In this document: positions 1 to 64,000 of the stretch, one piece after another
Position numbering within the stretch: the stretch's first letter is position 1
How the letters are laid out: every line of letters begins with the position of its first letter
NCBI GenBank assembly: GCA_031082005.1
Contig: JAVHLR010000001.1
Span: 253,251 to 317,250 of the forward strand
Direction of reading: 5' to 3'
Length of the DNA stretch: 64,000 nt
Source: Patescibacteria group bacterium
Lineage (GTDB): Bacteria > Patescibacteriota > Patescibacteriia > 2-12-FULL-60-25
The notes under the pieces: model-generated
Database searches by the model: none
Told to the model about the DNA's origin: nothing
The model's input: the letters and a program-made list of their open reading frames with translations, nothing else
Position numbers and translations under genes: made by a program

Positions 1-1
1 C

Positions 2-697
2 GCCGGGGGCAAAGGCACGCGTCTCGCGCCGCTCACCAATATCACGAACAAACATCTTCTGCCCATCTACAACCAACCGATGGTCATGTATCCCTTGCAG
101 ACGCTGCTTGATGCCGGCATCAAGGATATCCTACTCATCACCGGGCCCGATCATGCGCATCAATTCATCAAACTTTTCGGTTCGGGCAAGGCTCTTGGTT
201 GCCACTTTAGCTACCGCATCCAGGATGAGGCTGGAGGTATCGCGCAGGCGCTGGGCTTAGCCGAGGATTTCGTGGGACAGGATAACTGCACCGTCATCTT
301 GGGCGACAATGTTTTCGATGAGCCCGTGGCTTCCAGCCTCGCGTCTTTCTCGAGTGGCGCGTTGGCTTTCTACAAACCAGTCGAGAATCCGACAGAATAC
401 GGCGTGATGGAGATCGACGAGATGGGTAATGTCCTGTCTATCGAAGAAAAACCTAAGCAACCGAAATCCAACCTCGCCCAAGTAGGGCTCTATGTCTACG
501 ACCCGCACGTCTTCGACATCATCAAGACCTTGAAACCATCCGGCCGCGGAGAATTGGAGATCACTGACGTCAACAACCACTATCTCGCACAGCGCGAACT
601 GAAGGCGCGCCGCATGGGCGGCATCTGGTGGGATATGGGGACGTTCCATGGCATGCAGGCTGCGAGCCAGCACTTCGCGCAAAAGGACAAAAAATAG
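2..697 (+). CDS. rmlA: Glucose-1-phosphate thymidylyltransferase (RmlA/RfbA family), 5' truncated by window edge
   Basis: This enzyme family activates glucose-1-phosphate with dTTP to give dTDP-glucose, the entry to dTDP-rhamnose and other surface sugars. The frame is open from base 2, and its first residues form the nucleotide-binding loop AGGKGTRLAPLT, so only a few N-terminal residues are missing. Further family marks are the QDEAGGIAQAL segment (substrate binding), the ILGDNVF strand with the metal-binding Asp, and EEKP near the middle. The C-terminus (WWDMGTFHGMQAA) is complete. At about 232 residues it is shorter than the usual 290, so it is a short-form enzyme lacking the C-terminal helical extension. 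Other nucleoside-diphosphosugar pyrophosphorylases are possible. It fits with the glycosyltransferases at 18-23 kb. Confidence 0.85.
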   Translation, partial: AGGKGTRLAPLTNITNKHLLPIYNQPMVMYPLQTLLDAGIKDILLITGPDHAHQFIKLFGSGKALGCHFSYRIQDEAGGIAQALGLAEDFVGQDNCTVILGDNVFDEPVASSLASFSSGALAFYKPVENPTEYGVMEIDEMGNVLSIEEKPKQPKSNLAQVGLYVYDPHVFDIIKTLKPSGRGELEITDVNNHYLAQRELKARRMGGIWWDMGTFHGMQAASQHFAQKDKK

Positions 698-780
698 CCA
701 GTATGGGGAGTTTGGGGTACTTGCCTCATGTTTGCCTATGCAGTAGTCTTTCTTGACTGTTATTCGTAAACTTTATTTAT

Positions 781-1104
781 ATGGAAATCACTCTCACAGA
801 CCAGAATTTCGATCAGGAAGTCATCAAATCAGCGACTCCGGTATTGGTTGATTTTTGGGCTCCCTGGTGCGGGCCCTGCCGCATGATGGCGCCGATCATC
901 GAAGAGCTGGCTGAAGAAATAGATGGTTCGAAGCTCAAGATAGGCAAGCTTAACGTCGACGAGAACGGTGTGACCGCACAGCAGTTCAATATCATGTCTA
1001 TTCCGACCTTCCTCGTCTTCCAGGGCGGCAAAGTCGTCGACCAGTTCGTCGGCGGAATGACAAAGGCAGCTTTCAAGGACAAGCTGGCTAAATACATCGC
1101 TTAA
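781..1104 (+). CDS. trxA: Thioredoxin
   Basis: This is a small cytoplasmic dithiol-disulfide reductase of 107 residues, the usual family length. The active site WCGPC lies at residues 29-33, followed by RMM and later the cis-proline loop SIPTF. It is immediately upstream of thioredoxin reductase, its electron donor. No Shine-Dalgarno sequence precedes the ATG, and the upstream bases are an AT-rich run (ctttatttat). A possible promoter is TTGCCT at 730 with TAGTCT 17 bp further on. A second TTGACT near 753 would place its -10 on top of the ATG and is less likely. Confidence 0.97.
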   Translation: MEITLTDQNFDQEVIKSATPVLVDFWAPWCGPCRMMAPIIEELAEEIDGSKLKIGKLNVDENGVTAQQFNIMSIPTFLVFQGGKVVDQFVGGMTKAAFKDKLAKYIA

Positions 1105-1170
1105 TTTTCTCCGCAGGTCAGATGTAGCCATCTGTCATCCCGGGCCAGGACCCAGGATCTAGAAAAAAAT

Positions 1171-2100
1171 ATGGAAACTCGCAATCTCATCATCATCGGC
1201 TCCGGTCCGGCTGGTTACACTGCCGCTGTTTATGCTGCCCGAGCCGAACTCAAACCGCTCATGTTCGAAGGACGCGACCCGGGCGGCCAGCTCATGACCA
1301 CGACGGAAGTCGAGAATTTCCCCGGCTTTCCGCAAGGAGTCTTGGGTCCGGAACTGATGGCTAAGATGAAAGAGCAGGCGCAACGTTTCGAGACGGAAAT
1401 CATCTCCGATTTCGTCGAATCCGTCGATCTTTCTGCTCGACCATACAAAGTGGTGGCTGGCGGACAGACCTACGAGACGCGGAGCATCATCATCTCGACT
1501 GGTGCGACAGCACGCCGTCTTGGCTTGGAGTCAGAGAAAGCGCTGTACGGCAAAGGTGTCTCTGCCTGCGCCACTTGCGACGGTTTTTTCTTCAAAGGCA
1601 AGGTCGTGGCTATCGTCGGCGGAGGGGACAGCGCCATGGAAGAGGCGAACTTCCTCACCCGTTTCGCCGAGAGAGTTTACCTCGTCCACCGTCGCGACTC
1701 GTTCCGCGCTTCCAAAGCTATGCAAGAGCGGACTTTCAATAACCCGAAGATCGAGGTCGTATGGAATTCCGCTGTCGAAGACATCCTAGGTGTCGACGTC
1801 GGTCATGTCACGGGCGTGAAACTAAAAGACACGGTCACGGGCGAGACTCGAGAGATGGCGTTGGACGGAGTTTTCGCCGCCATCGGCCATGATCCCAATA
1901 CCTCGTTGTTCAAAGGCGTCATTGACCTGGACGAGAAGGGCTACATCAAGACCGTCCCTGGTTCGGCGCGCACGAATATCCCGGGAGTTTTCGCTGCCGG
2001 TGATGTCCAAGACGCAAAATACCGCCAAGCTATCACTGCCGCAGGTTCCGGCTGTATGGCAGCTCTAGAGGCCGAGAAATTCTTGGCGGAGAATAATTAA
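1171..2100 (+). CDS. trxB: Thioredoxin reductase (NADPH)
   Basis: This FAD enzyme passes electrons from NADPH to thioredoxin. The FAD-binding loop GSGPAG lies near residues 10-15, the redox pair CATC at 133-136, the NADPH site GGGDSA and HRRDSFRAS in the middle, and the C-terminal FAD motif GVFAAGDVQD near residue 270. The length of 309 residues is normal for the low-molecular-weight type. It follows trxA by 66 bp and is probably co-transcribed with it. The gap contains a palindromic 'atcccgggcc' stretch. The start lacks a Shine-Dalgarno sequence and is preceded by an A-run ending in aaaaaaat. Confidence 0.97.
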   Translation: METRNLIIIGSGPAGYTAAVYAARAELKPLMFEGRDPGGQLMTTTEVENFPGFPQGVLGPELMAKMKEQAQRFETEIISDFVESVDLSARPYKVVAGGQTYETRSIIISTGATARRLGLESEKALYGKGVSACATCDGFFFKGKVVAIVGGGDSAMEEANFLTRFAERVYLVHRRDSFRASKAMQERTFNNPKIEVVWNSAVEDILGVDVGHVTGVKLKDTVTGETREMALDGVFAAIGHDPNTSLFKGVIDLDEKGYIKTVPGSARTNIPGVFAAGDVQDAKYRQAITAAGSGCMAALEAEKFLAENN

Positions 2101-2141
2101 CTACGTCGTCCCCGCGTATGCGGGGCCTTGAGTAAAAGACG

Positions 2142-2168
2142 CGCTCCAAAAACGGAGCGTGTTTTTTC
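2142..2168 (+). terminator. Rho-independent terminator after trxB
   Basis: The stem CGCTCC/GGAGCG with an AAAAA-type loop is followed by GTGTTTTTT. It ends the trxA-trxB unit 40 bp past the stop. Confidence 0.8.
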
Positions 2169-2204
2169 GCTCCTTTTACCATTTTATGCCATAATTGCCC
2201 CAAT

Positions 2205-3722
2205 ATGGCCGAACGTTTTAAGTCCCCCGAACCCCGTAGCGGAAACGAGCGTCTGCGCAGCGTGGCGGAGGTGCGTAAAAAGTATTTCGATAAGCTCGCA
2301 AGATCTCCGTGGAGCTGGGCGGCAGCCGCTGTAATGGCTTTGGAGTCGCAGGGCTGCGCGACTATGTCGCAGGCTGTCGGATACATGACGCTCGAACCTC
2401 AATCCGGAGGGATGAAGTATGACGCGAACGTCGGACAGACCGGAAATTTCGTCGGACCGACTTTTAAGGTCGAATCGATGCCGGAGCGTCCGCGCGGCGG
2501 AATCGCGAATCTGCCGGAAGGATATTTCACTCCTGAACTTGCCGAGGAACTGCACGCCGCACGCAGTCGTGGAGGCAAAATGCGTGACGTGCCGCCTGGT
2601 TATATCGATCTGGAGAGCTTGGGTTACGAACGCGGCAATCAGCCGTTCGTCATCGTACGCGAGAATCATGTTGGACCTCCGAAGATCGGGCGCGAACGTA
2701 ACAAGCTCATAGCGCAAGAAGCCGCCAGAGGGCTCTCATTCATGTCGCGCATGCCGTATGCTTTTACTGACGGCATAAAGACGGAATGGGTCGAGGTGAC
2801 GCGCTACGGAGAAGTTCAGATGACAGCCCCTCCGCCTGCTCTGAACGTTGACGAACGCGCTGCGAACATGGCTACGACGGAGAACAGGATACTGCCGGCA
2901 GGCGACACGCATACGACTCTTTCATGTCGCGTGACCCCTGTTCCCGGTACCTTCGCCGAGTCGGCGCGACCCAAAAAACCAGAAGCTGGTCGCAAACTCG
3001 AGTTCGATGTGTTGCACGGCAACGCATCCTTGGTCCCGCTCCGACTCGTCTTAAGCGAAGAGAAGTCTTTTGTTTATCCAGAACGTCCGGCTCAAGCTGC
3101 CCTCGTTACGGATTATGAGCCGATACCGGATCTCGTCACTCTGTACACCGCATATGAGGTGCTTACGCAGCAGGAAGATAGCCTTACCAAGCGCATCCAT
3201 GCGCTCGAAATCAGATTACCGACGCTGCAAGGCGAGGAAAAAGATAAAGCCACTGCGCAATACGCTCGCTTGTCGCAACAACTGACCTACGTGCGTGTGA
3301 GTCGCGCCTATCGTGAAACGGAGACGAAGTATCGCGAAGAAATCGCGCGTCTGCAGACCGAGCTAGCGACGCTGCGGCAAGCCAAGCCAGCCAAAGACAG
3401 ATATGACGTCAACGACTTGCGCGAGGGAGCTGCGGAAAACAAGTGGAGCCGCAAGCACATCCCGGAACTTGAGGAGAAGATAGCAAGCCTGCAACGCGAG
3501 ATGGCGGAGGCGCTAGAGCGCCTTACGCCCACCTCGTTGACCCCATTGACGGCTAAGCTTGCAGGTATGATAGAGCCGGCAAAACAACGGCTGATGACGG
3601 CAGCGCTCGGCGCTTTAGGTACGCGCATCGCCACACAGACCGAAGTCAGGATCATGACCGACATCGACGCCACGCGGGGCGGTATCAGGTTGGTCGTAGT
3701 ATTGGATAATCCGAAAAAATAA
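2205..3722 (+). CDS. Protein of unknown function with C-terminal coiled coil
   Basis: The 505 residues match no family I recognise. The N-terminal 30 residues are basic and are followed by a short Ala-rich stretch (WSWAAAAVMALESQGC) too short to be a convincing membrane span. Residues 40-280 are mixed and Pro/Gly-rich. Residues 310-450 carry heptad-rich helices (for example EEKIASLQREMAEALERL) that should form a coiled coil. The tail contains TRIATQTEVRIMTDIDATRGGI. A CATAAT -10 box lies 9 nt before the ATG and there is no Shine-Dalgarno sequence, so the mRNA may be nearly leaderless. It is followed 4 bp later by a small gene, so the two are probably translated together. Confidence 0.7.
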   Translation: MAERFKSPEPRSGNERLRSVAEVRKKYFDKLARSPWSWAAAAVMALESQGCATMSQAVGYMTLEPQSGGMKYDANVGQTGNFVGPTFKVESMPERPRGGIANLPEGYFTPELAEELHAARSRGGKMRDVPPGYIDLESLGYERGNQPFVIVRENHVGPPKIGRERNKLIAQEAARGLSFMSRMPYAFTDGIKTEWVEVTRYGEVQMTAPPPALNVDERAANMATTENRILPAGDTHTTLSCRVTPVPGTFAESARPKKPEAGRKLEFDVLHGNASLVPLRLVLSEEKSFVYPERPAQAALVTDYEPIPDLVTLYTAYEVLTQQEDSLTKRIHALEIRLPTLQGEEKDKATAQYARLSQQLTYVRVSRAYRETETKYREEIARLQTELATLRQAKPAKDRYDVNDLREGAAENKWSRKHIPELEEKIASLQREMAEALERLTPTSLTPLTAKLAGMIEPAKQRLMTAALGALGTRIATQTEVRIMTDIDATRGGIRLVVVLDNPKK

Positions 3723-3726
3723 AAAT

Positions 3727-3963
3727 ATGCGCTCTGACGTAATCACTCAAGTCGTACCTAATGCCGATCCTGAATTCATCCAGATTCTGGAGCGCCTACC
3801 CGAACCGCCTGCAGTCATCCATGAAAAGTTACTTCAACTTTTACCGAAGATGTATGGGATTTTTTTGGCGAAACGCGCTGCAGATCGCGTTGGCGACACG
3901 GAAGAGTTCGCCAGATTGATGCAGAAAGAGCTGGATTTGCTCCAAAAAACCGCGGATTTATAG
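3727..3963 (+). CDS. Small acidic protein of unknown function
   Basis: This 78-residue protein is encoded 4 bp downstream of the 505-residue gene, which implies one operon. It is predicted to be helical, with ILERLPEPPAVIHEKLLQLLP in the first half and a charged helix at the end (EFARLMQKELDLLQKTADL). There is no signal peptide, membrane segment or Cys. I do not recognise the family. Its tight spacing suggests a partner of the upstream coiled-coil protein, which is inference only. Confidence 0.65.
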   Translation: MRSDVITQVVPNADPEFIQILERLPEPPAVIHEKLLQLLPKMYGIFLAKRAADRVGDTEEFARLMQKELDLLQKTADL

Positions 3964-4118
3964 GGTCTTGCTCGCTGCTGTTTGCGGTGCTGTAATACAT
4001 GCCTATGTGCAGTAAACGCAAACATTTATGTTTGCCCGTCCGAGCTCCCTAGGGGATTTTTTTGTTTGGTCATGGAGCTGAACCCTTAACCCGATCACTA
4101 ATCATTTTAATGTAATTT

Positions 4119-5342
4119 ATGTCTGCATTCACCAACGCCATGCGGCAGCTCGATCTCGCCTCTTCAGCCATGCACCTCGATCCTCTGACATTAGAGCGCC
4201 TTCGTCACGCACAACGCACGGTCGAAGTCGATTTTCCGGTCAAGATGGATGACGGTTCGACGAAATTATTCCACGGTTACCGCGTGCAGTGGAACGATGC
4301 GCGCGGACCGTTCAAGGGAGGATTGCGTTTTCACGCGCAGACGGATCTGGACGAGGTAAAAGCCCTTTCGTTCTGGATGACCATCAAATGCGCCGTAGCC
4401 AACATCCCATTCGGCGGCGGTAAGGGCGGAGTCACGGTAAACCCCAAGGATCTCTCCAAAACCGAACTAGAGAATCTGACGCGCTCATTCACGCGCGCCA
4501 TCGCTGACGTCATTGGACCGGAAAAGGACGTGCCGGCGCCTGACGTGAACACGACCCCGCAAATCATGGACTGGCTGGCCGATGAATATGGCAAATACGT
4601 CGGCAAACCCAGTCCGGCCGTAGTGACCGGTAAGACTCTGGAACATGGCGGTTCGGCGGGTCGCGGTACAGCCACCGGACAAGGCGCCTACTACGTCTTT
4701 GAAGCGTATCGCGCCAAGCTCGCGCTTGATCCAGAGACCTCTACGGTAGCCATACAGGGCTTCGGAAACGCGGGGCAAGAAATCGCGCGCCAGTTCCATC
4801 ATCATGGTTACAAGGTCGTCGCTATCTCCGATTCGCAAGGCGGCATACATGATGAGAACGGCATCGATATCCCGGAGCTTATCCGTCTGAAAAAAGAGAC
4901 GGGTCATGTCGTACGTCTTGGCTCGTCACGCGACATCACGAACGACGAACTATTGAAAGTCGAATGCGGTATCCTCGTCCCATCGGCGCTGGAAAACGCC
5001 ATTACGGCCGACGTAGCACACGAGGTGAAGGCCAAGATGGTGCTGGAAGTCGCCAATGGGCCGACAACCCCGGAAGCTGACATGATCCTCGCCAAACGCG
5101 GTGTCACTGTCGTCCCGGATGTCCTCGCGAATTCAGGCGGCGTCACGACGTCGTTCCTCGAATGGCAGCAGAACATGACCGACGAACGCTGGACCGAAGA
5201 AGAGGTTTTCGCGCGATTGAAACCTATGATGGATGATGCATCAGCAGCGGTCATGCGAACGGCCGATTCGCATTCCGTGACGCAACGCGAAGCTGCCTTC
5301 ATTGTCGGGCTGGAGAGGGTCGACAAAGCATTCAGGGGCTAA
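4119..5342 (+). CDS. gdhA: Glutamate dehydrogenase (Glu/Leu/Phe/Val dehydrogenase family)
   Basis: This enzyme interconverts glutamate and 2-oxoglutarate plus ammonia using NAD(P). At 407 residues it is the short form of hexameric GDH. The substrate-binding motif PFGGGKGGV is near residue 95, the dimerisation domain (GPFKGGLRFH) precedes it, and the Rossmann loop GFGNAGQEIA is near residue 215. The NSGGVTTSFLEW segment near residue 342 is typical of the family. Base context AATTT directly before the ATG with TAATGT 5 nt upstream suggests a leaderless mRNA. A strong bidirectional terminator follows. A dedicated GDH is notable in a lineage with little amino-acid metabolism. Confidence 0.95.
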   Translation: MSAFTNAMRQLDLASSAMHLDPLTLERLRHAQRTVEVDFPVKMDDGSTKLFHGYRVQWNDARGPFKGGLRFHAQTDLDEVKALSFWMTIKCAVANIPFGGGKGGVTVNPKDLSKTELENLTRSFTRAIADVIGPEKDVPAPDVNTTPQIMDWLADEYGKYVGKPSPAVVTGKTLEHGGSAGRGTATGQGAYYVFEAYRAKLALDPETSTVAIQGFGNAGQEIARQFHHHGYKVVAISDSQGGIHDENGIDIPELIRLKKETGHVVRLGSSRDITNDELLKVECGILVPSALENAITADVAHEVKAKMVLEVANGPTTPEADMILAKRGVTVVPDVLANSGGVTTSFLEWQQNMTDERWTEEEVFARLKPMMDDASAAVMRTADSHSVTQREAAFIVGLERVDKAFRG

Positions 5343-5359
5343 AGCGAATCGCATATTAA

Positions 5360-5387
5360 AAAACCGCGTCCATCGCGGTTTTTTTTG
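5360..5387. terminator. Bidirectional terminator between gdhA and the EamA gene
   Basis: The inverted repeat AAACCGCG/CGCGGTTT is flanked by A and T runs, so it can serve both the plus-strand gdhA and the convergent minus-strand gene. Confidence 0.85.
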
Positions 5388-5394
5388 GGTGTCT

Positions 5395-5811
5395 TCAGGC
5401 TAACGCGATCAAGACTATCCCGATTGTCGCCATGATGCTGCCAAGCGCTAATTTTAGGGATAGCTTTTCGGCCAAAAAAAGTATCGAGATAATGATGACC
5501 AAGATGAGCGACAGACGATCGACGGCAGCGACTTTACTCGCCGTACCTGTCCGCAGGGCCAAGAAATAGAACAACCACGACAGTGCGCCGAAAACGGATG
5601 AAATCAGGATGATATAGAACCCTTTTCCGTCGATCTGTTCCAGTCCTTTAAGTTTTCCGCCGACCAAGACTATGCCCGCCATGAGCAGGAACATGAATAA
5701 GCTGCGTACTCCGGTCGCGAGAGTAGGATCGACGTTCTTCAATCCGATTTTTCCGGCGATGGTCATCAGGGCGGCGGTGACTGCCGAGAGAGTAGCGAAA
5801 AGTAACCACAT
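5395..5811 (-). CDS. Half-size EamA/DMT-family membrane transporter
   Basis: The 138 residues form one EamA domain with about five hydrophobic spans (residues 2-17, 35-53, 66-86, 93-113 and 118-137). The conserved end of span three, WLFYFLALRTGTASKVAAVDRLS, is the family hallmark. Usual EamA exporters are about 290 residues with two such repeats, so this one must work as a dimer, like EmrE-type small DMT proteins. Substrate is unknown. It is divergent from tsaD, with only 22 bp between the two ATGs. Confidence 0.8.
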   Translation of the reverse strand: MWLLFATLSAVTAALMTIAGKIGLKNVDPTLATGVRSLFMFLLMAGIVLVGGKLKGLEQIDGKGFYIILISSVFGALSWLFYFLALRTGTASKVAAVDRLSLILVIIISILFLAEKLSLKLALGSIMATIGIVLIALA

Positions 5812-5834
5812 ATATTAGGATACCAGGTATTATA
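5811..5834. promoter_or_regulatory. Compact divergent promoter pair (EamA gene / tsaD)
   Basis: A minus-strand TATAAT occupies 5829-5834, overlapping the tsaD start codon. A plus-strand TATATT occupies 5811-5816, overlapping the EamA start codon. Each -10 ends 17 nt before the ATG it would serve, giving leaders of about 10 nt. No good -35 was found for either, so the assignment is tentative. Confidence 0.45.
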
Positions 5835-6898
5835 TGGCAGTGACCCCCAAATCCAAAACCAGCGGCTCAAGAGTCCTCGGTATCGAGACAAGCTGCGACG
5901 AAACATCGGTCGCTATTTTGGATTACGCCGTACGAGGTACGAAGAACGAGGTACGCCTGTCTCATCACGAGACTGCGACGCAAATCCCTATCCATCGTCG
6001 TTATGGGGGAGTGGTACCCGAGGTAGCGGCGCGTACGCACATCGCAGAAGTCATCAAGTTGCTGGAACGGGCAGGTGTGTTCGCTTCCGGTAAACCGAAG
6101 TTCGACGCTATCGCTGTCACTAAAGGCCCAGGACTGGCCACTGCGTTGCGCGTCGGTATCGAAGCTGCACGGACTTTGGCCTATATCACGGATTCAACGC
6201 TGATCGGCGTAAACCATCTCGAAGGGCATCTTGCGTCCGCTTGGCTCGTACCGCAAAATCGCGCACGTTGGGAATTCCCGGTGCTCGTCCTGTTGGTTTC
6301 CGGAGGACACAGTGAATTGGTTCTGATGAAGGATTTCTGCCGCTATCAAGTCGTCGGTCGCACGCGCGACGATGCTTCGGGTGAGGCTTTCGACAAGACG
6401 GCTAAGCTCATGGGTTTGAGCTATCCTGGCGGTCCGATTTTGTCCAAATATGCCACGCGAGGTAATCCTGATGCTTTCAGATTACCTCGTCCCATGATCC
6501 ACGACCCTTCGCTCGACATGAGCTTCTCCGGCCTGAAGACTGCTGTCCGCATCTTGATACACGAGCTCGGACCCAGGACCCAGGATGTTCTGCCTGACCT
6601 GTGCGCCTCCATCCAAGCCGCCATCGTCGACGTACTGACCAGCAAGACGGCGCGCGCGATAGCTGCCTATAAACCGAAATGTCTGGCCGTCGTCGGTGGC
6701 GTGTCGGCTAATCCGCATCTCCAGAAAGAATTACGTAAAGTCGCCTCTGAATTTCCGGATCTCATCATGCTCGAACCGCCAAAAGGTTTTTATACCGATA
6801 ACGCTGCCATGATTGCGGCAGCCGGAAGTTGGCATCTTGCTCGCGGAAAGAGCGACAGTATTTCGAAACTGGATGCCGCGCCTGAATTGGATTTATGA
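5834..6898 (+). CDS. tsaD: tRNA N6-adenosine threonylcarbamoyltransferase TsaD
   Basis: TsaD transfers the threonylcarbamoyl group to A37 of ANN-decoding tRNAs. The protein is 354 residues with GIETSCDETS at residues 16-25, the metal-binding NHLEGHLAS motif near residue 125, the VSGGHSEL nucleotide loop, GEAFDKTAK, and GGVSANPHL near the end. The first variable loop, residues 32-42, reads YAVRGTKNEVR and is several residues longer than in E. coli. The DNA for it (5930-5955) is a copy of a repeat found elsewhere in the window. The stop overlaps the tsaE start by 4 bp (ATGA). The partner tsaB is not in this window. Confidence 0.96.
   Translation: MAVTPKSKTSGSRVLGIETSCDETSVAILDYAVRGTKNEVRLSHHETATQIPIHRRYGGVVPEVAARTHIAEVIKLLERAGVFASGKPKFDAIAVTKGPGLATALRVGIEAARTLAYITDSTLIGVNHLEGHLASAWLVPQNRARWEFPVLVLLVSGGHSELVLMKDFCRYQVVGRTRDDASGEAFDKTAKLMGLSYPGGPILSKYATRGNPDAFRLPRPMIHDPSLDMSFSGLKTAVRILIHELGPRTQDVLPDLCASIQAAIVDVLTSKTARAIAAYKPKCLAVVGGVSANPHLQKELRKVASEFPDLIMLEPPKGFYTDNAAMIAAAGSWHLARGKSDSISKLDAAPELDL
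5930..5955 (+). repeat. GTACG repeat, copy 1 (inside tsaD)
   Basis: This 26-bp unit of GTACG blocks matches the reverse complement of 59000-59025 at all but 3 of about 25 positions, and 56618-56643 at all but 4 of 26. It encodes the extra loop of TsaD. Confidence 0.8.
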
Positions 6899-7365
6899 CA
6901 CGCGTAAATAAATCAGCAGCCGGCAATGGGCGCAGAGCGACCATCACGATCGGCAACGTAATCCGCCGCTCCGACGTGCCTGATGTCGCCGCCTGGGAAG
7001 GGTTTGCCGATGAAGTGAAGACGCTGATCGGCCCCGGGAACATCTTGGCCATCAGTGGAGAGCTAGGTGCTGGGAAGACTACATTTATCCAGGCGCTGTC
7101 CAAGGTGTTAGGCATAAAGAAACATACTCTTAGTCCGACCTTTTCCCTGATGCGAAGCTATCGTCTGCCGCGAACATATCAGGGGATCAAGCGGATCATC
7201 CACGTGGACGCATATCGTTTCGCTGCCGAACGGGAATTGGTCGTGCTTGATTTGGATGAAGAGATGGCTGACGGATCGAGTGTGCTTGTCGTCGAATGGC
7301 CGGAAAAAATCCCTAACTGGTTGTCGCGACATGCCTCTAAGACCGTCAGGATACACATCGATTGA
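6895..7365 (+). CDS. tsaE: tRNA threonylcarbamoyladenosine biosynthesis ATPase TsaE
   Basis: TsaE is the ATPase that recycles the TsaB-TsaD complex. Its 156 residues include the P-loop GELGAGKTT near residue 57, SPTFSLMRSY near residue 82, HVDAYR near residue 102, and VVEWPEKIP at the end, all family marks. The start overlaps the tsaD stop (ATGA), so translation is probably coupled. A 20-residue N-terminal extension precedes the usual start of the fold; a later start cannot be excluded. Confidence 0.93.
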   Translation: MTRVNKSAAGNGRRATITIGNVIRRSDVPDVAAWEGFADEVKTLIGPGNILAISGELGAGKTTFIQALSKVLGIKKHTLSPTFSLMRSYRLPRTYQGIKRIIHVDAYRFAAERELVVLDLDEEMADGSSVLVVEWPEKIPNWLSRHASKTVRIHID

Positions 7366-7377
7366 TTCCAAGCTACG

Positions 7378-7403
7378 AAAATCCCCGGTATCATCCGGGG
7401 ATT
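7378..7403. terminator. Bidirectional terminator between tsaE and pilB
   Basis: The stem AATCCCCGG/CCGGGGATT with a TATCAT loop sits between two convergent genes and is followed on the plus strand by TTGGTTTT. Confidence 0.8.
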
Positions 7404-7408
7404 TGGTT

Positions 7409-9274
7409 TTATTGTACGTTTGGATTCGGCGGCGGTACCGGCGGTATGACCTCTTCCGGTTCTTCTTCCAGCCCTGCCGTCAGTTCCGCCATGCGCAACA
7501 CTTCTTCGACGCTCGTCAGCCCGTCGAGTGCTTTCAATAGCCCATCCTGCGCCATGGTCAACATGCCGTTTTTCTGCGCGATGGCGATCATGTCATATTC
7601 CGAGACTCGTCCGCTTAATATCAACGACTCGATCTCCTTGTTCATGACGAAGATCTCATAGATACCGACACGTCCCTTGTAGGGGAGCTCGGCGCCTTCT
7701 TTCGGACCGTAGAATTTCAGGTTATTCAGGTCGACTTTATGTTCTTTGAGTATCTCGGGTGAGATGCGCTTCAGCTCGTCCGTGACCTGAGCGAGCAGAC
7801 TTGGCGAGAGCTGGACTTCGACTTTTGCTTCAGGATTGATGCGGCGCACCAGTCTTTGTCCGATGATGCAGTTGATGGCCGGGGCGAGCAGGAAAGGTTT
7901 GACTCCCATCGACAGGAAGCGGGGGATGGCTCCGGCTGCACTGTTGGTGTGGATCGTGGAGATGACGAGGTGGCCGGTCAAAGCTGCCTGGATGGCGATT
8001 TCCGCAGTATCCAAATCGCGGATTTCTCCGACCATCACGACGTCAGGGTCTTGGCGTAGGATAGACCTCAAACCCTTGGTGAAGGTGTAATCCTTCGAAT
8101 AGTCGATCTGGCTTTGGTTGATGCCTTTGAGCTTGTACTCGATCGGATCTTCGAGCGTAATGATCTTTACGTCTTCCGTATTCAATCGTTTCAAGACGGC
8201 ATAAAGGGTCGTCGTCTTACCCGAACCGGTCGGACCAGTCGTCACGATCATGCCGTTCGGCCTTTCGATTTCGCGTTTCAGCATCTCCCAGGCACGACCA
8301 CGGATACCGAGTTGTTCGAATTCGAGCGAAATGGATTTCGGCCGCAATAGACGCATGACGACAGACTCGCCGAAGGCTGTAGGCAGGAATGAGGCACGAA
8401 TATCGATCTTTTCGTTCGTCAGGTAAATCGTGATACGACCGTCTTGGGGCACGTCGGTGATGTTCATCTTCACGCCGGCCAAGAGCTTGAAACGCGAAAT
8501 CATCTGCTTCCAGGCCTCTTTCGGCAATACCGCCGCATCATGCAGGTCGCCGTCGATGCGATAGCGTATCTTGACGTCAGTCTCCTCGGCTTCGATGTGG
8601 ATGTCTGACGCATCCAAGTTCAGCGCGCCGCCGATGACGAGCGCGACGATGTCGGTCGTCGAGACTTTGACTATCGTCTCCTGGAGTTTTTTCAGGTTAG
8701 TTATCTCCGCCGAGTATTTCTTGAGCGTCGCTTCTTCGATGCGTACGCCATAAATCACTTCGCGGATCTCCGGCAAAGCATCGTATATCTTGAGCGCGAT
8801 GTTGAGGCTGGTCTGCGAAACGATGTAGATTTGGATGTCGGCGGAATACTGTTTGGCTAATTTCTCGGCTGCCGCGTTCACCTCGGATGTCAGCTTGGTC
8901 GTCGCTATACGTATCTGGTCTGAGCTCCTGAAAAAGACCACAGCCTGAAGTTCTTGGGCTTCCTTCTGCGTGAACAAGGCGATAGCTTCGGGCGGTATCG
9001 GATAGCCATGCTGGAAATCGATGTAGGGGACGCCGATTTGGTCGGCTTCTTCGCGAGCCATTTTCTCCAGCTCCTTCAGCCTGACGTCGCTGATTTTTTC
9101 CTCCAGCTTCACCGCGGCTGCTCCGATTTTTGACGCTTTTGGTTTGGCTTGCTTGCCGGAACTGATTGATCCGGGTTGTTGGACTGCCGGTGCAGCTCCG
9201 CCCCCATTTTGGGGTTTCTTGAACAAGTCCTCAATGGACTGTGCTCGAGGAGGAGTGGAGTTGGTGTTGGCCAT
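7409..9274 (-). CDS. pilB: Type IV pilus assembly ATPase PilB (GspE family)
   Basis: This hexameric ATPase powers pilin polymerisation at the inner face of the membrane. The 621 residues hold an N-terminal MshEN-like region (60-180), the Walker A loop GPTGSGKTTT near residue 345, an Asp box, Walker B VMVGEIRD near residue 410, and the His box (LVISTIHTN). The usual zinc-binding Cys pairs after GQRLVRR are absent: the segment runs INPEAKVEVQLSPSLL with no Cys. The C-terminus is Pro-rich (VPPVPPPNPNVQ-like). It follows the membrane-protein gene at 9278 by 3 bp, and a terminator lies just past its stop. A pilin gene is at 52.5 kb. Confidence 0.93.
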   Translation of the reverse strand: MANTNSTPPRAQSIEDLFKKPQNGGGAAPAVQQPGSISSGKQAKPKASKIGAAAVKLEEKISDVRLKELEKMAREEADQIGVPYIDFQHGYPIPPEAIALFTQKEAQELQAVVFFRSSDQIRIATTKLTSEVNAAAEKLAKQYSADIQIYIVSQTSLNIALKIYDALPEIREVIYGVRIEEATLKKYSAEITNLKKLQETIVKVSTTDIVALVIGGALNLDASDIHIEAEETDVKIRYRIDGDLHDAAVLPKEAWKQMISRFKLLAGVKMNITDVPQDGRITIYLTNEKIDIRASFLPTAFGESVVMRLLRPKSISLEFEQLGIRGRAWEMLKREIERPNGMIVTTGPTGSGKTTTLYAVLKRLNTEDVKIITLEDPIEYKLKGINQSQIDYSKDYTFTKGLRSILRQDPDVVMVGEIRDLDTAEIAIQAALTGHLVISTIHTNSAAGAIPRFLSMGVKPFLLAPAINCIIGQRLVRRINPEAKVEVQLSPSLLAQVTDELKRISPEILKEHKVDLNNLKFYGPKEGAELPYKGRVGIYEIFVMNKEIESLILSGRVSEYDMIAIAQKNGMLTMAQDGLLKALDGLTSVEEVLRMAELTAGLEEEPEEVIPPVPPPNPNVQ

Positions 9275-9277
9275 ATG

Positions 9278-10300
9278 CTAGTTTTTGGGCACCGAAAAGC
9301 GACCGGTGAGGGATCTGATGAGACGGTGCAGTTTCGGTACTACTCCACCTTCGCCTAAGCGATGGTAGAGATGGGTCCAGGTCGCGTATTGCAGCTGTGC
9401 CATGAAAGAGATGAAAGCCAAGTGCGCCAGAATCAAGACAGCGAGGCCGATGAACATGCCTCCGTAGAACAATAAGCTGGATTGCATGACGCCGGCCAAC
9501 AGGACGAAGAGCATCAAGGGGAATTGTGCGATGATGATCGCATAGTTGAAGGCCACGAAACCGAAAATCGCAAGCAACATCAGGATCCCGGCGGTTTCGA
9601 TCGTGACTAGCCAATGCTTCTTGAACAGGTCGTAGCCGCGGATCAGTCCGTCTGCAACCGAAGTGCCTTGCAGCACCATGGCGTTAAGGGCAAAGATCTG
9701 GATGATGGCTAAAGCGAAAGTCAGCACCGCGAACAGGACGAAGGCAACGACATACAGCGCATATGAAAGGGCCGTACCATAAGTCAAAGCGACCGGAAGG
9801 TTGGCTAGCAAGCGGAATACGGCAATCGACAATAATATGATCGCGTTAAGTGCGGCGATCGGCCAGAAGGCTCGGGCGCCGATGCTAAGTGAGCGTTTGA
9901 GCTCGAATTTCGGGCCGACATGTTCTGTGCCGATGGCATAGACCAAGGCGCCCTGTGCGACGCAGGAGGCGATAAGCAAGGCTGCCAGGATGATGGCGGC
10001 CGCGATGACCCACTGCAATGCGCTTACCGCGAACAGGACGTTGTTCATGTTTTGGAAAGCGGTAGCCGTGAATTCGGAAAAACTAAGGCTATTGCCTTTC
10101 AGGCCCAATGACTGCGGTCCGGAGCCGAACTGCAGGACCTTGATCATATGGTCATACACGCCAGCCGTGAGCAAGATAGAGGCCAAAAAAGAGAGGGGCC
10201 ACAATTTTTTTTGCTGCCAAGCGGTCAGCAACGCTTTATGGATCACTACCCGATAAATTGCTTCATGCTTGGGTTTTGAGGGAACTTTGCGTCTTATCAT
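9278..10300 (-). CDS. Polytopic membrane protein of unknown function
   Basis: About 340 residues with roughly six strongly hydrophobic spans, following a basic N-terminus (MIRRKVPSKPKHEAIYR). Long apolar stretches, such as that around AFVLFAVLTFALAIIQIFAL, dominate. The family is not certain. The layout resembles the membrane domain seen in glycerophosphodiester phosphodiesterase-type DUFs, but I see no catalytic motif. I place the start at the ATG at 10300, because the upstream in-frame codon at 10324 is GTG and TATCAT lies 14-16 nt before the ATG. It is co-directional with pilB and 3 bp from it, so a link to pilus function is possible. Confidence 0.75.
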   Translation of the reverse strand: MIRRKVPSKPKHEAIYRVVIHKALLTAWQQKKLWPLSFLASILLTAGVYDHMIKVLQFGSGPQSLGLKGNSLSFSEFTATAFQNMNNVLFAVSALQWVIAAAIILAALLIASCVAQGALVYAIGTEHVGPKFELKRSLSIGARAFWPIAALNAIILLSIAVFRLLANLPVALTYGTALSYALYVVAFVLFAVLTFALAIIQIFALNAMVLQGTSVADGLIRGYDLFKKHWLVTIETAGILMLLAIFGFVAFNYAIIIAQFPLMLFVLLAGVMQSSLLFYGGMFIGLAVLILAHLAFISFMAQLQYATWTHLYHRLGEGGVVPKLHRLIRSLTGRFSVPKN

Positions 10301-10325
10301 AAAATATCCAGTAAATGATAGCACA

Positions 10326-10362
10326 AAAACAAACAGACGTTCAGGCGTCTGTTTGTTTTTCG
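10326..10362 (-). terminator. Terminator after ftsH
   Basis: The stem AAACAGACG/CGTCTGTTT is followed on the minus strand by GTTTTTG, 12 bp past the ftsH stop. Confidence 0.8.
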
Positions 10363-10374
10363 TTACTTCAACGG

Positions 10375-12213
10375 CTACGAGATTTTATTTTTTGGGTTGG
10401 CCGGCGGCAGACCGACTGCGTCGACGAACTGCTGTCGTTCCAAAGTCTCCGTCTCCAGGAGCTTGGCGCAGATCCGATCCATCGCATCCTTGTTCTCGGT
10501 GATTATTTTTTTGGCCAACTTCAGGCCGTCGGAAATGAGCGCATCAATCTCTTGATCGATGACAACCGCTTTATCATCCGAGTAGTCACGGTTCTCATGG
10601 ATTTCGCGTCCGAGGAAGATCATATCCTCTTGTTCGCCGTAAGTGCGGGGCCCCAATTTGTCGCTCATACCCCATTGGGTGACCATGCTGCGTGCGATTT
10701 TCGTCGCGCTCTTCATGTCTGACGTGGCGCCTGTCGTTATGTCGTTGAAGAAGAATTTTTCCGCCGCATAGCCACCCATGGCTACGGCGATGTCTTCTTT
10801 GTATTCTTCCGAAGTCCTGGACATGCGATCCTCCAGCGGCATCTTTAGCGTATATCCGGCTGCCCTGCCGCGAGAGATGATGGAGACTTTCTGCACGGGG
10901 TCGGCGTGCGGCAAGAGATGCGCCACTAAAGCGTGTCCGGCCTCGTGATAGGCTGTGACTTTGCGTTCGTCTTCATTCATCACATGGCTCTTGCGTTCCG
11001 GCCCGAGCATGACTTTTTCGATGGAGTCGAGCAGGAGCTGCATGGGGATTTCCTTCAGGCTTTTGCGGGCAGAAAGGATAGCGGCTTCATTCATCAGGTT
11101 CATGAGATCGGCTCCAGAGAAACCCGGCGTACGTTCCGCCAATTGGCGCAACGTCACGTCTTTGGATAGCGGTTTGCCTTTAGCATGGATCTTGAGTATC
11201 TGCTCGCGGTCGTTCAGGTCGGGAGGGTCGAGAACCACGCGTCGATCGAAGCGGCCAGGCCGGAGCAAGGCCGGATCAAGTACGTCCGGACGGTTGGTGG
11301 CGGCCATCAGGATCACTCCGCTGTTCGGCTCGAAGCCGTCCATCTCGACCAAAATCTGGTTCAATGTCTGTTCGCGTTCGTCATGTGAACCGCCCAAGCC
11401 TGAACCGCGCTGGCGTCCGACGGCGTCTATCTCATCGATGAATACGATGCACGGTGCGCTTTTCTTGGCTTTAGCGAACAGGTCGCGTACGCGGCTCGCA
11501 CCGACGCCTACGAACATCTCCACGAATTCGGAGCCGGAAATGTGGAAGAACGGGACGTCGGCTTCACCTGCGACGGCGCGTGCCAGCAAAGTCTTGCCCG
11601 TACCCGGCGTACCCATGAGCAAAACGCCCTTGGGGATTTTGGCGCCGAGTGCCGTGAACTTATCCGCGTTCTTCAAAAACTCGACCACTTCGGAAAGCTC
11701 TTCCTTGGCTTCTTTGACTCCGGCTACGTCCTTGAACGTGACTTTATCCTTCTCGTTGCCTTTGGTCTCACGTGCGCCGGACTGCCCGAACATCATGGCC
11801 TTGTTGTTTTGTCCCTGGATTTGGCGGAAAAAGAACCACATCAGCACCAACACCAGAGCGAAGGGGATGATCGTCGGGATGATGACGCTCGCCCAATACG
11901 CGAACCCGCTCTGTTCTTCGATCGTGACTTGGGTGTCGCGCAACTTCTCCGCATCGACGCCGTAGTTCTTCATTAGCTCCGAGAAAGACTCGGTGCTTTC
12001 TTTGCTCACGGTCACCTTGGTGCCGTCGCTCCGTGTCGCTTCCATCTCGGTACCGCGCACGACGATCGAGGTGATGCTGCCTTGATCAATCTGGCGTGCC
12101 AGGGTGGAGATGTCGGTTTTTTCCTTGCTGTCCAGGTTCACGAAAGACAAGACTGCCCCGACCAGGACCAGGGAGCCGATAAAAATAAGTATTGTTTTGG
12201 TCGTTTGTTTCAT
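10375..12213 (-). CDS. ftsH: ATP-dependent zinc metalloprotease FtsH
   Basis: FtsH is a membrane-anchored AAA+ protease that degrades misfolded and regulatory proteins. Its 612 residues show an N-terminal span (about 8-26), a periplasmic domain, a second span near 105-127, Walker A GTPGTGKT near residue 206, Walker B IVFIDEID, the SRH region ([20 protein letters not shown]), and the zinc site HEAGH near residue 428. The final acidic residue of the metal site lies in the SDMKSAT region. Length and order are typical. A TAATTT -10-like box lies 15 nt before the ATG and no Shine-Dalgarno sequence is seen. Confidence 0.97.
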
Positions 12214-12269
12214 ATTCGGTATTTGCCTAAATTACGCTAAACGGCTCTGTTTGTCGAGGCCTGATATGA

Positions 12270-12295
12270 CAAAATCCCCCGACCGGGGGATTTTG
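12270..12295 (-). terminator. Terminator after rpsA
   Basis: The near-perfect palindrome CAAAATCCCCC/GGGGGATTTTG lies 26 bp past the rpsA stop. On the minus strand it is followed by TCATATC. Confidence 0.75.
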
Positions 12296-12320
12296 TCGCT
12301 GTAATCTTTTTGCAGCCTTT

Positions 12321-13439
12321 TTATTTCTTTTCTTCCTTCTGCTTGCGCAATGAGAGTCCCAAACGATGGTTCTCCGGGTCGATGGACACGACACGGAATT
12401 CGAACTCGTCGCTGACACGCGCAATCTCGTTCACGTCCTTGACCGGGCGATCCGAGAGTTCGCTGATGTGGGCCAAGCCATGGATATCCTGATCCAGTTC
12501 CACGAACAAGCCGAACGGGTTGATCTTCAGTACCTTGCCTTTGACCCATTGGCCGACTTTGAATTTTTCTCCCACATCTTTCCACGGATCGTCCACCAGC
12601 TTCTTCATGCTCAAGAAGATCTTGGAACCTTCGATGTTGATGATCTCGGCACGCACATGGTCGCCGACTTTGAGTACGTCGCGCGGATGGTCGATGCGCT
12701 GCCAAGCGATCTCCGAGATATGGACCAGACCTTCCAGGTTCTCGTCGAAGCGGACGAAAGCGCCGAAGTCGGTCACTGCCGTCACGTCACCTTCCACGAC
12801 ATCTGCGACCTTGAAACGCGAGAGTGTGCTCTCCTGCTTGCTTTCCCAGACCGCTTTCTCCGAGACAATCAGTTTTCCCGTCTCTTCGCTCACGTCGATG
12901 ACTTTTACGTCCAGCTGGTTGCCGACGATGCCTTTAAGTTTCTCCAGAATGCGCAGCTTTTCGCCGCCCGATACGCGTGGATAATTCTCCGGTGAAAGCT
13001 GCGAGACCGGCAGGAAGCCTGTGATGCCTTCCATGCGGATGATGAGGCCGCCCTTGTTGGCGTCCAGAATCTTCACCGGCACCGGTTCTCCGGCCGTCAG
13101 AACCTCGCGCAATTTCTCCCAGGATTTCTTCTTGTCCGCGCTCTTGAGCGAAAGTTCGAGTTCGCCGAATTCATTGTCCAGTTCCAGGACGGTGGCTTCG
13201 ACCTCGTCGCCTACGGTCAAGTGGGCGTTCGGATCCAGTTCCGGACCGCGCACAAGACCCATGGCAAGGCCGTTGATGTCGACCCTGACCTCGTTGCGTC
13301 CGACTGCGATGACAGTCCCTTTGACCACGTCGCCTACGCCAGGATAGTTGATGAATGCTGCGTTATTCTCATCCGCCAAAAGTTTTTCGACTGCCGGCGA
13401 TTTGCTTTCCTCCGTACTCACACTCTTTGCTTTTGCCAT
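12321..13439 (-). CDS. rpsA: 30S ribosomal protein S1
   Basis: S1 binds mRNA on the small subunit. The 372 residues carry four S1 (OB-fold) domains at roughly 35-105, 120-195, 205-275 and 290-365. The last two contain the classic GAFVRFDENLEGLVHISEIAW and GLFVELDQDIHGLAHISEL strands. E. coli S1 has six domains, while four is common in other phyla. With most genes here lacking Shine-Dalgarno sequences, S1-mediated or leaderless initiation is relevant. A TATATA-rich stretch about 40 bp upstream may be the promoter. Confidence 0.93.
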   Translation of the reverse strand: MAKAKSVSTEESKSPAVEKLLADENNAAFINYPGVGDVVKGTVIAVGRNEVRVDINGLAMGLVRGPELDPNAHLTVGDEVEATVLELDNEFGELELSLKSADKKKSWEKLREVLTAGEPVPVKILDANKGGLIIRMEGITGFLPVSQLSPENYPRVSGGEKLRILEKLKGIVGNQLDVKVIDVSEETGKLIVSEKAVWESKQESTLSRFKVADVVEGDVTAVTDFGAFVRFDENLEGLVHISEIAWQRIDHPRDVLKVGDHVRAEIINIEGSKIFLSMKKLVDDPWKDVGEKFKVGQWVKGKVLKINPFGLFVELDQDIHGLAHISELSDRPVKDVNEIARVSDEFEFRVVSIDPENHRLGLSLRKQKEEKK

Positions 13440-13606
13440 ACTTATTATTTTGCCTGTTCGAACCTAGGTGGCCCGAATATATATAAAACCCCGTTTCTCG
13501 GGGCGTCAAAAGGTTTTTTTGACAGCCGTCCCCGCATTAATTAGTCAAATTGCAGTTACAACGGCCTGAATATCAGGTGTCGGGACTTTACATTATTCTG
13601 CGTTTT

Positions 13607-13635
13607 TTGGCAACTCTCGCGCCATAGGCTATCCT
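13607..13635 (+). promoter_or_regulatory. Promoter of the 13648 gene
   Basis: TTGGCA at 13607 and TATCCT at 13630 are separated by 17 bp. The -10 ends 12 nt before the ATG, so the leader is only about 5 nt and carries no Shine-Dalgarno sequence. Confidence 0.6.
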
Positions 13636-13647
13636 ATAGCTTGATTT

Positions 13648-14328
13648 ATGTCTGATTTTTATTTGGATCTGAAGGATACCGTCCGTATCATGGACTTTTT
13701 TGAGGATTATTCCGATTACGCCACTCCCAAAGAGCGCGAAATCGCCACATCCAACCTAAAAAAATACCACGCCAGGGAAGAGTTGAAGCCAGAGAAGCTG
13801 GTCGATGACATCCGCAAGTTCGCCCAAGCCGTCTGGCCCGCACGTTTTGCCTTGCGCCGTTTCTTCAACGAAGAAGGCGCCGAGGAAGAATGGCGTCGCG
13901 TCACAGCTGCCGTCCGTCCATCAACGGCGCATGTCATGAAACGTTTCCGCGAAGGTATCGGTGCACACAACCTGCAGGCCTGTCTTGATCATGATGAGTC
14001 AGTCACGGCCTTCACCGAAGTCGAGCTGATGGAGATCGAAGAAGTACGCAAACAGGTCCGTCACGACTACTGGCGCGAGAAAGGCGCTACGCTCGACATC
14101 CTCTTCAAATCCGGACAGCTTGAATTGAAAGCGTATCTAGAGCGTCTGAAAAGACTGCGTGATTTGGCGGCAGAATTGCCGGAAGAGTATAGCCACGAAA
14201 TATATTCCAAACTGGAACGCTTCGAAGACCGCATATTCTTCGAAGGCGAAGTCGTGCCGTTACAGATCCTGGACGAGGAAGTCCAGTACTACCTCGACAC
14301 TGCAGAGATACCCGTCGTGGAAGGATGA
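13648..14328 (+). CDS. Alpha-helical cytoplasmic protein of unknown function
   Basis: The 226 residues are highly charged and apparently all helical, with no signal peptide, membrane span or Cys pairs. Stretches such as EVELMEIEEVRKQVRHDYW and LELKAYLERLKRLRDLAAEL suggest long helices or a helical bundle. I do not recognise the family. It is a single-gene unit with its own promoter and a shared bidirectional terminator. Confidence 0.7.
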   Translation: MSDFYLDLKDTVRIMDFFEDYSDYATPKEREIATSNLKKYHAREELKPEKLVDDIRKFAQAVWPARFALRRFFNEEGAEEEWRRVTAAVRPSTAHVMKRFREGIGAHNLQACLDHDESVTAFTEVELMEIEEVRKQVRHDYWREKGATLDILFKSGQLELKAYLERLKRLRDLAAELPEEYSHEIYSKLERFEDRIFFEGEVVPLQILDEEVQYYLDTAEIPVVEG

Positions 14329-14352
14329 AGATTTCAAAGCAGTCCAGTTCGC

Positions 14353-14388
14353 AAAACAGCCCCCGCATTTCTGCGAGGGCTGTTTTTC
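14353..14388. terminator. Bidirectional terminator
   Basis: The stem CAGCCCCCGC/GCGAGGGCTG (one mismatch) is followed by TTTTTCTT. It separates the convergent genes ending at 14328 and 14410. Confidence 0.8.
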
Positions 14389-14409
14389 TTCCTTCCCTTA
14401 CGAAGGACG

Positions 14410-17400
14410 TTATTTCTTATAGATCGTCTTATAACCGCTGTATGTCGCGTTGTTCAGCTTGTCGGTCAGCTTGGCGCCGTAAGTGATGTAACTGCGTCCG
14501 CTGTATGGTCCGCCGACGATGCTGCAGGAATCCGTGTTGTAGCAGGTCTTGATGGTCTGGGCATTCACGATGATCTCGATCTTGCTGATGCCGTCGTTAT
14601 CCGAACCCTTGGTCCAGAAGGTGATGGCGTCCATGATCCCATAGCCACTGTCCGCCGAACTCCAAGCCGTCAGCTTGCCGATGTTAGAGGTCGTCATCTG
14701 GCTGTCTTGGTTTACGACCGTGTAGGTCCTGGAAGGTGACCAGCCTTCGTGGTCATAAGCATCCACAGCTTTGGCATTCACGTATATCGCATCTCCGGCC
14801 TTGTAGTTGGAGCCTTTGACGGTGAATGTGCATTCCTGGTTGCCGTAAGCCAACGAGCTGCCGAAGTAGCAGGTGTGCGCGACCATACCGTTGACCCACA
14901 TCTCGATGCGCTTCAATCCATCCTGGTCCCATGCTCCGATATGGTAAGTCGCGGAACCGCTGGTCTGGATGTTCAGATTTTCGTTCGGTTCTGACCATGA
15001 CCAGGTAGACGGACTGGTGCCGGTATCGGAACCGGAGTTCGAGCCTTGGCCGTTCACGGTGTAGGTAATCGGATTGACTCCGCGTACATGACCATAGCGG
15101 TCATAGGCCTTTACGGCGACCGTGAAAGTAAGGCTGTTGCTGCCGTTGGTGTAAACGTTGGTTCCATAGGCGCAGGTCTGCCAAGCGGTGCTGTTGTCGT
15201 AGTTGCAGGTCTTGATCACTGAACCGTTTTTCAGGATTTCAATGCGCTGCAAGCCATCTGGGTCGAACGCACCACCGTTGAATGTGACGTATTCACCATT
15301 CGAGAAAGTCAGCTTGTTCGGGTTTGCTTGCAGTCCGACGCTTCCGTTAGTCGAAGCGTCTCCGGTGTTGTTCGAATCTGTGATCGTCAGGTAGTTCAGG
15401 TTACTCCAACTGGTGTAGCCGTAGTAATCAGTGGCTTTTGCGTTCAAGGCCAACTGCGAATTCGTGGAATAGTCGTTACCGTAGATGGTCAGGTCACAGC
15501 TTTGCTCGCCATAACTGCGAGAGAAGTCGCAAGTACGCTTCACGGTTCCGTTGACGTACACTTCGACGCGCTGCAGGCCGTTGGACGTTTGAGCTCGGGT
15601 GCGGAAAACCATCGACGTCCCGCGTTGCAGAGTCGTGCTGCTCGGATCAAACCAGCTCCATACATAGACGCTATTGCTGTTCGATGAGCCGCCGTTGTCC
15701 TGGATCGTCAGGTTCTTCGTATCGCTCCAAGAAGTCTTGCCGTAATAATCCGTAGCTTTGGCGTTGAAACCGTGTTGGGCGATCGAGTAGTCATTCCCAT
15801 AGACCGTCAGGTTGCAGCTCTGTGTGCCGTAAGCTCGTGAATAGTCGCAGGTACGCTTGAGGCTGCCGTCAGCATAGATCTCGACTTTCTGCAGGCCCTG
15901 GGTCGCGTTGGCTTGGACCTTGAAGACAGTGCTGTTGCCGCGCTGCAAGGTCGAACCACTTGGGTCAAACCAACCCCACGCAGAGACGTCTCCGCTCGAG
16001 TCGTTGGAATAGTCTGTGTCCGTCACATTGATGTACTTCAACGCCGTCCATGTTTCCTTGCCTGCTCCATCCACGATCTTGGCGTTCACCGCGATCTGGG
16101 AATTGAGCAAGTAGTCGTTGCCGTAAAGCGTATGCGTACATGTCTGGTTGCCTGTCCAGTTGTTCAGTGTGCAGGTCTTGCGCACGGATCCGTTGACCAC
16201 GACTTCGATGCGGTTGATGCCGTCCGTGTCGTTGGCGCCGACGTTATACGTCATGCTGCTGCCACGTTTGAGGTATGTCTGGTCAGGATTCAGGTATGTC
16301 CAGTGGTACGTGCCGCTGGCGCTGTCTTGCTGCGAGTTCTGTTGGTTGTCCGTCGTCGTACCCTGGTTGACCGTCAAAGTCTCCTGTGAGGTCTGCGTCG
16401 TATAGCCTTGGTTATCCATGGCTATCGCGTAGACGGGGATGCTGCGGGTCGAGACGCTGTTCGAATAATATACGTTGGAATATTCACAAGTATCGGAGTA
16501 GCAAGTCTTGGCCAAACTACCGTCGACGTAAAGGCTGACGCGGTTGACGCCGTTCGCATCCCACGCGGTCGCGCGGTAAGCGAACGTCTCGCCGGTCTTG
16601 ATTTGGTATGTCGAAGGATTGCCGTCAGTCGAGATGGTCGGACCATTGGTCGAGGTGTACGTACCACCGCCGCCGAAAGTGTTGATGTTGGTCGTACCAC
16701 CCGGATTTGTCGTTGACGCTTTGGTCAACTTAGCGATTAAGGGCAGGTTCGGCCCTTCGACGCCGGCTTCCGCCTCCACTCCACCGAGCAAGATGGTTCC
16801 GTTTCCGTTAGAAGCCATGTCGATGAAATAGTCTTTCATCAACGCGAGCTTATAGATGCCGGTACCTTCAATCCGCAAGGTGCTGCGGTTCGTAAGGTTG
16901 TCGCCGCGTTCAGTGATCAGCCAAGCCGAGCCGTCATAGGCCGCGATGGCGCGGAACCAGGTGAACGAGCTGTCTGCATTGTAGTACTGCGTGCTCAAGT
17001 CGGTCTTGTTGACGCCATCGTATGAATACAATACTCGCGATGTGCTGTTCCTAGTAAAGCGTCTTGCCAGGAAGATGGCGGAGTTGCCGTTCGATGCAAT
17101 AAACTCTGTATCATCGAATGTAGAGAACTTAGAAGTGACATCCGTCAGGTTGCCGTTCAAATCCCTAAGCCATAAGCGCATGTTGCCCAAGTCAGAATAA
17201 TTGCCCTGTCTCTGTCCGATGAACCAGCCGTTGGAGACAGGCACGGCAAATGCGTAAAAGCCGGTTTCAGCGCTCGGTGAAGTGCCGTAGACCGAGTAAT
17301 TCAGATAGTCTGGATAATTCACGGTGTTGTTCAAGATGCTGGTGACGGTGTTGTTGCCGGTGTTCCACAAGGACACGCGGCCCTTCGTCGTGACGAAAGC

Positions 17401-17868
17401 CCACATCCCGTTCTTTCCGTTCAGTGAGATGATGCCTTCATCCGAGCTCAACTGGCTGCGCAACGTGTAAGAGACGTTCGAGAACGTCCCATTATATTTC
17501 AGGATTTCGAAACTGTTGTTCTTGGCCGTGATACCCTTCAGGAACAAGACCGTCTGTCCGTCGCTCACGATGTCGTCCACGCGGCTCAAGCCGGCATTAC
17601 GTACGTCGTAGGTGATATCTGCCATAGCTGATCCCTCGGTGCGCCAGACGTGTCCGCCCGACCACAAATCCTGACCATCGGTCAGGTACCAGTAAGGAGA
17701 GGCATAAGCCATGGCCCAAATCGGGCGATTCTGCCTCTCTACAATTAGGTTTGAGAGGTCCGTCCAATAATAGGATCCGCCGCCACCAGCCAAGACCGGG
17801 GCAGAAGAGAGGAGTGTTGAGGCGATAATGGCCACAACAGCAATAAACTTAGAAAGCGTGTGTTTCAT
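14410..17868 (-). CDS. Large secreted surface protein: propeller-like N-terminus plus seven Cys-paired Ig-like repeats
   Basis: The 1152 residues begin with a signal peptide (about 1-27, ending APVLA). Residues 30-385 form repeated beta blades (for example SNGNSAIFLARRF and YDGSAWLITERGD) resembling a propeller. From residue 400 there are seven Ig-like repeats of 90-105 residues. Each has a strand of the type DGLxRIEVxVNG, a Cys in the next strand (KTCxx), and a second Cys about 8-17 residues later, so each can form one disulfide. Repeats 3 and 4 are closest, at DNA level too. There is no sortase or membrane anchor at the C-terminus (GYKTIYKK). A role in adhesion or surface display is inference. 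Confidence 0.8.
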   Translation of the reverse strand: MKHTLSKFIAVVAIIASTLLSSAPVLAGGGGSYYWTDLSNLIVERQNRPIWAMAYASPYWYLTDGQDLWSGGHVWRTEGSAMADITYDVRNAGLSRVDDIVSDGQTVLFLKGITAKNNSFEILKYNGTFSNVSYTLRSQLSSDEGIISLNGKNGMWAFVTTKGRVSLWNTGNNTVTSILNNTVNYPDYLNYSVYGTSPSAETGFYAFAVPVSNGWFIGQRQGNYSDLGNMRLWLRDLNGNLTDVTSKFSTFDDTEFIASNGNSAIFLARRFTRNSTSRVLYSYDGVNKTDLSTQYYNADSSFTWFRAIAAYDGSAWLITERGDNLTNRSTLRIEGTGIYKLALMKDYFIDMASNGNGTILLGGVEAEAGVEGPNLPLIAKLTKASTTNPGGTTNINTFGGGGTYTSTNGPTISTDGNPSTYQIKTGETFAYRATAWDANGVNRVSLYVDGSLAKTCYSDTCEYSNVYYSNSVSTRSIPVYAIAMDNQGYTTQTSQETLTVNQGTTTDNQQNSQQDSASGTYHWTYLNPDQTYLKRGSSMTYNVGANDTDGINRIEVVVNGSVRKTCTLNNWTGNQTCTHTLYGNDYLLNSQIAVNAKIVDGAGKETWTALKYINVTDTDYSNDSSGDVSAWGWFDPSGSTLQRGNSTVFKVQANATQGLQKVEIYADGSLKRTCDYSRAYGTQSCNLTVYGNDYSIAQHGFNAKATDYYGKTSWSDTKNLTIQDNGGSSNSNSVYVWSWFDPSSTTLQRGTSMVFRTRAQTSNGLQRVEVYVNGTVKRTCDFSRSYGEQSCDLTIYGNDYSTNSQLALNAKATDYYGYTSWSNLNYLTITDSNNTGDASTNGSVGLQANPNKLTFSNGEYVTFNGGAFDPDGLQRIEILKNGSVIKTCNYDNSTAWQTCAYGTNVYTNGSNSLTFTVAVKAYDRYGHVRGVNPITYTVNGQGSNSGSDTGTSPSTWSWSEPNENLNIQTSGSATYHIGAWDQDGLKRIEMWVNGMVAHTCYFGSSLAYGNQECTFTVKGSNYKAGDAIYVNAKAVDAYDHEGWSPSRTYTVVNQDSQMTTSNIGKLTAWSSADSGYGIMDAITFWTKGSDNDGISKIEIIVNAQTIKTCYNTDSCSIVGGPYSGRSYITYGAKLTDKLNNATYSGYKTIYKK

Positions 17869-17929
17869 ATGATATTCGTCTAAATTTAGATAAAGACTGA
17901 ACGGCTGTCTCTTTTATTTTTAATATCTT

Positions 17930-17958
17930 TTTATACCAAAAAACAGACTTTTTGTCAA
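17930..17958 (-). promoter_or_regulatory. Promoter of the 1152-residue surface protein
   Basis: On the minus strand TTGACA (17953-17958) and TATAAA (17930-17935) are separated by 17 bp, close to the sigma-70 consensus. The start codon lies about 60 nt downstream in an AT-rich leader. Confidence 0.8.
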
Positions 17959-17984
17959 TATATACCGCCTGTACGAGCCGTCAA

Positions 17985-19118
17985 TCAACTATCTAATACC
18001 TTTCGCAACGTGAAAGCAGCTTGTTTCCAACTTTTTTCTTCCGAGACTGGAACGTTCCTCGGCTGTGTCGCTGCGAGCTTTATGGCTTCAACCCAGTGGT
18101 GCGGTTTGGCTGGGTGGGCGAAGAGCGTTCCCTTTGGCGCTGTTTCAGGTAGCGCCCCGGTAGTCGAAGCGACGCGCGGCGTTCCGAATGACGCCGCTTC
18201 ATGCAAAGGTAAGCCATAACCTTCATACCACGAAGGGTAGAGGAACGTGGCGGCGTTCGCATAAAGCGACGTGAGTTCCTCATCGTCTGGATTTGAAAAT
18301 ATTTTGATGAAATCGTCATCTCGACCGAAGCGGAGAGATCTCCCAGATGGAAGATTTTTTGACAAGTTAGAAATGACATTATTTTTGATTCCGCTTCCGA
18401 CCAAAACTATTTTGATATCCTCAAACCCCGTCTCCTGCCTCAACGCTTTGACCGCCTCAACCGCTGTTGCAGCATTTTTTCGTGGATCACCCAATCCGAG
18501 GGCGAGGCAGTAGCGACTCGATAGACGCTCTCCGCTTGGGTCAAGGGGAGGTCTGGAGGGGCTAACCTCAAGAGTACTTCCGATCGGTATCACGGTTATT
18601 TTTTCCTGTTGAATCCCTAAAATCTTGACCGCATCCCGCTTTGTCGTTTCCGAAACCGCGAGCAGGTGCGTCGCGTGTCTTATCGATTCTTCGGCTCTGA
18701 CGAGCTTGTGCCACCAACGTTGTTTTGTCTTGAACCACCTTGGTTCTATCAAGAAAGACAGGTCATGCAACAGCAGGATGGATTTATTGTCTTTTGGCCA
18801 GCGTCCGATGAATCCGATGTTCGGTAAAAAAAACGCATCGACCGATCCTACTTTTTTCTCGACTGTCGCCACAAGCGAGACGAGGTTCAGCAGGCAGGCG
18901 ATGCTCCACAATTTGTTCGGCCAAGCGATGTGGACGTAGTTCACGTTCGGACAGGTCGTGAGATTTTTGGGCAGCGTCGGTTTTTTTCTGCCGGTCGTGG
19001 CCAATATAAGTTGGTCATCCGGAAAATTCTCGGCATACGCCTGGACTAAACGCAAAGCTACGCGACTTACCCCGCCGCGCGCTTCGGCTAGCGATCTCGC
19101 ATCGACCAGTATCTTCAT
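17985..19118 (-). CDS. Glycosyltransferase family 4
   Basis: A GT-B fold glycosyltransferase of 377 residues that transfers a sugar from a nucleotide donor. The N-terminal acceptor domain starts MKILVDARSLAEARGGVSRV. The donor domain has ALGLGDPRKNAATAVEAV near residue 200 and the E-x7-E region YEGYGLPLHEAASFGTP near residue 310, followed by TTGALPET. The ATG directly abuts the stop of the upstream glycosyltransferase, so the two form an operon. The likely product is a capsule or cell-surface glycan. The sugar cannot be told from sequence. Confidence 0.88.
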   Translation of the reverse strand: MKILVDARSLAEARGGVSRVALRLVQAYAENFPDDQLILATTGRKKPTLPKNLTTCPNVNYVHIAWPNKLWSIACLLNLVSLVATVEKKVGSVDAFFLPNIGFIGRWPKDNKSILLLHDLSFLIEPRWFKTKQRWWHKLVRAEESIRHATHLLAVSETTKRDAVKILGIQQEKITVIPIGSTLEVSPSRPPLDPSGERLSSRYCLALGLGDPRKNAATAVEAVKALRQETGFEDIKIVLVGSGIKNNVISNLSKNLPSGRSLRFGRDDDFIKIFSNPDDEELTSLYANAATFLYPSWYEGYGLPLHEAASFGTPRVASTTGALPETAPKGTLFAHPAKPHHWVEAIKLAATQPRNVPVSEEKSWKQAAFTLRKVLDS

Positions 19119-20264
19119 TTAAGTCACGAAATCAAGATAGCGGAGGAATTGCTGGCGGAAGTTCTCCTCCGAAAATTCCTCTGCGCGTCGTCTTATCTTG
19201 GATCCATCGTAATCTTCAGCCTTGAAGCGCACTACAGCATCTGCGATATCTTCCCAGGCCTGCCCTTGGATGTGTTTGCCGGTGACGCCGTCGATGACTG
19301 TTTCTGCGCCCCCGCCTTTTCCGTAAGCGATTACTGGTCTGCCGGCTGCCATGGCTTCGACTGCGGTTATCCCGAAGTCCTCGATCTGCGGATAAAGGTA
19401 GCCGATGGCCTGGGTGTAGAGTTCTTTTTTCTTTTCATCCGTCACGTACCCCAAAAACTCCGTCTCCGGCGCAGCTAATGATTTCAGTTTGCGATATTCC
19501 GGGCCGACCCCGAATATCTTGAGCGGCAAGCGCAGTTTGGCGAAAGCTTTCACCACCAGATCGAACCTCTTGTATCCGACAAGCCTGCCGCCGGCAAGCC
19601 AGAATTTTCCGGGAGCGGTTCCTACCTGAACTCGGCTGATTTCCACAGGCGGAAAAATGACATGGGCATCCCGATTGTAGTATCGCCTGATTCGTTCGCG
19701 GCTCGTGGCGCTGTTGGTCAGGAGATGCGATGGCCGTTCCGCAGCCAGCCTGTCCCATAGACGCAACCGATGCAGCAGAGGAGGGAGCATGAGGCGCAAA
19801 AAGCGCGGCTGCCGCAGATCGTTGATGTACCCGATCCGTTCTTGCCACAAAAAACGCGTCGGCGTATGGCAATAGCACACGTGACGCGTTTCCGGCGGGA
19901 CGATGATCCCTTTGGCGAAAGAGCTTGATGACGAGATGACCAGGTCATAACCGGAAAAATCCATGTGCTCGACGGCCATCGGCATGAGCGGCATGTACCA
20001 CTGATAAAAGCGTCGCGCTCCCGGCCATCTGTCCATGATGGACGGAATGATCTGACGATTTCGTGCTTGGGCGTGATCACGGTCGTAGAGCAGGGTGTAG
20101 GTCGGCGCATCCGGGAACATCTTCTGCAGCTCTCCCAAAACTCGTTCCGCGCCACCGTCTTGCATCAGATAATCGTGCACTAAAGCCACCTTCCCGAACC
20201 GTTTCGGATCGGAATCGTATGGCTGTGGCAGAACAGCCGAATTTTCACGGACGCTAGCCTCCAT
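19119..20264 (-). CDS. Glycosyltransferase family 4 (mannosyltransferase-like)
   Basis: The 381 residues begin with a short variable stretch, followed by VALVHDYLMQDGGAERVLGELQ, typical of the WcaI/MtfB-type GT4 subgroup. The donor domain includes GRLVGYKRFDLVVKAF near residue 225 and the E-x7-E motif IEDFGITAVEAMAAGRPVIA near residue 305, followed by GGGAETV. The downstream GT4 begins at its stop codon. The subgroup usually assembles exopolysaccharide repeat units. The acceptor and donor are not known. Confidence 0.9.
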   Translation of the reverse strand: MEASVRENSAVLPQPYDSDPKRFGKVALVHDYLMQDGGAERVLGELQKMFPDAPTYTLLYDRDHAQARNRQIIPSIMDRWPGARRFYQWYMPLMPMAVEHMDFSGYDLVISSSSSFAKGIIVPPETRHVCYCHTPTRFLWQERIGYINDLRQPRFLRLMLPPLLHRLRLWDRLAAERPSHLLTNSATSRERIRRYYNRDAHVIFPPVEISRVQVGTAPGKFWLAGGRLVGYKRFDLVVKAFAKLRLPLKIFGVGPEYRKLKSLAAPETEFLGYVTDEKKKELYTQAIGYLYPQIEDFGITAVEAMAAGRPVIAYGKGGGAETVIDGVTGKHIQGQAWEDIADAVVRFKAEDYDGSKIRRRAEEFSEENFRQQFLRYLDFVT

Positions 20265-20370
20265 GCGCGCATTTTAGACGTTACGTCCCAAAAAGTCGGC
20301 GGAGTGTCAAGAGTCATTCAGGTGTTGGTGTCCAATCGGAATTGATTACGATATAATGGCCTACGGTCAT

Positions 20371-21213
20371 ATGGCTAAGCTACGCGCTTCCTTCCGAAAT
20401 TTATTCGTGGTGTCGTCCATGTTCTCGTTTGTTTTCCTTGTGCCCCTTTTTACCTTCCCTTTCGACGTTGCGACTATACTCTCCGTCATCTCCCTGCTTT
20501 TCGCCATTCTGGTAGGTTTCTTTTTTGCAGCCGTAACTTCGAATTATCTGAGCATGCAGGCATTGATACCTGAAGAGGATTCGGTGCTCATGTCAATCTA
20601 TAATCACGCAACGATCATCGACCCGAAGAAAGCAGCCAAGATGGCTGAAGCCGTCGATGCCTACATGATAAAGGTCTTGGATTACGATATTTTGACCTAC
20701 GCGCCGCATGTGCGCGAGGAGCTACTGAAAATAACGGATATCATCGATGAGGTACGGCCGTCGGATGATCGGGGAAAGGTCCTGATCCAGAACCTGTATA
20801 ATTTTAGAGCGAAGCTCATCGAGATAAATCAAAAGACTGTACTGGTTGCGCAGAGCGTCTTGTCGCCCTCGCATTGGTCGATTATCGTCTTGCTAAGCAT
20901 CCTAATCGACGCACTGCTTCTTGGTCTGCGCACGGCTAGCCCGATAAGTTCGGTAGTCATCGCGATACTTTTCGTCACACCATATCTCATACTGAACTTG
21001 TTGTATGAGGTGGATAGCAATCGTTTCTTGGCCAACCACTTGGCTTACGAATCCCCACAAAACGTATTCTTGTCGATCGGTAAGCTGCCTTATTATCCTG
21101 AAACGGTATTGAATTCAGGAACCATAAAGAATCCCAAAGCCCCCTATCGCGTTGGAGTGTATCTGGATTTAGCATCTTCGTTGAAGAAAAAGATCAAGAC
21201 TATCAGGAGATGA
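20371..21213 (+). CDS. Four-span membrane protein, DUF4239/bestrophin-like
   Basis: About 280 residues with two hydrophobic spans at the N-terminus (about 15-32 and 36-60), a soluble helical middle (60-165), and two more spans near 170-215. The segment FAILVGFFFAAVTSNYLSMQ followed by EEDSVLMSIYNHA resembles DUF4239 proteins, which are distant relatives of bestrophin channels. Function is unproven. A TATAAT at 20352-20357 overlaps an upstream in-frame ATG at 20356, so I prefer the ATG at 20371, 13 nt beyond the box. Confidence 0.6.
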   Translation: MAKLRASFRNLFVVSSMFSFVFLVPLFTFPFDVATILSVISLLFAILVGFFFAAVTSNYLSMQALIPEEDSVLMSIYNHATIIDPKKAAKMAEAVDAYMIKVLDYDILTYAPHVREELLKITDIIDEVRPSDDRGKVLIQNLYNFRAKLIEINQKTVLVAQSVLSPSHWSIIVLLSILIDALLLGLRTASPISSVVIAILFVTPYLILNLLYEVDSNRFLANHLAYESPQNVFLSIGKLPYYPETVLNSGTIKNPKAPYRVGVYLDLASSLKKKIKTIRR

Positions 21214-21284
21214 TTGGCGGGGCGCGTCTGCGTTTAGTTGGAAATCATTGTGGCTGCTCTTGTCACCATGAGACGCCTAATAGG

Positions 21285-21313
21285 TTGACGAACCACGCTT
21301 TTTGAGCTATCAA
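21285..21313 (+). promoter_or_regulatory. Promoter of the 21341 cassette gene
   Basis: TTGACG, 17 bp, TATCAA. The -10 ends 27 nt before the ATG, leaving room for the GGAGG ribosome-binding site at 21330. Confidence 0.75.
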
Positions 21314-21340
21314 TCAGGCTGTTCATTTGGAGGACTGAAG

Positions 21341-22042
21341 ATGGGAGTTATCTCACCCACAGAAGCGCAGAAGGCTTACGCCAAGCAGTTGGGCATCGAT
21401 ATCCCTTCCGGCATCAGCCGTAGCCAGCTCTCGAAGCTGATCGATTACGCCAAACGCAGGACTGCGGCCGAACAGCACGGCCTTGATCGTCATCCTGACG
21501 AGACAGCATTGCCCGCCGCCGCCGGCATCGGCAAGCACGAAAGTCGTCTTGACGACATTAAGAGATCTTCGCAAGCCTTGCGTCGTTTGCGCATCCACGA
21601 GGGCTCGATCATCGCCTATGAGGACACGGCAAGACCCTATGTCATCATCGGCATCGAGCAGTGCCAGCTCGTTGTCCAGGCTGTCGAAGGTCGTCAGGAC
21701 AAGGGACGATGGGTCATCCTGCCGATGGGTCGAGGGTCAGATGACCCCGATCCGTTCAGACTCATCTTCAACCCACCGGAGCGTTTTCTGCACCGCTTCT
21801 GCTTCCGCCACAAGTTGCGCGCACAGGTCGAAGAGGCGCGTCGTGACCGCATGTGGCGCTACAAGGGGCGCGAATTCTGCTACAAGGTCGTCGAAAAATA
21901 TCTCGACGACGTGAAGTGGTCACTACTTAGCCCGAACAAGGTGGAGACTGCCTACGGCGACTTCTGGCAGCGCGATGCCGTCCACGACTACATTGATCGA
22001 GACTTCATCGACTTCCTCCGCACTCACGCCTCCGCATCCTAG
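21341..22042 (+). CDS. Cassette-type protein of unknown function (233 residues)
   Basis: I start it at 21341 because GGAGG lies 7 nt upstream; an earlier in-frame ATG at 21302 lies before or on the promoter. The N-terminal 35 residues (PTEAQKAYAKQLGIDIPSGI followed by SRSQLSKLIDYA) resemble a small SAP-like or phage-type helical motif. The remainder includes VIIGIEQCQLVVQAVEGR and is rich in Arg and aromatic residues. There is no signal peptide or membrane span. The whole is not recognised. It sits alone between the membrane protein and the convergent sugar transferase, with its own promoter and hairpin. A nucleic-acid-binding role is only a guess. Confidence 0.75.
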   Translation: MGVISPTEAQKAYAKQLGIDIPSGISRSQLSKLIDYAKRRTAAEQHGLDRHPDETALPAAAGIGKHESRLDDIKRSSQALRRLRIHEGSIIAYEDTARPYVIIGIEQCQLVVQAVEGRQDKGRWVILPMGRGSDDPDPFRLIFNPPERFLHRFCFRHKLRAQVEEARRDRMWRYKGREFCYKVVEKYLDDVKWSLLSPNKVETAYGDFWQRDAVHDYIDRDFIDFLRTHASAS

Positions 22043-22052
22043 GCGTACCATA

Positions 22053-22076
22053 AGCCCACGGCTCTCACCGTGGGCT
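22053..22076 (+). terminator. Hairpin after the 21341 gene
   Basis: The perfect 9-bp stem AGCCCACGG/CCGTGGGCT is followed by TGCATCGTATC rather than a T-run, so termination efficiency is uncertain. Confidence 0.5.
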
Positions 22077-22110
22077 GCATCGTATCTGTGAGGGTACGGA
22101 GCAATTTTTT

Positions 22111-23544
22111 TTAGTACGCCCCTTTGCGGTATAAGACAGCAAACGGCGTCTTGAGCACGATGTAGATATCCAACCACAACGACCAATTTTCGATGTACCA
22201 CGCGTCTAATCTCACTTCATCTTCGAACTCCAAGTCGCTGCGTCCCGATATCTGCGCCATGCCCGTGATTCCCGGTCGGATGGCGAAGACGCGGCGTTGG
22301 TGCGGCTTATAACCTGCGACCTCGCGGATCTGATGTGGTCGCGGCCCGACGATCGACATATCGCCTTTCAACACATTCCAGAACTGCGGCAGCTCATCTA
22401 TCGACCACCTGCGGATGAACATGCCCACCGGCGTGATGCGTGGGTCGTCGGCGATCTTATACACCGGACCTTCCTTGATGCTTTTCTTCGCGATCAACTC
22501 TTTCTCGAGAGCCAACCTTTCTTTCGTTCCCTGCTTGAACTGCGGACCGATGGAGAATTTCCGCCACATGCTGCGCAATTTATACAGCCTGAAGATTCGT
22601 CCGCCTTCCCCGACGCGTTCGTTCTGGAAAATCACAGGCAAACCATCTTCGATGATAAGCGCGAGACAGGAGATCAGGATCAGCGGCGAAAACAGAATCA
22701 GGAAAAAGATGGCGAAGATGACGTCGAAGGCGCGTTTTGCGATGCGTCCCCAGCCGTCCAACGGTGTACGTTTGACTTCGATGACCGGCAACCCCGAATC
22801 CGTCATGACCTCGATGTTCGTGAATTTTGCCGCGAATAGATCCGCCAGATAGCGGAACGTCAGATGGTTTTCGTCGGCGAACGCAATCAGCTCGAGCGCG
22901 TCATGTTTATCCATCTCCGGGTCAGCCAGGATGATGCCGTCCAAACCGTCTTTTTGTTTCAGGCTAAGAATGGCTTTTTGCGCTTCGTTGTTCCAAGTTT
23001 TGAATTGTCTGACGATGGTCAGACCGAGGACCGGCTTTTCTTTGTATGTCGCCGTTATGTCGTTAGCTGCCGCGGACGACCCGATGACTACGAATAACTT
23101 ATGCCCGACGCGGAAGTTCAGGAGCAGGTGACGCACCGTACGCAAAAAAAGTCTGCCGATCAACACGTACAAGATGGAGAATGCGAGCACGGCCAGCACG
23201 ATGAAGCGCGAAGTCGTGATCTCGCGTCTGAAAAAGACTGTGGCGATTACGACCATCGTGCCTGCGCCGCAGGTTATGATGATGCGCCCCAGTTCGTTCC
23301 ACGCTTTGCGCGGATGAGGGGAGTACAAGCCGGCTAAGGCAAATAGACCAATCCAAATGAGCACGAAGAGCGAGGCTGCAGAAATGTAGTTGCTGAAATT
23401 CACGTCCTGCAGTATCGGTCTGACTTCCGTCACGAAACGGGAAAAGCGTAAGGAATATGCAGAAATCGCGGCTGCGAACAGGGCTAAAGCATCTAGCGGC
23501 AAAAGCAAAGCGGTGAAAGTCAGGTCCAAGCGACGGATACGCAT
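22111..23544 (-). CDS. Undecaprenyl-phosphate sugar-1-phosphate transferase (WbaP/ExoY polyprenyl type)
   Basis: This enzyme starts polysaccharide synthesis by moving a sugar-1-phosphate onto undecaprenyl phosphate. The 477 residues have four or five N-terminal spans (10-125), a Rossmann-like middle domain (FVVIGSSAAANDI near residue 155), and a C-terminal bacterial sugar transferase domain from about residue 270. That domain shows KRAFDVIFAI, NERVGEGGRIFRLYKLRSM, SIDELPQFWNVLKGDMSIVG followed by PRP, and the final PGITGMAQISGR segment. It probably acts with the two GT4 enzymes upstream. Which sugar it uses is unknown. Confidence 0.93.
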   Translation of the reverse strand: MRIRRLDLTFTALLLPLDALALFAAAISAYSLRFSRFVTEVRPILQDVNFSNYISAASLFVLIWIGLFALAGLYSPHPRKAWNELGRIIITCGAGTMVVIATVFFRREITTSRFIVLAVLAFSILYVLIGRLFLRTVRHLLLNFRVGHKLFVVIGSSAAANDITATYKEKPVLGLTIVRQFKTWNNEAQKAILSLKQKDGLDGIILADPEMDKHDALELIAFADENHLTFRYLADLFAAKFTNIEVMTDSGLPVIEVKRTPLDGWGRIAKRAFDVIFAIFFLILFSPLILISCLALIIEDGLPVIFQNERVGEGGRIFRLYKLRSMWRKFSIGPQFKQGTKERLALEKELIAKKSIKEGPVYKIADDPRITPVGMFIRRWSIDELPQFWNVLKGDMSIVGPRPHQIREVAGYKPHQRRVFAIRPGITGMAQISGRSDLEFEDEVRLDAWYIENWSLWLDIYIVLKTPFAVLYRKGAY

Positions 23545-23570
23545 AAGATGAAAAGATTATAGCTCGAATC

Positions 23571-23599
23571 TTGACAAAATCACAGTTTTCTGGTATGTT
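23571..23599 (+). promoter_or_regulatory. Promoter of the 23780 cassette gene
   Basis: TTGACA, 17 bp, TATGTT. The -10 lies 180 nt before the chosen ATG, so this transcript has a long leader, unlike the other cassettes. Confidence 0.75.
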
Positions 23600-23779
23600 C
23601 TGCTATCGATCTTTTTAAATTATTGGTTTGAAAATGGCGTTTTGTTGGTCTCGTAGATGAAATTCATGGATTGCCCCTACCCGACAAGCCGCTGTCTTCA
23701 ATCCAAGGAAACCTCTCAAAGCGAATGGTTCGCGGAAAGAGGGTACCGGACGGCAAGTGGAAGGAATGGGGTATCCATC

Positions 23780-24649
23780 ATGGAAAACCTGTTCAAAGTT
23801 GGCGGTGGTCTGATGTGGGCGGTCCTCGGCAAAATCGCGTGCAAGCTGCCTGCCGATCTGGTCGGCGACCTCAACGATGATCCCAAGATGATCGAGGCGA
23901 TGGTCAAGTCGGCGATCGAGTATCGTGTCGCGAAGCTCGCGGAAGCCGAGAAGAACCACTACGAGATGACGGTCGAGGAACAGATTGCGGCTCTCCGCCG
24001 AGCGAACGAAGAGGAAAGTGCCTCCAATCCCCATTGGGTGCGCATTCCCGAGGAAGACTTCGCTCGTCTCGCCTCGACCGCGCCCGCATGGCCCAAGGGC
24101 AAACATGCCTACCGGAGTTTCCGCATCCGCTTCGGCGAAGGTGATGAAGGTGTGGCCAAGACATTCGAGGCGCACAACACCCGCATCCAGCACGTCTTCG
24201 GCGAGAGCAACTACTGGCGCTGGGAACATCTCCACTCTGGTTCGGTGCCGTTCAAAGGCAAGCCTGTGGAACGCCTCCGTCTCCTGAACGGCAATCACAC
24301 ACATAGGCCGGTCATTGAGTGGATCGTCGCCGACCTCGACGCGCATCGCAAGCGCGATAGCCTCACGGCGGTGCGTGGGCCCAAGTCGCTGGCTGATGAG
24401 CTGCTTGTCTTCGCGTGGCTCTTCCCGGACATGATCCGCGCCATCGACTACGACAAGAATCCAGGGCTCTTTGCCGCTGGCTACGAGGTCAACACCCCCG
24501 AGTGCGGCGACGAGTCGTGGCGGGGCGTCGTGATCGTCAGCTTCGATCGCGACGCCCGCCGGGTGAACGTCTACGCCTACGGCCGCGGCCGCTCCGGCTC
24601 CGACTACTCGGTTCCCGCCCTTCGGGAGTTCAAGGCTCACGGCGCTTGA
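23780..24649 (+). CDS. Cassette-type protein of unknown function (289 residues)
   Basis: The ATG at 23780 is preceded by an AAGGAATGGGG purine stretch. The in-frame ATG at 23657 would add 41 residues of unlikely composition. The N-terminus MENLFKVGGGLMWAVLGKIA is amphipathic. Residues 30-75 are helical, and the middle contains NPHWVRIPEEDFARLAS. The last third (EVNTPECGDESWRGVVIVSF and RRVNVYAYGRGRSGSDY) appears to be beta. I do not recognise the family. Third positions are strongly G/C. The long open frame on the opposite strand is a shadow. It lies between a glycan gene and rnpB. Confidence 0.75.
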   Translation: MENLFKVGGGLMWAVLGKIACKLPADLVGDLNDDPKMIEAMVKSAIEYRVAKLAEAEKNHYEMTVEEQIAALRRANEEESASNPHWVRIPEEDFARLASTAPAWPKGKHAYRSFRIRFGEGDEGVAKTFEAHNTRIQHVFGESNYWRWEHLHSGSVPFKGKPVERLRLLNGNHTHRPVIEWIVADLDAHRKRDSLTAVRGPKSLADELLVFAWLFPDMIRAIDYDKNPGLFAAGYEVNTPECGDESWRGVVIVSFDRDARRVNVYAYGRGRSGSDYSVPALREFKAHGA

Positions 24650-24655
24650 ATGCTT

Positions 24656-24715
24656 GGCACTTGGGGAATCTTGGTCTTTGGACCTTGGTCCCCCGGGTGC
24701 CTCTTTCATTTTCAA
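24656..24715 (+). terminator. Hairpin terminator after the 23780 gene
   Basis: GGCAC...GGGA pairs with TCCC...GGTGCC around an internal stem and is followed by TCTTTCATTTT, a T-tract broken by C. Confidence 0.6.
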
Positions 24716-24751
24716 TAATCTGCTACAACTAAGCACAAAAAGTGTTCGGAT

Positions 24752-24787
24752 AACATAAAATCCCGATTTGCATCGGGATTTTATGTT
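24752..24787 (-). terminator. Terminator of rnpB
   Basis: A perfect 16-bp stem with a 4-nt loop ends within 2 bp of the rnpB 3' end. Its tip is the same 19-nt sequence as a hairpin inside rnpB (25110-25133). Confidence 0.85.
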
Positions 24788-24788
24788 T

Positions 24789-25324
24789 GAGCTGGACGAT
24801 AAGCCGAATTTTGTCGGCTGACTTGCGTCAACCGGATGATCATCTATCTGGCACGTGCATTGCTGCACGGCTCAAGCGAGCTACCAGTTCTTCACCGCAG
24901 CCGAAGCCGCGGATCGGATCTTGCTCTTGCACCAGAGAGGGTTTACCACGCACCGCTGTCACCAGCGGCGGAGAAGCGTAGCAGTCGACTTGCGTCGAAC
25001 CACCTCGTTTCACTTTTCACCTTTCTCCTCCAAAGCTCCGAAGAGCGGTGGGGGATAGTATAGTCTCTGTGGCATCCCGATGCTCATCCGAGCAAGCTCG
25101 GACTCGTTCGGGATCCCGATTTGCATCGGGACTTTCCCTGGGTTTACGGAAAGGCTTTGGACGCATCTCGTCGTTTTTACGCGACTTGATACGATGACAT
25201 CGTCTATTCCGCCATATCCCGGCCGCCGTTAGCGGCTCTCGCTTTCCGACGACATTGCTGTCGCCTCGGTGTTCGGACTTTCCTCCCCGACGTGACGTCG
25301 GGGTAATCATCTGTCCAGCTCGAA
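24789..25324 (-). ncRNA. rnpB: RNase P RNA (bacterial type A, enlarged)
   Basis: This is the catalytic RNA that removes tRNA 5' leaders. Reading the minus strand, the 5' end GAGCTGGACAGATG is followed by the P4 strand GAGGAAAGTCCGAACAC (25269-25285). Next come the CCACAGAGACTATAC element (25058-25072), AGGTGAAAAGTG, the tRNA-CCA binding loop GTGGTAAACCC, GCTTGAGCC, and AGATAGATGATCATC. The 3' end is ATTCGGCTTATCGTCCAGCTC-like, pairing with the 5' end. About 535 nt is far longer than E. coli (377 nt). The excess lies mostly between the first two elements, about 196 nt versus roughly 50. It has its own strong promoter and terminator. Confidence 0.93.
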
Positions 25325-25331
25325 CATGCGG

Positions 25332-25360
25332 AATATAGCAGCAAAAGCCGCTTTTGTCAA
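25332..25360 (-). promoter_or_regulatory. Promoter of rnpB
   Basis: On the minus strand TTGACA (25355-25360) and TATATT (25332-25337) are separated by 17 bp. The predicted RNA start falls at about 25324, just before GAGCTGG. Confidence 0.85.
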
Positions 25361-25390
25361 TGGTTTTATCGTGCTATTCTAAATGAAATT

Positions 25391-27382
25391 ATGCGTAAAT
25401 GGGGTTTGATCGTCTTCTTGTGCCTCCTGATGGTTGCGGGCTTAGGCTGGTGGTTCTGGTCTTGGGGCAACATAAACATCAAGGATGACGGGATCATCAC
25501 CCTGAAAATCCAGAATCCCGGAGTTGAAGTCATGCGCCAAGGCTCCGATGATTGGAGCGGAGTGCGTGAAAATGAGACGTTGTCGTCCGGCGACCGCGTA
25601 CGAACCGACGGAAATGGCTTGGCGACAATCGTTTTTTTCGGGCAAGCAGAAGCGCGTCTTGCGCCGCAATCAGAACTGGTCGTCCAAGATATCGAACGCG
25701 CAGCCGACGGCAGCCGACCGACGAAGATCAACCTAAGACTCGAGTTGGGTCGCGTCTGGTCGCGCATCCTACATCTGGCCGAACTCGACGATTCATATAC
25801 TGTCAGCGTCAACCAAGTCGCCGCCACTGTCCGCGGCACTACCTTTGAGATAGCTAGGACTCCCTCCGGTAGCGAGCTGGTGGTTTGGGAGTCTGCCGTC
25901 GAAGTCGGCCCATCGCCCGATCAGGTCGGCGCGGTCATGACACCGACAGTCATAAGCGAAGGCTTCAACGCGAATTTCGACGCAGCAGGCAAAGTGTCGA
26001 GCATCAAAGTCACCGCTGATGAAGTCGATGCTTCGGATTGGCATCGCAATAACATCAACCTGGATAATGCTTTCGCCAAATTCGCAGCGCAACAGCAGGA
26101 GCAGCGTCTGAAGGACATGGGCGGCTCCTTGCCCGGCGGTCCTCTGGATGGTCTGAACAGGCTTTCCGAAAATCTTCATCTCAAGATGGCCGCCGAAAAA
26201 GCACCGCGACTTTATGCGGCATACGTCGAACGGCGTCTTTATGGCATCAAACGCCTAATAGAACGCAACCGATCAGGCGCGGCTTTTTCGACCCTGACCG
26301 TGCTCGAGCAAGACATCAATTCCCGTTTGCGCGGTCCGGATGCAGACGCCTTTGGCCGTCCTTTGCGCCGCGCGCTTTTCGGCATGTCTGATCTGTTGCG
26401 TGAAGTCGGACCGTCTTCTCCTTATTATCGCCTCAAACAGAAGATCGAAGACATGGAGATCGGCTTGGCTATCAACGACGACGCTGGCGGTATCTACGCT
26501 AGGATGCGGGCCATGGACGCGCGTTTGGACGAGGCGACTGTCCTTATCGGTCAGATGTCTCTGGACGAAGCTAAGGATGCTTTGGATGCGGCACGGCAAG
26601 GCATCGCCAATGCCGAGCGCGATATCGATCGCCTCCCGGAGACGGTCGAGTCGTCGAAAGTCTCTTCGTTGCGCGGACGCCTGGGCGTGATCAAAGCGCG
26701 CGAAGCCGCATTGCGGATCAAGCTTGCCACGGCAATCAGCCCGCCTGTCACCGAGATGTCGTCCGGCAACACGACCTCGACTCCCGATTTCTTGACCGCC
26801 ACTTCGACTCCGGAGTTCGTGCAGAGCACAAGTACGTCGTATGAGAACATAATCCTGTCGGCGCGTCCCGGTTCGCCCATCGTCGGCGACAAGGTGACGC
26901 TAAGCGTGAAAGCGACCAGGGCAGACGGCACTTCAGCGGACGTGACCGCCAACTCCATCTTCACGCTTACCGGAGCGGGTACGATCAACGGTCCGGTATT
27001 CGAGACCGCGGCGGTCGGACCTGTCACTCTGCGGGCTGAATTCAAGCAAGAAGATGAAATCTATAAAGCCGAGATAAGGTTGGACGTCAAAGCTGCGCCC
27101 GTCGTCCTCAAGTCGCTTAAGATGACCGCTGAATCGACTGGCACTCTCGGTCCAGGCGAGAGCGCGGTGCTGCACGCACAAGCCGTCTACTCGGATAATT
27201 CGACCAAAGACGTGACTGTTAGCACGTCCTTCACTACTTCGAATAATATTTTAGGCTACGTGGTCAACAATGTCCTTTACGCGGGCAAAGATGCGGTCGG
27301 CCAGCTGCGCGTCATCGGAAAATACCGCGAGGGCACGGTTGAAGTCGGAGCATATATCGACTTCCAGATATCAGGCAGATGA
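25391..27382 (+). CDS. FecR-domain protein with membrane anchor and C-terminal Ig-like domain
   Basis: The 663 residues start with a membrane anchor (about 4-22, ending WWFWSWG). They continue with a FecR domain (about 40-160), marked by VRENETLSSGDRVRTDGNGLA, and a loop ending in NQVAATVRGTTFEI. A helical, likely coiled region covers 210-450, then a Thr/Ser-rich linker, and two Big-like beta domains cover 470-660. FecR-like domains often sense or bind extracytoplasmic ligands. The stop overlaps the start of the downstream CHASE2 cyclase by 4 bp, so the two probably form one sensory unit. TATTCT lies 10 nt before the ATG, suggesting a very short leader. Confidence 0.85.
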   Translation: MRKWGLIVFLCLLMVAGLGWWFWSWGNINIKDDGIITLKIQNPGVEVMRQGSDDWSGVRENETLSSGDRVRTDGNGLATIVFFGQAEARLAPQSELVVQDIERAADGSRPTKINLRLELGRVWSRILHLAELDDSYTVSVNQVAATVRGTTFEIARTPSGSELVVWESAVEVGPSPDQVGAVMTPTVISEGFNANFDAAGKVSSIKVTADEVDASDWHRNNINLDNAFAKFAAQQQEQRLKDMGGSLPGGPLDGLNRLSENLHLKMAAEKAPRLYAAYVERRLYGIKRLIERNRSGAAFSTLTVLEQDINSRLRGPDADAFGRPLRRALFGMSDLLREVGPSSPYYRLKQKIEDMEIGLAINDDAGGIYARMRAMDARLDEATVLIGQMSLDEAKDALDAARQGIANAERDIDRLPETVESSKVSSLRGRLGVIKAREAALRIKLATAISPPVTEMSSGNTTSTPDFLTATSTPEFVQSTSTSYENIILSARPGSPIVGDKVTLSVKATRADGTSADVTANSIFTLTGAGTINGPVFETAAVGPVTLRAEFKQEDEIYKAEIRLDVKAAPVVLKSLKMTAESTGTLGPGESAVLHAQAVYSDNSTKDVTVSTSFTTSNNILGYVVNNVLYAGKDAVGQLRVIGKYREGTVEVGAYIDFQISGR

Positions 27383-29379
27383 AAAATATGAAGATCAAAA
27401 TGAAATCAGGGCGTGCTCTGTTGGTTGGCGGGGCCGTGGGTTTAGTCGCCGCTTTAGCCTACCTTTCGGGCATCTTCGCGTCTTGGGACAACCGTTTGTC
27501 CGACTTGCTCTATCTGCCGCATCAAGTCGATCCGAAAATCTACATCATCAGTATCGATGATTCGTCGTTGACCCAGATCGGCCGCTGGCCTTGGCCGCGT
27601 TCCGTGCATGCCGAGCTCATCGACAGACTGAAAGAAGCGGGCGCGCGCGTCATCGCGTATGATGTGAACTTCCCCGAACCCTCCGATGAGACAGACGACC
27701 AAGCCTTGGCCGAATCGGTCAAAGCCGCCGGCAACGTGGTCTTGCCCATCGAGCTGCAGTTCCTGATAAGCCGCGGGCAGGTCACCTATGCACCGGAAAA
27801 AGCGGTTTCCGCAATCCCGCAGATCGGCGCCGCGGCTGCTGCCTCTGGACATGTGAATTCACCTCCGGATACCGACAACATATTTCGCCGCACATCGTTG
27901 GTCGTCCGCGGACCTGACGGCAAAATCGTCCCTTCTTTCGAGACTCAAATCTTAGACGTGATCGGCAAGCTGTCTTTGTCCAAAGAGGCGCGCGTCGATA
28001 GCTTGGGCCGCATGATGGTCAGTTTTGCCGGGGCGCCGGGGAATGCTTATAGGCAACAGACCATTTCCGCCGTGGACGTGCTGCGCGGCACGCGCGACCT
28101 GACGCCCTTGAATGGCTCTATCGTTTTCGTCGGTGCGACGGCGTACGACCTGCATGACAACCTGCTTGTCCCGACGTCATTCGGCTTGCCCATGCCCGGC
28201 GTCGAAGTCCACGCCAACATCCTCGACACTCTCCTGAATCGTCGCTGGATTTCCGAGTTCCCTTCCTCTGCGCAAGCTGCCGTGTTGGTTTTGCTCGGTT
28301 TTCTCGTCGGCTTCCTGGTCTGGAAGTTGCGTGCCAAATGGAATCTTCCTTTGACCGTGCTGCTCTGGATAATCGTCTTGGTCGCGAGTCTGATCTTGTT
28401 CGACCGCGGATGGATTTACGGCATCCTGTGGCCGACTGTCGTCATGCTTCTGTCCTACGCCGCCGTGACGTTAGAGCGTAAGATCTCGGCCGAACGCGAA
28501 AAAAAACACCTGAAGCAGGCTTTCTCGCAGTACGTCTCGAGCGCGGTCGTCGATTCAATCTTAGCTGATCCTTCCAGGCTCAAACTTGGCGGCGAGCGCA
28601 AACGTATGTCGGTCCTGTTCTCGGACATCTGCGGCTTTACCTCCATCTCCGAAGGTTTAAGCCCTGAAAAGCTGGTCGAGCTGCTGAACAAATATCTCAA
28701 CCGCATGACGGAAATAGTTTTTGAGGAGCGCGGCGTGCTCGACAAATACATCGGTGATGCGGTTATGGCTTTCTGGAACGCGCCACTGGAACAGCCCCAT
28801 CACGCAGAGCAGGCCGTACGCACCGCGCTCAAGATGCAGCGAGTACTCGACAAGATGAACGAGGATAAAGACTTCGGCGACGTCGAGATCCGCATCGGCG
28901 TCGGCATCAATACGGGCGACATGGTGGTCGGCAACGTGGGAGGTGACATGCGTTTCGATTACACCGTCATCGGCGACAACGTGAACCTAGGTTCACGTCT
29001 CGAAGCTTTGACGCGCCAGTACAAAGTCGGTGTCATCACGACCGAGGCGACGCGACAGGAATTGGGGGAGCACATCTTGTGCCGCAGGCTGGATAAAGTC
29101 GCGGTCAAAGGCAAGAAAGAACCGGTCGTCATCTACGAAGCCATGGTCGAGGAACATGACGCGACCGACGGGCAAAAGAAACTCGCGCACGACTTCGAAG
29201 ACGCCTTGGAAAAATATTTCGCCCGAGATTTCACCGCGGCCAAAGCCTCATGCGACGCCATCCTCTCCGTTTCTCCCGAAGATTTCCCGACTAAGAACCT
29301 CAAGGAAAGATGCGACCACTTCCTGCAGGAACCGCCACCGTCCGACTGGGTCGGCACTTGGGTCTATACCAAGAAATAG
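27379..29379 (+). CDS. CHASE2-domain adenylate/guanylate cyclase
   Basis: This is a class III nucleotide cyclase of 666 residues. An N-terminal span (about 10-30) is followed by an extracellular CHASE2 domain (40-290, with IISIDDSSLTQIGRWPWPRS and YDVNFPEPSD), then three spans (295-370). The catalytic domain covers 405-590: metal-binding Asp in LFSDICGFTSISEG and GDAVMAFWNAP, then GVGINTGDMVVGNVG and FDYTVIGDNVNLGSRLE. The Asp of that last block fits ATP rather than GTP use. A helical tail with a possible TPR follows. It overlaps the FecR gene, so an external signal relayed to cAMP is likely. No cAMP receptor is seen in the window. Confidence 0.92.
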   Translation: MKNMKIKMKSGRALLVGGAVGLVAALAYLSGIFASWDNRLSDLLYLPHQVDPKIYIISIDDSSLTQIGRWPWPRSVHAELIDRLKEAGARVIAYDVNFPEPSDETDDQALAESVKAAGNVVLPIELQFLISRGQVTYAPEKAVSAIPQIGAAAAASGHVNSPPDTDNIFRRTSLVVRGPDGKIVPSFETQILDVIGKLSLSKEARVDSLGRMMVSFAGAPGNAYRQQTISAVDVLRGTRDLTPLNGSIVFVGATAYDLHDNLLVPTSFGLPMPGVEVHANILDTLLNRRWISEFPSSAQAAVLVLLGFLVGFLVWKLRAKWNLPLTVLLWIIVLVASLILFDRGWIYGILWPTVVMLLSYAAVTLERKISAEREKKHLKQAFSQYVSSAVVDSILADPSRLKLGGERKRMSVLFSDICGFTSISEGLSPEKLVELLNKYLNRMTEIVFEERGVLDKYIGDAVMAFWNAPLEQPHHAEQAVRTALKMQRVLDKMNEDKDFGDVEIRIGVGINTGDMVVGNVGGDMRFDYTVIGDNVNLGSRLEALTRQYKVGVITTEATRQELGEHILCRRLDKVAVKGKKEPVVIYEAMVEEHDATDGQKKLAHDFEDALEKYFARDFTAAKASCDAILSVSPEDFPTKNLKERCDHFLQEPPPSDWVGTWVYTKK

Positions 29380-29387
29380 GATTTTCA

Positions 29388-29416
29388 AAAACACCCCGGA
29401 GAACCTGGGTGTTTTT
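29388..29416. terminator. Terminator after the cyclase
   Basis: The stem AAACACCC/GGGTGTTT is followed by TTGC. It lies between convergent genes and may serve both. Confidence 0.75.
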
Positions 29417-29432
29417 GCTTCGATCGAGGCTT

Positions 29433-29615
29433 CTATTCCTCTTCTTTGATGCTGGAGATGGCCATCTCCTTGAGCTCCGGCGTCATGTCGGCATCCGTCA
29501 TGTTGTGCTCTTCTTTGCCGTGCTCCGCGAGCTTCATCAGCACTTCTTCTTGGGTGTCTGCCGTGGCGACGAAGTCGCACGACATGCCCATATCTTTGCA
29601 TGCGAGTGTCTTCAT
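29433..29615 (-). CDS. DUF1059 small protein, copy 1
   Basis: The 60 residues MKTLACKDMGMSCDFVATAD followed by a helix match the small DUF1059 family: Cys at positions 6 and 13, and a helical second half with EEVLMKLAEHGKEEHNM. Function is unknown. A paralog lies at 56696. It sits alone between the cyclase and trpS and has no Shine-Dalgarno sequence. Confidence 0.8.
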   Translation of the reverse strand: MKTLACKDMGMSCDFVATADTQEEVLMKLAEHGKEEHNMTDADMTPELKEMAISSIKEEE

Positions 29616-29650
29616 AAATATGGATATTATGGATTAGCGGAAACAGTATA

Positions 29651-30646
29651 TCACAGCCTCCCGAGCCCAACTCTTTCCCTCACGATCTTCATCTTGGCTG
29701 CAGCCATTTCTTGCGCTTTATCGCGTCCTTCATCCAAGACCCTCATGAGCTCGCCGGGATCTTTTTTGTATTCGTCCAGCTTCTTTTGTATCGGGGCGAG
29801 CATTTCGACTACAGCTTCACCTAAAGCTTTCTTGAACTCGGCATATCCTTTGCCGGCGAATTCGGCTTCGATCTCCTTGATCGGCTTTCCTGTCGCGTGA
29901 TGGAAGATGGTGAGTAGGTTCGAGATGGCAGGACGCTCGATGGCGTCGTAGGCGATATCCGCACCGGAATCCGTGACCGCGCGTGCGATTTTTTTGCGGA
30001 TCACGTCCGGTCCGTCGTTCAACATGATGGTCGCCGCAGCCGATTCGTCGCTCTTGCTCATCTTCTTCAGCGGATCCTGCAGGCTCATGATGCGCGCGCC
30101 GACCTTCTGCACCAAAGCTTGCGGCACCACGAACGTCTCGCCGAATGTCGTATTGAAACGTCGTGCGATGGTCCGCGTCAGTTCGACGTGCTGCATCTGA
30201 TCCTCGCCGACCGGCACGGCTGTCGTATCGTACAGCAAGATATCGGCTGCCATGAGCGAAGGGTAGTTGAATAATCCTGCACCCACGTTCTCGCCTTTGG
30301 CCTTTGCCTTATCTTTGTACTGTGTCATGCGTTCGAGCTCACTCATCTTGACGAGCGTCCCCAGGATCCACCCCAGTTCGGCATGCTCATGTACCTCGCT
30401 CTGCACGAAAATGGTGGTCCGTCTCGGATCGAGTCCGATCGCCAGATAGGTCGCCGCAATCTCCAGCGTTCTTTCCAACATCTGCTTCGGGTCTTGCGGC
30501 ACAGTGATGGCGTGGAGATCTACGATGCAGAAAATCGAGCGGAAGCGATGCTGCAATTCCACCCACTGCTTAAGGGCACCGATAAAATTGCCGATATGTG
30601 GCGTGGATGTCGGCTTTACGCCTGAAAATAGTAGTTCTGCTGGCAT
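29651..30646 (-). CDS. trpS: Tryptophanyl-tRNA synthetase
   Basis: TrpS charges tRNA-Trp with tryptophan. The 331 residues include the class I signature TPHIGNFIGAL near residue 15, the tryptophan pocket and GEDQMQHVELTR near residue 145, and the KMSKS loop KKMSKSDES near residue 195. The length is normal for bacterial TrpS. No Shine-Dalgarno sequence precedes the ATG. Confidence 0.97.
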   Translation of the reverse strand: MPAELLFSGVKPTSTPHIGNFIGALKQWVELQHRFRSIFCIVDLHAITVPQDPKQMLERTLEIAATYLAIGLDPRRTTIFVQSEVHEHAELGWILGTLVKMSELERMTQYKDKAKAKGENVGAGLFNYPSLMAADILLYDTTAVPVGEDQMQHVELTRTIARRFNTTFGETFVVPQALVQKVGARIMSLQDPLKKMSKSDESAAATIMLNDGPDVIRKKIARAVTDSGADIAYDAIERPAISNLLTIFHHATGKPIKEIEAEFAGKGYAEFKKALGEAVVEMLAPIQKKLDEYKKDPGELMRVLDEGRDKAQEMAAAKMKIVRERVGLGRL

Positions 30647-30684
30647 ATTTGTCTAGATAGAGTGCCTCATAAGCCGAATCATGA

Positions 30685-30728
30685 CAAATACGACAGAACC
30701 CCTCCGCGGTGCGTACGCAGAGGGGTTC
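30685..30728 (-). terminator. Hairpin terminator after the 31567 gene
   Basis: On the minus strand AACCCCTC pairs with GAGGGGTT and is followed by CTGTCGTATTTG, again a C-broken tract. Confidence 0.65.
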
Positions 30729-30736
30729 GAGGTTGG

Positions 30737-31567
30737 TCAGACGAGATCGGGATAGCGTCGCAGGATATCCAGGACGACCGGGTCTTCGGCATGGCCGAGC
30801 AGGAACGCCTCGCGTAACTGCTCGCGCATCAGCTTCTTCATCACATCTCTGATTTTCTGATTCGGCGTGTCGGCTTCCTTTAGGGTGTCGTCGAACCCTG
30901 ACAACGAGGCGAGGACCATCTTCCATTGGCTGTCCTGCCGATGCGCGAGCTCTGGGCCGGCGTTCTTTTCGCACCCGATAGCGTGCATGAGCCCGAAGAG
31001 GTGGGTGAGCCAGTCGTGTCGCTGATGGAAGGGGATGATGTCGGAGAACGTCCCGTCGAACCATTTCAGGATTTCTGTATTGCCTGCTACGACCTCGACA
31101 AGACGAATCTCGCGACGGCCGAAGGAATCGAATTCTCTCCTGCCGTTGCCTGACCCGAAAAGGATCTGGTACTGGTCTCTGTCGAAGGTGAGAGGGGAAT
31201 CCAGTACGGCGATTTTTCCCTTCGGTGGTTGACCGACGGCGATTCTGTCCGTGTGCAGGCCGGTGGATATGGTCGTCCCCAGACGCAGCACCTCGGACGT
31301 CAGCACGCCGATGGAGAGCCTTGTTTCCTTCCTTTCTTCCACACGGTCGAAAGTGACGCATTCGTTCGTGAGCGGCCCCCTTCGCCTGGGTCGTCGCGAC
31401 GGCCCCGTCATCGTGTGGTCCACGAGCAGGACACATTGTCCGGTCTTGCCTGTGAGTTCCTCCTGAAGAGCGAACAGGCGTCCAAGGCACTGCTTATCGC
31501 CCTCATGGAACCTAGCTGCATGCGCCCGGAGCGCCTCAAGACCGCTGTCGTCGTGGTCTTTCCGCAT
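30737..31567 (-). CDS. Cassette-type protein of unknown function (276 residues)
   Basis: The ATG at 31567 follows GAGAGGAG with good spacing, which excludes the longer frame from 31675 that overlaps the promoter. The start is MRKDHDDSGLEALRAHAARF. The middle holds beta strands and a run of basic residues (GPSRRPRRRGP). The end is helical (VMKKLMREQLREAFLLGHAE). No signal peptide or membrane span is present. The family is not recognised. It is a single-gene unit between trpS and RNase J. Confidence 0.72.
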   Translation of the reverse strand: MRKDHDDSGLEALRAHAARFHEGDKQCLGRLFALQEELTGKTGQCVLLVDHTMTGPSRRPRRRGPLTNECVTFDRVEERKETRLSIGVLTSEVLRLGTTISTGLHTDRIAVGQPPKGKIAVLDSPLTFDRDQYQILFGSGNGRREFDSFGRREIRLVEVVAGNTEILKWFDGTFSDIIPFHQRHDWLTHLFGLMHAIGCEKNAGPELAHRQDSQWKMVLASLSGFDDTLKEADTPNQKIRDVMKKLMREQLREAFLLGHAEDPVVLDILRRYPDLV

Positions 31568-31598
31568 GATTAGACTCCTCTCGAAAAGATCTTGGCCA

Positions 31599-31627
31599 AA
31601 CTTAGCCGCGGTTGATAGCGTTGTCAA
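31599..31627 (-). promoter_or_regulatory. Promoter of the 31567 cassette gene
   Basis: On the minus strand TTGACA (31622-31627), 17 bp, TAAGTT (31599-31604). The -10 is 31 nt from the ATG. Confidence 0.75.
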
Positions 31628-31753
31628 CCTTCGGGAAAACCAAAAGACAGGCCTTGCGGTCTGTCTCTTCTTCACGGCTTCTGCACTTTCTTAGCGAGCT
31701 GAATCAATCTATATCTCGAGAACGGGTGCTTATCGCTGTGACTTTATTCGTTT

Positions 31754-33838
31754 TTACACTTCAACGATTATCGGTAGGATCATGGGCCTGCGTTCCGTCT
31801 TCTTGAACAGGAACATGCCCAGATCATCGCGTACTTTATCTTTCAGGAACGTGCCGTTAGCGCCGCTGCGTGGGTCCTTGTCCGCTAGGATCTCGGATAC
31901 CTTCTTGCTGGCTTGTCGCATCAGCTCTCCTTGTTCTTTCATGTACACGAACCCGCGCGAAATCAGATCCGGCATCTGCATCAACCTTCCGGTCTTTGCG
32001 CTGACCACGGCCAGTACCACTACGACTCCGTCGCCGGCGAGCTCTTGGCGATCTCTAAGTACGATATGGTTGGTATCGCCTACGCCTAAGCCGTCCACGA
32101 AGACGTAATCCGTCGGTACTTTCCGGTTGGTCAATTGTCCGTTGCCTTGCTTGTCGAATTCCATGATCTGTCCGTTATCGGCGATCATGATGTTGTTCTG
32201 GTCGAAACCCGCATTGACCGCTCCTTTGGCGTGTTCAACTAAGAAGGAATAATGGCCTTCGATCGGTATGAGGTATTTCGGTTTGATCATCTTGTGCATC
32301 TGCACGACGTCTTCTTGTTTGGCATGTCCACCCGCGTGCACGTCCATCATCTGATAATGGATGACGTTCGCGCCTTCGCGGTAAAGCGTGTCTTTGACGC
32401 GCTGGACCGAGCGTTCATTGCCCGGGATGACTGAACTTGAGAAGACGACGGTATCGCCTGGTTCTATCTCGACTATCGGATGCTCACGGGTCGCGATGCG
32501 CATGAGCGCGGCACGATCCTCGCCCTGGGCTCCGGTGCATACGACGGCCACTTTGTTCGGCGGATATTTGTGGATCTCCTTGGTTTCGATGAGCGTGCCT
32601 TTTTGGACTTTAACATAGCCCAATTCTTGCGCGATCATGATGTTTGATTTCATGGAGAAGCCTTCCACCGCGACTTTGCGGCCTTGTCGTTCGCAGGCGA
32701 GGATGATCTGCTGGATACGTGCGATCATGGAACTGAACGTCCCGATGATCACCTTACCCTGTGCATTGGCGATGATCTCGTCGATGTTGTGCTGGATCTC
32801 GTATTCCGGCAACTGACGACCCGGTTGCCAAGCATTGGTCGAGTCGATCATGAGCGCCAATACCCCACGTTCACCCAGTTTCATGATTTTAGTGGTTTCT
32901 TGTAGGGATTGCGCGCCTGGTGCCGGATCGAGTTTGAAGTCGCCGGTATGCACCACGATTCCGCTAGGCGTATTCACGATTATGCCCATGGACGAGGGGA
33001 TCGAGTGCGCGACTCCGAAGAACTCCAGTTTGAAGACGCCTAACTGCAGTACGTCATTGTAGCCCACGGTGTGGACGTTCAGTGGCGGTGTACCGCGGAA
33101 ATCGTCTTGGCGTTTCTTGATGATCGCACCCGTCAGGTCGGAGGTGAAGATAGGAGGGTTACCTAATCTCGGGATGAGGTAGGGGATGCTTCCGATATGA
33201 TCCAAATGTCCGTGCGTGATTATCACGCCGCGGATATTCTTCTCTTTGCCTTTAAGATACGAGATGTTAGGGATGATGTAATCGACTCCCGGCATGTCGT
33301 CCTCCGGGAACATGAAGCCCATGTCCAAAATGATGATGTCTTTGCCGTATTCGAGCATGGTCATATTGCGGCCAACCTCTTCATTCCCACCGAGTACGAT
33401 TATCTTCAGCCTCTCCTCCGGACGCGACTTCAAATTGTCGGTGTCTGATCCGGTCTTTAGGTAGGGTTTGAATTTGTACGTATTCAGGCGGGGTGGACGT
33501 ACGTTGCTGGACATCCTGCCGCCAGGACGGCGACCGTGCTGTTTGCCGGCTTTCTCTTCGCGCTTGAAGCCCTCCTTGAGTGAAGGCTCCGGCCTTTTGC
33601 CGTTGCGCGCGATTGCCTTGGCGATCAGGGAGTTGACTTCGGTCGCAGCCTCTGATGTCGGTTTAAGCACGTCGATTGGGCGTTGTCCCGGTCGATTGTC
33701 GCGTTTTCTGAAGGCAGCATTTTGCGGCCTGAATGGTTTGGCGTCCCTGCCGTAACGTCGGTTGTTGCCGCGCGGGAAGTGACTGCCTTGGTTTCCGCTC
33801 GTGCCCGATGGGCTAGCGGATCGTTTGATGGGCTCCAT
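31754..33838 (-). CDS. rnj: Ribonuclease J with long basic N-terminal extension
   Basis: RNase J is a metallo-beta-lactamase/beta-CASP nuclease with endo- and 5'-exonuclease activity in mRNA decay and rRNA maturation. The zinc motif THGHLDHIG lies near residue 210, HTGDFKLDP follows, and the C-terminal part carries SGHAKQED-like HAGGHAKQEDV. The 694 residues exceed the usual 555. The extra 140 at the N-terminus are rich in Arg, Lys, Gly, Asn and Pro (for example RYGRDAKPFRPQNAAFRKRD), which looks like a disordered RNA-binding tail. The mRNA leader is about 190 nt. Confidence 0.95.
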   Translation of the reverse strand: MEPIKRSASPSGTSGNQGSHFPRGNNRRYGRDAKPFRPQNAAFRKRDNRPGQRPIDVLKPTSEAATEVNSLIAKAIARNGKRPEPSLKEGFKREEKAGKQHGRRPGGRMSSNVRPPRLNTYKFKPYLKTGSDTDNLKSRPEERLKIIVLGGNEEVGRNMTMLEYGKDIIILDMGFMFPEDDMPGVDYIIPNISYLKGKEKNIRGVIITHGHLDHIGSIPYLIPRLGNPPIFTSDLTGAIIKKRQDDFRGTPPLNVHTVGYNDVLQLGVFKLEFFGVAHSIPSSMGIIVNTPSGIVVHTGDFKLDPAPGAQSLQETTKIMKLGERGVLALMIDSTNAWQPGRQLPEYEIQHNIDEIIANAQGKVIIGTFSSMIARIQQIILACERQGRKVAVEGFSMKSNIMIAQELGYVKVQKGTLIETKEIHKYPPNKVAVVCTGAQGEDRAALMRIATREHPIVEIEPGDTVVFSSSVIPGNERSVQRVKDTLYREGANVIHYQMMDVHAGGHAKQEDVVQMHKMIKPKYLIPIEGHYSFLVEHAKGAVNAGFDQNNIMIADNGQIMEFDKQGNGQLTNRKVPTDYVFVDGLGVGDTNHIVLRDRQELAGDGVVVVLAVVSAKTGRLMQMPDLISRGFVYMKEQGELMRQASKKVSEILADKDPRSGANGTFLKDKVRDDLGMFLFKKTERRPMILPIIVEV

Positions 33839-34031
33839 ATTTAATTGTCAGCATGTAAAAACTCGCGCCACCTAAGGCACCGACTTGTTTTCATGCATTG
33901 GAATATCCAAGTAATGGATTTCCGAAAACAAAAATTAATTGTTTAGTGAGTTATCTGCGTCTTTTGGACTAATTCAGATGCGTCGGAATTTGCGTAGATT
34001 TACGCCCAATCGGCGACGGACTTGAATTTAT
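33839..34031 (-). promoter_or_regulatory. Long 5' leader of the RNase J mRNA
   Basis: The distance from the predicted promoter to the ATG is about 190 nt, with no open frame. It contains a hairpin at 33900-33923 (GGAATATCC/GGATTTCC) and A/T-rich single-stranded stretches. No known riboswitch is recognised. Autoregulation, as for other decay nucleases, is inference. Confidence 0.5.
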
Positions 34032-34037
34032 GAAACT

Positions 34038-34066
34038 AGTATAGCCTATTACCGAAGTTCTGTCAA
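34038..34066 (-). promoter_or_regulatory. Promoter of RNase J
   Basis: On the minus strand TTGACA (34061-34066) and TATACT (34038-34043) are separated by 17 bp, close to consensus. Confidence 0.8.
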
Positions 34067-34085
34067 AGAACGGATGTGTAATACC

Positions 34086-34118
34086 AAAGGGCGGATCATG
34101 AAACCCGCCCTCTTTTTT
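34086..34118. terminator. Terminator of the FMN reductase gene
   Basis: The stem AGGGCGG/CCGCCCT is flanked by AAA on the left and CTTTTTT on the right. It lies just past the minus-strand stop at 34125. Confidence 0.7.
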
Positions 34119-34124
34119 GTCGAA

Positions 34125-34670
34125 TCATTTGCTCCAGGGATGCTTTTCCCTGCCTTCTTTCAGCGCCTCTGCATACCAGAACAGCTCTTTTAAGAACGTT
34201 TCGAGACGTGGGAGAAAAAGTTCCGGGTTTTTCAGCTCGCCTTTATCGTTCAATAATTCCCAGACCATGGGGAAATACAGGGCTTCACGAATCGGTACCA
34301 TCCTCAACTCGATCATCACTTGCCGCAGCTGTTCGACCGCCCTGGAACCGCCGGAATAGCCGCCGGCTCCTACGAATCCGACTGGTTTGTAGTTATATTC
34401 GATCGTGAGGGCGTCTATCATCTCTTTGAGTTGCCCCGGATATCCGTGGTTGTATTCCGGCGCCACGACAATCAACCCGTCCGCACTCTCCATGATCGAC
34501 TTCCACGGTTCGGGGTGTTTGCGTTCCAGCGGTTCCCTGTCCCGATATGGCTCTGACGTCACATATTCGCTCTCGATGCCGCGTTTCAACAGTTCGGCGT
34601 GTACGAATTTCGCCACAGCTTCGCTTTTTCGTCCTTCTCGCATCGAACCGTATAAGACAGGGATTCTCAT
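34125..34670 (-). CDS. NADPH-dependent FMN reductase
   Basis: A flavodoxin-fold reductase of 181 residues. The start at 34670 gives MRIPVLYGSMREGRKSEAV, the usual N-terminal strand and phosphate-binding loop (GSxREGR). Residues 75-90 read DGLIVVAPEYNHGYPGQLKE, the flavin/isoalloxazine loop, and GAGGYSGGSRAVEQLR follows near residue 110. The family reduces FMN, quinones or azo compounds. Its partner is unknown. The two in-frame codons further upstream (to 34688) add only six residues. Confidence 0.92.
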   Translation of the reverse strand: MRIPVLYGSMREGRKSEAVAKFVHAELLKRGIESEYVTSEPYRDREPLERKHPEPWKSIMESADGLIVVAPEYNHGYPGQLKEMIDALTIEYNYKPVGFVGAGGYSGGSRAVEQLRQVMIELRMVPIREALYFPMVWELLNDKGELKNPELFLPRLETFLKELFWYAEALKEGREKHPWSK

Positions 34671-34784
34671 AAGATCAATAATTAACATTTAGTATTCAGC
34701 ATTTAGGATATAGGTAATCAGGGCAGTTGTCATCAACACCTTGACCGTCAGGGGAATCCAAGGCAATATTCCAGCACAAATTAA

Positions 34785-34871
34785 GGGCGAGTGGCGGAAC
34801 TGGTAGACGCACTGGCTTCAGGAGCCAGCGATCGCAAGGTCATGAGAGTTCGAGTCTCTCCTCGCCCACCA
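34785..34871 (+). tRNA. tRNA-Leu (CAG)
   Basis: The acceptor GGGCGAG pairs with CTCGCCC, followed by A and an encoded CCA. The anticodon loop TTCAGGA gives CAG, and a long variable arm marks a class II tRNA. Length is 87 nt. Confidence 0.95.
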
Positions 34872-34879
34872 TGCAAAAA

Positions 34880-34906
34880 TCAGCTTAACGGCTGGTTTTT
34901 TGCTGT
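34880..34906 (+). terminator. Terminator after tRNA-Leu
   Basis: The short stem CAGC/GCTG extended by AATCAGC...GCTGGTT is followed by TTTTTT. Confidence 0.65.
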
Positions 34907-34913
34907 CGTTTTC

Positions 34914-34942
34914 TTGACACCTCACTTGTTTTCCTTTAAGAC
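34914..34942 (+). promoter_or_regulatory. Promoter of the 34978-35588 cassette pair
   Basis: TTGACA, 17 bp, TAAGAC. The -10 lies 35 nt before the ATG at 34978, and the promoter begins directly after the tRNA-Leu terminator. Confidence 0.75.
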
Positions 34943-34977
34943 AACCCCGTTCGCAGCCCTTTACAGGAGTGGATGAC

Positions 34978-35568
34978 ATGCACCGAAACGCCGTTTTCAC
35001 CGTGCTTCTCAAGGACCGCCAGCTCTCCGATGCCGATTGGCGCAAAATCCTTTCCGTCCGCCAGAACATGATCAGTTGGGTGTACGAGGAGGTTGACCTG
35101 CCTGTCATCTGGGATACGCCCATGCTCGTCACGCGCAACCGCGAAACGCTCCGGGACTGCTGTGAAGCGCACGGCATCAATCTGAACGCGCATCTCGCCG
35201 AAATCCCGGGACAGCGCGGCTTCTTCCGCGCCGCCAGGCTGCGTGAGAAGGGGTTGAACGATTACTGTCTGTGCGCCGTCGGTCTGGATGCGGATGGCAG
35301 GTGGTGCGCTTTCGAGCTCGGGATCGCTGATGCCGGCGGGTATGCGATCGGCCGCAGCCGTTCGCTCCCTGTGTCTTCGCCCAGCGACATCGTCAAGCGC
35401 TACGCGTACACGTACCTCTCCCTGTTCAAGCTCCAGACCGAGGTCGTCAGGCTGGCGCTCAAGCAGCAGCGGGAACGCGTCGCGAAGATCAGGGCCTTGC
35501 ACGGCCGCGTCTGTGCCGAGTCCGATCTCATCCAGCATCTGCGCAACATGGAAGAAGGCGAAGCCTGA
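34978..35568 (+). CDS. Cassette-type protein of unknown function, paralog A
   Basis: I use the ATG at 34978 because AGGAG lies 8 nt before it. The in-frame ATG at 34969 would be only 2 nt from that site. The 196 residues have a helical start (LLKDRQLSDADWRKILSVRQ), a beta middle (YCLCAVGLDADGRWCAFELG), and a C-terminal coiled helix (ALKQQRERVAKIRALHGRVC). The order and several residues match the next gene, so the two are diverged tandem copies. No family is recognised. It lies right after tRNA-Leu. Confidence 0.75.
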   Translation: MHRNAVFTVLLKDRQLSDADWRKILSVRQNMISWVYEEVDLPVIWDTPMLVTRNRETLRDCCEAHGINLNAHLAEIPGQRGFFRAARLREKGLNDYCLCAVGLDADGRWCAFELGIADAGGYAIGRSRSLPVSSPSDIVKRYAYTYLSLFKLQTEVVRLALKQQRERVAKIRALHGRVCAESDLIQHLRNMEEGEA

Positions 35569-35587
35569 ATCGGCTAGGAGGCGAATC

Positions 35588-36166
35588 ATGGCCGAAGAAC
35601 GATTCCTCGAGACCGTCCTGCGCACCGAGCGCCTGACCGAACGCGAGTGGCTTGCTCTCATCGAAGAGAGACGACTCGACGTTGGATCCTGGATACCGCA
35701 GATCTCATCCGTGAAGCTTTCGACTTTTCCTTGCATCGACAGACGAGCCGAGGGCCGCGGATTCATTCCCGTGGACACCAAGGCTTTCCCGAATCGCGAG
35801 CACCTGAATGTCCGCGGCATCTTCGAACGCAAGCCACCGCGCAGTACGAGTGATGATTGGTCCTTCTACATCATCGGTTTCCTGGCGAATTACTCGTGGA
35901 TCTTGGCGAGCGTCCAGATACACGCAAGCTCTGAAGGCGTAGAGCGTGTCGATATGGCGAAGCTCGAGGTAGCGGCTCCAGCGCACATCGTCGAGCTGAC
36001 GAAGATGAGCTATGGCGATCTGTGGTTCATGCTCGGTCATGCCGTCGAGGACCTCGCCAAGAAGCGTCGCGAAGAGCTCGAGCGCCTCACTGCTCTCGAA
36101 CAACGCGTCAAGCTCCAGAACCAGATGGTCGTCGCCATCGAGACCGACCGCAAGGTCATGGGCTGA
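35588..36166 (+). CDS. Cassette-type protein of unknown function, paralog B
   Basis: The ATG at 35588 follows AGGAGG by 7 nt and is 19 nt past the stop of paralog A, so both are on one mRNA. A longer in-frame opening from 35288 overlaps paralog A in another frame and is spurious. The 192 residues repeat the layout of paralog A: LRTERLTEREWLALIEERRL at the start, a beta middle with WSFYIIGFLANYSWILASV, and a final helix (DLAKKRREELERLTALEQRV). Function is unknown. Confidence 0.75.
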   Translation: MAEERFLETVLRTERLTEREWLALIEERRLDVGSWIPQISSVKLSTFPCIDRRAEGRGFIPVDTKAFPNREHLNVRGIFERKPPRSTSDDWSFYIIGFLANYSWILASVQIHASSEGVERVDMAKLEVAAPAHIVELTKMSYGDLWFMLGHAVEDLAKKRREELERLTALEQRVKLQNQMVVAIETDRKVMG

Positions 36167-36176
36167 CGCCCGCTTA

Positions 36177-36214
36177 ACCCCGAACCTTCCTGGTCCGGGG
36201 CTTCTGCTTTTTAT
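36177..36214 (+). terminator. Terminator after the 35588 gene
   Basis: CCCCG pairs with CGGGG around AACC/GGTC, followed by CTTCTGCTTTTT. Confidence 0.65.
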
Positions 36215-36235
36215 GAAAGGTGCTAATATCTCCGC

Positions 36236-36952
36236 ATGGTCGGATTCACCGTCATCATCCCGGCTTTGGACGAGGAAAAACGTATCGCGAATGCCATAGA
36301 AGAAACATCGCGCGTCTTTTCGCTGTTCGGAAAAACCTTTGAGATCATCATCGTGGATGACGGTTCGACGGATAAGACGGCAGATGTCGTCGAAAGTATC
36401 GTTGTGGCACAGCGTGTTGCGCCCCTACGATTGATTTCGCACGACCGCAACAAAGGCAAAGGCGCAGCCATCAAGACCGGCGCCGCAGCCGCGCGAGGAG
36501 AATGGATTCTGTTTCTCGATAGCGACCTTGCGACTCATCCGTCAGAATTCGAAAAATTCCTGCCTTATCTTTCTGATTATGATGTCCTCATCGCATCGCG
36601 ACGCGTCGCTGGAGCGAAAATCGCCGAACGCCAACCTCTCTATCGCACCTGGCTTGGCCGCCTGTTCAATCTCTGCGTCAGACTGTATTTCGGTTTGCCA
36701 TACCATGACACGCAGTGCGGGTTCAAAGCGTTCAGACGCAACGCGATTCCGCTTGTCACGTGCCTGGAGACTGATGGTTGGGCTTTTGATGTCGAATTAT
36801 TGCACCGCGCTCGATTGTCCAATCTGCGTGTCAAAGAGATTCCCGTCGTATGGCGCCATGGTACTGAAAGTCGCGTACGTCTTAAGCACTTTTGGACGAT
36901 TGCCGGGGATTTGAGGCGAATCAAGAGACGCTTTTCTTCATCGCATTTTTGA
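36236..36952 (+). CDS. Glycosyltransferase family 2 (polyprenyl-phosphate sugar transferase type)
   Basis: A GT-A fold enzyme of 238 residues. It begins TVIIPALDEEKRIANAI, followed by the donor-site strand IIIVDDGSTDKTADV near residue 40. GKGAAIKTGAAAARGEWILF and DSDLATHP near residue 95 carry the metal-binding motif, and the acceptor region contains DTQCGFKAFRR. The pattern matches dolichyl/undecaprenyl-phosphate glucosyl or mannosyl transferases (DPM1/Alg5 type). No C-terminal membrane spans are present. TAATAT lies 6 nt before the ATG, so the message may be leaderless. Confidence 0.92.
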   Translation: MVGFTVIIPALDEEKRIANAIEETSRVFSLFGKTFEIIIVDDGSTDKTADVVESIVVAQRVAPLRLISHDRNKGKGAAIKTGAAAARGEWILFLDSDLATHPSEFEKFLPYLSDYDVLIASRRVAGAKIAERQPLYRTWLGRLFNLCVRLYFGLPYHDTQCGFKAFRRNAIPLVTCLETDGWAFDVELLHRARLSNLRVKEIPVVWRHGTESRVRLKHFWTIAGDLRRIKRRFSSSHF

Positions 36953-36969
36953 TCGGCTGCGTTCAGTGA

Positions 36970-37848
36970 CTATTCAGCGTACTCATCCGCTAAGATATCT
37001 TCGATCAAGGTAAAAGGTATCACGACTTCCTGCGGACCTTCCGCATAAGACGCGACCTGGTATGGCGGGAACAATATGTTCAGGCCTTCACGCGTGAGTC
37101 GGAAGAACTGGAAATTCTTGACGTCCATCCCAGCGCCATTGCTTATCCAACTGGTGTCCGAAACATCTCGCTTGTTCAGCTCGGCAATGGAATATTCAGA
37201 AATGATTTTCAAGTATTCGGTGTGTGGTTTGAACAAATCCTCCAGTTCGAGAAAAATATTCCTTTCGACATCAAAGACATACGATCTGTAGACCGTGAAA
37301 GGATGGGCTCCGCCGGTATACTCGCCGCCTTCGATCAAGATGTTGAGCAGCTGTCCGAACGGTTCGATGCTGTAGGTCTCTTCCAAGAACCCGCGTCCCG
37401 GTGCTTGGCTGAAATCAGCATCGGGGTCGGAAAAGTACTCGATGAACGCCGTTACGCTGGTCGTAGCGTCGTAGGACATCTTATCGTTGAAGAGTTGTTG
37501 GGCCGCCGTGTCCGCATATCCGGAAAGTTGCGGATAGTTGGCTTCAAGATCGTAGAAGCGCGTATTTTCTTTTATGGATTTTTTCTTTATCAGCTCCGCT
37601 ACTGCGTTCGCCGGGCCGACTTTCAAGGCTTGTTGCGTGTTGGTGGCCGCCTCTGTCGGTTCGTCGGGCTCTGTGCCTGCTGTTTGTAGCTGTTCGCCGA
37701 CTGGCCCAGTGGCAGGGGGAGGGGTCGATACGATCGTCGTCTGTCCTTCCGAGATGATTCCGCTGAACTTCCAGAGCATGAATAGACCGACTGCGACCAG
37801 CGCCGTTGTGCCAAGGGCTAATAGGGCCAGCACGTGTCGATTTTTCAT
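36970..37848 (-). CDS. Anchored extracellular protein with DUF4163/DUF3298 domains
   Basis: The 292 residues begin with a membrane anchor (about 6-30). A Pro/Thr-rich linker (30-75) follows, then the DUF4163-like part (90-150) and a DUF3298 domain. The DUF3298 domain is marked by EGGEYTGGAHPFTVYRSYVF and ends LNILFPPYQVASYAEGPQEV. The same pair occurs in RsiV anti-sigma factors and PdaC deacetylases, where it binds cell-wall ligands such as lysozyme. No catalytic or anti-sigma domain is fused here, so it may be a stand-alone ligand-binding protein. Confidence 0.85.
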   Translation of the reverse strand: MKNRHVLALLALGTTALVAVGLFMLWKFSGIISEGQTTIVSTPPPATGPVGEQLQTAGTEPDEPTEAATNTQQALKVGPANAVAELIKKKSIKENTRFYDLEANYPQLSGYADTAAQQLFNDKMSYDATTSVTAFIEYFSDPDADFSQAPGRGFLEETYSIEPFGQLLNILIEGGEYTGGAHPFTVYRSYVFDVERNIFLELEDLFKPHTEYLKIISEYSIAELNKRDVSDTSWISNGAGMDVKNFQFFRLTREGLNILFPPYQVASYAEGPQEVVIPFTLIEDILADEYAE

Positions 37849-37883
37849 ATGGCCAAATAGTAGCCCGGCTTCGTGAATAAAAC

Positions 37884-37916
37884 AAAAACCCGCTGCACGG
37901 TCTGGCGCTGCGGGAT
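37884..37916 (-). terminator. Terminator of the secG-peptide-binding protein operon
   Basis: On the minus strand CCCGCAGC...GCAGCGGG is followed by TTTTTGTTTT. Confidence 0.8.
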
Positions 37917-37930
37917 TCGCATCCTATAGG

Positions 37931-39769
37931 TTATTTCCAGCCCCAGCCTGTCTTGATGTACCAATCCGAGATTCTGTTGAATCGATCCGATGGATCGGCG
38001 ATGACATATCCCTCTGATACGCCTTTTATCTTGTTCGAGATGAGATAGTGCTGAATCGGGCGCGTCAGGAATAGCGCAGGCAAGGCGTTCTGGATCGCCT
38101 GCGACAACTTATCGCGGTTTTCGGTCAGCGCAGCGGTCGTGCTTGCCTGTCTGACATTCTCCAACGCCGTATCCACGCCCTTATCGCTCAACGCCGAGAT
38201 GTTCAAGCCGCGGGTAGAGATTTCGCCGCTCCACCAGAACGGAAACATGTCCTGATCTGCGCCGAGGAAAAGATTCAGCAAGACGACCTGTGCACTACGT
38301 TCGCGCGTCGCACGGCGCATGACTTCGTCGATCGGTACCGCCTCGATGCTCACCTTGGCGCCGATCAGCGACCATTGGCGTTTCAAGGTTTCAGCGAGTT
38401 TGAGCAGATCCGGATTGTCGGGTGTCAGGATATTCAGCTCGAACTGGGTGCTGCTGGCGGTGTTATTCTTGTCCGCTTTCGCCCGTACATTCTCTCCTTC
38501 CTTCAACGCCCAGCCGGACTGTGTGAGCAGCGTCCTGGCTTTTTCTAGATCTTGCGTCAGAGGAGTGCCTGTCGACATTCCCATGAACGGGAAGGGCGTT
38601 TCCACTTGCGCCGCGGATCCATTCAAAGCATCGACGATATCCTGCTTGTTCACCGCAAGGCCTAAAGCGGTGCGTACCTCCTTGGATGAGAGGATGGAAT
38701 CCTTCAGGTTGAAGAAGGCCACCGTTTCCTGCGGAAGCTCAAGTCTGACATCAAGGAGCCTCCCCGAACTCTTGTTTTTCGCCGCGTCCGTGGCGTTGAC
38801 GAACGGCATGCCTTCGACCAATCCGGAGCGCAGGGCGTCCAAAGCCTGGATTTGGTCAGGATAGTATTGCATGACCAGCGTCTGGATATGTGGTTTCTCG
38901 CCGTAGTACTCGTCGAAGGCTTCCAGGGAATACGAATAGATGTTGCCGATGCTGTCGCGTCTGAATGATTTGACTTTATATGGTCCGGATCCGATCGGCT
39001 TCAGGTTCAGGTCGGATATATGGGCGGCGCTCGCCGGCATCTCTTGCCAGAGGTGCGCAGGTACTATCCCCAGGGTCAGCTTATTCAGGATCAGCGCGTC
39101 CGGCTTATCCATCTCGAAAACTACGGTATAGTCGTCCGCGATGGATATCTTAAGGTTGCGATAGAGCGGCTGCAACGGACTGATCCGCGCCGCATCCTGC
39201 ACCGCCTCGTAAGTATATTGGACGTCGCTCGCTATAAGTTCGGCGCCGTCATGGAAACGGACACCCTGGCGCAATTTCACGGTCAGTGTCTTTCCGTCCT
39301 CCGACAGTTCGTGTGATTCTGCGATGTCAGGGACCGTGGTCAAGCCATCCATCTTGTATAGGCCGGAAAAGATCAATTTCGTCAGGTCCTTGTCTGCGTC
39401 GTTGGCTAAAGCATCGAAAGGATTGATGTATTTCGGCTGACCGATCACGGCTTCGGTGTATGTACCTCCGATTGCCGGCCGCTGCCCCAGATGCGAACGC
39501 AACCAAAAAACACCGCCTGTCCCCAATGAAAGGATCAGCAGTGCGGTGGCCCACAGGAGCACGCGTTTTTCGTTGTGCGGAATCACGCGCAGCGCATAAC
39601 GCAATTGTCGATAGCGCGGGATCTTCTCCGGTGCCGTGACGCTGACTACGAGCGCATGGTCTGCCCCCATCTCCGGACTCTTCTCTTCGGTCTTGTTCCA
39701 ACGCGTAAACCAACCTAACGCCCGACCAGACCGGCTTTTGATACGGTTGATGAGACCCGAAGGTTTCAT
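37931..39769 (-). CDS. Peptide ABC transporter substrate-binding protein (OppA/DppA family) with N-terminal anchor
   Basis: The 612 residues hold a family 5 solute-binding domain from about residue 100: GGTYTEAVIGQPKYINPFDA at the start, then LTVKLRQGVRFHDGAELIAS near residue 165, the family signature. Instead of a signal peptide or lipobox there are about 70 charged cytoplasmic residues and then one span (about 70-90, ending WLRSHLGQ), so the protein stays membrane-anchored. It starts 6 bp past secG and is co-transcribed. No permease or ATPase gene is nearby, so its transport partners must be elsewhere or it works alone. Confidence 0.9.
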   Translation of the reverse strand: MKPSGLINRIKSRSGRALGWFTRWNKTEEKSPEMGADHALVVSVTAPEKIPRYRQLRYALRVIPHNEKRVLLWATALLILSLGTGGVFWLRSHLGQRPAIGGTYTEAVIGQPKYINPFDALANDADKDLTKLIFSGLYKMDGLTTVPDIAESHELSEDGKTLTVKLRQGVRFHDGAELIASDVQYTYEAVQDAARISPLQPLYRNLKISIADDYTVVFEMDKPDALILNKLTLGIVPAHLWQEMPASAAHISDLNLKPIGSGPYKVKSFRRDSIGNIYSYSLEAFDEYYGEKPHIQTLVMQYYPDQIQALDALRSGLVEGMPFVNATDAAKNKSSGRLLDVRLELPQETVAFFNLKDSILSSKEVRTALGLAVNKQDIVDALNGSAAQVETPFPFMGMSTGTPLTQDLEKARTLLTQSGWALKEGENVRAKADKNNTASSTQFELNILTPDNPDLLKLAETLKRQWSLIGAKVSIEAVPIDEVMRRATRERSAQVVLLNLFLGADQDMFPFWWSGEISTRGLNISALSDKGVDTALENVRQASTTAALTENRDKLSQAIQNALPALFLTRPIQHYLISNKIKGVSEGYVIADPSDRFNRISDWYIKTGWGWK

Positions 39770-39775
39770 GCTGGA

Positions 39776-39994
39776 TTAGAGGACGATGTTAAGGACGGCC
39801 GTCACGAAGAACAGCACCGACAGCACGATGGTGGCGTAGAACAAAGATTTCTCGATTCCTCGTTTGGTGCGGAAAACATCGCTAGCTCCGCCGAAGGCCG
39901 CGCCCAGGCCGGTACCGCGCTGCTGCAGCAGGATTGCCGCTATCAGGAGTATCGATATGACTATTTGTATTACGGACAGCAGGATATCACGCAT
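39776..39994 (-). CDS. secG: Preprotein translocase subunit SecG
   Basis: SecG is an accessory membrane subunit of the SecYEG channel. The 72 residues have two spans (about 5-23 and 49-70) joined by the conserved loop LLQQRGTGLGAAFGG followed by FRTKRGIEKSL. This is the usual length. The peptide-binding protein gene follows by 6 bp. The ATG is preceded by cttaaat without a Shine-Dalgarno sequence. Confidence 0.93.
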   Translation of the reverse strand: MRDILLSVIQIVISILLIAAILLQQRGTGLGAAFGGASDVFRTKRGIEKSLFYATIVLSVLFFVTAVLNIVL

Positions 39995-40101
39995 ATTTAA
40001 GTGCTTGGAGGTTAGCTTGTTGTGCTGACTTAGTCAATCCCGCGGGTCATTTCCAAAGGCCTGTGGGCACGCTGTACGGTGTGTTAATATACGGTAAACA
40101 T

Positions 40102-40860
40102 ATGGATGGAAATCGTCCCTGGTATCGTCGACCTCTGCCCCTCATCGGCCTGATTTTGGGGCTTGTCTTGGTTTCGGCTCTCGGTTATGTGGGCTATAAC
40201 GTAGCCAAGTACATGTCCCTCATAAAAAGCGGTAAGTTGCCGCGCGGATTGAGCCTTCAGCAGATGACATATTATTCGGATGCGCAGGACATCTTCTCCA
40301 AGATGAAGCCCTCGTCCGAACTGATCGCCCTGGTCGAGTCTGGGGACAACCCGACGCTGGGCAATCCTAAAGCCAAGGTCAGGATCGTGGAGTTCGTCGA
40401 TTACGACTGCTCGTTCTGTCAGCGCACCGCTCCGGCCGTGCGTGAATTCATGCGCAAGCATCCGGACGACGCATATCTCATCTTGCGCGATTTCCCCATC
40501 GTGGAATTGCACACTACGGCTAAGGACGCGGCGGTTGCGGCAAGATGCGCCTTCGCCCAAAGCCGCGAGAAATATTGGGTCTTTCACGACATGCTGTACG
40601 AGAACCTCTCTGCGCGGTCTCCCGAAGCCTACTCGCTTATGGCGCGTCGTGCGGGTCTGGACATGCAGGAATTCAACCAGTGCGTCGAGGCCAAGCGCAC
40701 GTTGCCTGAAATCGATAAGTCGTATTCCCACGTGATCCAAGCCGGCGGTCGGGGGACGCCCACTTTCTTTTTCAACGGACGCAGGGTCGATGGCGCGATG
40801 GATGCGGATCATCTGGAAGCCGTATTCCTGGCCGCTTCCCAACTTGTGCAGGAGAATTAA
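40102..40860 (+). CDS. DsbA-like thiol-disulfide oxidoreductase, membrane-anchored
   Basis: A 252-residue protein with one N-terminal span (about 10-32). Its thioredoxin/DsbA fold has the redox pair CSFC in VDYDCSFCQRTAPAVREFM near residue 97, then a helical insert and the cis-Pro loop RGTPTFFFNGR near residue 220. This DSBA_2/BdbD-type family introduces or reshuffles disulfides outside the cytoplasm. The start at 40102 is the first ATG; the GTG at 40063 is unlikely. Its probable clients include the Cys-paired surface protein at 14410 and the Cys-rich protease at 53351. A VKOR-like fragment lies at 52982. Confidence 0.92.
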   Translation: MDGNRPWYRRPLPLIGLILGLVLVSALGYVGYNVAKYMSLIKSGKLPRGLSLQQMTYYSDAQDIFSKMKPSSELIALVESGDNPTLGNPKAKVRIVEFVDYDCSFCQRTAPAVREFMRKHPDDAYLILRDFPIVELHTTAKDAAVAARCAFAQSREKYWVFHDMLYENLSARSPEAYSLMARRAGLDMQEFNQCVEAKRTLPEIDKSYSHVIQAGGRGTPTFFFNGRRVDGAMDADHLEAVFLAASQLVQEN

Positions 40861-40892
40861 ACCTAGGTTTTACACCGCGGATTGCGCCTGAA

Positions 40893-40928
40893 AGCGCTCT
40901 GGGACGATGCAACAGGGCGCTTTTTTCG
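40893..40928 (+). terminator. Terminator after the DsbA-like gene
   Basis: AGCGCTCTG...CAGGGCGCT is followed by TTTTTTCG. Confidence 0.75.
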
Positions 40929-40979
40929 TCTGACGATCGATTTGTAAAGCGGGTGATTTTTTTTCTTCGGGTTGCAGGC

Positions 40980-41008
40980 TTGCCAGGTGGGAAAAAAAGT
41001 GGTAGTCT
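40980..41008 (+). promoter_or_regulatory. Promoter of uvrA
   Basis: TTGCCA, 17 bp, TAGTCT. The -10 is 24 nt before the ATG, and the leader has no Shine-Dalgarno sequence. No LexA box is evident. Confidence 0.6.
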
Positions 41009-41032
41009 CAGCGGCATCCATTTATCACACCC

Positions 41033-43918
41033 ATGAGCGTACATAACACCATCTCCATCAAGGGCGCGCGTGTCCATAACCTCAAGAACGTTTCTTTGGA
41101 CCTGCCTAAGAATAAATTCATCGTCATCACCGGTCTTTCGGGATCGGGAAAATCCAGCATCGCCTTCGATACCATCCATGCCGAAGGACAACGCCGCTAC
41201 ATCGAGAGCCTGTCGTCCTATGCGCGGCAGTTCCTCGAACTGCAGGATAAGCCTGACGTCGATGAGATACTCGGTCTGTCGCCGACGGTCGCCATCGATC
41301 AGAAGTCGTCTTCGCATAACCCGCGTTCCACTGTCGGCACCGTGACCGAGGTATACGACTTCTTTCGTCTTTTGTTCTCGCGCGCCGGACGTGCGCACTG
41401 CCCCCAGTGCGGCAAAGCCGTCAGCGAATTGAGCCCGCGAGAAATCGGTGAGAAGATTTTGGCTCTGGTGCAAAAATCCACGCTCGTGCTTTTGGCACCC
41501 ATGGTCCGCGAGCAGAAAGGGGAGCATAAGATCATCCTGCAGGGTGCGGAGCGCGCCGGTTATTCGCAGGTCAGGTACGACGGCACGCTGGTCGACATCG
41601 ACGAACTGCTGCGTACCCGCCCCGACAAGACCAGGCCGCATAGCGTAGATGTGGTCGTTTCGCGGATCGAACAGAAGTCGAGCTTGGTCCTCGAATCATT
41701 GCTTGAGATCCTCAAGCAGGCATTGGATCTGGGCAATGGCCTGATCACCGTCCTGGACGAAACGACTGGCGAAGAGACGACTTTTTCGCAGTCCTTATTC
41801 TGCCCCACGTGCAACGTTTCTCTCCCAGTGCTTGAACCGCGTCTATTTTCGTTCAACTCGCCCCACGGCGCCTGCCCTGGCTGCACCGGTTTGGGCAACA
41901 AGTTGGTTTTGGATGCTGATCTGGTCATACCGAATAAGCGTTTGACCATTGCGCAGGGCGCGATCAAGCCCCTGACACGCATCGCCGGCAACCAGACGTC
42001 ATTCATGAAGTTGTTGGAGGAGGTCGCGGATGCGAACGGATTTTCCGCGCATGTCGAAGTCGGCAAGCTCTCGAAAGATGCTCTGAAGGTGTTATTGGAG
42101 GGGACTGGGGACACAGTTTACGAAGTCGAGGGGAAGAAACAGACTTTCGCCGGCATCCTTTCGACGCTAGAGGATAAATACCGTCAGACCGATTCCGAAT
42201 ACGTCCAGAAAGAGATCGAGTCATACATGCGCGTCCTGGTGTGCCCTGACTGCGGAGGCAAGCGTCTGCGCCGCGACGCCTTGCTCGTGACCGTGGCGGG
42301 CAAAGGCATCGCCGATCTGGTCAGCCTGCCTATCGATGAGTGTCTGGCTTTCTTCGAATCCCTGGGCCGCGGACCGGTCAAAGCCAGAGCTTCCAAGATC
42401 GTGCGCCTCAAGAACGACAAAAAAGCCGATCCGCAGGGCTTTACCGAACGCGAGCGCTTGATCGTCGACCAGATTTCCCAGGAGGTGAAGCGCCGCATAC
42501 GCAATCTGATCGACGTCGGGCTTGGTTACCTGACGCTCGACCGCAGCGCCATGTCTTTGTCCGGCGGCGAATCGCAACGCGTGCGTTTGGCTGTGCAGCT
42601 AGGCTCGGAACTTTCCGGGGTCATCTATATCCTGGATGAACCTTCGATCGGCTTGCATCCGCGCGACAACGACAAGCTTATCTTGACCATGAAGCGTCTG
42701 CGCGACTTGGGCAACACCGTTATCGTGGTCGAACACGATCAGGCCGTGATGGAGGCGGCTGATTATGTCGTTGACGTCGGCCCTGGAGCCGGCGAATACG
42801 GCGGCGAGATCGTAGCTCAAGGTACGATGGCGGAGATCAAACGCAACAAGGAATCTTTGACCGGAGCTTACATCCTGGGCAAGAAAAAGATCGATAAACC
42901 GAAAATCCGCCGCAAAGGTAACGGCAAATCCGTGACTGTACGCGGCGCGTCGGAATTCAATCTTAAGGATGTCGACTGCAAATTCCCGCTCGGCAAATTC
43001 GTCTGTGTGACCGGCGTGTCCGGATCCGGAAAATCGACTTTGGTTCTCGATATCCTGGGTCGCGCTTTGTCGGCTCATTTCTATAACGCCAAAGACATGC
43101 CGGGCGCACACAAGAAGATAGAAGGCATCGATAACTTGGACAAGGTCGTGTCCGTGGACCAGTCGCCGATCGGTCGCACGCCGCGCTCCAACCCGGCGAC
43201 CTACACGGGCGTCTTCACGGTCATCCGTGATCTGTTCACCGAGATCCCGGAGGCCAAGATGCGCGGCTATGACGCCGGCAAGTTCTCCTTCAACGTGAAA
43301 GGCGGAGGACGCTGCGAGACCTGCGGCGGCGAAGGATATGTGCAGATACAGATGCAATTCCTGCCGGATGTCTATGTGGAATGCAGCGAATGCCACGGAA
43401 AACGCTACAACAAAGAGGCTTTGGAGATACACTATCGCGGCAAGACTATCGCTGACATTTTGGATATGACCGTCGAGGAGGCGCGCCGTTTCTTCGTGGA
43501 CCAACCGCTGATCTACGAAAAACTGTCTGTCCTGCATGAAGTCGGCTTGGGCTATGTCCGGCTGGGCCAGCCCGCCACCACGCTCTCCGGCGGTGAAGCG
43601 CAACGCGTCAAACTTTCTACCGAGCTTTCGCGTCGCGCCACGGGCAAGACGCTCTACATCCTGGATGAGCCGACGACCGGTTTGCATTTCGATGACATCA
43701 AGCGCCTGCTCATCGTACTCCAGGCTTTGGTCGACAAGGGGAACACCGTGTTGGTCATCGAACATAACCTGGACGTCATCAAATGCGCCGACTGGGTCGT
43801 CGATATGGGGCCCGAGGGAGGATTGCGCGGCGGAGAAGTGCTGGTCGAAGGGACGCCGGAAGATGTCGCGAAATGCAAAAAATCACCCACGGCAAAATAT
43901 CTGAAAGAGGTGTTGTAA
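41033..43918 (+). CDS. uvrA: Excinuclease ABC subunit A
   Basis: UvrA is the damage-recognition ATPase of nucleotide excision repair. The 961 residues have the two ABC modules in order: Walker [10 protein letters not shown] near residue 33 and GVSGSGKST near residue 662, with signatures LSGGESQR and LSGGEAQR. Zinc ligands are CPxC near 260 (CPTC...CPGC) and [10 protein letters not shown]...CSEC near residue 765. An additional CPQC near residue 122 lies in the UvrB-binding part. Full length and intact. A MITE-like repeat follows 15 bp past the stop. Confidence 0.98.
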
Positions 43919-43933
43919 TCCTGCCATCGATCA

Positions 43934-44015
43934 ACCACCCCCAACCCCTCCTCATCTGAGGAGGGGAGTTTGTTTCCTGAACCCCCCTCCTTGGTTAAGG
44001 AGGGGCAGGGGTGGT
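43934..44015. repeat. Double-hairpin MITE-like repeat, copy 1
   Basis: The ends ACCACCCC and GGGGTGGT are inverted repeats. Inside are two hairpins, CCCCTCCTC/GAGGAGGGG and CCCCTCCTT/AAGGAGGGG. A second copy is at 44997-45070. Confidence 0.75.
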
Positions 44016-44130
44016 GTAGCCATAAGGAAGGCTGGGTCACGTCTGGCGTGGTAGGGATGATGTTGCCTTGGCCGAAGGGGTATGAGGATGCGTGGGCGTA
44101 AGACGGCACGTCTGCTATCATGGCACAGAT

Positions 44131-44988
44131 ATGAAGAAGATTTTTTTTGTTTCCGCGGCGCTGTTCATCTTACTACCGCTCGCCGTTTCAGCCGCTTCCG
44201 TCGACGCCCTGAATAGCCGCGTGTCATCCGAGAAAAGTGCGCTTAAAGCCGATGGCATCGAGAACTCCACGGTCACCGTCACGGTAAAAGACATCAACCT
44301 TGCCGCATTAAGTGGTGCCAAGGTAGTCCTGACGTCGTCTCGTGGCAAAGTCGACGAGATCCGCATCGAAAGCGATGTCACCGATTCTTTAGGCAAGGCA
44401 TATTTCCTCGTTTCATCGCTCAAGAACGGCAGCTCCGTCTATTCCGCGACAGCCGACGGTGTCCTGATCCAGCGAAATGTATCCATCGAATATTCGGGCG
44501 GTTTGAGTTGGGATATCAAAGTCGGCGACCTCATCAAAATCCCGGATGATGGAGATATGAGCACGTTGAATGACACTGCCGTATATTATTACGGCGCTGA
44601 CGGAAAACGCTACGTCTTCCCCAACGAAAAAGTCTATTTTACCTGGTACAAGGATTTCAACGCCGTTAAGACGATACCTATCGACCAGATGTCGCTCATC
44701 CCAATCGGCTCCAACGTGACCTACAAGCCGGGTTCGCGTTTAGTTAAATTCCAGACCGATACCAAGACATATCTGCCGACTAAAAACGGACAGTTGCGCT
44801 GGGTCAAGACAGAAGCTGTGGCCAGCGGTCTGTTCGGTTCTGATTGGATCCATCAAGTCGATGATATCTCCGAATCGTTCTACGTGAATTACCGTTTCGG
44901 TGAGCCGATAGAAAGCGCGCTCGACGCGCCGCTCGATATCATCCGATCGCAATCCGCCGACATCAACATCGACAAGGGATTGGAATAA
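44131..44988 (+). CDS. Secreted protein: Ig-like domain plus 'KVYFTWYKD' domain
   Basis: The start at 44131 gives a signal peptide (MKKIFFVSAALFILLPLAVS, cleavage near AASA). An invasin-like (Big_1) Ig domain spans about 28-125, with STVTVTVKDINLAALSGAKV. The C-terminal region, about 145-265, has YVFPNEKVYFTWYKDFNAVK, then IGSNVTYKPGSRLVKF, QLRWVKTEAVASGLFG and SESFYVNY. The same arrangement is found at the end of the protein encoded at 50848. I know no named family for this region. TATCAT lies 9 nt before the ATG. Copies of a repeat flank the gene on both sides. Confidence 0.82.
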   Translation: MKKIFFVSAALFILLPLAVSAASVDALNSRVSSEKSALKADGIENSTVTVTVKDINLAALSGAKVVLTSSRGKVDEIRIESDVTDSLGKAYFLVSSLKNGSSVYSATADGVLIQRNVSIEYSGGLSWDIKVGDLIKIPDDGDMSTLNDTAVYYYGADGKRYVFPNEKVYFTWYKDFNAVKTIPIDQMSLIPIGSNVTYKPGSRLVKFQTDTKTYLPTKNGQLRWVKTEAVASGLFGSDWIHQVDDISESFYVNYRFGEPIESALDAPLDIIRSQSADINIDKGLE

Positions 44989-44996
44989 AATAGCTA

Positions 44997-45070
44997 CCCA
45001 CCCCCAACCCCTCCTCAATCGAGGAGGGGAGTTTTGCTTCAGTGCCCCTCCTTGGCTAAGGGGGGGGGTT
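44997..45070. repeat. Double-hairpin MITE-like repeat, copy 2
   Basis: Similar to 43934-44015: CACCCCCAACCCCTCCTC leads into GAGGAGGGGAGTTT, then CCCCTCCTTGG and a G-run. The right end is degraded (poly-G). Confidence 0.7.
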
Positions 45071-45072
45071 GA

Positions 45073-45107
45073 AACAAAAAAGAGGCCTAGGCCTCTTTTT
45101 TTGTTTC
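45073..45107. terminator. Terminator after rplS
   Basis: The near-perfect palindrome AAACAAAAAAGAGGCC/GGCCTCTTTTTTTGTTT overlaps the end of the rplS frame and works on either strand. Confidence 0.8.
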
Positions 45108-45446
45108 TACTTTCTTGATTTCCTTGAGCTTGCGTTTTGTGTCTCGCACGAAGCTGATGTCCTTACGGCGTGTCTTATATTCCCTGACTAACTCCAGCTT
45201 TGCGATGATGGGCGAAAAAATAGGATAGATGCGTTCCACGCCCACGCCTTCCGACACCTTGCGGACGGTCATGGTGCGCTTGTTGCCGGCTCCGCCGACC
45301 TTCAACACCAGACCCTCGAAGACCTGGATACGCTCCTTCACCTCGCCTTTGGTGCTCATTTCTTTGACTTTCTGGTGTACCCGGATTTGCATGCCGGTTT
45401 TCACGGCGATCGGCTCCAGGATTTCGTATTTTGTTGCTTCGGCCAT
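45087..45446 (-). CDS. rplS: 50S ribosomal protein L19
   Basis: L19 sits at the subunit interface. The 119 residues contain the conserved [20 protein letters not shown] stretch and [20 protein letters not shown] near residue 75, ending in a Lys/Glu-rich tail that extends past the usual 115. It is the last gene of a minus-strand group with the kinase-like and RluD genes. No trmD or rimM is adjacent, unlike the arrangement in many bacteria. Confidence 0.96.
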
Positions 45447-45546
45447 ATGTTTATGTGATGTGCGCTAGATTAATTGATTTTTCACGAAACGTCAAGGCTA
45501 CGCCGACCAGACTGTCTCGACCATCGGACACGTCGATTTCTTCGGA

Positions 45547-46098
45547 CTACGTTTTTGGTAACGACGTCAAAATCTTTTCAGCCGTCTCTTGAGCGCTATT
45601 TAGCTTTGTCGTGTCGATCACCAGGTCGTAATTCTTGGGATCCAGATAATCTACGCCGTAGATCGTGGTGTAGCGTTTGGTGTCTGAAGCCATGCGCGCC
45701 GCTATCTCGGCTTTGATGGCGGTCGGTTCCGAAGTCATGTCCTCGTCCGGCCGTTCGTGCTTGAGTCGCGATGCAGCAACGCGTTTTGCGGCTTCGTCCG
45801 CTTCGCAGCCCAAGAAGACTTTGAACGAGTGGGGGATGCAATACCATGACATCCGACCTTCGACCAAGAAATTGTCTTCTTTCTTCCCCAGTTCCCTCTG
45901 ATAATCGTCCACGCTGGTGTCGGTCGTGTGGTCTTTTTCCCCGAGCCTGTTCAGCTCGTCGATGGTCATGCCTTTTTCCATCGCCATTTTGCCGCGCAAG
46001 GCACCTATCGAATAGTGCTTCATGCCGAGCTTCTCGGCTAAGATCTGCGCTACGCTGCTTTTGCCGGAACCAGGGACGCCGGAGATTGAGATGATCAT
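45547..46098 (-). CDS. Cytidylate-kinase-like P-loop kinase
   Basis: A small nucleoside monophosphate kinase-like protein of 183 residues. The P-loop GVPGSGKSS is at residues 7-15, then YSIGALRGKMAMEKGMTIDE, typical of the archaeal-type CMK subgroup. Next come an acceptor-lid region (EGRMSWYCIPHSFKVFL) and the adenine-binding end. The substrate may be CMP or another nucleoside monophosphate. It lies between rplS and rluD on the same strand, separated from rplS by 100 bp. Confidence 0.8.
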   Translation of the reverse strand: MIISISGVPGSGKSSVAQILAEKLGMKHYSIGALRGKMAMEKGMTIDELNRLGEKDHTTDTSVDDYQRELGKKEDNFLVEGRMSWYCIPHSFKVFLGCEADEAAKRVAASRLKHERPDEDMTSEPTAIKAEIAARMASDTKRYTTIYGVDYLDPKNYDLVIDTTKLNSAQETAEKILTSLPKT

Positions 46099-46135
46099 AT
46101 CTGGGGAATAGGCATTCAGTAGTTAGTGTTTAGGG

Positions 46136-47116
46136 TCAGGCGGAAGGCGGTTTTAGTTTAGCTATGACGGCATCGAATTCGCTGACCGGCGGTATTTCGT
46201 AAGTCCGCAGCTCGCCGGTCGTCGGATCCTTGAAAGCCAGATGGACGCATTGGAGCATCAGTCGCGGAGTTTTTCTCGCTTTCTGCGTTATCGATTTTGC
46301 GCCGCGCAAAGTATACAACGTATCGCCGAAGACGGGATGTCCCAGCGCCAAAAGATGTGCGCGTATCTGGTGTGTGCGACCGGAAAAGATCCACAGTTCG
46401 AGCAACGAAGCGTTCTTGAATCTGCGCAATACGCGATAATGGGTCCACGCGGCCTTACCCTCTTCCTCATTCGCCGGACGTGACGCCATGCGCCCTTTGG
46501 TGCTCGATCGTGCGATACGGAATTTGATGTCGCCCTCATCCTGGCTGACGCTGCCTTGGACCAGCGCTAGATATTTTTTATCCACGGAGTGCTCGGCGAA
46601 CTGTTTCTTCAGATGGTCGAATGCATCCTGCTTCTTCGCGACCACCATCAGCCCGCTCACTTCCTTGTCCAAGCGGTGCATGATGCCCGGGCGTTCCGGA
46701 TCTTCACCGATTTTTGCGATTTTCGGATAGTGCGCCACGAGCGCATCCACCAACGTCCCTATCTCTTGTTTGTCGTCCGGGTGGACCAACACGCCGGATT
46801 GTTTATCCAGAACGATGAAATCGTCCGTTTCGTCGATTATCTTGAGATAGGGCGTGGCATGCTGTTCCGGCACAGGGGTATCGTGCTTCGCGCCCGCTGC
46901 GTCGATCGTCTGCCCCTCCAGTAACGCCACTTTGTCTCCGGTGTTCAAGAACTTATGGACACTGGCCTTTTTGTCGTTGACTGTGACCTCTCCGTTCTTG
47001 ATGGACTTTGCCGCCTGGCTGCGTGAAACACCAAGTTTTCCGGCCAAAAAGATGTCTAACCGCTGTCTATCCGCATCCGCATCTACATTCCATGTGTTTT
47101 TCATGTGCTTCATCAT
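46136..47116 (-). CDS. rluD: Ribosomal large subunit pseudouridine synthase, RluD family
   Basis: This enzyme isomerises uridines in 23S rRNA helix 69 or related sites. An S4 RNA-binding domain covers residues 15-65 (RLDIFLAGKLGVSRSQAAKS), and the catalytic domain has the active-site Asp in MHRLDKEVSGLMVVAK near residue 150. The domain end reads GRTHQIRAHLLALGHPVFGD. At 326 residues it is typical. The ATG at 47104 is an alternative start. Confidence 0.93.
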   Translation of the reverse strand: MMKHMKNTWNVDADADRQRLDIFLAGKLGVSRSQAAKSIKNGEVTVNDKKASVHKFLNTGDKVALLEGQTIDAAGAKHDTPVPEQHATPYLKIIDETDDFIVLDKQSGVLVHPDDKQEIGTLVDALVAHYPKIAKIGEDPERPGIMHRLDKEVSGLMVVAKKQDAFDHLKKQFAEHSVDKKYLALVQGSVSQDEGDIKFRIARSSTKGRMASRPANEEEGKAAWTHYRVLRRFKNASLLELWIFSGRTHQIRAHLLALGHPVFGDTLYTLRGAKSITQKARKTPRLMLQCVHLAFKDPTTGELRTYEIPPVSEFDAVIAKLKPPSA

Positions 47117-47124
47117 AACAAAGG

Positions 47125-47153
47125 ATTGACAAAAAGGGGAATTTCGTGTATAT
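47125..47153 (+). promoter_or_regulatory. Promoter of the 47189 cassette gene
   Basis: TTGACA, 17 bp, TATATC, with the -10 35 nt before the ATG. It overlaps the start region of the divergent rluD. Confidence 0.78.
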
Positions 47154-47188
47154 CTGCCACAGAACCTTTTGCCACGGAGGGCTGCACC

Positions 47189-47626
47189 ATGAGAAACGCT
47201 ACCTTGCAGCTGTCACTGACCGAAAGCGTGGTCACCGACCTCGCTTTGAGCCATTTGGACGAAGAAGACCCCGTGTATCCTGGCGTCCAGGAGGCGGTCA
47301 GAGGATTGCTGACCGACGCGGTCAGGCCTTTCGGAGAGCTGACGCACGACGACCTCAACCTCCTCGAAGGCTTAATCGACAAGCTTCGGGACGAGGGGAG
47401 CGCGCGCTATGATGAGGCGATGATCGTCTCGCTCCATCGTATCAAACGCGAGCTCGGCTGGGTCCCGGAAAGCGACCCGACCGCAGAGCGGCTGCTCTCC
47501 AGCACGAACGGCGCCTACTTGGCCGCGCGAAACGCTTTCGGCGTCATCGCCCTCGCCTGGCAAATCAAGGCGCACCCAACAGACCTCTGGTTCACCGGCG
47601 GCACCGCCCTCCGCGCCGTGAGCTGA
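47189..47626 (+). CDS. Cassette-type protein of unknown function (145 residues)
   Basis: The start is set by CACGGAGGG 7 nt before the ATG. The protein begins MRNATLQLSLTESVVTDLAL and is predicted to be mostly helical. An acidic first half (SHLDEEDPVYPGVQEAVRGL) leads to a second half with AAGAYL-like STNGAYLAARNAFGVIALAW. It has no Cys, signal peptide or clear span. Not recognised. Single-gene unit between rluD and the AI-2E exporter. Confidence 0.72.
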   Translation: MRNATLQLSLTESVVTDLALSHLDEEDPVYPGVQEAVRGLLTDAVRPFGELTHDDLNLLEGLIDKLRDEGSARYDEAMIVSLHRIKRELGWVPESDPTAERLLSSTNGAYLAARNAFGVIALAWQIKAHPTDLWFTGGTALRAVS

Positions 47627-47634
47627 CTCAATCG

Positions 47635-47673
47635 AAAACCCTCGACCATCCAGGTCGAGGGTTTCACCGTTTT
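47635..47673 (+). terminator. Terminator after the 47189 gene
   Basis: The stem AACCCTCGACC/GGTCGAGGGTT is followed by TCACCGTTTT. Confidence 0.7.
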
Positions 47674-47723
47674 AGTTGTTGCCTAGTTCTGCTGACTCTT
47701 TTCGTATGCCGCCCGTATCGAGT

Positions 47724-48758
47724 TTAGCTTAATGGTTCTTCCTTTTGTTTTAGCACGATGAAGCGATAAATCTCAAGCAGGGCGAAAAGCAGGCTGACCA
47801 GGATCGGACCATATAGGAAACCCAACGGACCGAAGAAGGCGATGCCGCCCAAAACCGACAGCAGCACGAAGAACGGATGGAGGCTCGCTCCATATCCGAC
47901 CAGATAAGGCCGTAGCAGGTTGTCGATCAGACCGACTATTCCCGCGCCCCAGAAGAATAAACCGGCTGCCGCATAATAACTCTGCGTCGCCACCAGGAAG
48001 GCCAAAGCCGGAATCAACACGACTGCTGTACCGACGCCGGGAATCAATGCCGCGATAGCTGCACATGTGCCCCACAGAGTCCCGTGTGGTACGCCGAAGA
48101 TCAGGAACCCGAAACCCATCAGTGCGCCTTGAGCCACGGCGATGAAGAGTGTGCCTTTGACCACGGAAGTCACGGCACGAGACAGCTTCTCTAGGATTTG
48201 GCGATCGTATCTGTCGGCCAGAGGGCTATACTCGACAATCTTATCTATGAATTTGTTCCCATCGATCAGGAAGTAATAAAGAGCCATGAAGCCCAGGAAC
48301 AGATTGAAGAAAGTCTGTACCGTACTCGAGAAAATCGCGCCGATATTTTTTGCGATCCAGGAAAAAGCTTGTCCTGCGAAGCTTGAGATGTCGACGTTCA
48401 GGCCAGGTATGTACTGTTTGATGTAGAGGACCGCTGTCGTGAGGATATCCGAGTAGGCGTTGCGGTCCAGATCGAGCTTGGAATACAGATCGAGCGATTC
48501 AGCGACGAGCTTGTAGCCGAACAGACCGAACGGTACGAGCAAGAGGAGGAACGTCAGGGCAATGGTGACGAGCGCTGCCGGGCGGCGATGACCTGCCAGG
48601 GCTTTGAGCAGTTTTTCATATACTGGTCTAAGGATGATGGCGGCTGTCCCGGCCAGGACGAGCGTCCCAAGATATGGCAAAAAGACGCTGAAAGTCAGCG
48701 CACCGATCGCCAAAAGCAAACCGACGAAAAAATAGAGTTCAGTCTTATCCTGCCGCAT
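47724..48758 (-). CDS. AI-2E family transporter (PerM/YdiK type)
   Basis: A membrane protein of 344 residues with about eight spans, including a pair at the N-terminus (10-50) and a cluster at 205-330. The family motif region reads GVPHGTLWGTCAAIAALIPG and FVLLSVLGGIAFFGPLGFLYG, as in AI-2 exporters and Na+/H+ antiporter-like relatives. Substrate is not known from sequence. It starts 16 bp after the P-type ATPase gene, suggesting co-transcription. Confidence 0.9.
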   Translation of the reverse strand: MRQDKTELYFFVGLLLAIGALTFSVFLPYLGTLVLAGTAAIILRPVYEKLLKALAGHRRPAALVTIALTFLLLLVPFGLFGYKLVAESLDLYSKLDLDRNAYSDILTTAVLYIKQYIPGLNVDISSFAGQAFSWIAKNIGAIFSSTVQTFFNLFLGFMALYYFLIDGNKFIDKIVEYSPLADRYDRQILEKLSRAVTSVVKGTLFIAVAQGALMGFGFLIFGVPHGTLWGTCAAIAALIPGVGTAVVLIPALAFLVATQSYYAAAGLFFWGAGIVGLIDNLLRPYLVGYGASLHPFFVLLSVLGGIAFFGPLGFLYGPILVSLLFALLEIYRFIVLKQKEEPLS

Positions 48759-48774
48759 ATATGGAGATTATATC

Positions 48775-50658
48775 TTATTTCGTCTGCGTAACGAAATCGC
48801 TTTTTCGTCTGAAGAGGCGTGTCGAATTCAAGATAGGCAAAAAGTCAGTCGCGAAATTGTAGAATGCAGCCAGCGCCGGCCCGGCGATACCGGTCAAGAC
48901 GAGCGCAAAGCCGATGATGTTGCTGATCGCCCAGATCAAAATATCTATTTTGACGACGGAAATCGTCCGGCGGCTCAAGTCGACCATGTCGGGGATGCGA
49001 GATAGTTCGTCGGTAAGTATAACGACATCCGCTGCTTCAACTGCGACTGCGGTGGCTGTGCCTCCCATGGCTATGCCGACGTTGGTCCTGGCCAGAGCTG
49101 GGGCGTCGTTTATCCCGTCTCCGACCATTCCGACCGCACCTTGATCGTTTATCCCGTCGATGAATTTCAGCTTTTCTTCCGGCGTCATGCTGGCGTGGTA
49201 TTCCTTGATCTTGAGTTCCCGGGCGATGCTTTTGGCTGTCGCCTCGTTATCACCCGTCAACATGACTATGCGCCTCACGCCCAAGTCTTCGAGGCGGCGC
49301 AGGCTCGTTGCCGCTTCGGGCCGCGGGATATCCGAGACAGTTACGCTACCGGAGAATTTCCTGTCGAAAAATACGAAGAAATTGGTTTTTTGGTGGCCGT
49401 TATCCCGTTCCTGGATAGCCTTGGCTTGTTTTTCCGGCAGCGCCAGCTCGAACTCTTCCAAGATCTTTTCGCTCCCTAAGATTATCTCCTGTCCGGAATG
49501 GGTGACTCTTACGCCCGCCCCTTTTGCGACTTCGAAATTTTCCGGATCAGGGATTGACTCGAATTTTCCTGCAGCCTGTCGATAGACGGCCTTGCCCACG
49601 CTGTGTTCGGAGAATTTTTCAGCAATCGCGACTTTGTACCAAAAGTCCTCTTCAGATACCCCGGGCTCGATGTGCGCTGCGGAAATATCCAGCTTACCGA
49701 AAGTCAGCGTCCCTGTCTTATCCAGAAGCAAGATCTTCAGGTCATGTAGAGCCTGCAGATATTCTCCGCCCTTGATCAATACGCCTTTACGTGCCGCCAT
49801 GCCGAGCGATGCTGTGACCGCTAAAGGTATGGCGACTGCCAGGTCATCGGCGCAAGCGACGAGGAATATGGCTGTCATCTTTGTCGCGTCCCCGGTAAGC
49901 GCCCAGGTGCCGAGACCAAGAGCGGCCACGAGGGGCAAGAAGAAACCCGCGAAACGGTCAGCCATCTTCTCGGTCGGCGACTTATGTTCCGCTGCGGAAC
50001 GCACTAGTGCGGCAATCCGTTCGATCGTGCTGTCCTTGCCAACTCTCTCCGCGCGCATCTTCACGCTGCCGCTTTCGAGCAGGGTGGAGCTCAATAGCTT
50101 GTCGCCTATGACCTTGTCGACGGGTAAGGATTCTCCTGTCACCGACGCTTCGTTCGCCGAACCGCGACCGAAGATGATGCTTCCGTCGACCGGCACGCGG
50201 TCTCCGCTCTTGATGATCACGACGTCGCCCTTCTTGACCTTATCGGCTGCGATTTCGCGTAATCCGGATTTCATCTCGACCAGTGCCGTCGATGGTTTCA
50301 GCTTGAGCAGTTCCTGCACGGCACGATGCATCCTGCGGCTCGTGCGATGCTCGAGCAGACGCGCGAAAGCCAGCATGAGTCCGATGAAGGCTGCGCTCGG
50401 GAATTCGCCGACGGCGTACGAGACGAGCACAGCGAAAGAATTGAAGACGTCGATGGTTATCTTGAAACGTTTGATCCCTTGCCAGGCTTCGACGAAAGTC
50501 GGAGCTGCAGCCAGGAATGAGACCAGCAACAGGGGATAGATGCTGGTCTGGGGGAAGCCGTACGCGACAGCGAAACCCAAGACGGTCAAGACGACTAAAG
50601 CTATCTCCAACTTTTCTTTATTGACGTCGTTATCTGCCGTCGGTTTGTTTTTGGTCAT
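48775..50658 (-). CDS. P1B-like cation-transporting P-type ATPase with altered class motifs
   Basis: About 627 residues with the core of a heavy-metal P-type ATPase: TGESLPVDK, the phosphorylation site DKTGTLTFGK, GDGINDAPAL near the end, and about eight spans. Three points differ from the metal pumps. The transmembrane CPC motif is replaced by ACADDLAVAIPLA, the HP motif is EHSVGKAV, and no N-terminal metal-binding domain exists. The substrate is therefore uncertain. The start at 50658 is the first good ATG; the upstream frame to 50709 begins with GTG. Confidence 0.9.
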   Translation of the reverse strand: MTKNKPTADNDVNKEKLEIALVVLTVLGFAVAYGFPQTSIYPLLLVSFLAAAPTFVEAWQGIKRFKITIDVFNSFAVLVSYAVGEFPSAAFIGLMLAFARLLEHRTSRRMHRAVQELLKLKPSTALVEMKSGLREIAADKVKKGDVVIIKSGDRVPVDGSIIFGRGSANEASVTGESLPVDKVIGDKLLSSTLLESGSVKMRAERVGKDSTIERIAALVRSAAEHKSPTEKMADRFAGFFLPLVAALGLGTWALTGDATKMTAIFLVACADDLAVAIPLAVTASLGMAARKGVLIKGGEYLQALHDLKILLLDKTGTLTFGKLDISAAHIEPGVSEEDFWYKVAIAEKFSEHSVGKAVYRQAAGKFESIPDPENFEVAKGAGVRVTHSGQEIILGSEKILEEFELALPEKQAKAIQERDNGHQKTNFFVFFDRKFSGSVTVSDIPRPEAATSLRRLEDLGVRRIVMLTGDNEATAKSIARELKIKEYHASMTPEEKLKFIDGINDQGAVGMVGDGINDAPALARTNVGIAMGGTATAVAVEAADVVILTDELSRIPDMVDLSRRTISVVKIDILIWAISNIIGFALVLTGIAGPALAAFYNFATDFLPILNSTRLFRRKSDFVTQTK

Positions 50659-50847
50659 TGGTTTTTTTGTGTCGCTGGTATACACAGCCTCGATCGCGCT
50701 AATTGGCACGGACTTCAGGCAGCATCATGTGAAAATTTTCTTCATCATCATATCATCCCCACGTGGCTAAGTCTCTTGGTCGAGAGGCACGGTTTACGCG
50801 GCCGTCATTCGTCAAAACGCTTCATTTTAGGTATCCTTACCCATGAT

Positions 50848-52449
50848 ATGAAACTGTCTTTGCGTAATTTTAGCGCTTTGTTATCGATTGCCTTTTTCCT
50901 GTCTTTGACGTCTGCCGCATCGGCGCAGACGACGGACTGTAAGGGCTCGAATCATCTTTTGACGGTCAAGGTGCTTTCCAGCGGTACGCCTTTGACCGGT
51001 GCGCAGGTCAAGATATATACGGACGCCAACTATCACTACGTGGCTGATGACTTGGCGCGTACCGGCATCGAAGACGCTATCGTCAACACGAACTCTATCG
51101 GTGAAGCGTGGATGGCGCTCGCTCCCGGTCACTACTACATTTCCGTGACGGCTGCCAATAACATCGAACACCGTTCCGAATACCTGATGCCGAATGATGG
51201 AGAATGCGGTTACGAAATCATCGATCTGCAGAGCAGCGCCAACTACGTGCTTGATCTGGGCAAGACGCAGGTCGCTTTGTCGCCGACTTCGATCCAAGCC
51301 GATAACGCGCAATCCGCGATTGTGACGGTCCGGGCATATAGCACGGCCAGTACGACCATGGCGTACGTGCCTGTCGATCTGCAATCCACTCTGGCCGGCA
51401 TGTATATCGAAAAGTCAGCCACCAGCACGGACAAGACGGGTTACGCCAGCTTCAAGATACGCGCGACCGTGACAGGCAGCGCGGCTTTGATGGTTTATCT
51501 GAACAACACCTTGGTGCGCACCTTAGTTTTGAAGGTGGTAGCGACCGGCTCTTTGGTCACCGAACCCGGCCAAGTGACATCCAGTTTGGTTTCGCCTTTC
51601 CTTTCCACCGTCGAAGTGTTCGGTTCGCCCGCACTGCCAGATGGGCGCACTCCGATTACGCTTCGCGTCACTGCAAAGGACGTCTCATCCAAGCCGCTGT
51701 CAGGTCAGGCGGTCGTATTGAGATCGACATTGTTGGATCTGGGTATCGACCCAGGAGTCGCTATCACGGGTGTAGACGGTTCGGCGGACTTCAAGCTCAC
51801 TTACGGACAGGTCGGCAAGAGCCTCATCACCGCCATCGCCGGAGGCGTTCCCCTTGAGCAGCGTCCGATCGTGGAATTCTTCAACCCATTCATCCTGCCG
51901 GATGGCGGTACGGGCGGAACCAGCGGCGGGACAGCGCAACCCGGCGCCAACCCTGTGCTTGCTGCCCAGCTGTGCCGTAGCACTCTTCCGCCAGGCACTC
52001 TTTATAAGATGCCGAGCGACGGTAATCCTGTGACGCAAGAGGATTCCACTGTCTGGTACATCGGCGTAGATTGTTTCCGCCATCCCTTCCCGTATTCCAA
52101 GGTCTACTTCACTTGGTACAAGGACTACACTGCCGTGAAGGTCGTGCCCAAGACCGATTTCCTGTCGTTCGCCATCGGGTCTGACGTCACGGTCCGCCCC
52201 GGCTTGGGTCTGCTGAAGATGAAGAACGACCCGCGGATTTTCGTCGTCTCCCGGCCGAGGCAACTACGCTGGATCCGTAGCCCGCAAGCCGCGGTCGATA
52301 TATTCGGTGCGCGATGGGATGCGAAGATCGTCGAGCTTCCCGAGGAATTCTACGGGGACTACGTCCAGGGCACGAGCGTCTTCAGTCGTGCGGATTATGA
52401 CGCCGCAGCCGAGCTCGATGCCGCTCCGACCCCCGATCAGGCTTTTTAA
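50848..52449 (+). CDS. Secreted protein: Ig-like domains plus C-terminal 'KVYFTWYKD' domain
   Basis: The start at 50848 gives a signal peptide (residues 1-26, ending SAASAQ). The 533 residues hold a carboxypeptidase-regulatory-like beta domain (30-140), a first Big-like domain (150-235), a second (255-355, with TPITLRVTAKDVSSKPLSGQ), and a Gly-rich linker. The 'KVYFTWYKD' region (about 415-515) has PYSKVYFTWYKDYTAVKVVP, IGSDVTVRPGLGLLKM, QLRWIRSPQAAVDIFG and EEFYGDYV. It is homologous to the end of the 44131 protein. A surface or adhesive role is inference. Confidence 0.85.
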   Translation: MKLSLRNFSALLSIAFFLSLTSAASAQTTDCKGSNHLLTVKVLSSGTPLTGAQVKIYTDANYHYVADDLARTGIEDAIVNTNSIGEAWMALAPGHYYISVTAANNIEHRSEYLMPNDGECGYEIIDLQSSANYVLDLGKTQVALSPTSIQADNAQSAIVTVRAYSTASTTMAYVPVDLQSTLAGMYIEKSATSTDKTGYASFKIRATVTGSAALMVYLNNTLVRTLVLKVVATGSLVTEPGQVTSSLVSPFLSTVEVFGSPALPDGRTPITLRVTAKDVSSKPLSGQAVVLRSTLLDLGIDPGVAITGVDGSADFKLTYGQVGKSLITAIAGGVPLEQRPIVEFFNPFILPDGGTGGTSGGTAQPGANPVLAAQLCRSTLPPGTLYKMPSDGNPVTQEDSTVWYIGVDCFRHPFPYSKVYFTWYKDYTAVKVVPKTDFLSFAIGSDVTVRPGLGLLKMKNDPRIFVVSRPRQLRWIRSPQAAVDIFGARWDAKIVELPEEFYGDYVQGTSVFSRADYDAAAELDAAPTPDQAF

Positions 52450-52483
52450 GCCGACGGCGTACGAACAGGTACCTGAAATCAAA

Positions 52484-52524
52484 ACCGCCCCGGCATGTAC
52501 CGGGGCGGAATTCGTATTTTTATC
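52484..52524. terminator. Bidirectional terminator between the 50848 gene and the pilin
   Basis: The perfect stem CCGCCCCGG/CCGGGGCGG with loop CATGTA lies between convergent genes and is followed by AATTCGTATTTTTAT. Confidence 0.8.
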
Positions 52525-52972
52525 TGCTCACTTCTATCTCATCCCCCAATTGTGCGAACGGAGCCTCGACCGTAATCCTGTTGTAGGCGTCCTTAAAGAC
52601 ATAATATCCGGTTCCGTTGGCTGACGCGCTCGTCGGATCCGTGGGTATCTTCAGGATGTAGCGTTCTTCGAAAGTCACGACGCCCAAATCGATCAAGCCT
52701 GCGCAACTGCCAGCTCCTGTTTTGCAGATTTCCGTCGAAACGGAGGTGATTGTCGCGGGGATGATGCCGTTGTTGTCGATGGCGTATTGATGTATCGAAT
52801 TGATGATCGCATTGATGTTGCTCCAGCGCTGTGCGTTGTTGGATTGCGCGATGCTGCGCGGCGGGTTGATGGCGATGAGCACGATGGCCGCCAAGACCGC
52901 TAAGATCGCGATGACCAAAAGAACCTCGATGAGAGTGAATCCTTTTGCGTTCTTCAGTAGGTTCAGTTTCAT
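52520..52972 (-). CDS. Type IV prepilin-like protein
   Basis: The 150 residues begin with a short basic leader and the prepilin cleavage motif KG|FTLIEVLLVIAILAVLAA, including the conserved Glu at mature position 5. The hydrophobic helix is followed by a small globular domain with two Cys (ICKTGAGSCAG) that can form a disulfide. It is a pilin or pseudopilin and would use PilB at 7409. The prepilin peptidase and PilC are not in this window. It is 9 bp downstream of the VKOR-like gene on the same strand. Confidence 0.93.
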   Translation of the reverse strand: MKLNLLKNAKGFTLIEVLLVIAILAVLAAIVLIAINPPRSIAQSNNAQRWSNINAIINSIHQYAIDNNGIIPATITSVSTEICKTGAGSCAGLIDLGVVTFEERYILKIPTDPTSASANGTGYYVFKDAYNRITVEAPFAQLGDEIEVSR

Positions 52973-52981
52973 AAGATAGGG

Positions 52982-53221
52982 TTATTTCTTCCGTTGCTTG
53001 TCGATGGCGCACATGCCCATGCAGGCGATTATCGTGACAGCGGCGAACATGAGGAAGCCATAGACGCAAGCCGGAAAACCCAGGATGTTGCATCCGCCTC
53101 CCTGCAGCGTGCATGTAGCTGCAGTTTTTCCGTAAAGCTCTATGTAGGACAGATATCCGGAGAATGCCATGCCCGCGTAACCCAAGGCGACAAGGATTTG
53201 GAGGCTTAATTTGCCGGTCAT
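52982..53221 (-). CDS. Small VKOR-like membrane protein fragment
   Basis: A 79-residue protein with two spans (about 10-28 and 52-70). Between them are two Cys in CTLQGGGCNILGFPACVYGF, reminiscent of the substrate-loop Cys and following helix of vitamin K epoxide reductase homologs. The CxxC redox pair and the second half of VKOR are absent. It may be a remnant or a compact scaffold protein. Linked to the pilin gene by 9 bp, it could aid pilin disulfide formation, which is inference. Confidence 0.55.
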   Translation of the reverse strand: MTGKLSLQILVALGYAGMAFSGYLSYIELYGKTAATCTLQGGGCNILGFPACVYGFLMFAAVTIIACMGMCAIDKQRKK

Positions 53222-53289
53222 AAAAATTTCACTCGTAAGTATAACATATTTTTCGTCACACGCCTCAAAAAAAGGGCAAAAAAAGATGC

Positions 53290-53335
53290 TGATAACGAAA
53301 AGCCCTCGCGCACGCAGATCGCTGTGCCGAGGGCA
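53290..53335 (-). terminator. Terminator after the 53959 gene
   Basis: On the minus strand GCCCTCG pairs with CGAGGGC and is followed by TTTTCGTTATC. Confidence 0.65.
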
Positions 53336-53350
53336 GTCGGGGCAGGAGAG

Positions 53351-53959
53351 TTATTCACAACCACCGGGGTTGTATTTGTGGATCTTGAAGTAGGAATGGA
53401 CCCACGGTTCCCCGAACCCGGGACCGGAAAGCAAGCCGGAGTAGGGCGCGTCGATGATCCCGTACCAGGGATCGTAAATCCGGTAGGTCGTCACATAGCC
53501 AGAAGTGAAACCGGTGATGACGGCGACATGACCGGCGAACGGTCCTTGGAAACCGGCGAGAACCGGACGATCGCTGGAGAGCTCGACCTGTAGCTGGTGT
53601 TCCGAGAGCGGACCGGCTTGATAGTTGTGCGCGACATTCGCCTGCGCGAGCAGGCCGTCGATCTCGTTGCTCTGCGCAGTCTGGTTACAGTAGCCGTAGC
53701 ATCCGTAGTAACAGCATTCGAAGCCCGTCTTTGCCCTTGCTAGTTCGCATTCCTGGACGTAAGAGCCGACGTAGTTCGCGACCATCGCGATGCCTGCCGC
53801 CCAGCACCAACTTTGGCACTGCTGCGGCAAGAACATGACCGAGAGCTGGGTGCCCTCCGCTTTGATGGGCTGATCCTCGACGCCTTCATCGCTACAGCTG
53901 AAGACGACGGCCAGCAACGCGCCGAAACACGCCTGCCTGAACAAAGTCGCTATTCTCAT
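53351..53959 (-). CDS. Papain-like cysteine protease lipoprotein (C39-like/AvrRpt2-type fold)
   Basis: The start at 53959 follows GGAGGG. The 202 residues begin with a lipoprotein-like signal ending AVVFSC (Cys22). The protease domain has the catalytic Cys52 in QSWCWAAGIAMVANYVG, His144 in GPFAGHVAVITGF and Asp163 in RIYDPWYG, plus an oxyanion Gln at 46-47. It carries extra Cys (ECEL, FECCYYGCYGYCNQ and the C-terminal GGC), so it is disulfide-rich and external. The CWAA...QCELA...CC...CN order matches secreted papain-like proteases from other bacterial groups. The target is unknown. Confidence 0.8.
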   Translation of the reverse strand: MRIATLFRQACFGALLAVVFSCSDEGVEDQPIKAEGTQLSVMFLPQQCQSWCWAAGIAMVANYVGSYVQECELARAKTGFECCYYGCYGYCNQTAQSNEIDGLLAQANVAHNYQAGPLSEHQLQVELSSDRPVLAGFQGPFAGHVAVITGFTSGYVTTYRIYDPWYGIIDAPYSGLLSGPGFGEPWVHSYFKIHKYNPGGCE

Positions 53960-53994
53960 CGTCGTTCCCTCCACTTGATCGAAAGAGCGCCTCG

Positions 53995-54023
53995 ACTTTA
54001 TGCCACACATCACTACCCGTCAA
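53995..54023 (-). promoter_or_regulatory. Promoter of the 53959 protease gene
   Basis: On the minus strand TTGACG (54018-54023), 17 bp, TAAAGT (53995-54000), with the -10 35 nt from the ATG. Confidence 0.72.
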
Positions 54024-54039
54024 CCCAGCGCTTTCATGC

Positions 54040-54075
54040 TCAAAAAACAAAAAGCGACGTTCAACGTCGCCTTCT
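54040..54075 (-). terminator. Terminator after tRNA-Ile (UAU)
   Basis: On the minus strand GGCGACG/CGTCGCT is followed by TTTTGTTTTTTG. It overlaps the upstream side of the protease gene promoter. Confidence 0.7.
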
Positions 54076-54113
54076 GCATAGTCCTCCGTAGCTCCGACAG
54101 GAGCGAAGGAGGG

Positions 54114-54189
54114 TGGTGCGCGCGGAAGGACTCGAACCTTCAACCCTCTGTGTATAAGACAGATGCTCTAACCATTGAGCTACGCGCGC
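54114..54189 (-). tRNA. tRNA-Ile (UAU anticodon)
   Basis: The acceptor GCGCGCG pairs with CGCGCGC, followed by A and an encoded CCA. The D stem is GCTC/GAGC, the anticodon stem TCTGT/ACAGA, and the loop CTTATAC gives anticodon UAU, reading AUA. The T stem is GAAGG/CCTTC. All arms are regular, at 76 nt. Confidence 0.93.
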
Positions 54190-54246
54190 CTGTGCGGAGC
54201 GATTTTACGCAATCTCTCCCGATAATTCAAGGGCAAGGCCGAAGCC

Positions 54247-54275
54247 TTGCATTATCCAAACAAATTCCGTTAGAT
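54247..54275 (+). promoter_or_regulatory. Promoter of the 54293 cassette gene
   Basis: TTGCAT, 17 bp, TTAGAT. The -10 is 17 nt from the ATG and the site GGAGGCAGG follows it. Confidence 0.6.
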
Positions 54276-54292
54276 GTAGGCGGAGGCAGGTA

Positions 54293-54667
54293 ATGGTCGT
54301 TTACTTCCACACTCGCGCATTCATCTATGCCGTCGCTAACGGCTACTGCTCTGACGTCAAGGATCGTTATCACGGCAAGGTGACGACGAATCTTGTCGGT
54401 TGTCGCTTGGTCGGTGGGACGCAAGCGGACACGCGAGGCGAGCCCATCGAAACCGACGCCATCGTCGCCGGGCATCGTCTCAAATTCGAGATCGGAAGTG
54501 CCGCTTTCATCAGTGACGTGATAGAGTTCGTCGAAAAGGTCGGCTCCATGTCCGTCTTGCCCACGAAGATGCCATCGCTCCCTCCGGAGAGTGATTCGTT
54601 CCGTGATCCGATCCCCACGGTTCCGGAGATCATTCTGCCTAAGCCGCCTGGCTTACCTAAACCATGA
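54293..54667 (+). CDS. Cassette-type protein with Pro-rich tail, function unknown
   Basis: The 124 residues start MVVYFHTRAFIYAVANGYCS after a GGAGGCAGG site. The first 75 residues look like a small beta domain (CRLVGGTQADTRGEPIETDA, then HRLKFEIGSAAFISDVIEFV). The last 40 are Pro/Ser-rich with PPESDSFRDPIPTVPEIILP. No signal peptide. Not recognised. It lies between tRNA-Ile(UAU) and another cassette gene. Confidence 0.68.
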   Translation: MVVYFHTRAFIYAVANGYCSDVKDRYHGKVTTNLVGCRLVGGTQADTRGEPIETDAIVAGHRLKFEIGSAAFISDVIEFVEKVGSMSVLPTKMPSLPPESDSFRDPIPTVPEIILPKPPGLPKP

Positions 54668-54706
54668 AGCGGTACTCCTGACTCCGGAGCGCCGCTTTCT
54701 TCTTTT
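54668..54706 (+). terminator. Terminator after the 54293 gene
   Basis: AGCGG...CCGCT encloses the inner pair CTCC/GGAG and is followed by TTCTTCTTTT. Confidence 0.6.
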
Positions 54707-54717
54707 GCTCGTTACCC

Positions 54718-54746
54718 TTGACTGAACAGCGGCGTTGGATTATCAT
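54718..54746 (+). promoter_or_regulatory. Promoter of the 54834 cassette gene
   Basis: TTGACT, 17 bp, TATCAT. The leader to the ATG is about 80 nt and can fold (54749-54812). Confidence 0.7.
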
Positions 54747-54833
54747 CTGGTCTCTTGGCGGAAAAAACCGCCTTCGCTCCTTTCTTCTTAAGGGTTCCAA
54801 GACCAGATTCGTGCACACAGTGGGGTACCTAGA

Positions 54834-55715
54834 ATGCAGACGACGAAACAGGACAAGGCCGCAGAGATCATCGTCCAGAGTCTCACCATCGTGGACATCA
54901 GCAGCTACATCAAACAGGAGGGTGTGACCGCCGACAAGATCGTCGCGGCTTCATTCCGCGGTGATGACAGGCTCGACCTCTACACGTCGCACGGCTTCGA
55001 CATCGACACCAAGGGCCAGATCGTCCGTCCCAACTTCTTCGGAGTCAATCTGCTGTCGCTCGTCCGTGCCAAGGACGGTTCGCTCTTCTTCGAGACGTCT
55101 GACGACGACCAGATCCCGCCCATCGCCAGTGCGCTGCATCATTTCGTCCAGATTTCTGACCGCAACGGCCAGGTCGCGCACGACCTCTTCTTCGTCGGTT
55201 TCACCAGGAAGACGCACCAGTACGTCATCACGCCCTCGGGCAAGGTCATCAAGCTGAACGCGAACCTGCAGCGCGGCGTCACGCACGTGCGCTACGACCG
55301 CACCCACGAACGTCTCTACGCCGTTCTTCACTTCGGCGACGAAGCATCCGTCGGAACACTCGACTGGCTCGACTGCAGGGACGTCGGCATGAAGCGCCTC
55401 GCCGACCCGGGGTTCTGGGAGAAGATCTGGAGCGACAAGACTGTTGCCTCCATCTCCCGACCGCGGAATTCTCGGATGTCCACCAACCTCGTGGTCAACT
55501 TCACGGATCAGACGGCTCGTGTGCTCACCTTCAACCCCGTGCAGCAGGACGTGTCTCCGGTCTGGGGCAAGCTGTTCGCTTCTCCGGATATCCAGATCGG
55601 CCACATGCTCGGTACGGACCTGATGGTCGATTTCCTGCCGCAAGACGACGCCCTGACGTTCAACGTCCGCGACTTCACCCGGCAGGACCATCCTCTCGCC
55701 AGCTACTTCCAGTAG
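54834..55715 (+). CDS. Cassette-type protein of unknown function (293 residues), possibly beta-propeller
   Basis: The protein starts MQTTKQDKAAEIIVQSLTIV, and the body appears to be repeated beta strands with intervening acidic loops (VAASFRGDDRLDLYTSHGFD, YVITPSGKVIKLNANLQRG, THERLYAVLHFGDEASVGTL). This layout suggests a propeller, though I cannot assign blades with confidence. No signal peptide or span. The Shine-Dalgarno site is weak (GGGG 9 nt upstream). Codon third positions are strongly G/C. It is convergent with rnhB across a large inverted repeat. Confidence 0.7.
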   Translation: MQTTKQDKAAEIIVQSLTIVDISSYIKQEGVTADKIVAASFRGDDRLDLYTSHGFDIDTKGQIVRPNFFGVNLLSLVRAKDGSLFFETSDDDQIPPIASALHHFVQISDRNGQVAHDLFFVGFTRKTHQYVITPSGKVIKLNANLQRGVTHVRYDRTHERLYAVLHFGDEASVGTLDWLDCRDVGMKRLADPGFWEKIWSDKTVASISRPRNSRMSTNLVVNFTDQTARVLTFNPVQQDVSPVWGKLFASPDIQIGHMLGTDLMVDFLPQDDALTFNVRDFTRQDHPLASYFQ

Positions 55716-55736
55716 CCCTCAAGAAGCCCACCTCAT

Positions 55737-55785
55737 AGCGCTCCGCTCTCCTCAACTCTCCGAGGGCGGAGCGCTTTCCTTTTGC
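55737..55785 (+). terminator. Terminator after the 54834 gene
   Basis: The perfect 10-bp stem AGCGCTCCGC/GCGGAGCGCT is followed by TTCCTTTTGC. Confidence 0.72.
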
Positions 55786-55816
55786 GCCGTTTTTACCCTC
55801 CCTCTTCTTCCCCCTC

Positions 55817-55922
55817 ATGAGCCGCAGGCGAAGGAGTTTTGCAGCGAGGACTGTTTGAGCGAGCATTATTTTGATTTCGCGAGCGAGTTCCGCAGCAAAA
55901 AACTCCTTCGCCTGCGGCTCAT
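55817..55922. repeat. 106-bp inverted repeat with 24-bp perfect arms
   Basis: The left arm 55817-55840 (ATGAGCCGCAGG...) is the exact reverse complement of 55899-55922. The 58-nt centre is itself partly self-complementary (GCAGCG/CGCAGC). The right arm contains the rnhB stop codon. Confidence 0.85.
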
Positions 55923-56554
55923 CCCCCCACAGTTTTCCAGCTCCACCTTACGTAATCCGCATCGCGCGGACAGGTCACTAGATGTTTAATCGTTTCTTTA
56001 TCGTGTGAATACCCGCAACCGAAATCCACGCCGAGTTCTTTCTTCAGCCTTGCTATCAACCGCTCCCGTTCCGCTTTAGCCAAGATGGATGCCGCGGCCA
56101 CGGTCCGATCTTTCTTGTCCGCTTCGTGTTTAGCTTTCAATGATTTCATCTCTGACCACTGGCTGCGGTCATATAATTTTTCAAGATAGTGTTGCGCACT
56201 GATGCTCGGTGCATCGACAAGCGCCACTGCCTCACGTTCCGGGAATTCATCAAGGAAATCATCCAACAGCTCCGCCATCGCTTCCAGCTCCAACCCGTTG
56301 AGTGTCCTTGATCTGTCGCGTACCGCTTCATCGATCGCCGTGGGATAAAAAATTTTCAGCTGGAACCAGCAACGCTCTTTGATCATCTCCGCGAGTTTGT
56401 CGCGCTGCGGACCTGGCACGATCTTCGAATCGCGCACGTTGTGCGCCCAGAACCAACGCCGGTCGGCTTCATCCGCTGCGACGCAAGCGACGACCAAAGG
56501 TCCGATGACGCATCCGCGTCCGGCTTCATCGATTCCGACAGAGAGTCGCATCAA
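55919..56554 (-). CDS. rnhB: Ribonuclease HII
   Basis: RNase HII cleaves RNA in RNA-DNA hybrids and removes single ribonucleotides. The 211 residues have the catalytic motif GIDEAGRGCVIGPLVVACV at 7-25, EAVALVDAPS near residue 112, and KHEADKKDRTVAAASILAKA near residue 145. The C-terminus VRWSWKTVGG runs into a large inverted repeat, whose right arm supplies the stop codon. The upstream region towards the DUF1059 gene contains two inverted GTACG repeats. Confidence 0.95.
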   Translation of the reverse strand: MMRLSVGIDEAGRGCVIGPLVVACVAADEADRRWFWAHNVRDSKIVPGPQRDKLAEMIKERCWFQLKIFYPTAIDEAVRDRSRTLNGLELEAMAELLDDFLDEFPEREAVALVDAPSISAQHYLEKLYDRSQWSEMKSLKAKHEADKKDRTVAAASILAKAERERLIARLKKELGVDFGCGYSHDKETIKHLVTCPRDADYVRWSWKTVGG

Positions 56555-56559
56555 GAAAT

Positions 56560-56585
56560 CGTACTATGTACTCGGCTCTGCGTAC
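56560..56585 (-). repeat. GTACG repeat, degenerate copy 4
   Basis: The reverse complement reads GTACG...GTACATAGTACG and matches the other copies at about 16 of 26 positions. It faces copy 3, and the two are flanked by TCAAGAAATC and GATTTCTTGA. Confidence 0.5.
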
Positions 56586-56617
56586 AAACCTCATTTTTCC
56601 ACGCGATGATTTCTTGA

Positions 56618-56643
56618 GTACGATGTACGCAGTACGTGGTACG
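56618..56643 (+). repeat. GTACG repeat, copy 3
   Basis: A 26-bp unit differing at 4 positions from the copy inside tsaD, located between rnhB and the DUF1059 gene. Confidence 0.75.
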
Positions 56644-56658
56644 ACGTTTCCCACGTCC

Positions 56659-56687
56659 TTGCAATTTCTGCCGTTTTTCGGCATAAT
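56659..56687 (+). promoter_or_regulatory. Promoter of the 56696 DUF1059 gene
   Basis: TTGCAA, 17 bp, CATAAT. The -10 ends 8 nt before the ATG, so transcription should begin within 2 nt of the start codon. Confidence 0.65.
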
Positions 56688-56695
56688 TACGACAT

Positions 56696-56881
56696 ATGAA
56701 AGTCATTGCCTGCCGGGATTTCGGTTACGATTGCAACGCCATCATGAAGGGACGCCACCTAGATGAGGCCGTTGACGCCTGTATCAAGCATAAAGTCAGC
56801 ATGCACCACGAAGACCTGAAAGAACTTCAGAAACCCGAGAAACGGGCTGAAATCGCTGAAAAAGCCAAAGAATTGGAATAA
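56696..56881 (+). CDS. DUF1059 small protein, copy 2
   Basis: The 61 residues begin MKVIACRDFGYDCNAIMKGR with Cys6 and Cys13 as in the copy at 29433. A helix containing VDACIKHKVSMHHEDLKEL and a Lys/Glu tail follow. Function of the family is not known. It is a single gene with a leaderless-type promoter and its own terminator. Confidence 0.8.
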   Translation: MKVIACRDFGYDCNAIMKGRHLDEAVDACIKHKVSMHHEDLKELQKPEKRAEIAEKAKELE

Positions 56882-56901
56882 TCTTCGGACCTGAATACAT
56901 C

Positions 56902-56927
56902 AAGGCGGCCTAACAAGGCCGCCTTTG
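56902..56927 (+). terminator. Terminator after the DUF1059 gene
   Basis: The perfect stem AAGGCGGCC/GGCCGCCTT is followed by TGAATATT. The hppA -35 box begins just beyond it. Confidence 0.65.
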
Positions 56928-56931
56928 AATA

Positions 56932-56961
56932 TTGACGTTTTCGTGTTTTTTTGCGCATAAT
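56932..56961 (+). promoter_or_regulatory. Promoter of hppA
   Basis: TTGACG and CATAAT are separated by 18 bp. The -10 ends 12 nt before the ATG at 56974, leaving a leader of about 5 nt. Confidence 0.6.
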
Positions 56962-56973
56962 AGCGTCATTCAT

Positions 56974-58992
56974 ATGCAGAATGCTTTATATTTTGCCCTG
57001 GTAGCCGCCGGTATCGGCCTGCTCTGGGGTGCGTATCTCGTCCGCTGGATCCTGCGCCAACCCACAGGAGAGGGGAAAATGGTGGAGATCTCTAAAGCCA
57101 TCCAAGAAGGCGCCATGGCCTACTTGAATCGGCAATATAAGACCATCGGGTATATCGGCGTCGTCATTTTCGTTGTCTTGTGGTGGCTCTTGGGCCGCAA
57201 TACCGCCCTCGGTTTCGCCGTGGGTGCCTGTCTCTCGGCTTTGGCCGGATACATCGGTATGTTCGTTTCGGTACGCGCCAACGTGCGTACGACCGAAGCT
57301 GCCAAGAAGGGGATGAAGCAAGCTCTGAACGTCGCGGTCAAAGGCGGTACAGTCACTGGCCTCTTCGTCGTCTCGCTCGGCCTTCTCGGTGTGGCTGGTT
57401 TTTATTTGTTGACGCATGACCTCAAGGCCCTCATCGGCCTTGGGTTCGGAGGCTCGTTGATCTCTGTCTTCGCCCGTTTGGGTGGAGGTATCTTCACCAA
57501 AGCTGCTGACGTCGGTGCCGACTTGGTCGGTAAGGTTGAAGCTGGTATCCCAGAAGACGATCCGCGCAACCCGGCTGTTATCGCTGACAACGTCGGCGAT
57601 AACGTCGGCGACTGCGCCGGTATGGCCGCTGACCTTTTCGAGACCTACGCCGTCACGGCAGTCGCTGCCATGTTGTTGGGTGGATTGCTTTACCCGGGTG
57701 ATGACGTCGTCCTCATGTTCCCGCTCATCATCGGTGGCGTCGCAATCTTGACCTCTATCGTTGGCACGTTCTTCATCCGTTTGAGCGGTCAGAACATCAT
57801 GGGAGCGCTGTACAAAGGCTTGATCGCCGCTGGCGTCTTGTCGGCCATCGCGTTCTACATCGTGTCTTATAAATTCTTCATGTCTGGATCAACCGTTACG
57901 GCTCTACCTTTTGGTTCGATGATCCAGGCCTCTGCTGTGTTCAAATGTCTGTTGGTAGGCTTAGGTCTGACCGGTTTCATGGTTTGGATCACTGAATACT
58001 ACACCTCGACCAAGCACAAGCCTGTTCAGAATATCGCCAAAGCTTCCGAGACTGGTCATGGCACCAATGTCATCGCAGGTTTGGCCATGAGCATGAAGTC
58101 CACTGCTTATCCGGTGCTCGCTATCGTGGCAGCCATGTTGTTGGCTTTCCACTGGGGCGGTCTCTTCGGCGTCGCTATCGCCGCCATGAGCATGTTGTCG
58201 TTGGCCGGTATCATCGTGGCTATCGATGCTTACGGTCCGATCACGGATAACGCAGGTGGCATCGCTGAAATGGCGGAATTGCCCGAGAGCGTACGCGAAG
58301 TCACTGATCCGCTCGATGCAGTCGGCAACACCACCAAGGCGGTCACCAAGGGTTATGCCATCGCCTCTGCTGGTCTGGCCGCACTCGTCTTGTTCTCTTC
58401 TTACACGCAAGAATTCGTCGACCGCGGCACCAAGTTGGTTTTCTCTTTGGAGGATCCTAAACTTATCGCCGGTCTCTTCATCGGAGGCTTGCTCCCGTAT
58501 CTCTTCGGCGCATTCGCTATGGAAGCTGTCGGTAAGACTGCTGGTGCAGTTGTCGAAGAAGTGCGTCGTCAGTTCCGCGAGATCAAAGGCATCATGGAAG
58601 GCACAGCTAAACCTGATTACAAAGCTTCAGTCGACATCGTGACCAAAGCTGCTATCCGTCAGATGATCGTGCCCGCCCTGCTTCCGGTCGTCGTGCCGAT
58701 GTTGGTCGCTTGGTTGCTCGGTCCGGTCGCATTGGGCGGCGTGCTCGTCGGTTCCATCGTCACTGGACTCTTTGTCGCCATCTCCATGACCTCCGGCGGC
58801 GGCGCTTGGGACAACGCCAAGAAATACATCGAATCCGGCCACTTCGGCGGCAAGAAATCTTTTGCCCACCAGGCGGCTGTCACGGGTGATACCGTCGGCG
58901 ATCCATACAAGGATACAGCTGGCCCGGCCATCAATCCGATGATCAAGATCTTGAACATCGTCGCGTTGCTCTTGGTGGCGTTGATGATATAA
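56974..58992 (+). CDS. hppA: Membrane-bound proton-translocating pyrophosphatase (K+-independent type)
   Basis: This pump couples pyrophosphate hydrolysis to ion export. The 672 residues have about 16 spans, the PPi-binding loop [20 protein letters not shown] near residue 185 followed by [18 protein letters not shown], and the C-terminal [20 protein letters not shown]. The diagnostic GNTTKA (Lys instead of Ala) near residue 455 is the mark of the K+-independent H+-pumping class. The ATG at 56974 is chosen over 56932, which lies on the promoter. No Shine-Dalgarno sequence. Confidence 0.95.
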
Positions 58993-58999
58993 GAAAACC

Positions 59000-59025
59000 G
59001 TACCGCGTACTTCGTACCGCGTACG
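59000..59025 (-). repeat. GTACG repeat, copy 2
   Basis: The reverse complement (CGTACGCGGTACGAAGTACG...) matches the tsaD copy at all but 3 of about 25 positions. It lies between the hppA stop and its terminator. Confidence 0.8.
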
Positions 59026-59057
59026 ACACAAAACCCGCCACCCGGCGGGTTTTGTGT
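59026..59057 (+). terminator. Terminator after hppA
   Basis: The perfect 14-bp stem ACACAAAACCCGCC/GGCGGGTTTTGTGT with loop ACCC contains its own T-run. Confidence 0.8.
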
Positions 59058-59070
59058 TATCCTACCCTCC

Positions 59071-59481
59071 ATGTCCGACATCATCGATCCGCGGCATGAG
59101 GCGCTCGTCGAGCATCTATTCAAGCGTGCGTGCTTGGTTTTGGATATGCCGGGATTCGAGTTACGTCCGTTGCGTCGCCGCGTGCGGGGGAGGGGAAAGC
59201 TGCGCTCATACGCCCTCGGCTACACCAAACTCGGCGAAAAACTCGTTACTGTCGATTTGTATACTCCGCGCACCATGAAACCGCGTAAGATGGATGCTAT
59301 CTTGCGCGTCGTCAGCCACGAGCTGGCTCATCATCAGGCACCGCCGCGGTTATATCGTAAATTGTTCCACTTCGTTCGCATGATCCATCATCCGCAGTTC
59401 TGGAAGCAAGTAAAGAAAAATGTCGAAGCATTAAAGAAGGACGAAGTCCTACAGCACTATTTCTCGCTCGACCAGTCTTGA
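59071..59481 (+). CDS. SprT-like zinc metallopeptidase
   Basis: A 136-residue protein with the zinc motif SHELAHHQ (HExxH) near residue 90, followed by a second His region HHPQFWKQVKKNVEAL near residue 112. The N-terminal half has basic beta strands (GFELRPLRRRVRGRGKLRSY). The layout matches SprT/YgjP-type small metallopeptidases rather than large proteases. Function is not known; relatives act on DNA-protein crosslinks. TATCCT lies 7 nt before the ATG, so a leaderless message is possible. Confidence 0.75.
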   Translation: MSDIIDPRHEALVEHLFKRACLVLDMPGFELRPLRRRVRGRGKLRSYALGYTKLGEKLVTVDLYTPRTMKPRKMDAILRVVSHELAHHQAPPRLYRKLFHFVRMIHHPQFWKQVKKNVEALKKDEVLQHYFSLDQS

Positions 59482-59506
59482 CCGTTAAACTTTTTTCCTG
59501 TAGGAA
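59478..59506 (+). promoter_or_regulatory. Promoter of the 59538 cassette gene
   Basis: TTGACC, 17 bp, TAGGAA. It overlaps the stop codon of the upstream gene; the -10 is 31 nt from the ATG. Confidence 0.6.
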
Positions 59507-59537
59507 TTCAGGGCACGTTCAACCTCTTGGAGGTCAC

Positions 59538-60200
59538 ATGGCCGACAAAACCCCTCGGTACATTTCAGCCTGGTCCGGTTCGTTCGACGAGATCCAGTCT
59601 CTTCCGAGGGCTATGCGCGGTGTCCTGCGTGAAGCGTTATCGGAAAACCGCGCCGAGCCCGGTAAGTTCCTGGTCGCGATGGGGCGGCTGATCCGCTTCT
59701 GCGACATCGGTACGCCGTGCCGCAAGCGCGCTTGGCGCTCCGCTGCTGCGACCCTGTCCGAAGTACAGCTGGTCGAGAAAATCACTCTGTCCTCCCAGGA
59801 ATTCTCGCGCACTTTTTCCCGCGCCTTCCACGCGGTACGTTACCGCCAAAAAGAGGAATGGTCGGAAGAACAGCCGGCTAGCCTCGCCATCATCCTGGCG
59901 CGTGACGATCTTGAGAGTATGTGGCAAGCGGTACGGCACGGCGTGCCTATCCCTGATCTGGTCAGGGATCAAGTGCTGGCCGGCTCTCTCGCCCAGTTGC
60001 GCCTGGAACTGGACGATCAGATCCAGATGATGGATGCCCTGCATGATGGTGCGCTAGGCGGCTTGCTGGCCCAAGATCTGGCCACACGTACCGTCGGTCC
60101 TTCGGATGAGTTCATCCTGTCGCTGGTTCCGGTCGAACCGATACGCTGGTGGCTCTCCGTTTACTGGGTGAACATCCGTCGCACGGACCACAAGTACTAG
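59538..60200 (+). CDS. Cassette-type protein of unknown function (220 residues)
   Basis: The start follows TTGGAGGTCAC with optimal spacing. The protein begins MADKTPRYISAWSGSFDEIQ and is predicted to be mainly helical, with many Arg and Leu (RQKEEWSEEQPASLAIILAR, LRLELDDQIQMMDALHDGAL). Two Cys lie close together (FCDIGTPCRK). No signal peptide or span. Not recognised. Confidence 0.72.
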   Translation: MADKTPRYISAWSGSFDEIQSLPRAMRGVLREALSENRAEPGKFLVAMGRLIRFCDIGTPCRKRAWRSAAATLSEVQLVEKITLSSQEFSRTFSRAFHAVRYRQKEEWSEEQPASLAIILARDDLESMWQAVRHGVPIPDLVRDQVLAGSLAQLRLELDDQIQMMDALHDGALGGLLAQDLATRTVGPSDEFILSLVPVEPIRWWLSVYWVNIRRTDHKY

Positions 60201-60215
60201 TACTTTGCGTCTTCA

Positions 60216-60247
60216 GGGCTCCGCCGTCAGCGGAGCTCTTCCATTTG
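60216..60247 (+). terminator. Terminator after the 59538 gene
   Basis: The stem GGCTCCGC/GCGGAGCT is followed by CTTCCATTTG. The -35 of the ferredoxin gene starts inside this tail. Confidence 0.6.
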
Positions 60248-60273
60248 CCTATCTTCCGGCATTCGGCTAACCT
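60245..60273 (+). promoter_or_regulatory. Promoter of the ferredoxin operon
   Basis: TTGCCT, 17 bp, TAACCT. The -10 ends 9 nt before the ATG, giving a nearly leaderless mRNA. Confidence 0.65.
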
Positions 60274-60282
60274 ATTGCCAAT

Positions 60283-60549
60283 ATGCGTATTAAAGTCGAC
60301 CAGAATATCTGTATCGGCGACGGATCATGCGTCATGATCGCCGCCCAGACGTTCAAACTCAACCCTGACGGCAAATGCTTCATCATGAATGAAGACTTGG
60401 GGCCTGAAGAAAAAAACCAGAGCGGCGTCGTCGAGGCGCCGTCAACCGAGACGATGGATCCGCGCGATATCGTTATCGAAGCGGCGCGCGCTTGTCCTGT
60501 CGGGGCTATCCATCTTTACGAAGATGATGGCGCAGAAATAACGCTCTAA
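60283..60549 (+). CDS. Ferredoxin with CxxDxxC cluster motif
   Basis: An 88-residue electron carrier. The cluster ligands are Cys10, Asp13 and Cys16 in CIGDGSC, and the final Cys in ACPVGAI near residue 71; Asp takes the place of the usual second Cys. Similar Asp-ligated clusters exist in Pyrococcus ferredoxin and can be 3Fe-4S or 4Fe-4S. An insert of about 20 residues with EKNQSGVVEAPSTETMD lies in the middle. Its stop overlaps the next ATG by 1 bp, so it is the partner of the reductase. Confidence 0.88.
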   Translation: MRIKVDQNICIGDGSCVMIAAQTFKLNPDGKCFIMNEDLGPEEKNQSGVVEAPSTETMDPRDIVIEAARACPVGAIHLYEDDGAEITL

Positions 60550-61271
60550 TGGCAATCCTCGAACCACGCAAGTTTCGCGTAACCGAAAACAGAAATATCG
60601 CCGAAGGAGTTTTCGGCCTCAAATTGGTGCCCGCTGATGGTGCGCCTCTTTTTGTCTATTCCGCGGGCCAGTTCGTCATGTTGCATCTGCAGAATCCGGA
60701 CGGCACGGTCTGGGCCAAGGCAGCCTATTCGATAGCCAACGCACCAGCTGAATCTGATGGGTCGATCCTTTTAGCGATCCGCTTGCGTGGCGACTTCACG
60801 CACCGTGCCGAGCTGTTGAAAGTGGGCGATACGGTCTTGGTCCAAGGGCCGTATGGCCGTTTCGTCATGGGTGAAAACGCCGAACGCAACGTGATGCTGG
60901 CTGCGGGCATCGGTATCACGCCGATCTATTCCATGCTGCGCGAAAAACTCGCCACCGATCCCGAAGCCGACATCGTACTCCTTTATTCGAACCGCGACGT
61001 CTCTTCATTTACCTTTCTGGAGGAGTTGGAGGCTTTAGCGGAAAAACATAAAGGTTTTTCTTTTGTCGCGGCCTTGACCGGTGAGACGGACGATCCGTGG
61101 AAAGGCGAGCGCGGACGTATCGACGAGGTGATTTTTCGCAAGTATGTCAGCGAACCGGCCGCAGCCGACTATTATCTCTGCGGTCCTTCGGACTTCGTCA
61201 CAGGCTTGACCGGGATACTTGAATCATGCGGGGTAAACGTTAAAATACAGGCGCACAAAGAAGTTTTTTAA
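60549..61271 (+). CDS. FAD/NAD(P)-binding ferredoxin reductase (FNR family)
   Basis: The 240 residues have an FAD domain (5-100) and an NAD(P) domain (105-235). The FAD site reads AAYSIANAP near residue 59, where the usual R-x-Y-S Arg is Ala. The phosphate loop is AAGIGITPIYSML near residue 118, and YLCGPSDFV lies near residue 213. The final aromatic residue is Phe. It overlaps the ferredoxin by 1 bp, so electrons probably flow between NAD(P)H and that ferredoxin. PyrK-like roles are less likely, because the Cys cluster of PyrK is missing. Confidence 0.9.
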   Translation: MAILEPRKFRVTENRNIAEGVFGLKLVPADGAPLFVYSAGQFVMLHLQNPDGTVWAKAAYSIANAPAESDGSILLAIRLRGDFTHRAELLKVGDTVLVQGPYGRFVMGENAERNVMLAAGIGITPIYSMLREKLATDPEADIVLLYSNRDVSSFTFLEELEALAEKHKGFSFVAALTGETDDPWKGERGRIDEVIFRKYVSEPAAADYYLCGPSDFVTGLTGILESCGVNVKIQAHKEVF

Positions 61272-61294
61272 AAAAATCCATTCTTAAAAAATCT

Positions 61295-61867
61295 ATGAAC
61301 AAAAAAATACTGTCCGTGATCGCGATCGCGTTACCCTTATCCCTTATGGGTTTCGGCTGTAACCCTTTCCAGAAAGCTCAAGACAAGCTGACCGAAAAGG
61401 CGGCTGAAAAGATGACTGAAGGCCTTTTGGGCAAAGCAACCGGCGGTAAGGTCGATGTCGATACGGACAGCGGCGAAGTCCAATTCAAGGACAATAAGAC
61501 CGGCGATGTCTTCGGATTCGGCGAGAACGTCAAAGTCCCGGATGATTTTCCGCAGGAAGTGTTGCTCTACCCGGATGCCAAGCCGAACTCCGTCATCACC
61601 TCGCGCAAAGAACACACGGCGAACATCACCCTGACTTCGACGGATGACGCGGGCAAGATCGCGGAATGGTACGAAGAAAAGTACACGGGCGACGGCTGGG
61701 AAGAGGAGAACAGCTCGACCATCAATAACCTTGAGTACCGCGAGTACATCAAAGGCAACAAGAAGGTGGTCGTGAGCATCTGGCCGAACGAGAGCGAGGA
61801 AACCAAGAGCACCATGATCACCCTGGGCTATCGCGAAGAAGAGGTTGAGACACCTACAGAAGAATAA
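61295..61867 (+). CDS. Lipoprotein of unknown function
   Basis: A 190-residue protein with a lipoprotein signal ending LMGFGC (Cys22). An amphipathic Lys/Glu-rich helix follows (QKAQDKLTEKAAEKMTEGLL), then a beta domain with DFPQEVLLYPDAKPNSVITS and AEWYEEKYTGDGWEEE. This last part resembles small periplasmic stress-type domains, but I cannot name it. The start lacks a Shine-Dalgarno sequence. It is 23 bp past the reductase and may share its transcript. Confidence 0.78.
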   Translation: MNKKILSVIAIALPLSLMGFGCNPFQKAQDKLTEKAAEKMTEGLLGKATGGKVDVDTDSGEVQFKDNKTGDVFGFGENVKVPDDFPQEVLLYPDAKPNSVITSRKEHTANITLTSTDDAGKIAEWYEEKYTGDGWEEENSSTINNLEYREYIKGNKKVVVSIWPNESEETKSTMITLGYREEEVETPTEE

Positions 61868-61888
61868 CTTGATCGAATCCCATAAAAC

Positions 61889-61919
61889 CAAAAGACTCCG
61901 CATCGACGGAGTCTTTTGC
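61889..61919. terminator. Bidirectional terminator
   Basis: The perfect stem CAAAAGACTCCG/CGGAGTCTTTTG lies between the lipoprotein gene and the minus-strand tRNA-Ile. Confidence 0.8.
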
Positions 61920-61920
61920 A

Positions 61921-61997
61921 TGGTGGGCGTGCCAGGACTCGAACCTGGGACCTTCACATTATCAGTGTGACGCTCTAACCACCTGAGCTACACGCCC
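61921..61997 (-). tRNA. tRNA-Ile (GAU)
   Basis: The acceptor GGGCGTG pairs with CACGCCC, followed by A and an encoded CCA. The anticodon loop CTGATAA gives GAU. Length 77 nt. It reads AUU and AUC, complementing the UAU tRNA at 54114. Confidence 0.95.
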
Positions 61998-62063
61998 TAA
62001 TTTGTGCGCCTAGATTACCTGATGCTTACGGACTTGGCAAGGCTTTAAATCAGCTCCCGAGAC

Positions 62064-62092
62064 TTGCAGAAAATCGACAAAAAAGTTATTAT
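62064..62092 (+). promoter_or_regulatory. Promoter of the MgtC-like gene
   Basis: TTGCAG, 17 bp, TATTAT, with the -10 12 nt before the ATG. Confidence 0.6.
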
Positions 62093-62104
62093 TCCGCCGT
62101 CCTT

Positions 62105-62581
62105 ATGGAGCTCTCTATACAAGATATCCTTACGCGTCTGATTCTGGCTACTGTTTTGGCCGGTCTTATCGGTATCGAGCGCGAAGTCAGAGGCAAACCG
62201 GCAGGCGTGCGGACAAACGCCCTTATCGGTCTAGGTTCAGCCTCTATGACCATGTGCGGCTTGTTCATCGCTGCGATGTCGCCGATTTCAGACCCTGCGC
62301 GCGTCGCCTCGGTCATCGTGCAAGGTATCGGTTTCCTCGGCGCTGGTGCGATCATCCAGTCATCCGGAACGATACGCGGTCTGACGACTGCTGCCACCAT
62401 GTGGGTCGTAGCCGGCATCGGCATGGCCTGCGGCATGGGCTTCTATGACATTGCACTAGCCGTCTCTCTGATTGCACTCGTCCTCTTGGTCATCTTTGGC
62501 CCCTTGGACGCCAAGCTCATGGGAGATGAGAACCAGAACGGGGGATTAGTGAATAGGTTGTTCAAAAAGGATAGAAAATAA
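62105..62581 (+). CDS. MgtC/SapB family membrane protein
   Basis: A 158-residue inner-membrane protein with about four spans. The family signature LIGIEREVRGKPAGVRTNAL lies at 20-39, followed by GIGFLGAGAIIQSSGTIRGL and TTAATMWVVAGIGMACGMGF. MgtC-like proteins are tied to growth in low magnesium and ATP-synthase control. The C-terminal cytoplasmic ACT-like domain of full-length MgtC is absent, as in many short members. tRNA-Phe follows 10 bp after the stop. Confidence 0.93.
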   Translation: MELSIQDILTRLILATVLAGLIGIEREVRGKPAGVRTNALIGLGSASMTMCGLFIAAMSPISDPARVASVIVQGIGFLGAGAIIQSSGTIRGLTTAATMWVVAGIGMACGMGFYDIALAVSLIALVLLVIFGPLDAKLMGDENQNGGLVNRLFKKDRK

Positions 62582-62590
62582 AAATATTAC

Positions 62591-62665
62591 GCCGAGGTAG
62601 CTCAGTGGTAGAGCGAAGGACTGAAAATCCTTGCGTCGCCAGTTCAATCCTGGCCCTCGGCACCA
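62591..62665 (+). tRNA. tRNA-Phe (GAA)
   Basis: The acceptor GCCGAGG pairs with CCTCGGC, followed by an encoded ACCA end. The loop CTGAAAA gives GAA. Length 75 nt. It may be co-transcribed with the MgtC-like gene. Confidence 0.94.
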
Positions 62666-62667
62666 CG

Positions 62668-62697
62668 CAAAACCGCGCTCCAAAGGTGCGGTTTTTG
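62668..62697 (+). terminator. Terminator after tRNA-Phe
   Basis: AAAACCGC...GCGGTTTTTG forms a stem with a CTCCAAAG-type loop. Confidence 0.7.
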
Positions 62698-62759
62698 CTT
62701 TGGCATAAACCACCCGTGCACGGCTGAAAAGAAAAAATCTAATACCAAAAAACATCGCC

Positions 62760-62788
62760 TTGCCCCTACCCCTTAAAAATGCTAAATA
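62760..62788 (+). promoter_or_regulatory. Promoter of the 62821 cassette gene
   Basis: TTGCCC, 17 bp, TAAATA, with the -10 32 nt before the ATG. Confidence 0.65.
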
Positions 62789-62820
62789 CCTGTCAGCTCT
62801 TTTCGGAGGTGAAATCCAGC

Positions 62821-63321
62821 ATGGATACCATCAACGTAGACAGCAGGTCAGCGGACATCCGCGAACGCGAGTTGAGCAACCTCATGAAGCGCCCCTTTGT
62901 TCTCGACGGCGTCCGACTGGCGTCGGTCGAGGGATTGATCCAGGGCATCAAATACCCGGAAGGCCATCCGGTACGCGAGAAGGCCTTCGCGTCTGCGGGC
63001 GTCACCGCCAAGCGACTCGGGTACGAGCTCACTCGCGGAGGAGCAGGTACCTGGGTTTGGTGGCAAGGCGAGAAGATCCCATACGGATCGGCCCACCATC
63101 ATCGGGTCATCGCCCGCGCTATCGAGGCAAGCTTTCGTCAGAACCCCTGGGCGAACGTCCTGTTGCGCTCGACGCGCGGTCTCAAGCTCACGCACAATGT
63201 CGGCGAGCCGTCAGAAGATTCCTCGCTCCCGGCTGATATCTTCTGCGGCATCCTGGAGGATCTGCGAGACATGGATGATCCCGATGTCGACATCTGCCTG
63301 CGCCAGCTCCTGCATGGCTGA
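62821..63321 (+). CDS. Cassette-type protein with NADAR/YbiA-like features
   Basis: The start follows CGGAGGTGAAA. The 166 residues resemble the NADAR (DUF1768) fold: FVLDGVRLASVEGLIQGIKY near residue 20, in the place of the family's dG-x-x-x-x-SVEhxxQ-x-x-K segment, then VREKAFASAGVTAKRLG. Next come AHHHRVIARAIEASFRQNPW near residue 97 and LLRSTRGLKL. NADAR proteins hydrolyse N-glycosidic bonds in riboflavin intermediates or ADP-ribose-type adducts. The match is by eye, and several catalytic positions are not assigned. It lies between tRNA-Phe and tRNA-Gly. Confidence 0.6.
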   Translation: MDTINVDSRSADIRERELSNLMKRPFVLDGVRLASVEGLIQGIKYPEGHPVREKAFASAGVTAKRLGYELTRGGAGTWVWWQGEKIPYGSAHHHRVIARAIEASFRQNPWANVLLRSTRGLKLTHNVGEPSEDSSLPADIFCGILEDLRDMDDPDVDICLRQLLHG

Positions 63322-63362
63322 GACGACCGGTAATGCCGTGGCAGCGAGAGCCCTTCAACCCC

Positions 63363-63398
63363 AGCACCCATTCTCCAAGGCGGGTGCTTTCGTTTTAT
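63363..63398 (+). terminator. Terminator after the 62821 gene
   Basis: The stem AGCACCC/GGGTGCT is followed by TTCGTTTTATG. Confidence 0.7.
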
Positions 63399-63410
63399 GT
63401 ATAAAAACAG

Positions 63411-63442
63411 AAAACCGACGTCTAACGTCGGCTTCTGCTTCT
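63411..63442 (-). terminator. Terminator after tRNA-Gly
   Basis: On the minus strand GCCGACG/CGTCGGT is followed by TTTCTGTTTTTA. Confidence 0.65.
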
Positions 63443-63462
63443 GGTAATCGCGTACAACGCGA

Positions 63463-63537
63463 TGGAGCGGGTAGCGGGAATCGAACCCGCCTCTCAACCT
63501 TGGAAGGGTCGCATAATAGCCACTATACGATACCCGC
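63463..63537 (-). tRNA. tRNA-Gly (UCC)
   Basis: The acceptor GCGGGTA pairs with TACCCGC, discriminator T, then an encoded CCA. The anticodon loop CTTCCAA gives UCC. Length 75 nt. Confidence 0.92.
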
Positions 63538-63602
63538 TTGATTCATTTGTAGCGCTATATTAGTGGAATAATACGAGGAAGGCAAGGGTTCGCACCATTA
63601 CA

Positions 63603-63633
63603 AAATAATCCGCTGTTATGCGGATTATTTTGT
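63603..63633 (-). terminator. Terminator after tRNA-Pro
   Basis: The perfect stem CAAAATAATCCGC/GCGGATTATTTTG contains the T-run on both strands and ends 1-2 bp before the tRNA. Confidence 0.75.
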
Positions 63634-63710
63634 TGGTCGGGCCAGTGGGACTTGAACCCACGACCTCCTGCTCCCAAAGCAGGCGCGCTAGCCAACTGCG
63701 CTATGGCCCG
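63634..63710 (-). tRNA. tRNA-Pro (UGG)
   Basis: The acceptor CGGGCCA pairs with TGGCCCG, followed by A and an encoded CCA. The loop TTTGGGA gives UGG. Length 77 nt. Confidence 0.94.
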
Positions 63711-63782
63711 TCACTCACTATCTTCAGCGGTCTGATATTAATGGATGATGAGTTATTTGTCGAGATGCTGCGTGCAAAACCA

Positions 63783-63811
63783 TTGACATTTGCAATATTT
63801 CCCGCTTCAGT
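63783..63811 (+). promoter_or_regulatory. Promoter of the 63842 cassette gene
   Basis: TTGACA is perfect. At 17 bp the -10 is TTCAGT, which is weak. The spacing to the ATG (30 nt) matches the other cassettes. Confidence 0.5.
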
Positions 63812-63841
63812 ATCCGGGTACATCCCAAAAGGAGCCGACCC

Positions 63842-64000
63842 ATGCCCGATCCTAGGATTGAATTCTGGACCGCGGCCTGGAGAAAGGTCGTGGATGAGTA
63901 CATCGCAACCCCAGCGTGGAAGTATGATCTTGCCTTGCTCGGCCTGAACGAAGACGAACTGAGCTTCGTCATCGACCTCATGCGTGTCCTGGTGCGCTTG
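63842..64000 (+). CDS. Cassette-type protein, 3' truncated by window edge
   Basis: The frame is open to the window end (53 codons). The ATG follows AAGGAGCCGACCC. The visible part, starting MPDPRIEFWTAAWRKVVDEY, is helical with aromatic residues. No family can be named from this fragment. Confidence 0.65.
   Translation, partial: MPDPRIEFWTAAWRKVVDEYIATPAWKYDLALLGLNEDELSFVIDLMRVLVRL

Follow-up and report, generated by a model that had tools for sequence, protein, structure and literature searches.

We analysed a stretch of 64,000 nucleotides (the window) from a small patescibacterial genome (1.31 Mb, listed completeness 100%). Positions 50658..48775, on the minus strand, encode a P-type ATPase of 627 residues (gene P0001) that starts with an ATG at 50658, although translation might instead begin at the in-frame GTG at 50709. 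Directly downstream on the same strand is a gene for an AI-2E family transporter (PF01594; 47724..48758). Two plus-strand genes (44092-44988 and 50776-52449) encode secreted-looking proteins with a common C-terminal repeat (YFTWYKDF...), the longer of which has Big_1 (bacterial Ig-like) domains and adjoins the ATPase; relatives of these repeat proteins are present in loci L008, L016 and L017. The minus strand also carries a papain-family protease that looks like a lipoprotein and is similar to AvrRpt2/C70 and C39 peptidases (53351-54013), and an RNase P class A RNA (24784-25322). At 539 nt this RNA is longer than its model of 367 positions, and one stretch of 139 nt stands in place of 10 model positions.

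The TGES dephosphorylation motif (residues 174-177; 50128..50139), the DKTGT phosphorylation motif (313-317; 49708..49722) and the GDGIND hinge motif (49105..49122), which forms part of GDGINDAP at residues 513-520, are all intact and encoded on the minus strand. A preliminary description had listed DKTGT and GDGINDAP as intact, to which TGES can be added. The fourth membrane helix (M4) reads LVACADDLAVAIPLA (residues 266-280) and carries C269-A270-D271-D272 (49843..49854, minus strand) at the position of the P1B CPCx motif. By alignment, C-P-C-A has become C-A-D-D: the first Cys is kept, Pro is replaced by Ala, and the second Cys and the next residue are both replaced by Asp. The proposed replacement of CPC by CADD was therefore borne out, on the minus strand; the loss of the CPC site is real for the proline and the second Cys, but C269 is invariant among relatives, so the loss is not complete. 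Two further ion-path motifs lie on the same strand: N601-F-A-T604-D605-F-L-P608 in M6 (48835..48858), in the register of the P2-type NxxS/TD motif, and Asn580 in M5 (48919..48921), which is invariant and common to the YN motif of P1B-1 pumps.

The preliminary description had also read HS in place of HP as a change of class signature. From the translation and the family alignment, H352-S353 (49600..49605, minus strand), within SEHSVGKAV at residues 350-358, indeed occupies the HP position of the nucleotide-binding (N) domain, but 28 of 32 relatives have Pro in this column (3 have Ser, 1 Leu; the His is Gln in 2 of the 32). We dropped HS as a signal, as HP is kept by most of the family.

Several lines of evidence placed the protein, hereafter the CADD pump, on a P1B scaffold. 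It scored 478.4 bits against the NCBIfam heavy-metal P1B model TIGR01525 (cutoff 346.25) and also passed the cutoff of the cadmium-family model, and it fell far below the cutoffs of all specific P2, P3 and Kdp models; TIGR01522, TIGR01116 and TIGR01517 gave 109, 101 and 98.6 bits against cutoffs of 798, 703 and 507. In an AlphaFold2 model (mean pLDDT 82, pTM 0.71) the membrane part consists of eight helices, MA and MB among them; a large loop joins M4 to M5, and helix breaks fall at 268-270 in M4 and at 605 in M6. Foldseek and VIA-align both ranked P1B pumps at the top, with P2 pumps at about Z 24. The best VIA-align match was the P1B-4 pump CoaT (7qbz; Z 36.0, rmsd 9.4, 579 aligned), whose SPC and HEGxT motifs are absent from the CADD pump, and CopA (7r0g) gave Z 31.9, rmsd 6.3 and 611 aligned. 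A profile search of solved structures gave 464 bits for CopA and 172 bits for the Ca pump lmo0841. Finally, in a tree built without the M4 and M5-M6 columns, and hence without the ion site, P1B and CADD proteins together were split from P2, P3 and Kdp pumps with an SH-aLRT support of 97. The expectation of a P1B-type pump without a CPC site is thus supported by family models, tree and fold.

To define the family we aligned 32 homologues, which are about 35-85% identical to the window pump. Residues C269, A270, D271, D272, A274 and P278 in M4, W576, N580 and G583 in M5, and N601, F602, D605, F606, P608 and N611 in M6 are invariant in all 32, as is M95 in M2; T604 is nearly so (31 Thr, 1 Ser), giving an M6 pattern of N-F-x-T/S-D-F-x-P. 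Among the helices, conservation across the family is highest in M4 (mean 0.77) and M6 (mean 0.83). Because C269-D272 is invariant across this range of identity, chance or an assembly oddity can be ruled out as the source of the motif. The same residues bear on whether the gene might be degenerate or mis-assembled, or encode an inactive pseudo-pump. The odd motifs themselves, and nothing more, speak for this; with every catalytic motif intact and the same ion-site residues in dozens of independent assemblies, the idea is effectively refuted by conservation and we give it a negligible probability.

The family is sparsely and patchily distributed. A species-wide peptide scan of contigs recovered 27 CADD loci, one of them a C-terminal part only, plus one unrelated CPC pump; the titles of the 27 loci name Patescibacteria or merely an unspecified bacterium. 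A search of 287 whole Patescibacteria genomes found nine further CADD genomes besides the window's own, two of whose loci duplicate loci of the contig scan. We then took a census by DNA pattern (CADD, then a hydrophobic residue, then Ala), which matched 11 of 380 Patescibacteria genomes (about 3%), including all ten already known, and 0 of 148 Bacteroidota genomes; a reversed-pattern control on the Patescibacteria gave zero matches. None of the five genomes from the same family in our sample carries a CADD pump. Among the best-matching plasmid relatives we examined, the motifs were of CPC, CPG, SPC-with-acid or CSC types and none was CADD, and the sole viral-contig match resembling the pump proved spurious. 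So far, then, the family has been found in Patescibacteria only. It comprises two subclades, A (FYNFATDF, the window pump included) and B (L039-L044); a grouping of the two as sisters had next to no support in the ion-site-free tree (1, where the P1B split had 97).

We next compared the ion path with that of P2 and P3 pumps. The host genome itself also encodes a CPC pump of canonical type, whose M6 has MxxSS; a P3B pump of Mg type, scoring above its model cutoff; and a P2A-like pump that matches the PMR1-type Ca model best, though below cutoff. In a MAFFT alignment, N601 and D605 share columns, gap-free, with the NxxxD motif of P2/P3 pumps (NMFSD in the P2A pump and NLISD in the P3B pump of the same genome, NLLSD in a P2/P3-type pump, NLLYD in E. 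coli MgtA), and D271 falls, also gap-free, in the column of the PEG Glu. Profile-profile alignments with four P2/P3 pumps confirmed homology, with M4 gapped differently and the alignments ending before M6, and so speak neither for nor against the M4/M6 register, which therefore rests on MAFFT and on ungapped counting. By that count, A270 lies 22 residues before the conserved G292, the same spacing as between P308 and N330 in SERCA. NxxxD in M6 is absent from all other P1B proteins compared, which have MxxSS, DxGxx, HExxx, HEGGT, QExxD and similar motifs there. In PMCA1, the Ca2+ ligands E433, N891 and D895 form the equivalent of SERCA site II (PMC6127144), and LMCA1 binds a single ion at site II, between M4 and M6, with Glu292 equivalent to SERCA E309 (PMC11977196). 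As judged by sequence, the CADD residues would match the Glu/Asn/Asp of PMCA site II as Asp/Asn/Asp, with Asp271 standing for the M4 Glu.

The likeness to SERCA, PMCA, SPCA and LMCA1 (P2A/P2B) extends over the M4 acid and the M6 Asn and Asp in the same register, the Thr or Ser that precedes the M6 Asp, and the Pro that follows this Asp three positions later. The CADD pump differs from these proteins in having eight helices rather than ten, Asp rather than Glu in M4, no PEGL motif, the M4 proline of PEGL and CPC being gone, and scores far under their family-model cutoffs. As the pump belongs with P1B by the ion-site-free tree, by the family models and by the fold, its P2-like ion site most likely evolved convergently within P1B, on one occasion or two. 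The preliminary description had suggested a hard cation from the acidic residues in the ion path; this is supported, and the M6 NxxTD motif, which it missed, is the stronger evidence.

None of the P1B signatures we compared fits. The CPx/xPC motif of M4 is absent, the Pro being Ala270 in 32 of 32 homologues, as are CPC with MxxSS in M6 (P1B-1), CPC with a Lys in M5 and DxG in M6 (P1B-2), and SPC with HEGxT in M6 (P1B-4). CopA (P1B-1) and ZntA (P1B-2) resemble the CADD pump in overall fold and catalytic domains, and the M5 Asn, also found in CopA, is an ordinary P1B-1 feature, but CADD has none of their CPC, MxxSS, or M5 Lys and M6 DxG. For P1B-5 (Nia-type), which we take to be defined by TPC in M4 and QExxD in M6, a definition that also draws on TPC proteins found here, the final Asp alone is held in common. 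Two other CPC variants came to light: a further patescibacterial pump (L064) with ACPDAL in M4 and a ZntA-like M5 Lys and M6 Asp, and a CPC-less P1B-like pump on a Cupriavidus plasmid (L102), adjoining a CzcE-family gene, with TSPAEL in M4 and HLGPD in M6.

The P1B-5 comparison bears on the main competing explanation, that the CADD pump is a borderline transition-metal exporter (Fe2+, Ni2+, Co2+) of P1B-5-like kind, in which C269, perhaps together with M95, would supply the key soft ligands and the acids would assist. In the ion-site-free tree, which did not include Nia, the nearest lineage to CADD was the TPC/QExxD (P1B-5-like) group, with a moderate support of 86. Its patescibacterial and lactobacillar members compared here are, like CADD, short and without an N-terminal metal-binding domain, and they too have an Asp in the D605 column. 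Within the CADD family C269 and M95 are invariant, and a transition-metal role stays a serious rival because P1B-5 Nia has been linked to Ni2+ and Fe2+ (PMC4932525). However, the two groups differ in M4 (TPC or SPCP versus CADD) and in M6 (QExxD versus NFxTD): the CADD pump has neither TPC nor the M6 Gln-Glu pair, and its adjacent M4 Asp pair with M6 NxxTD is harder than any P1B site compared. On balance we regard this role as rather unlikely. Nor did the CADD pump fall inside a characterised CPC-less subgroup in the tree, the placement that the preliminary description had set against a novel substrate.

Our working model, which we hold with moderate confidence, is that the protein is a compact eight-helix pump on a P1B scaffold that probably works as an exporter, and that an oxygen-rich site for a divalent cation has taken the place of its intramembrane soft-metal site. 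Its ligands, transport direction, stoichiometry and substrate are inferred. The proposed ligands would be D271 in M4, at the position of SERCA E309, and N601 and D605 in M6, at the positions of N796 and D800; further contributions may come from T604, D272, N580 and backbone carbonyls where M4 is kinked. This would essentially be the single site of PMCA. ATP would phosphorylate D313, and an ordinary P-type cycle would export one cation from the cell. A divalent cation is proposed because the residues are hard (two Asp, two Asn and a Thr), and Mn2+ or Ca2+ would be the most likely substrate.

P2C and P3A pumps, too, have acidic residues in M4 and M6, so the acids might instead serve as proton carriers in a pump for H+, K+ or Na+, or in a counter-ion exchanger. 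We consider this improbable: in the compared set NxxTD with an M4 acid is a pattern of divalent pumps, and the scaffold is P1B, the class for divalents and Cu+. Within the favoured divalent-cation reading, Fe2+-like metals also stay in play, given that a Cys and an M2 Met are likewise invariant. NRAMP discriminates against Ca2+ through a sulphur ligand (PMC8806188), and by this analogy Cys269 and Met95 would make Mn2+ or Fe2+ somewhat likelier than Ca2+.

Gene context lent no support to Mn2+, Ca2+ or any other single ion, since neighbours, riboswitches and Nramp co-occurrence gave none. No conserved neighbour emerged among 84 flanking proteins of CADD loci, and the AI-2E transporter is shared only with L008, an 85%-identical relative. 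A Na/Ca exchanger and a P2/P3-type pump lie near the CADD gene at one locus (L024), and ABC-3 metal-importer genes within about 5 kb of it at two (L010 and L015), too few to use as substrate clues. At gathering thresholds, neither the window nor 32 other loci, a set that left out L032 and L034, contained a metal riboswitch. Nramp genes were present in 5 of the 11 CADD genomes and in 107 of the 287 background genomes, showing no association. At the divergent subclade B locus L041, a minus-strand gene for an HMA-DsbD_2-cupredoxin fusion (L041:144-1505) lies about 5 bases downstream of the pump, an arrangement suggestive of copper or redox chemistry there.

Judged against the P1B-1, -2, -4 and -5 signatures, the best reading is that the CADD family is an unnamed P1B subgroup that exports a divalent cation via an oxygen-rich site. 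A review assigns Fe(II) to P1B-6 and lists P1B-7 as unknown (PMC7558416), and our literature search found no description of the CADD family. The fuller proposal, that an unnamed P1B subgroup, seen so far in Patescibacteria alone, arrived independently at the ion site of Ca2+/Mn2+ pumps and so forms a minimal eight-helix Ca2+ or Mn2+ ATPase, is tentative, and we rate it slightly below an even chance. Names given by automatic annotation, 'heavy metal' or 'cadmium' ATPase among them, are probably incorrect for CADD pumps. The ion selectivity of P-type ATPases is usually inferred from class, and here class and substrate appear uncoupled; a heavy-metal scaffold with Ca/Mn-like residues would offer a direct test of how few side chains set selectivity.
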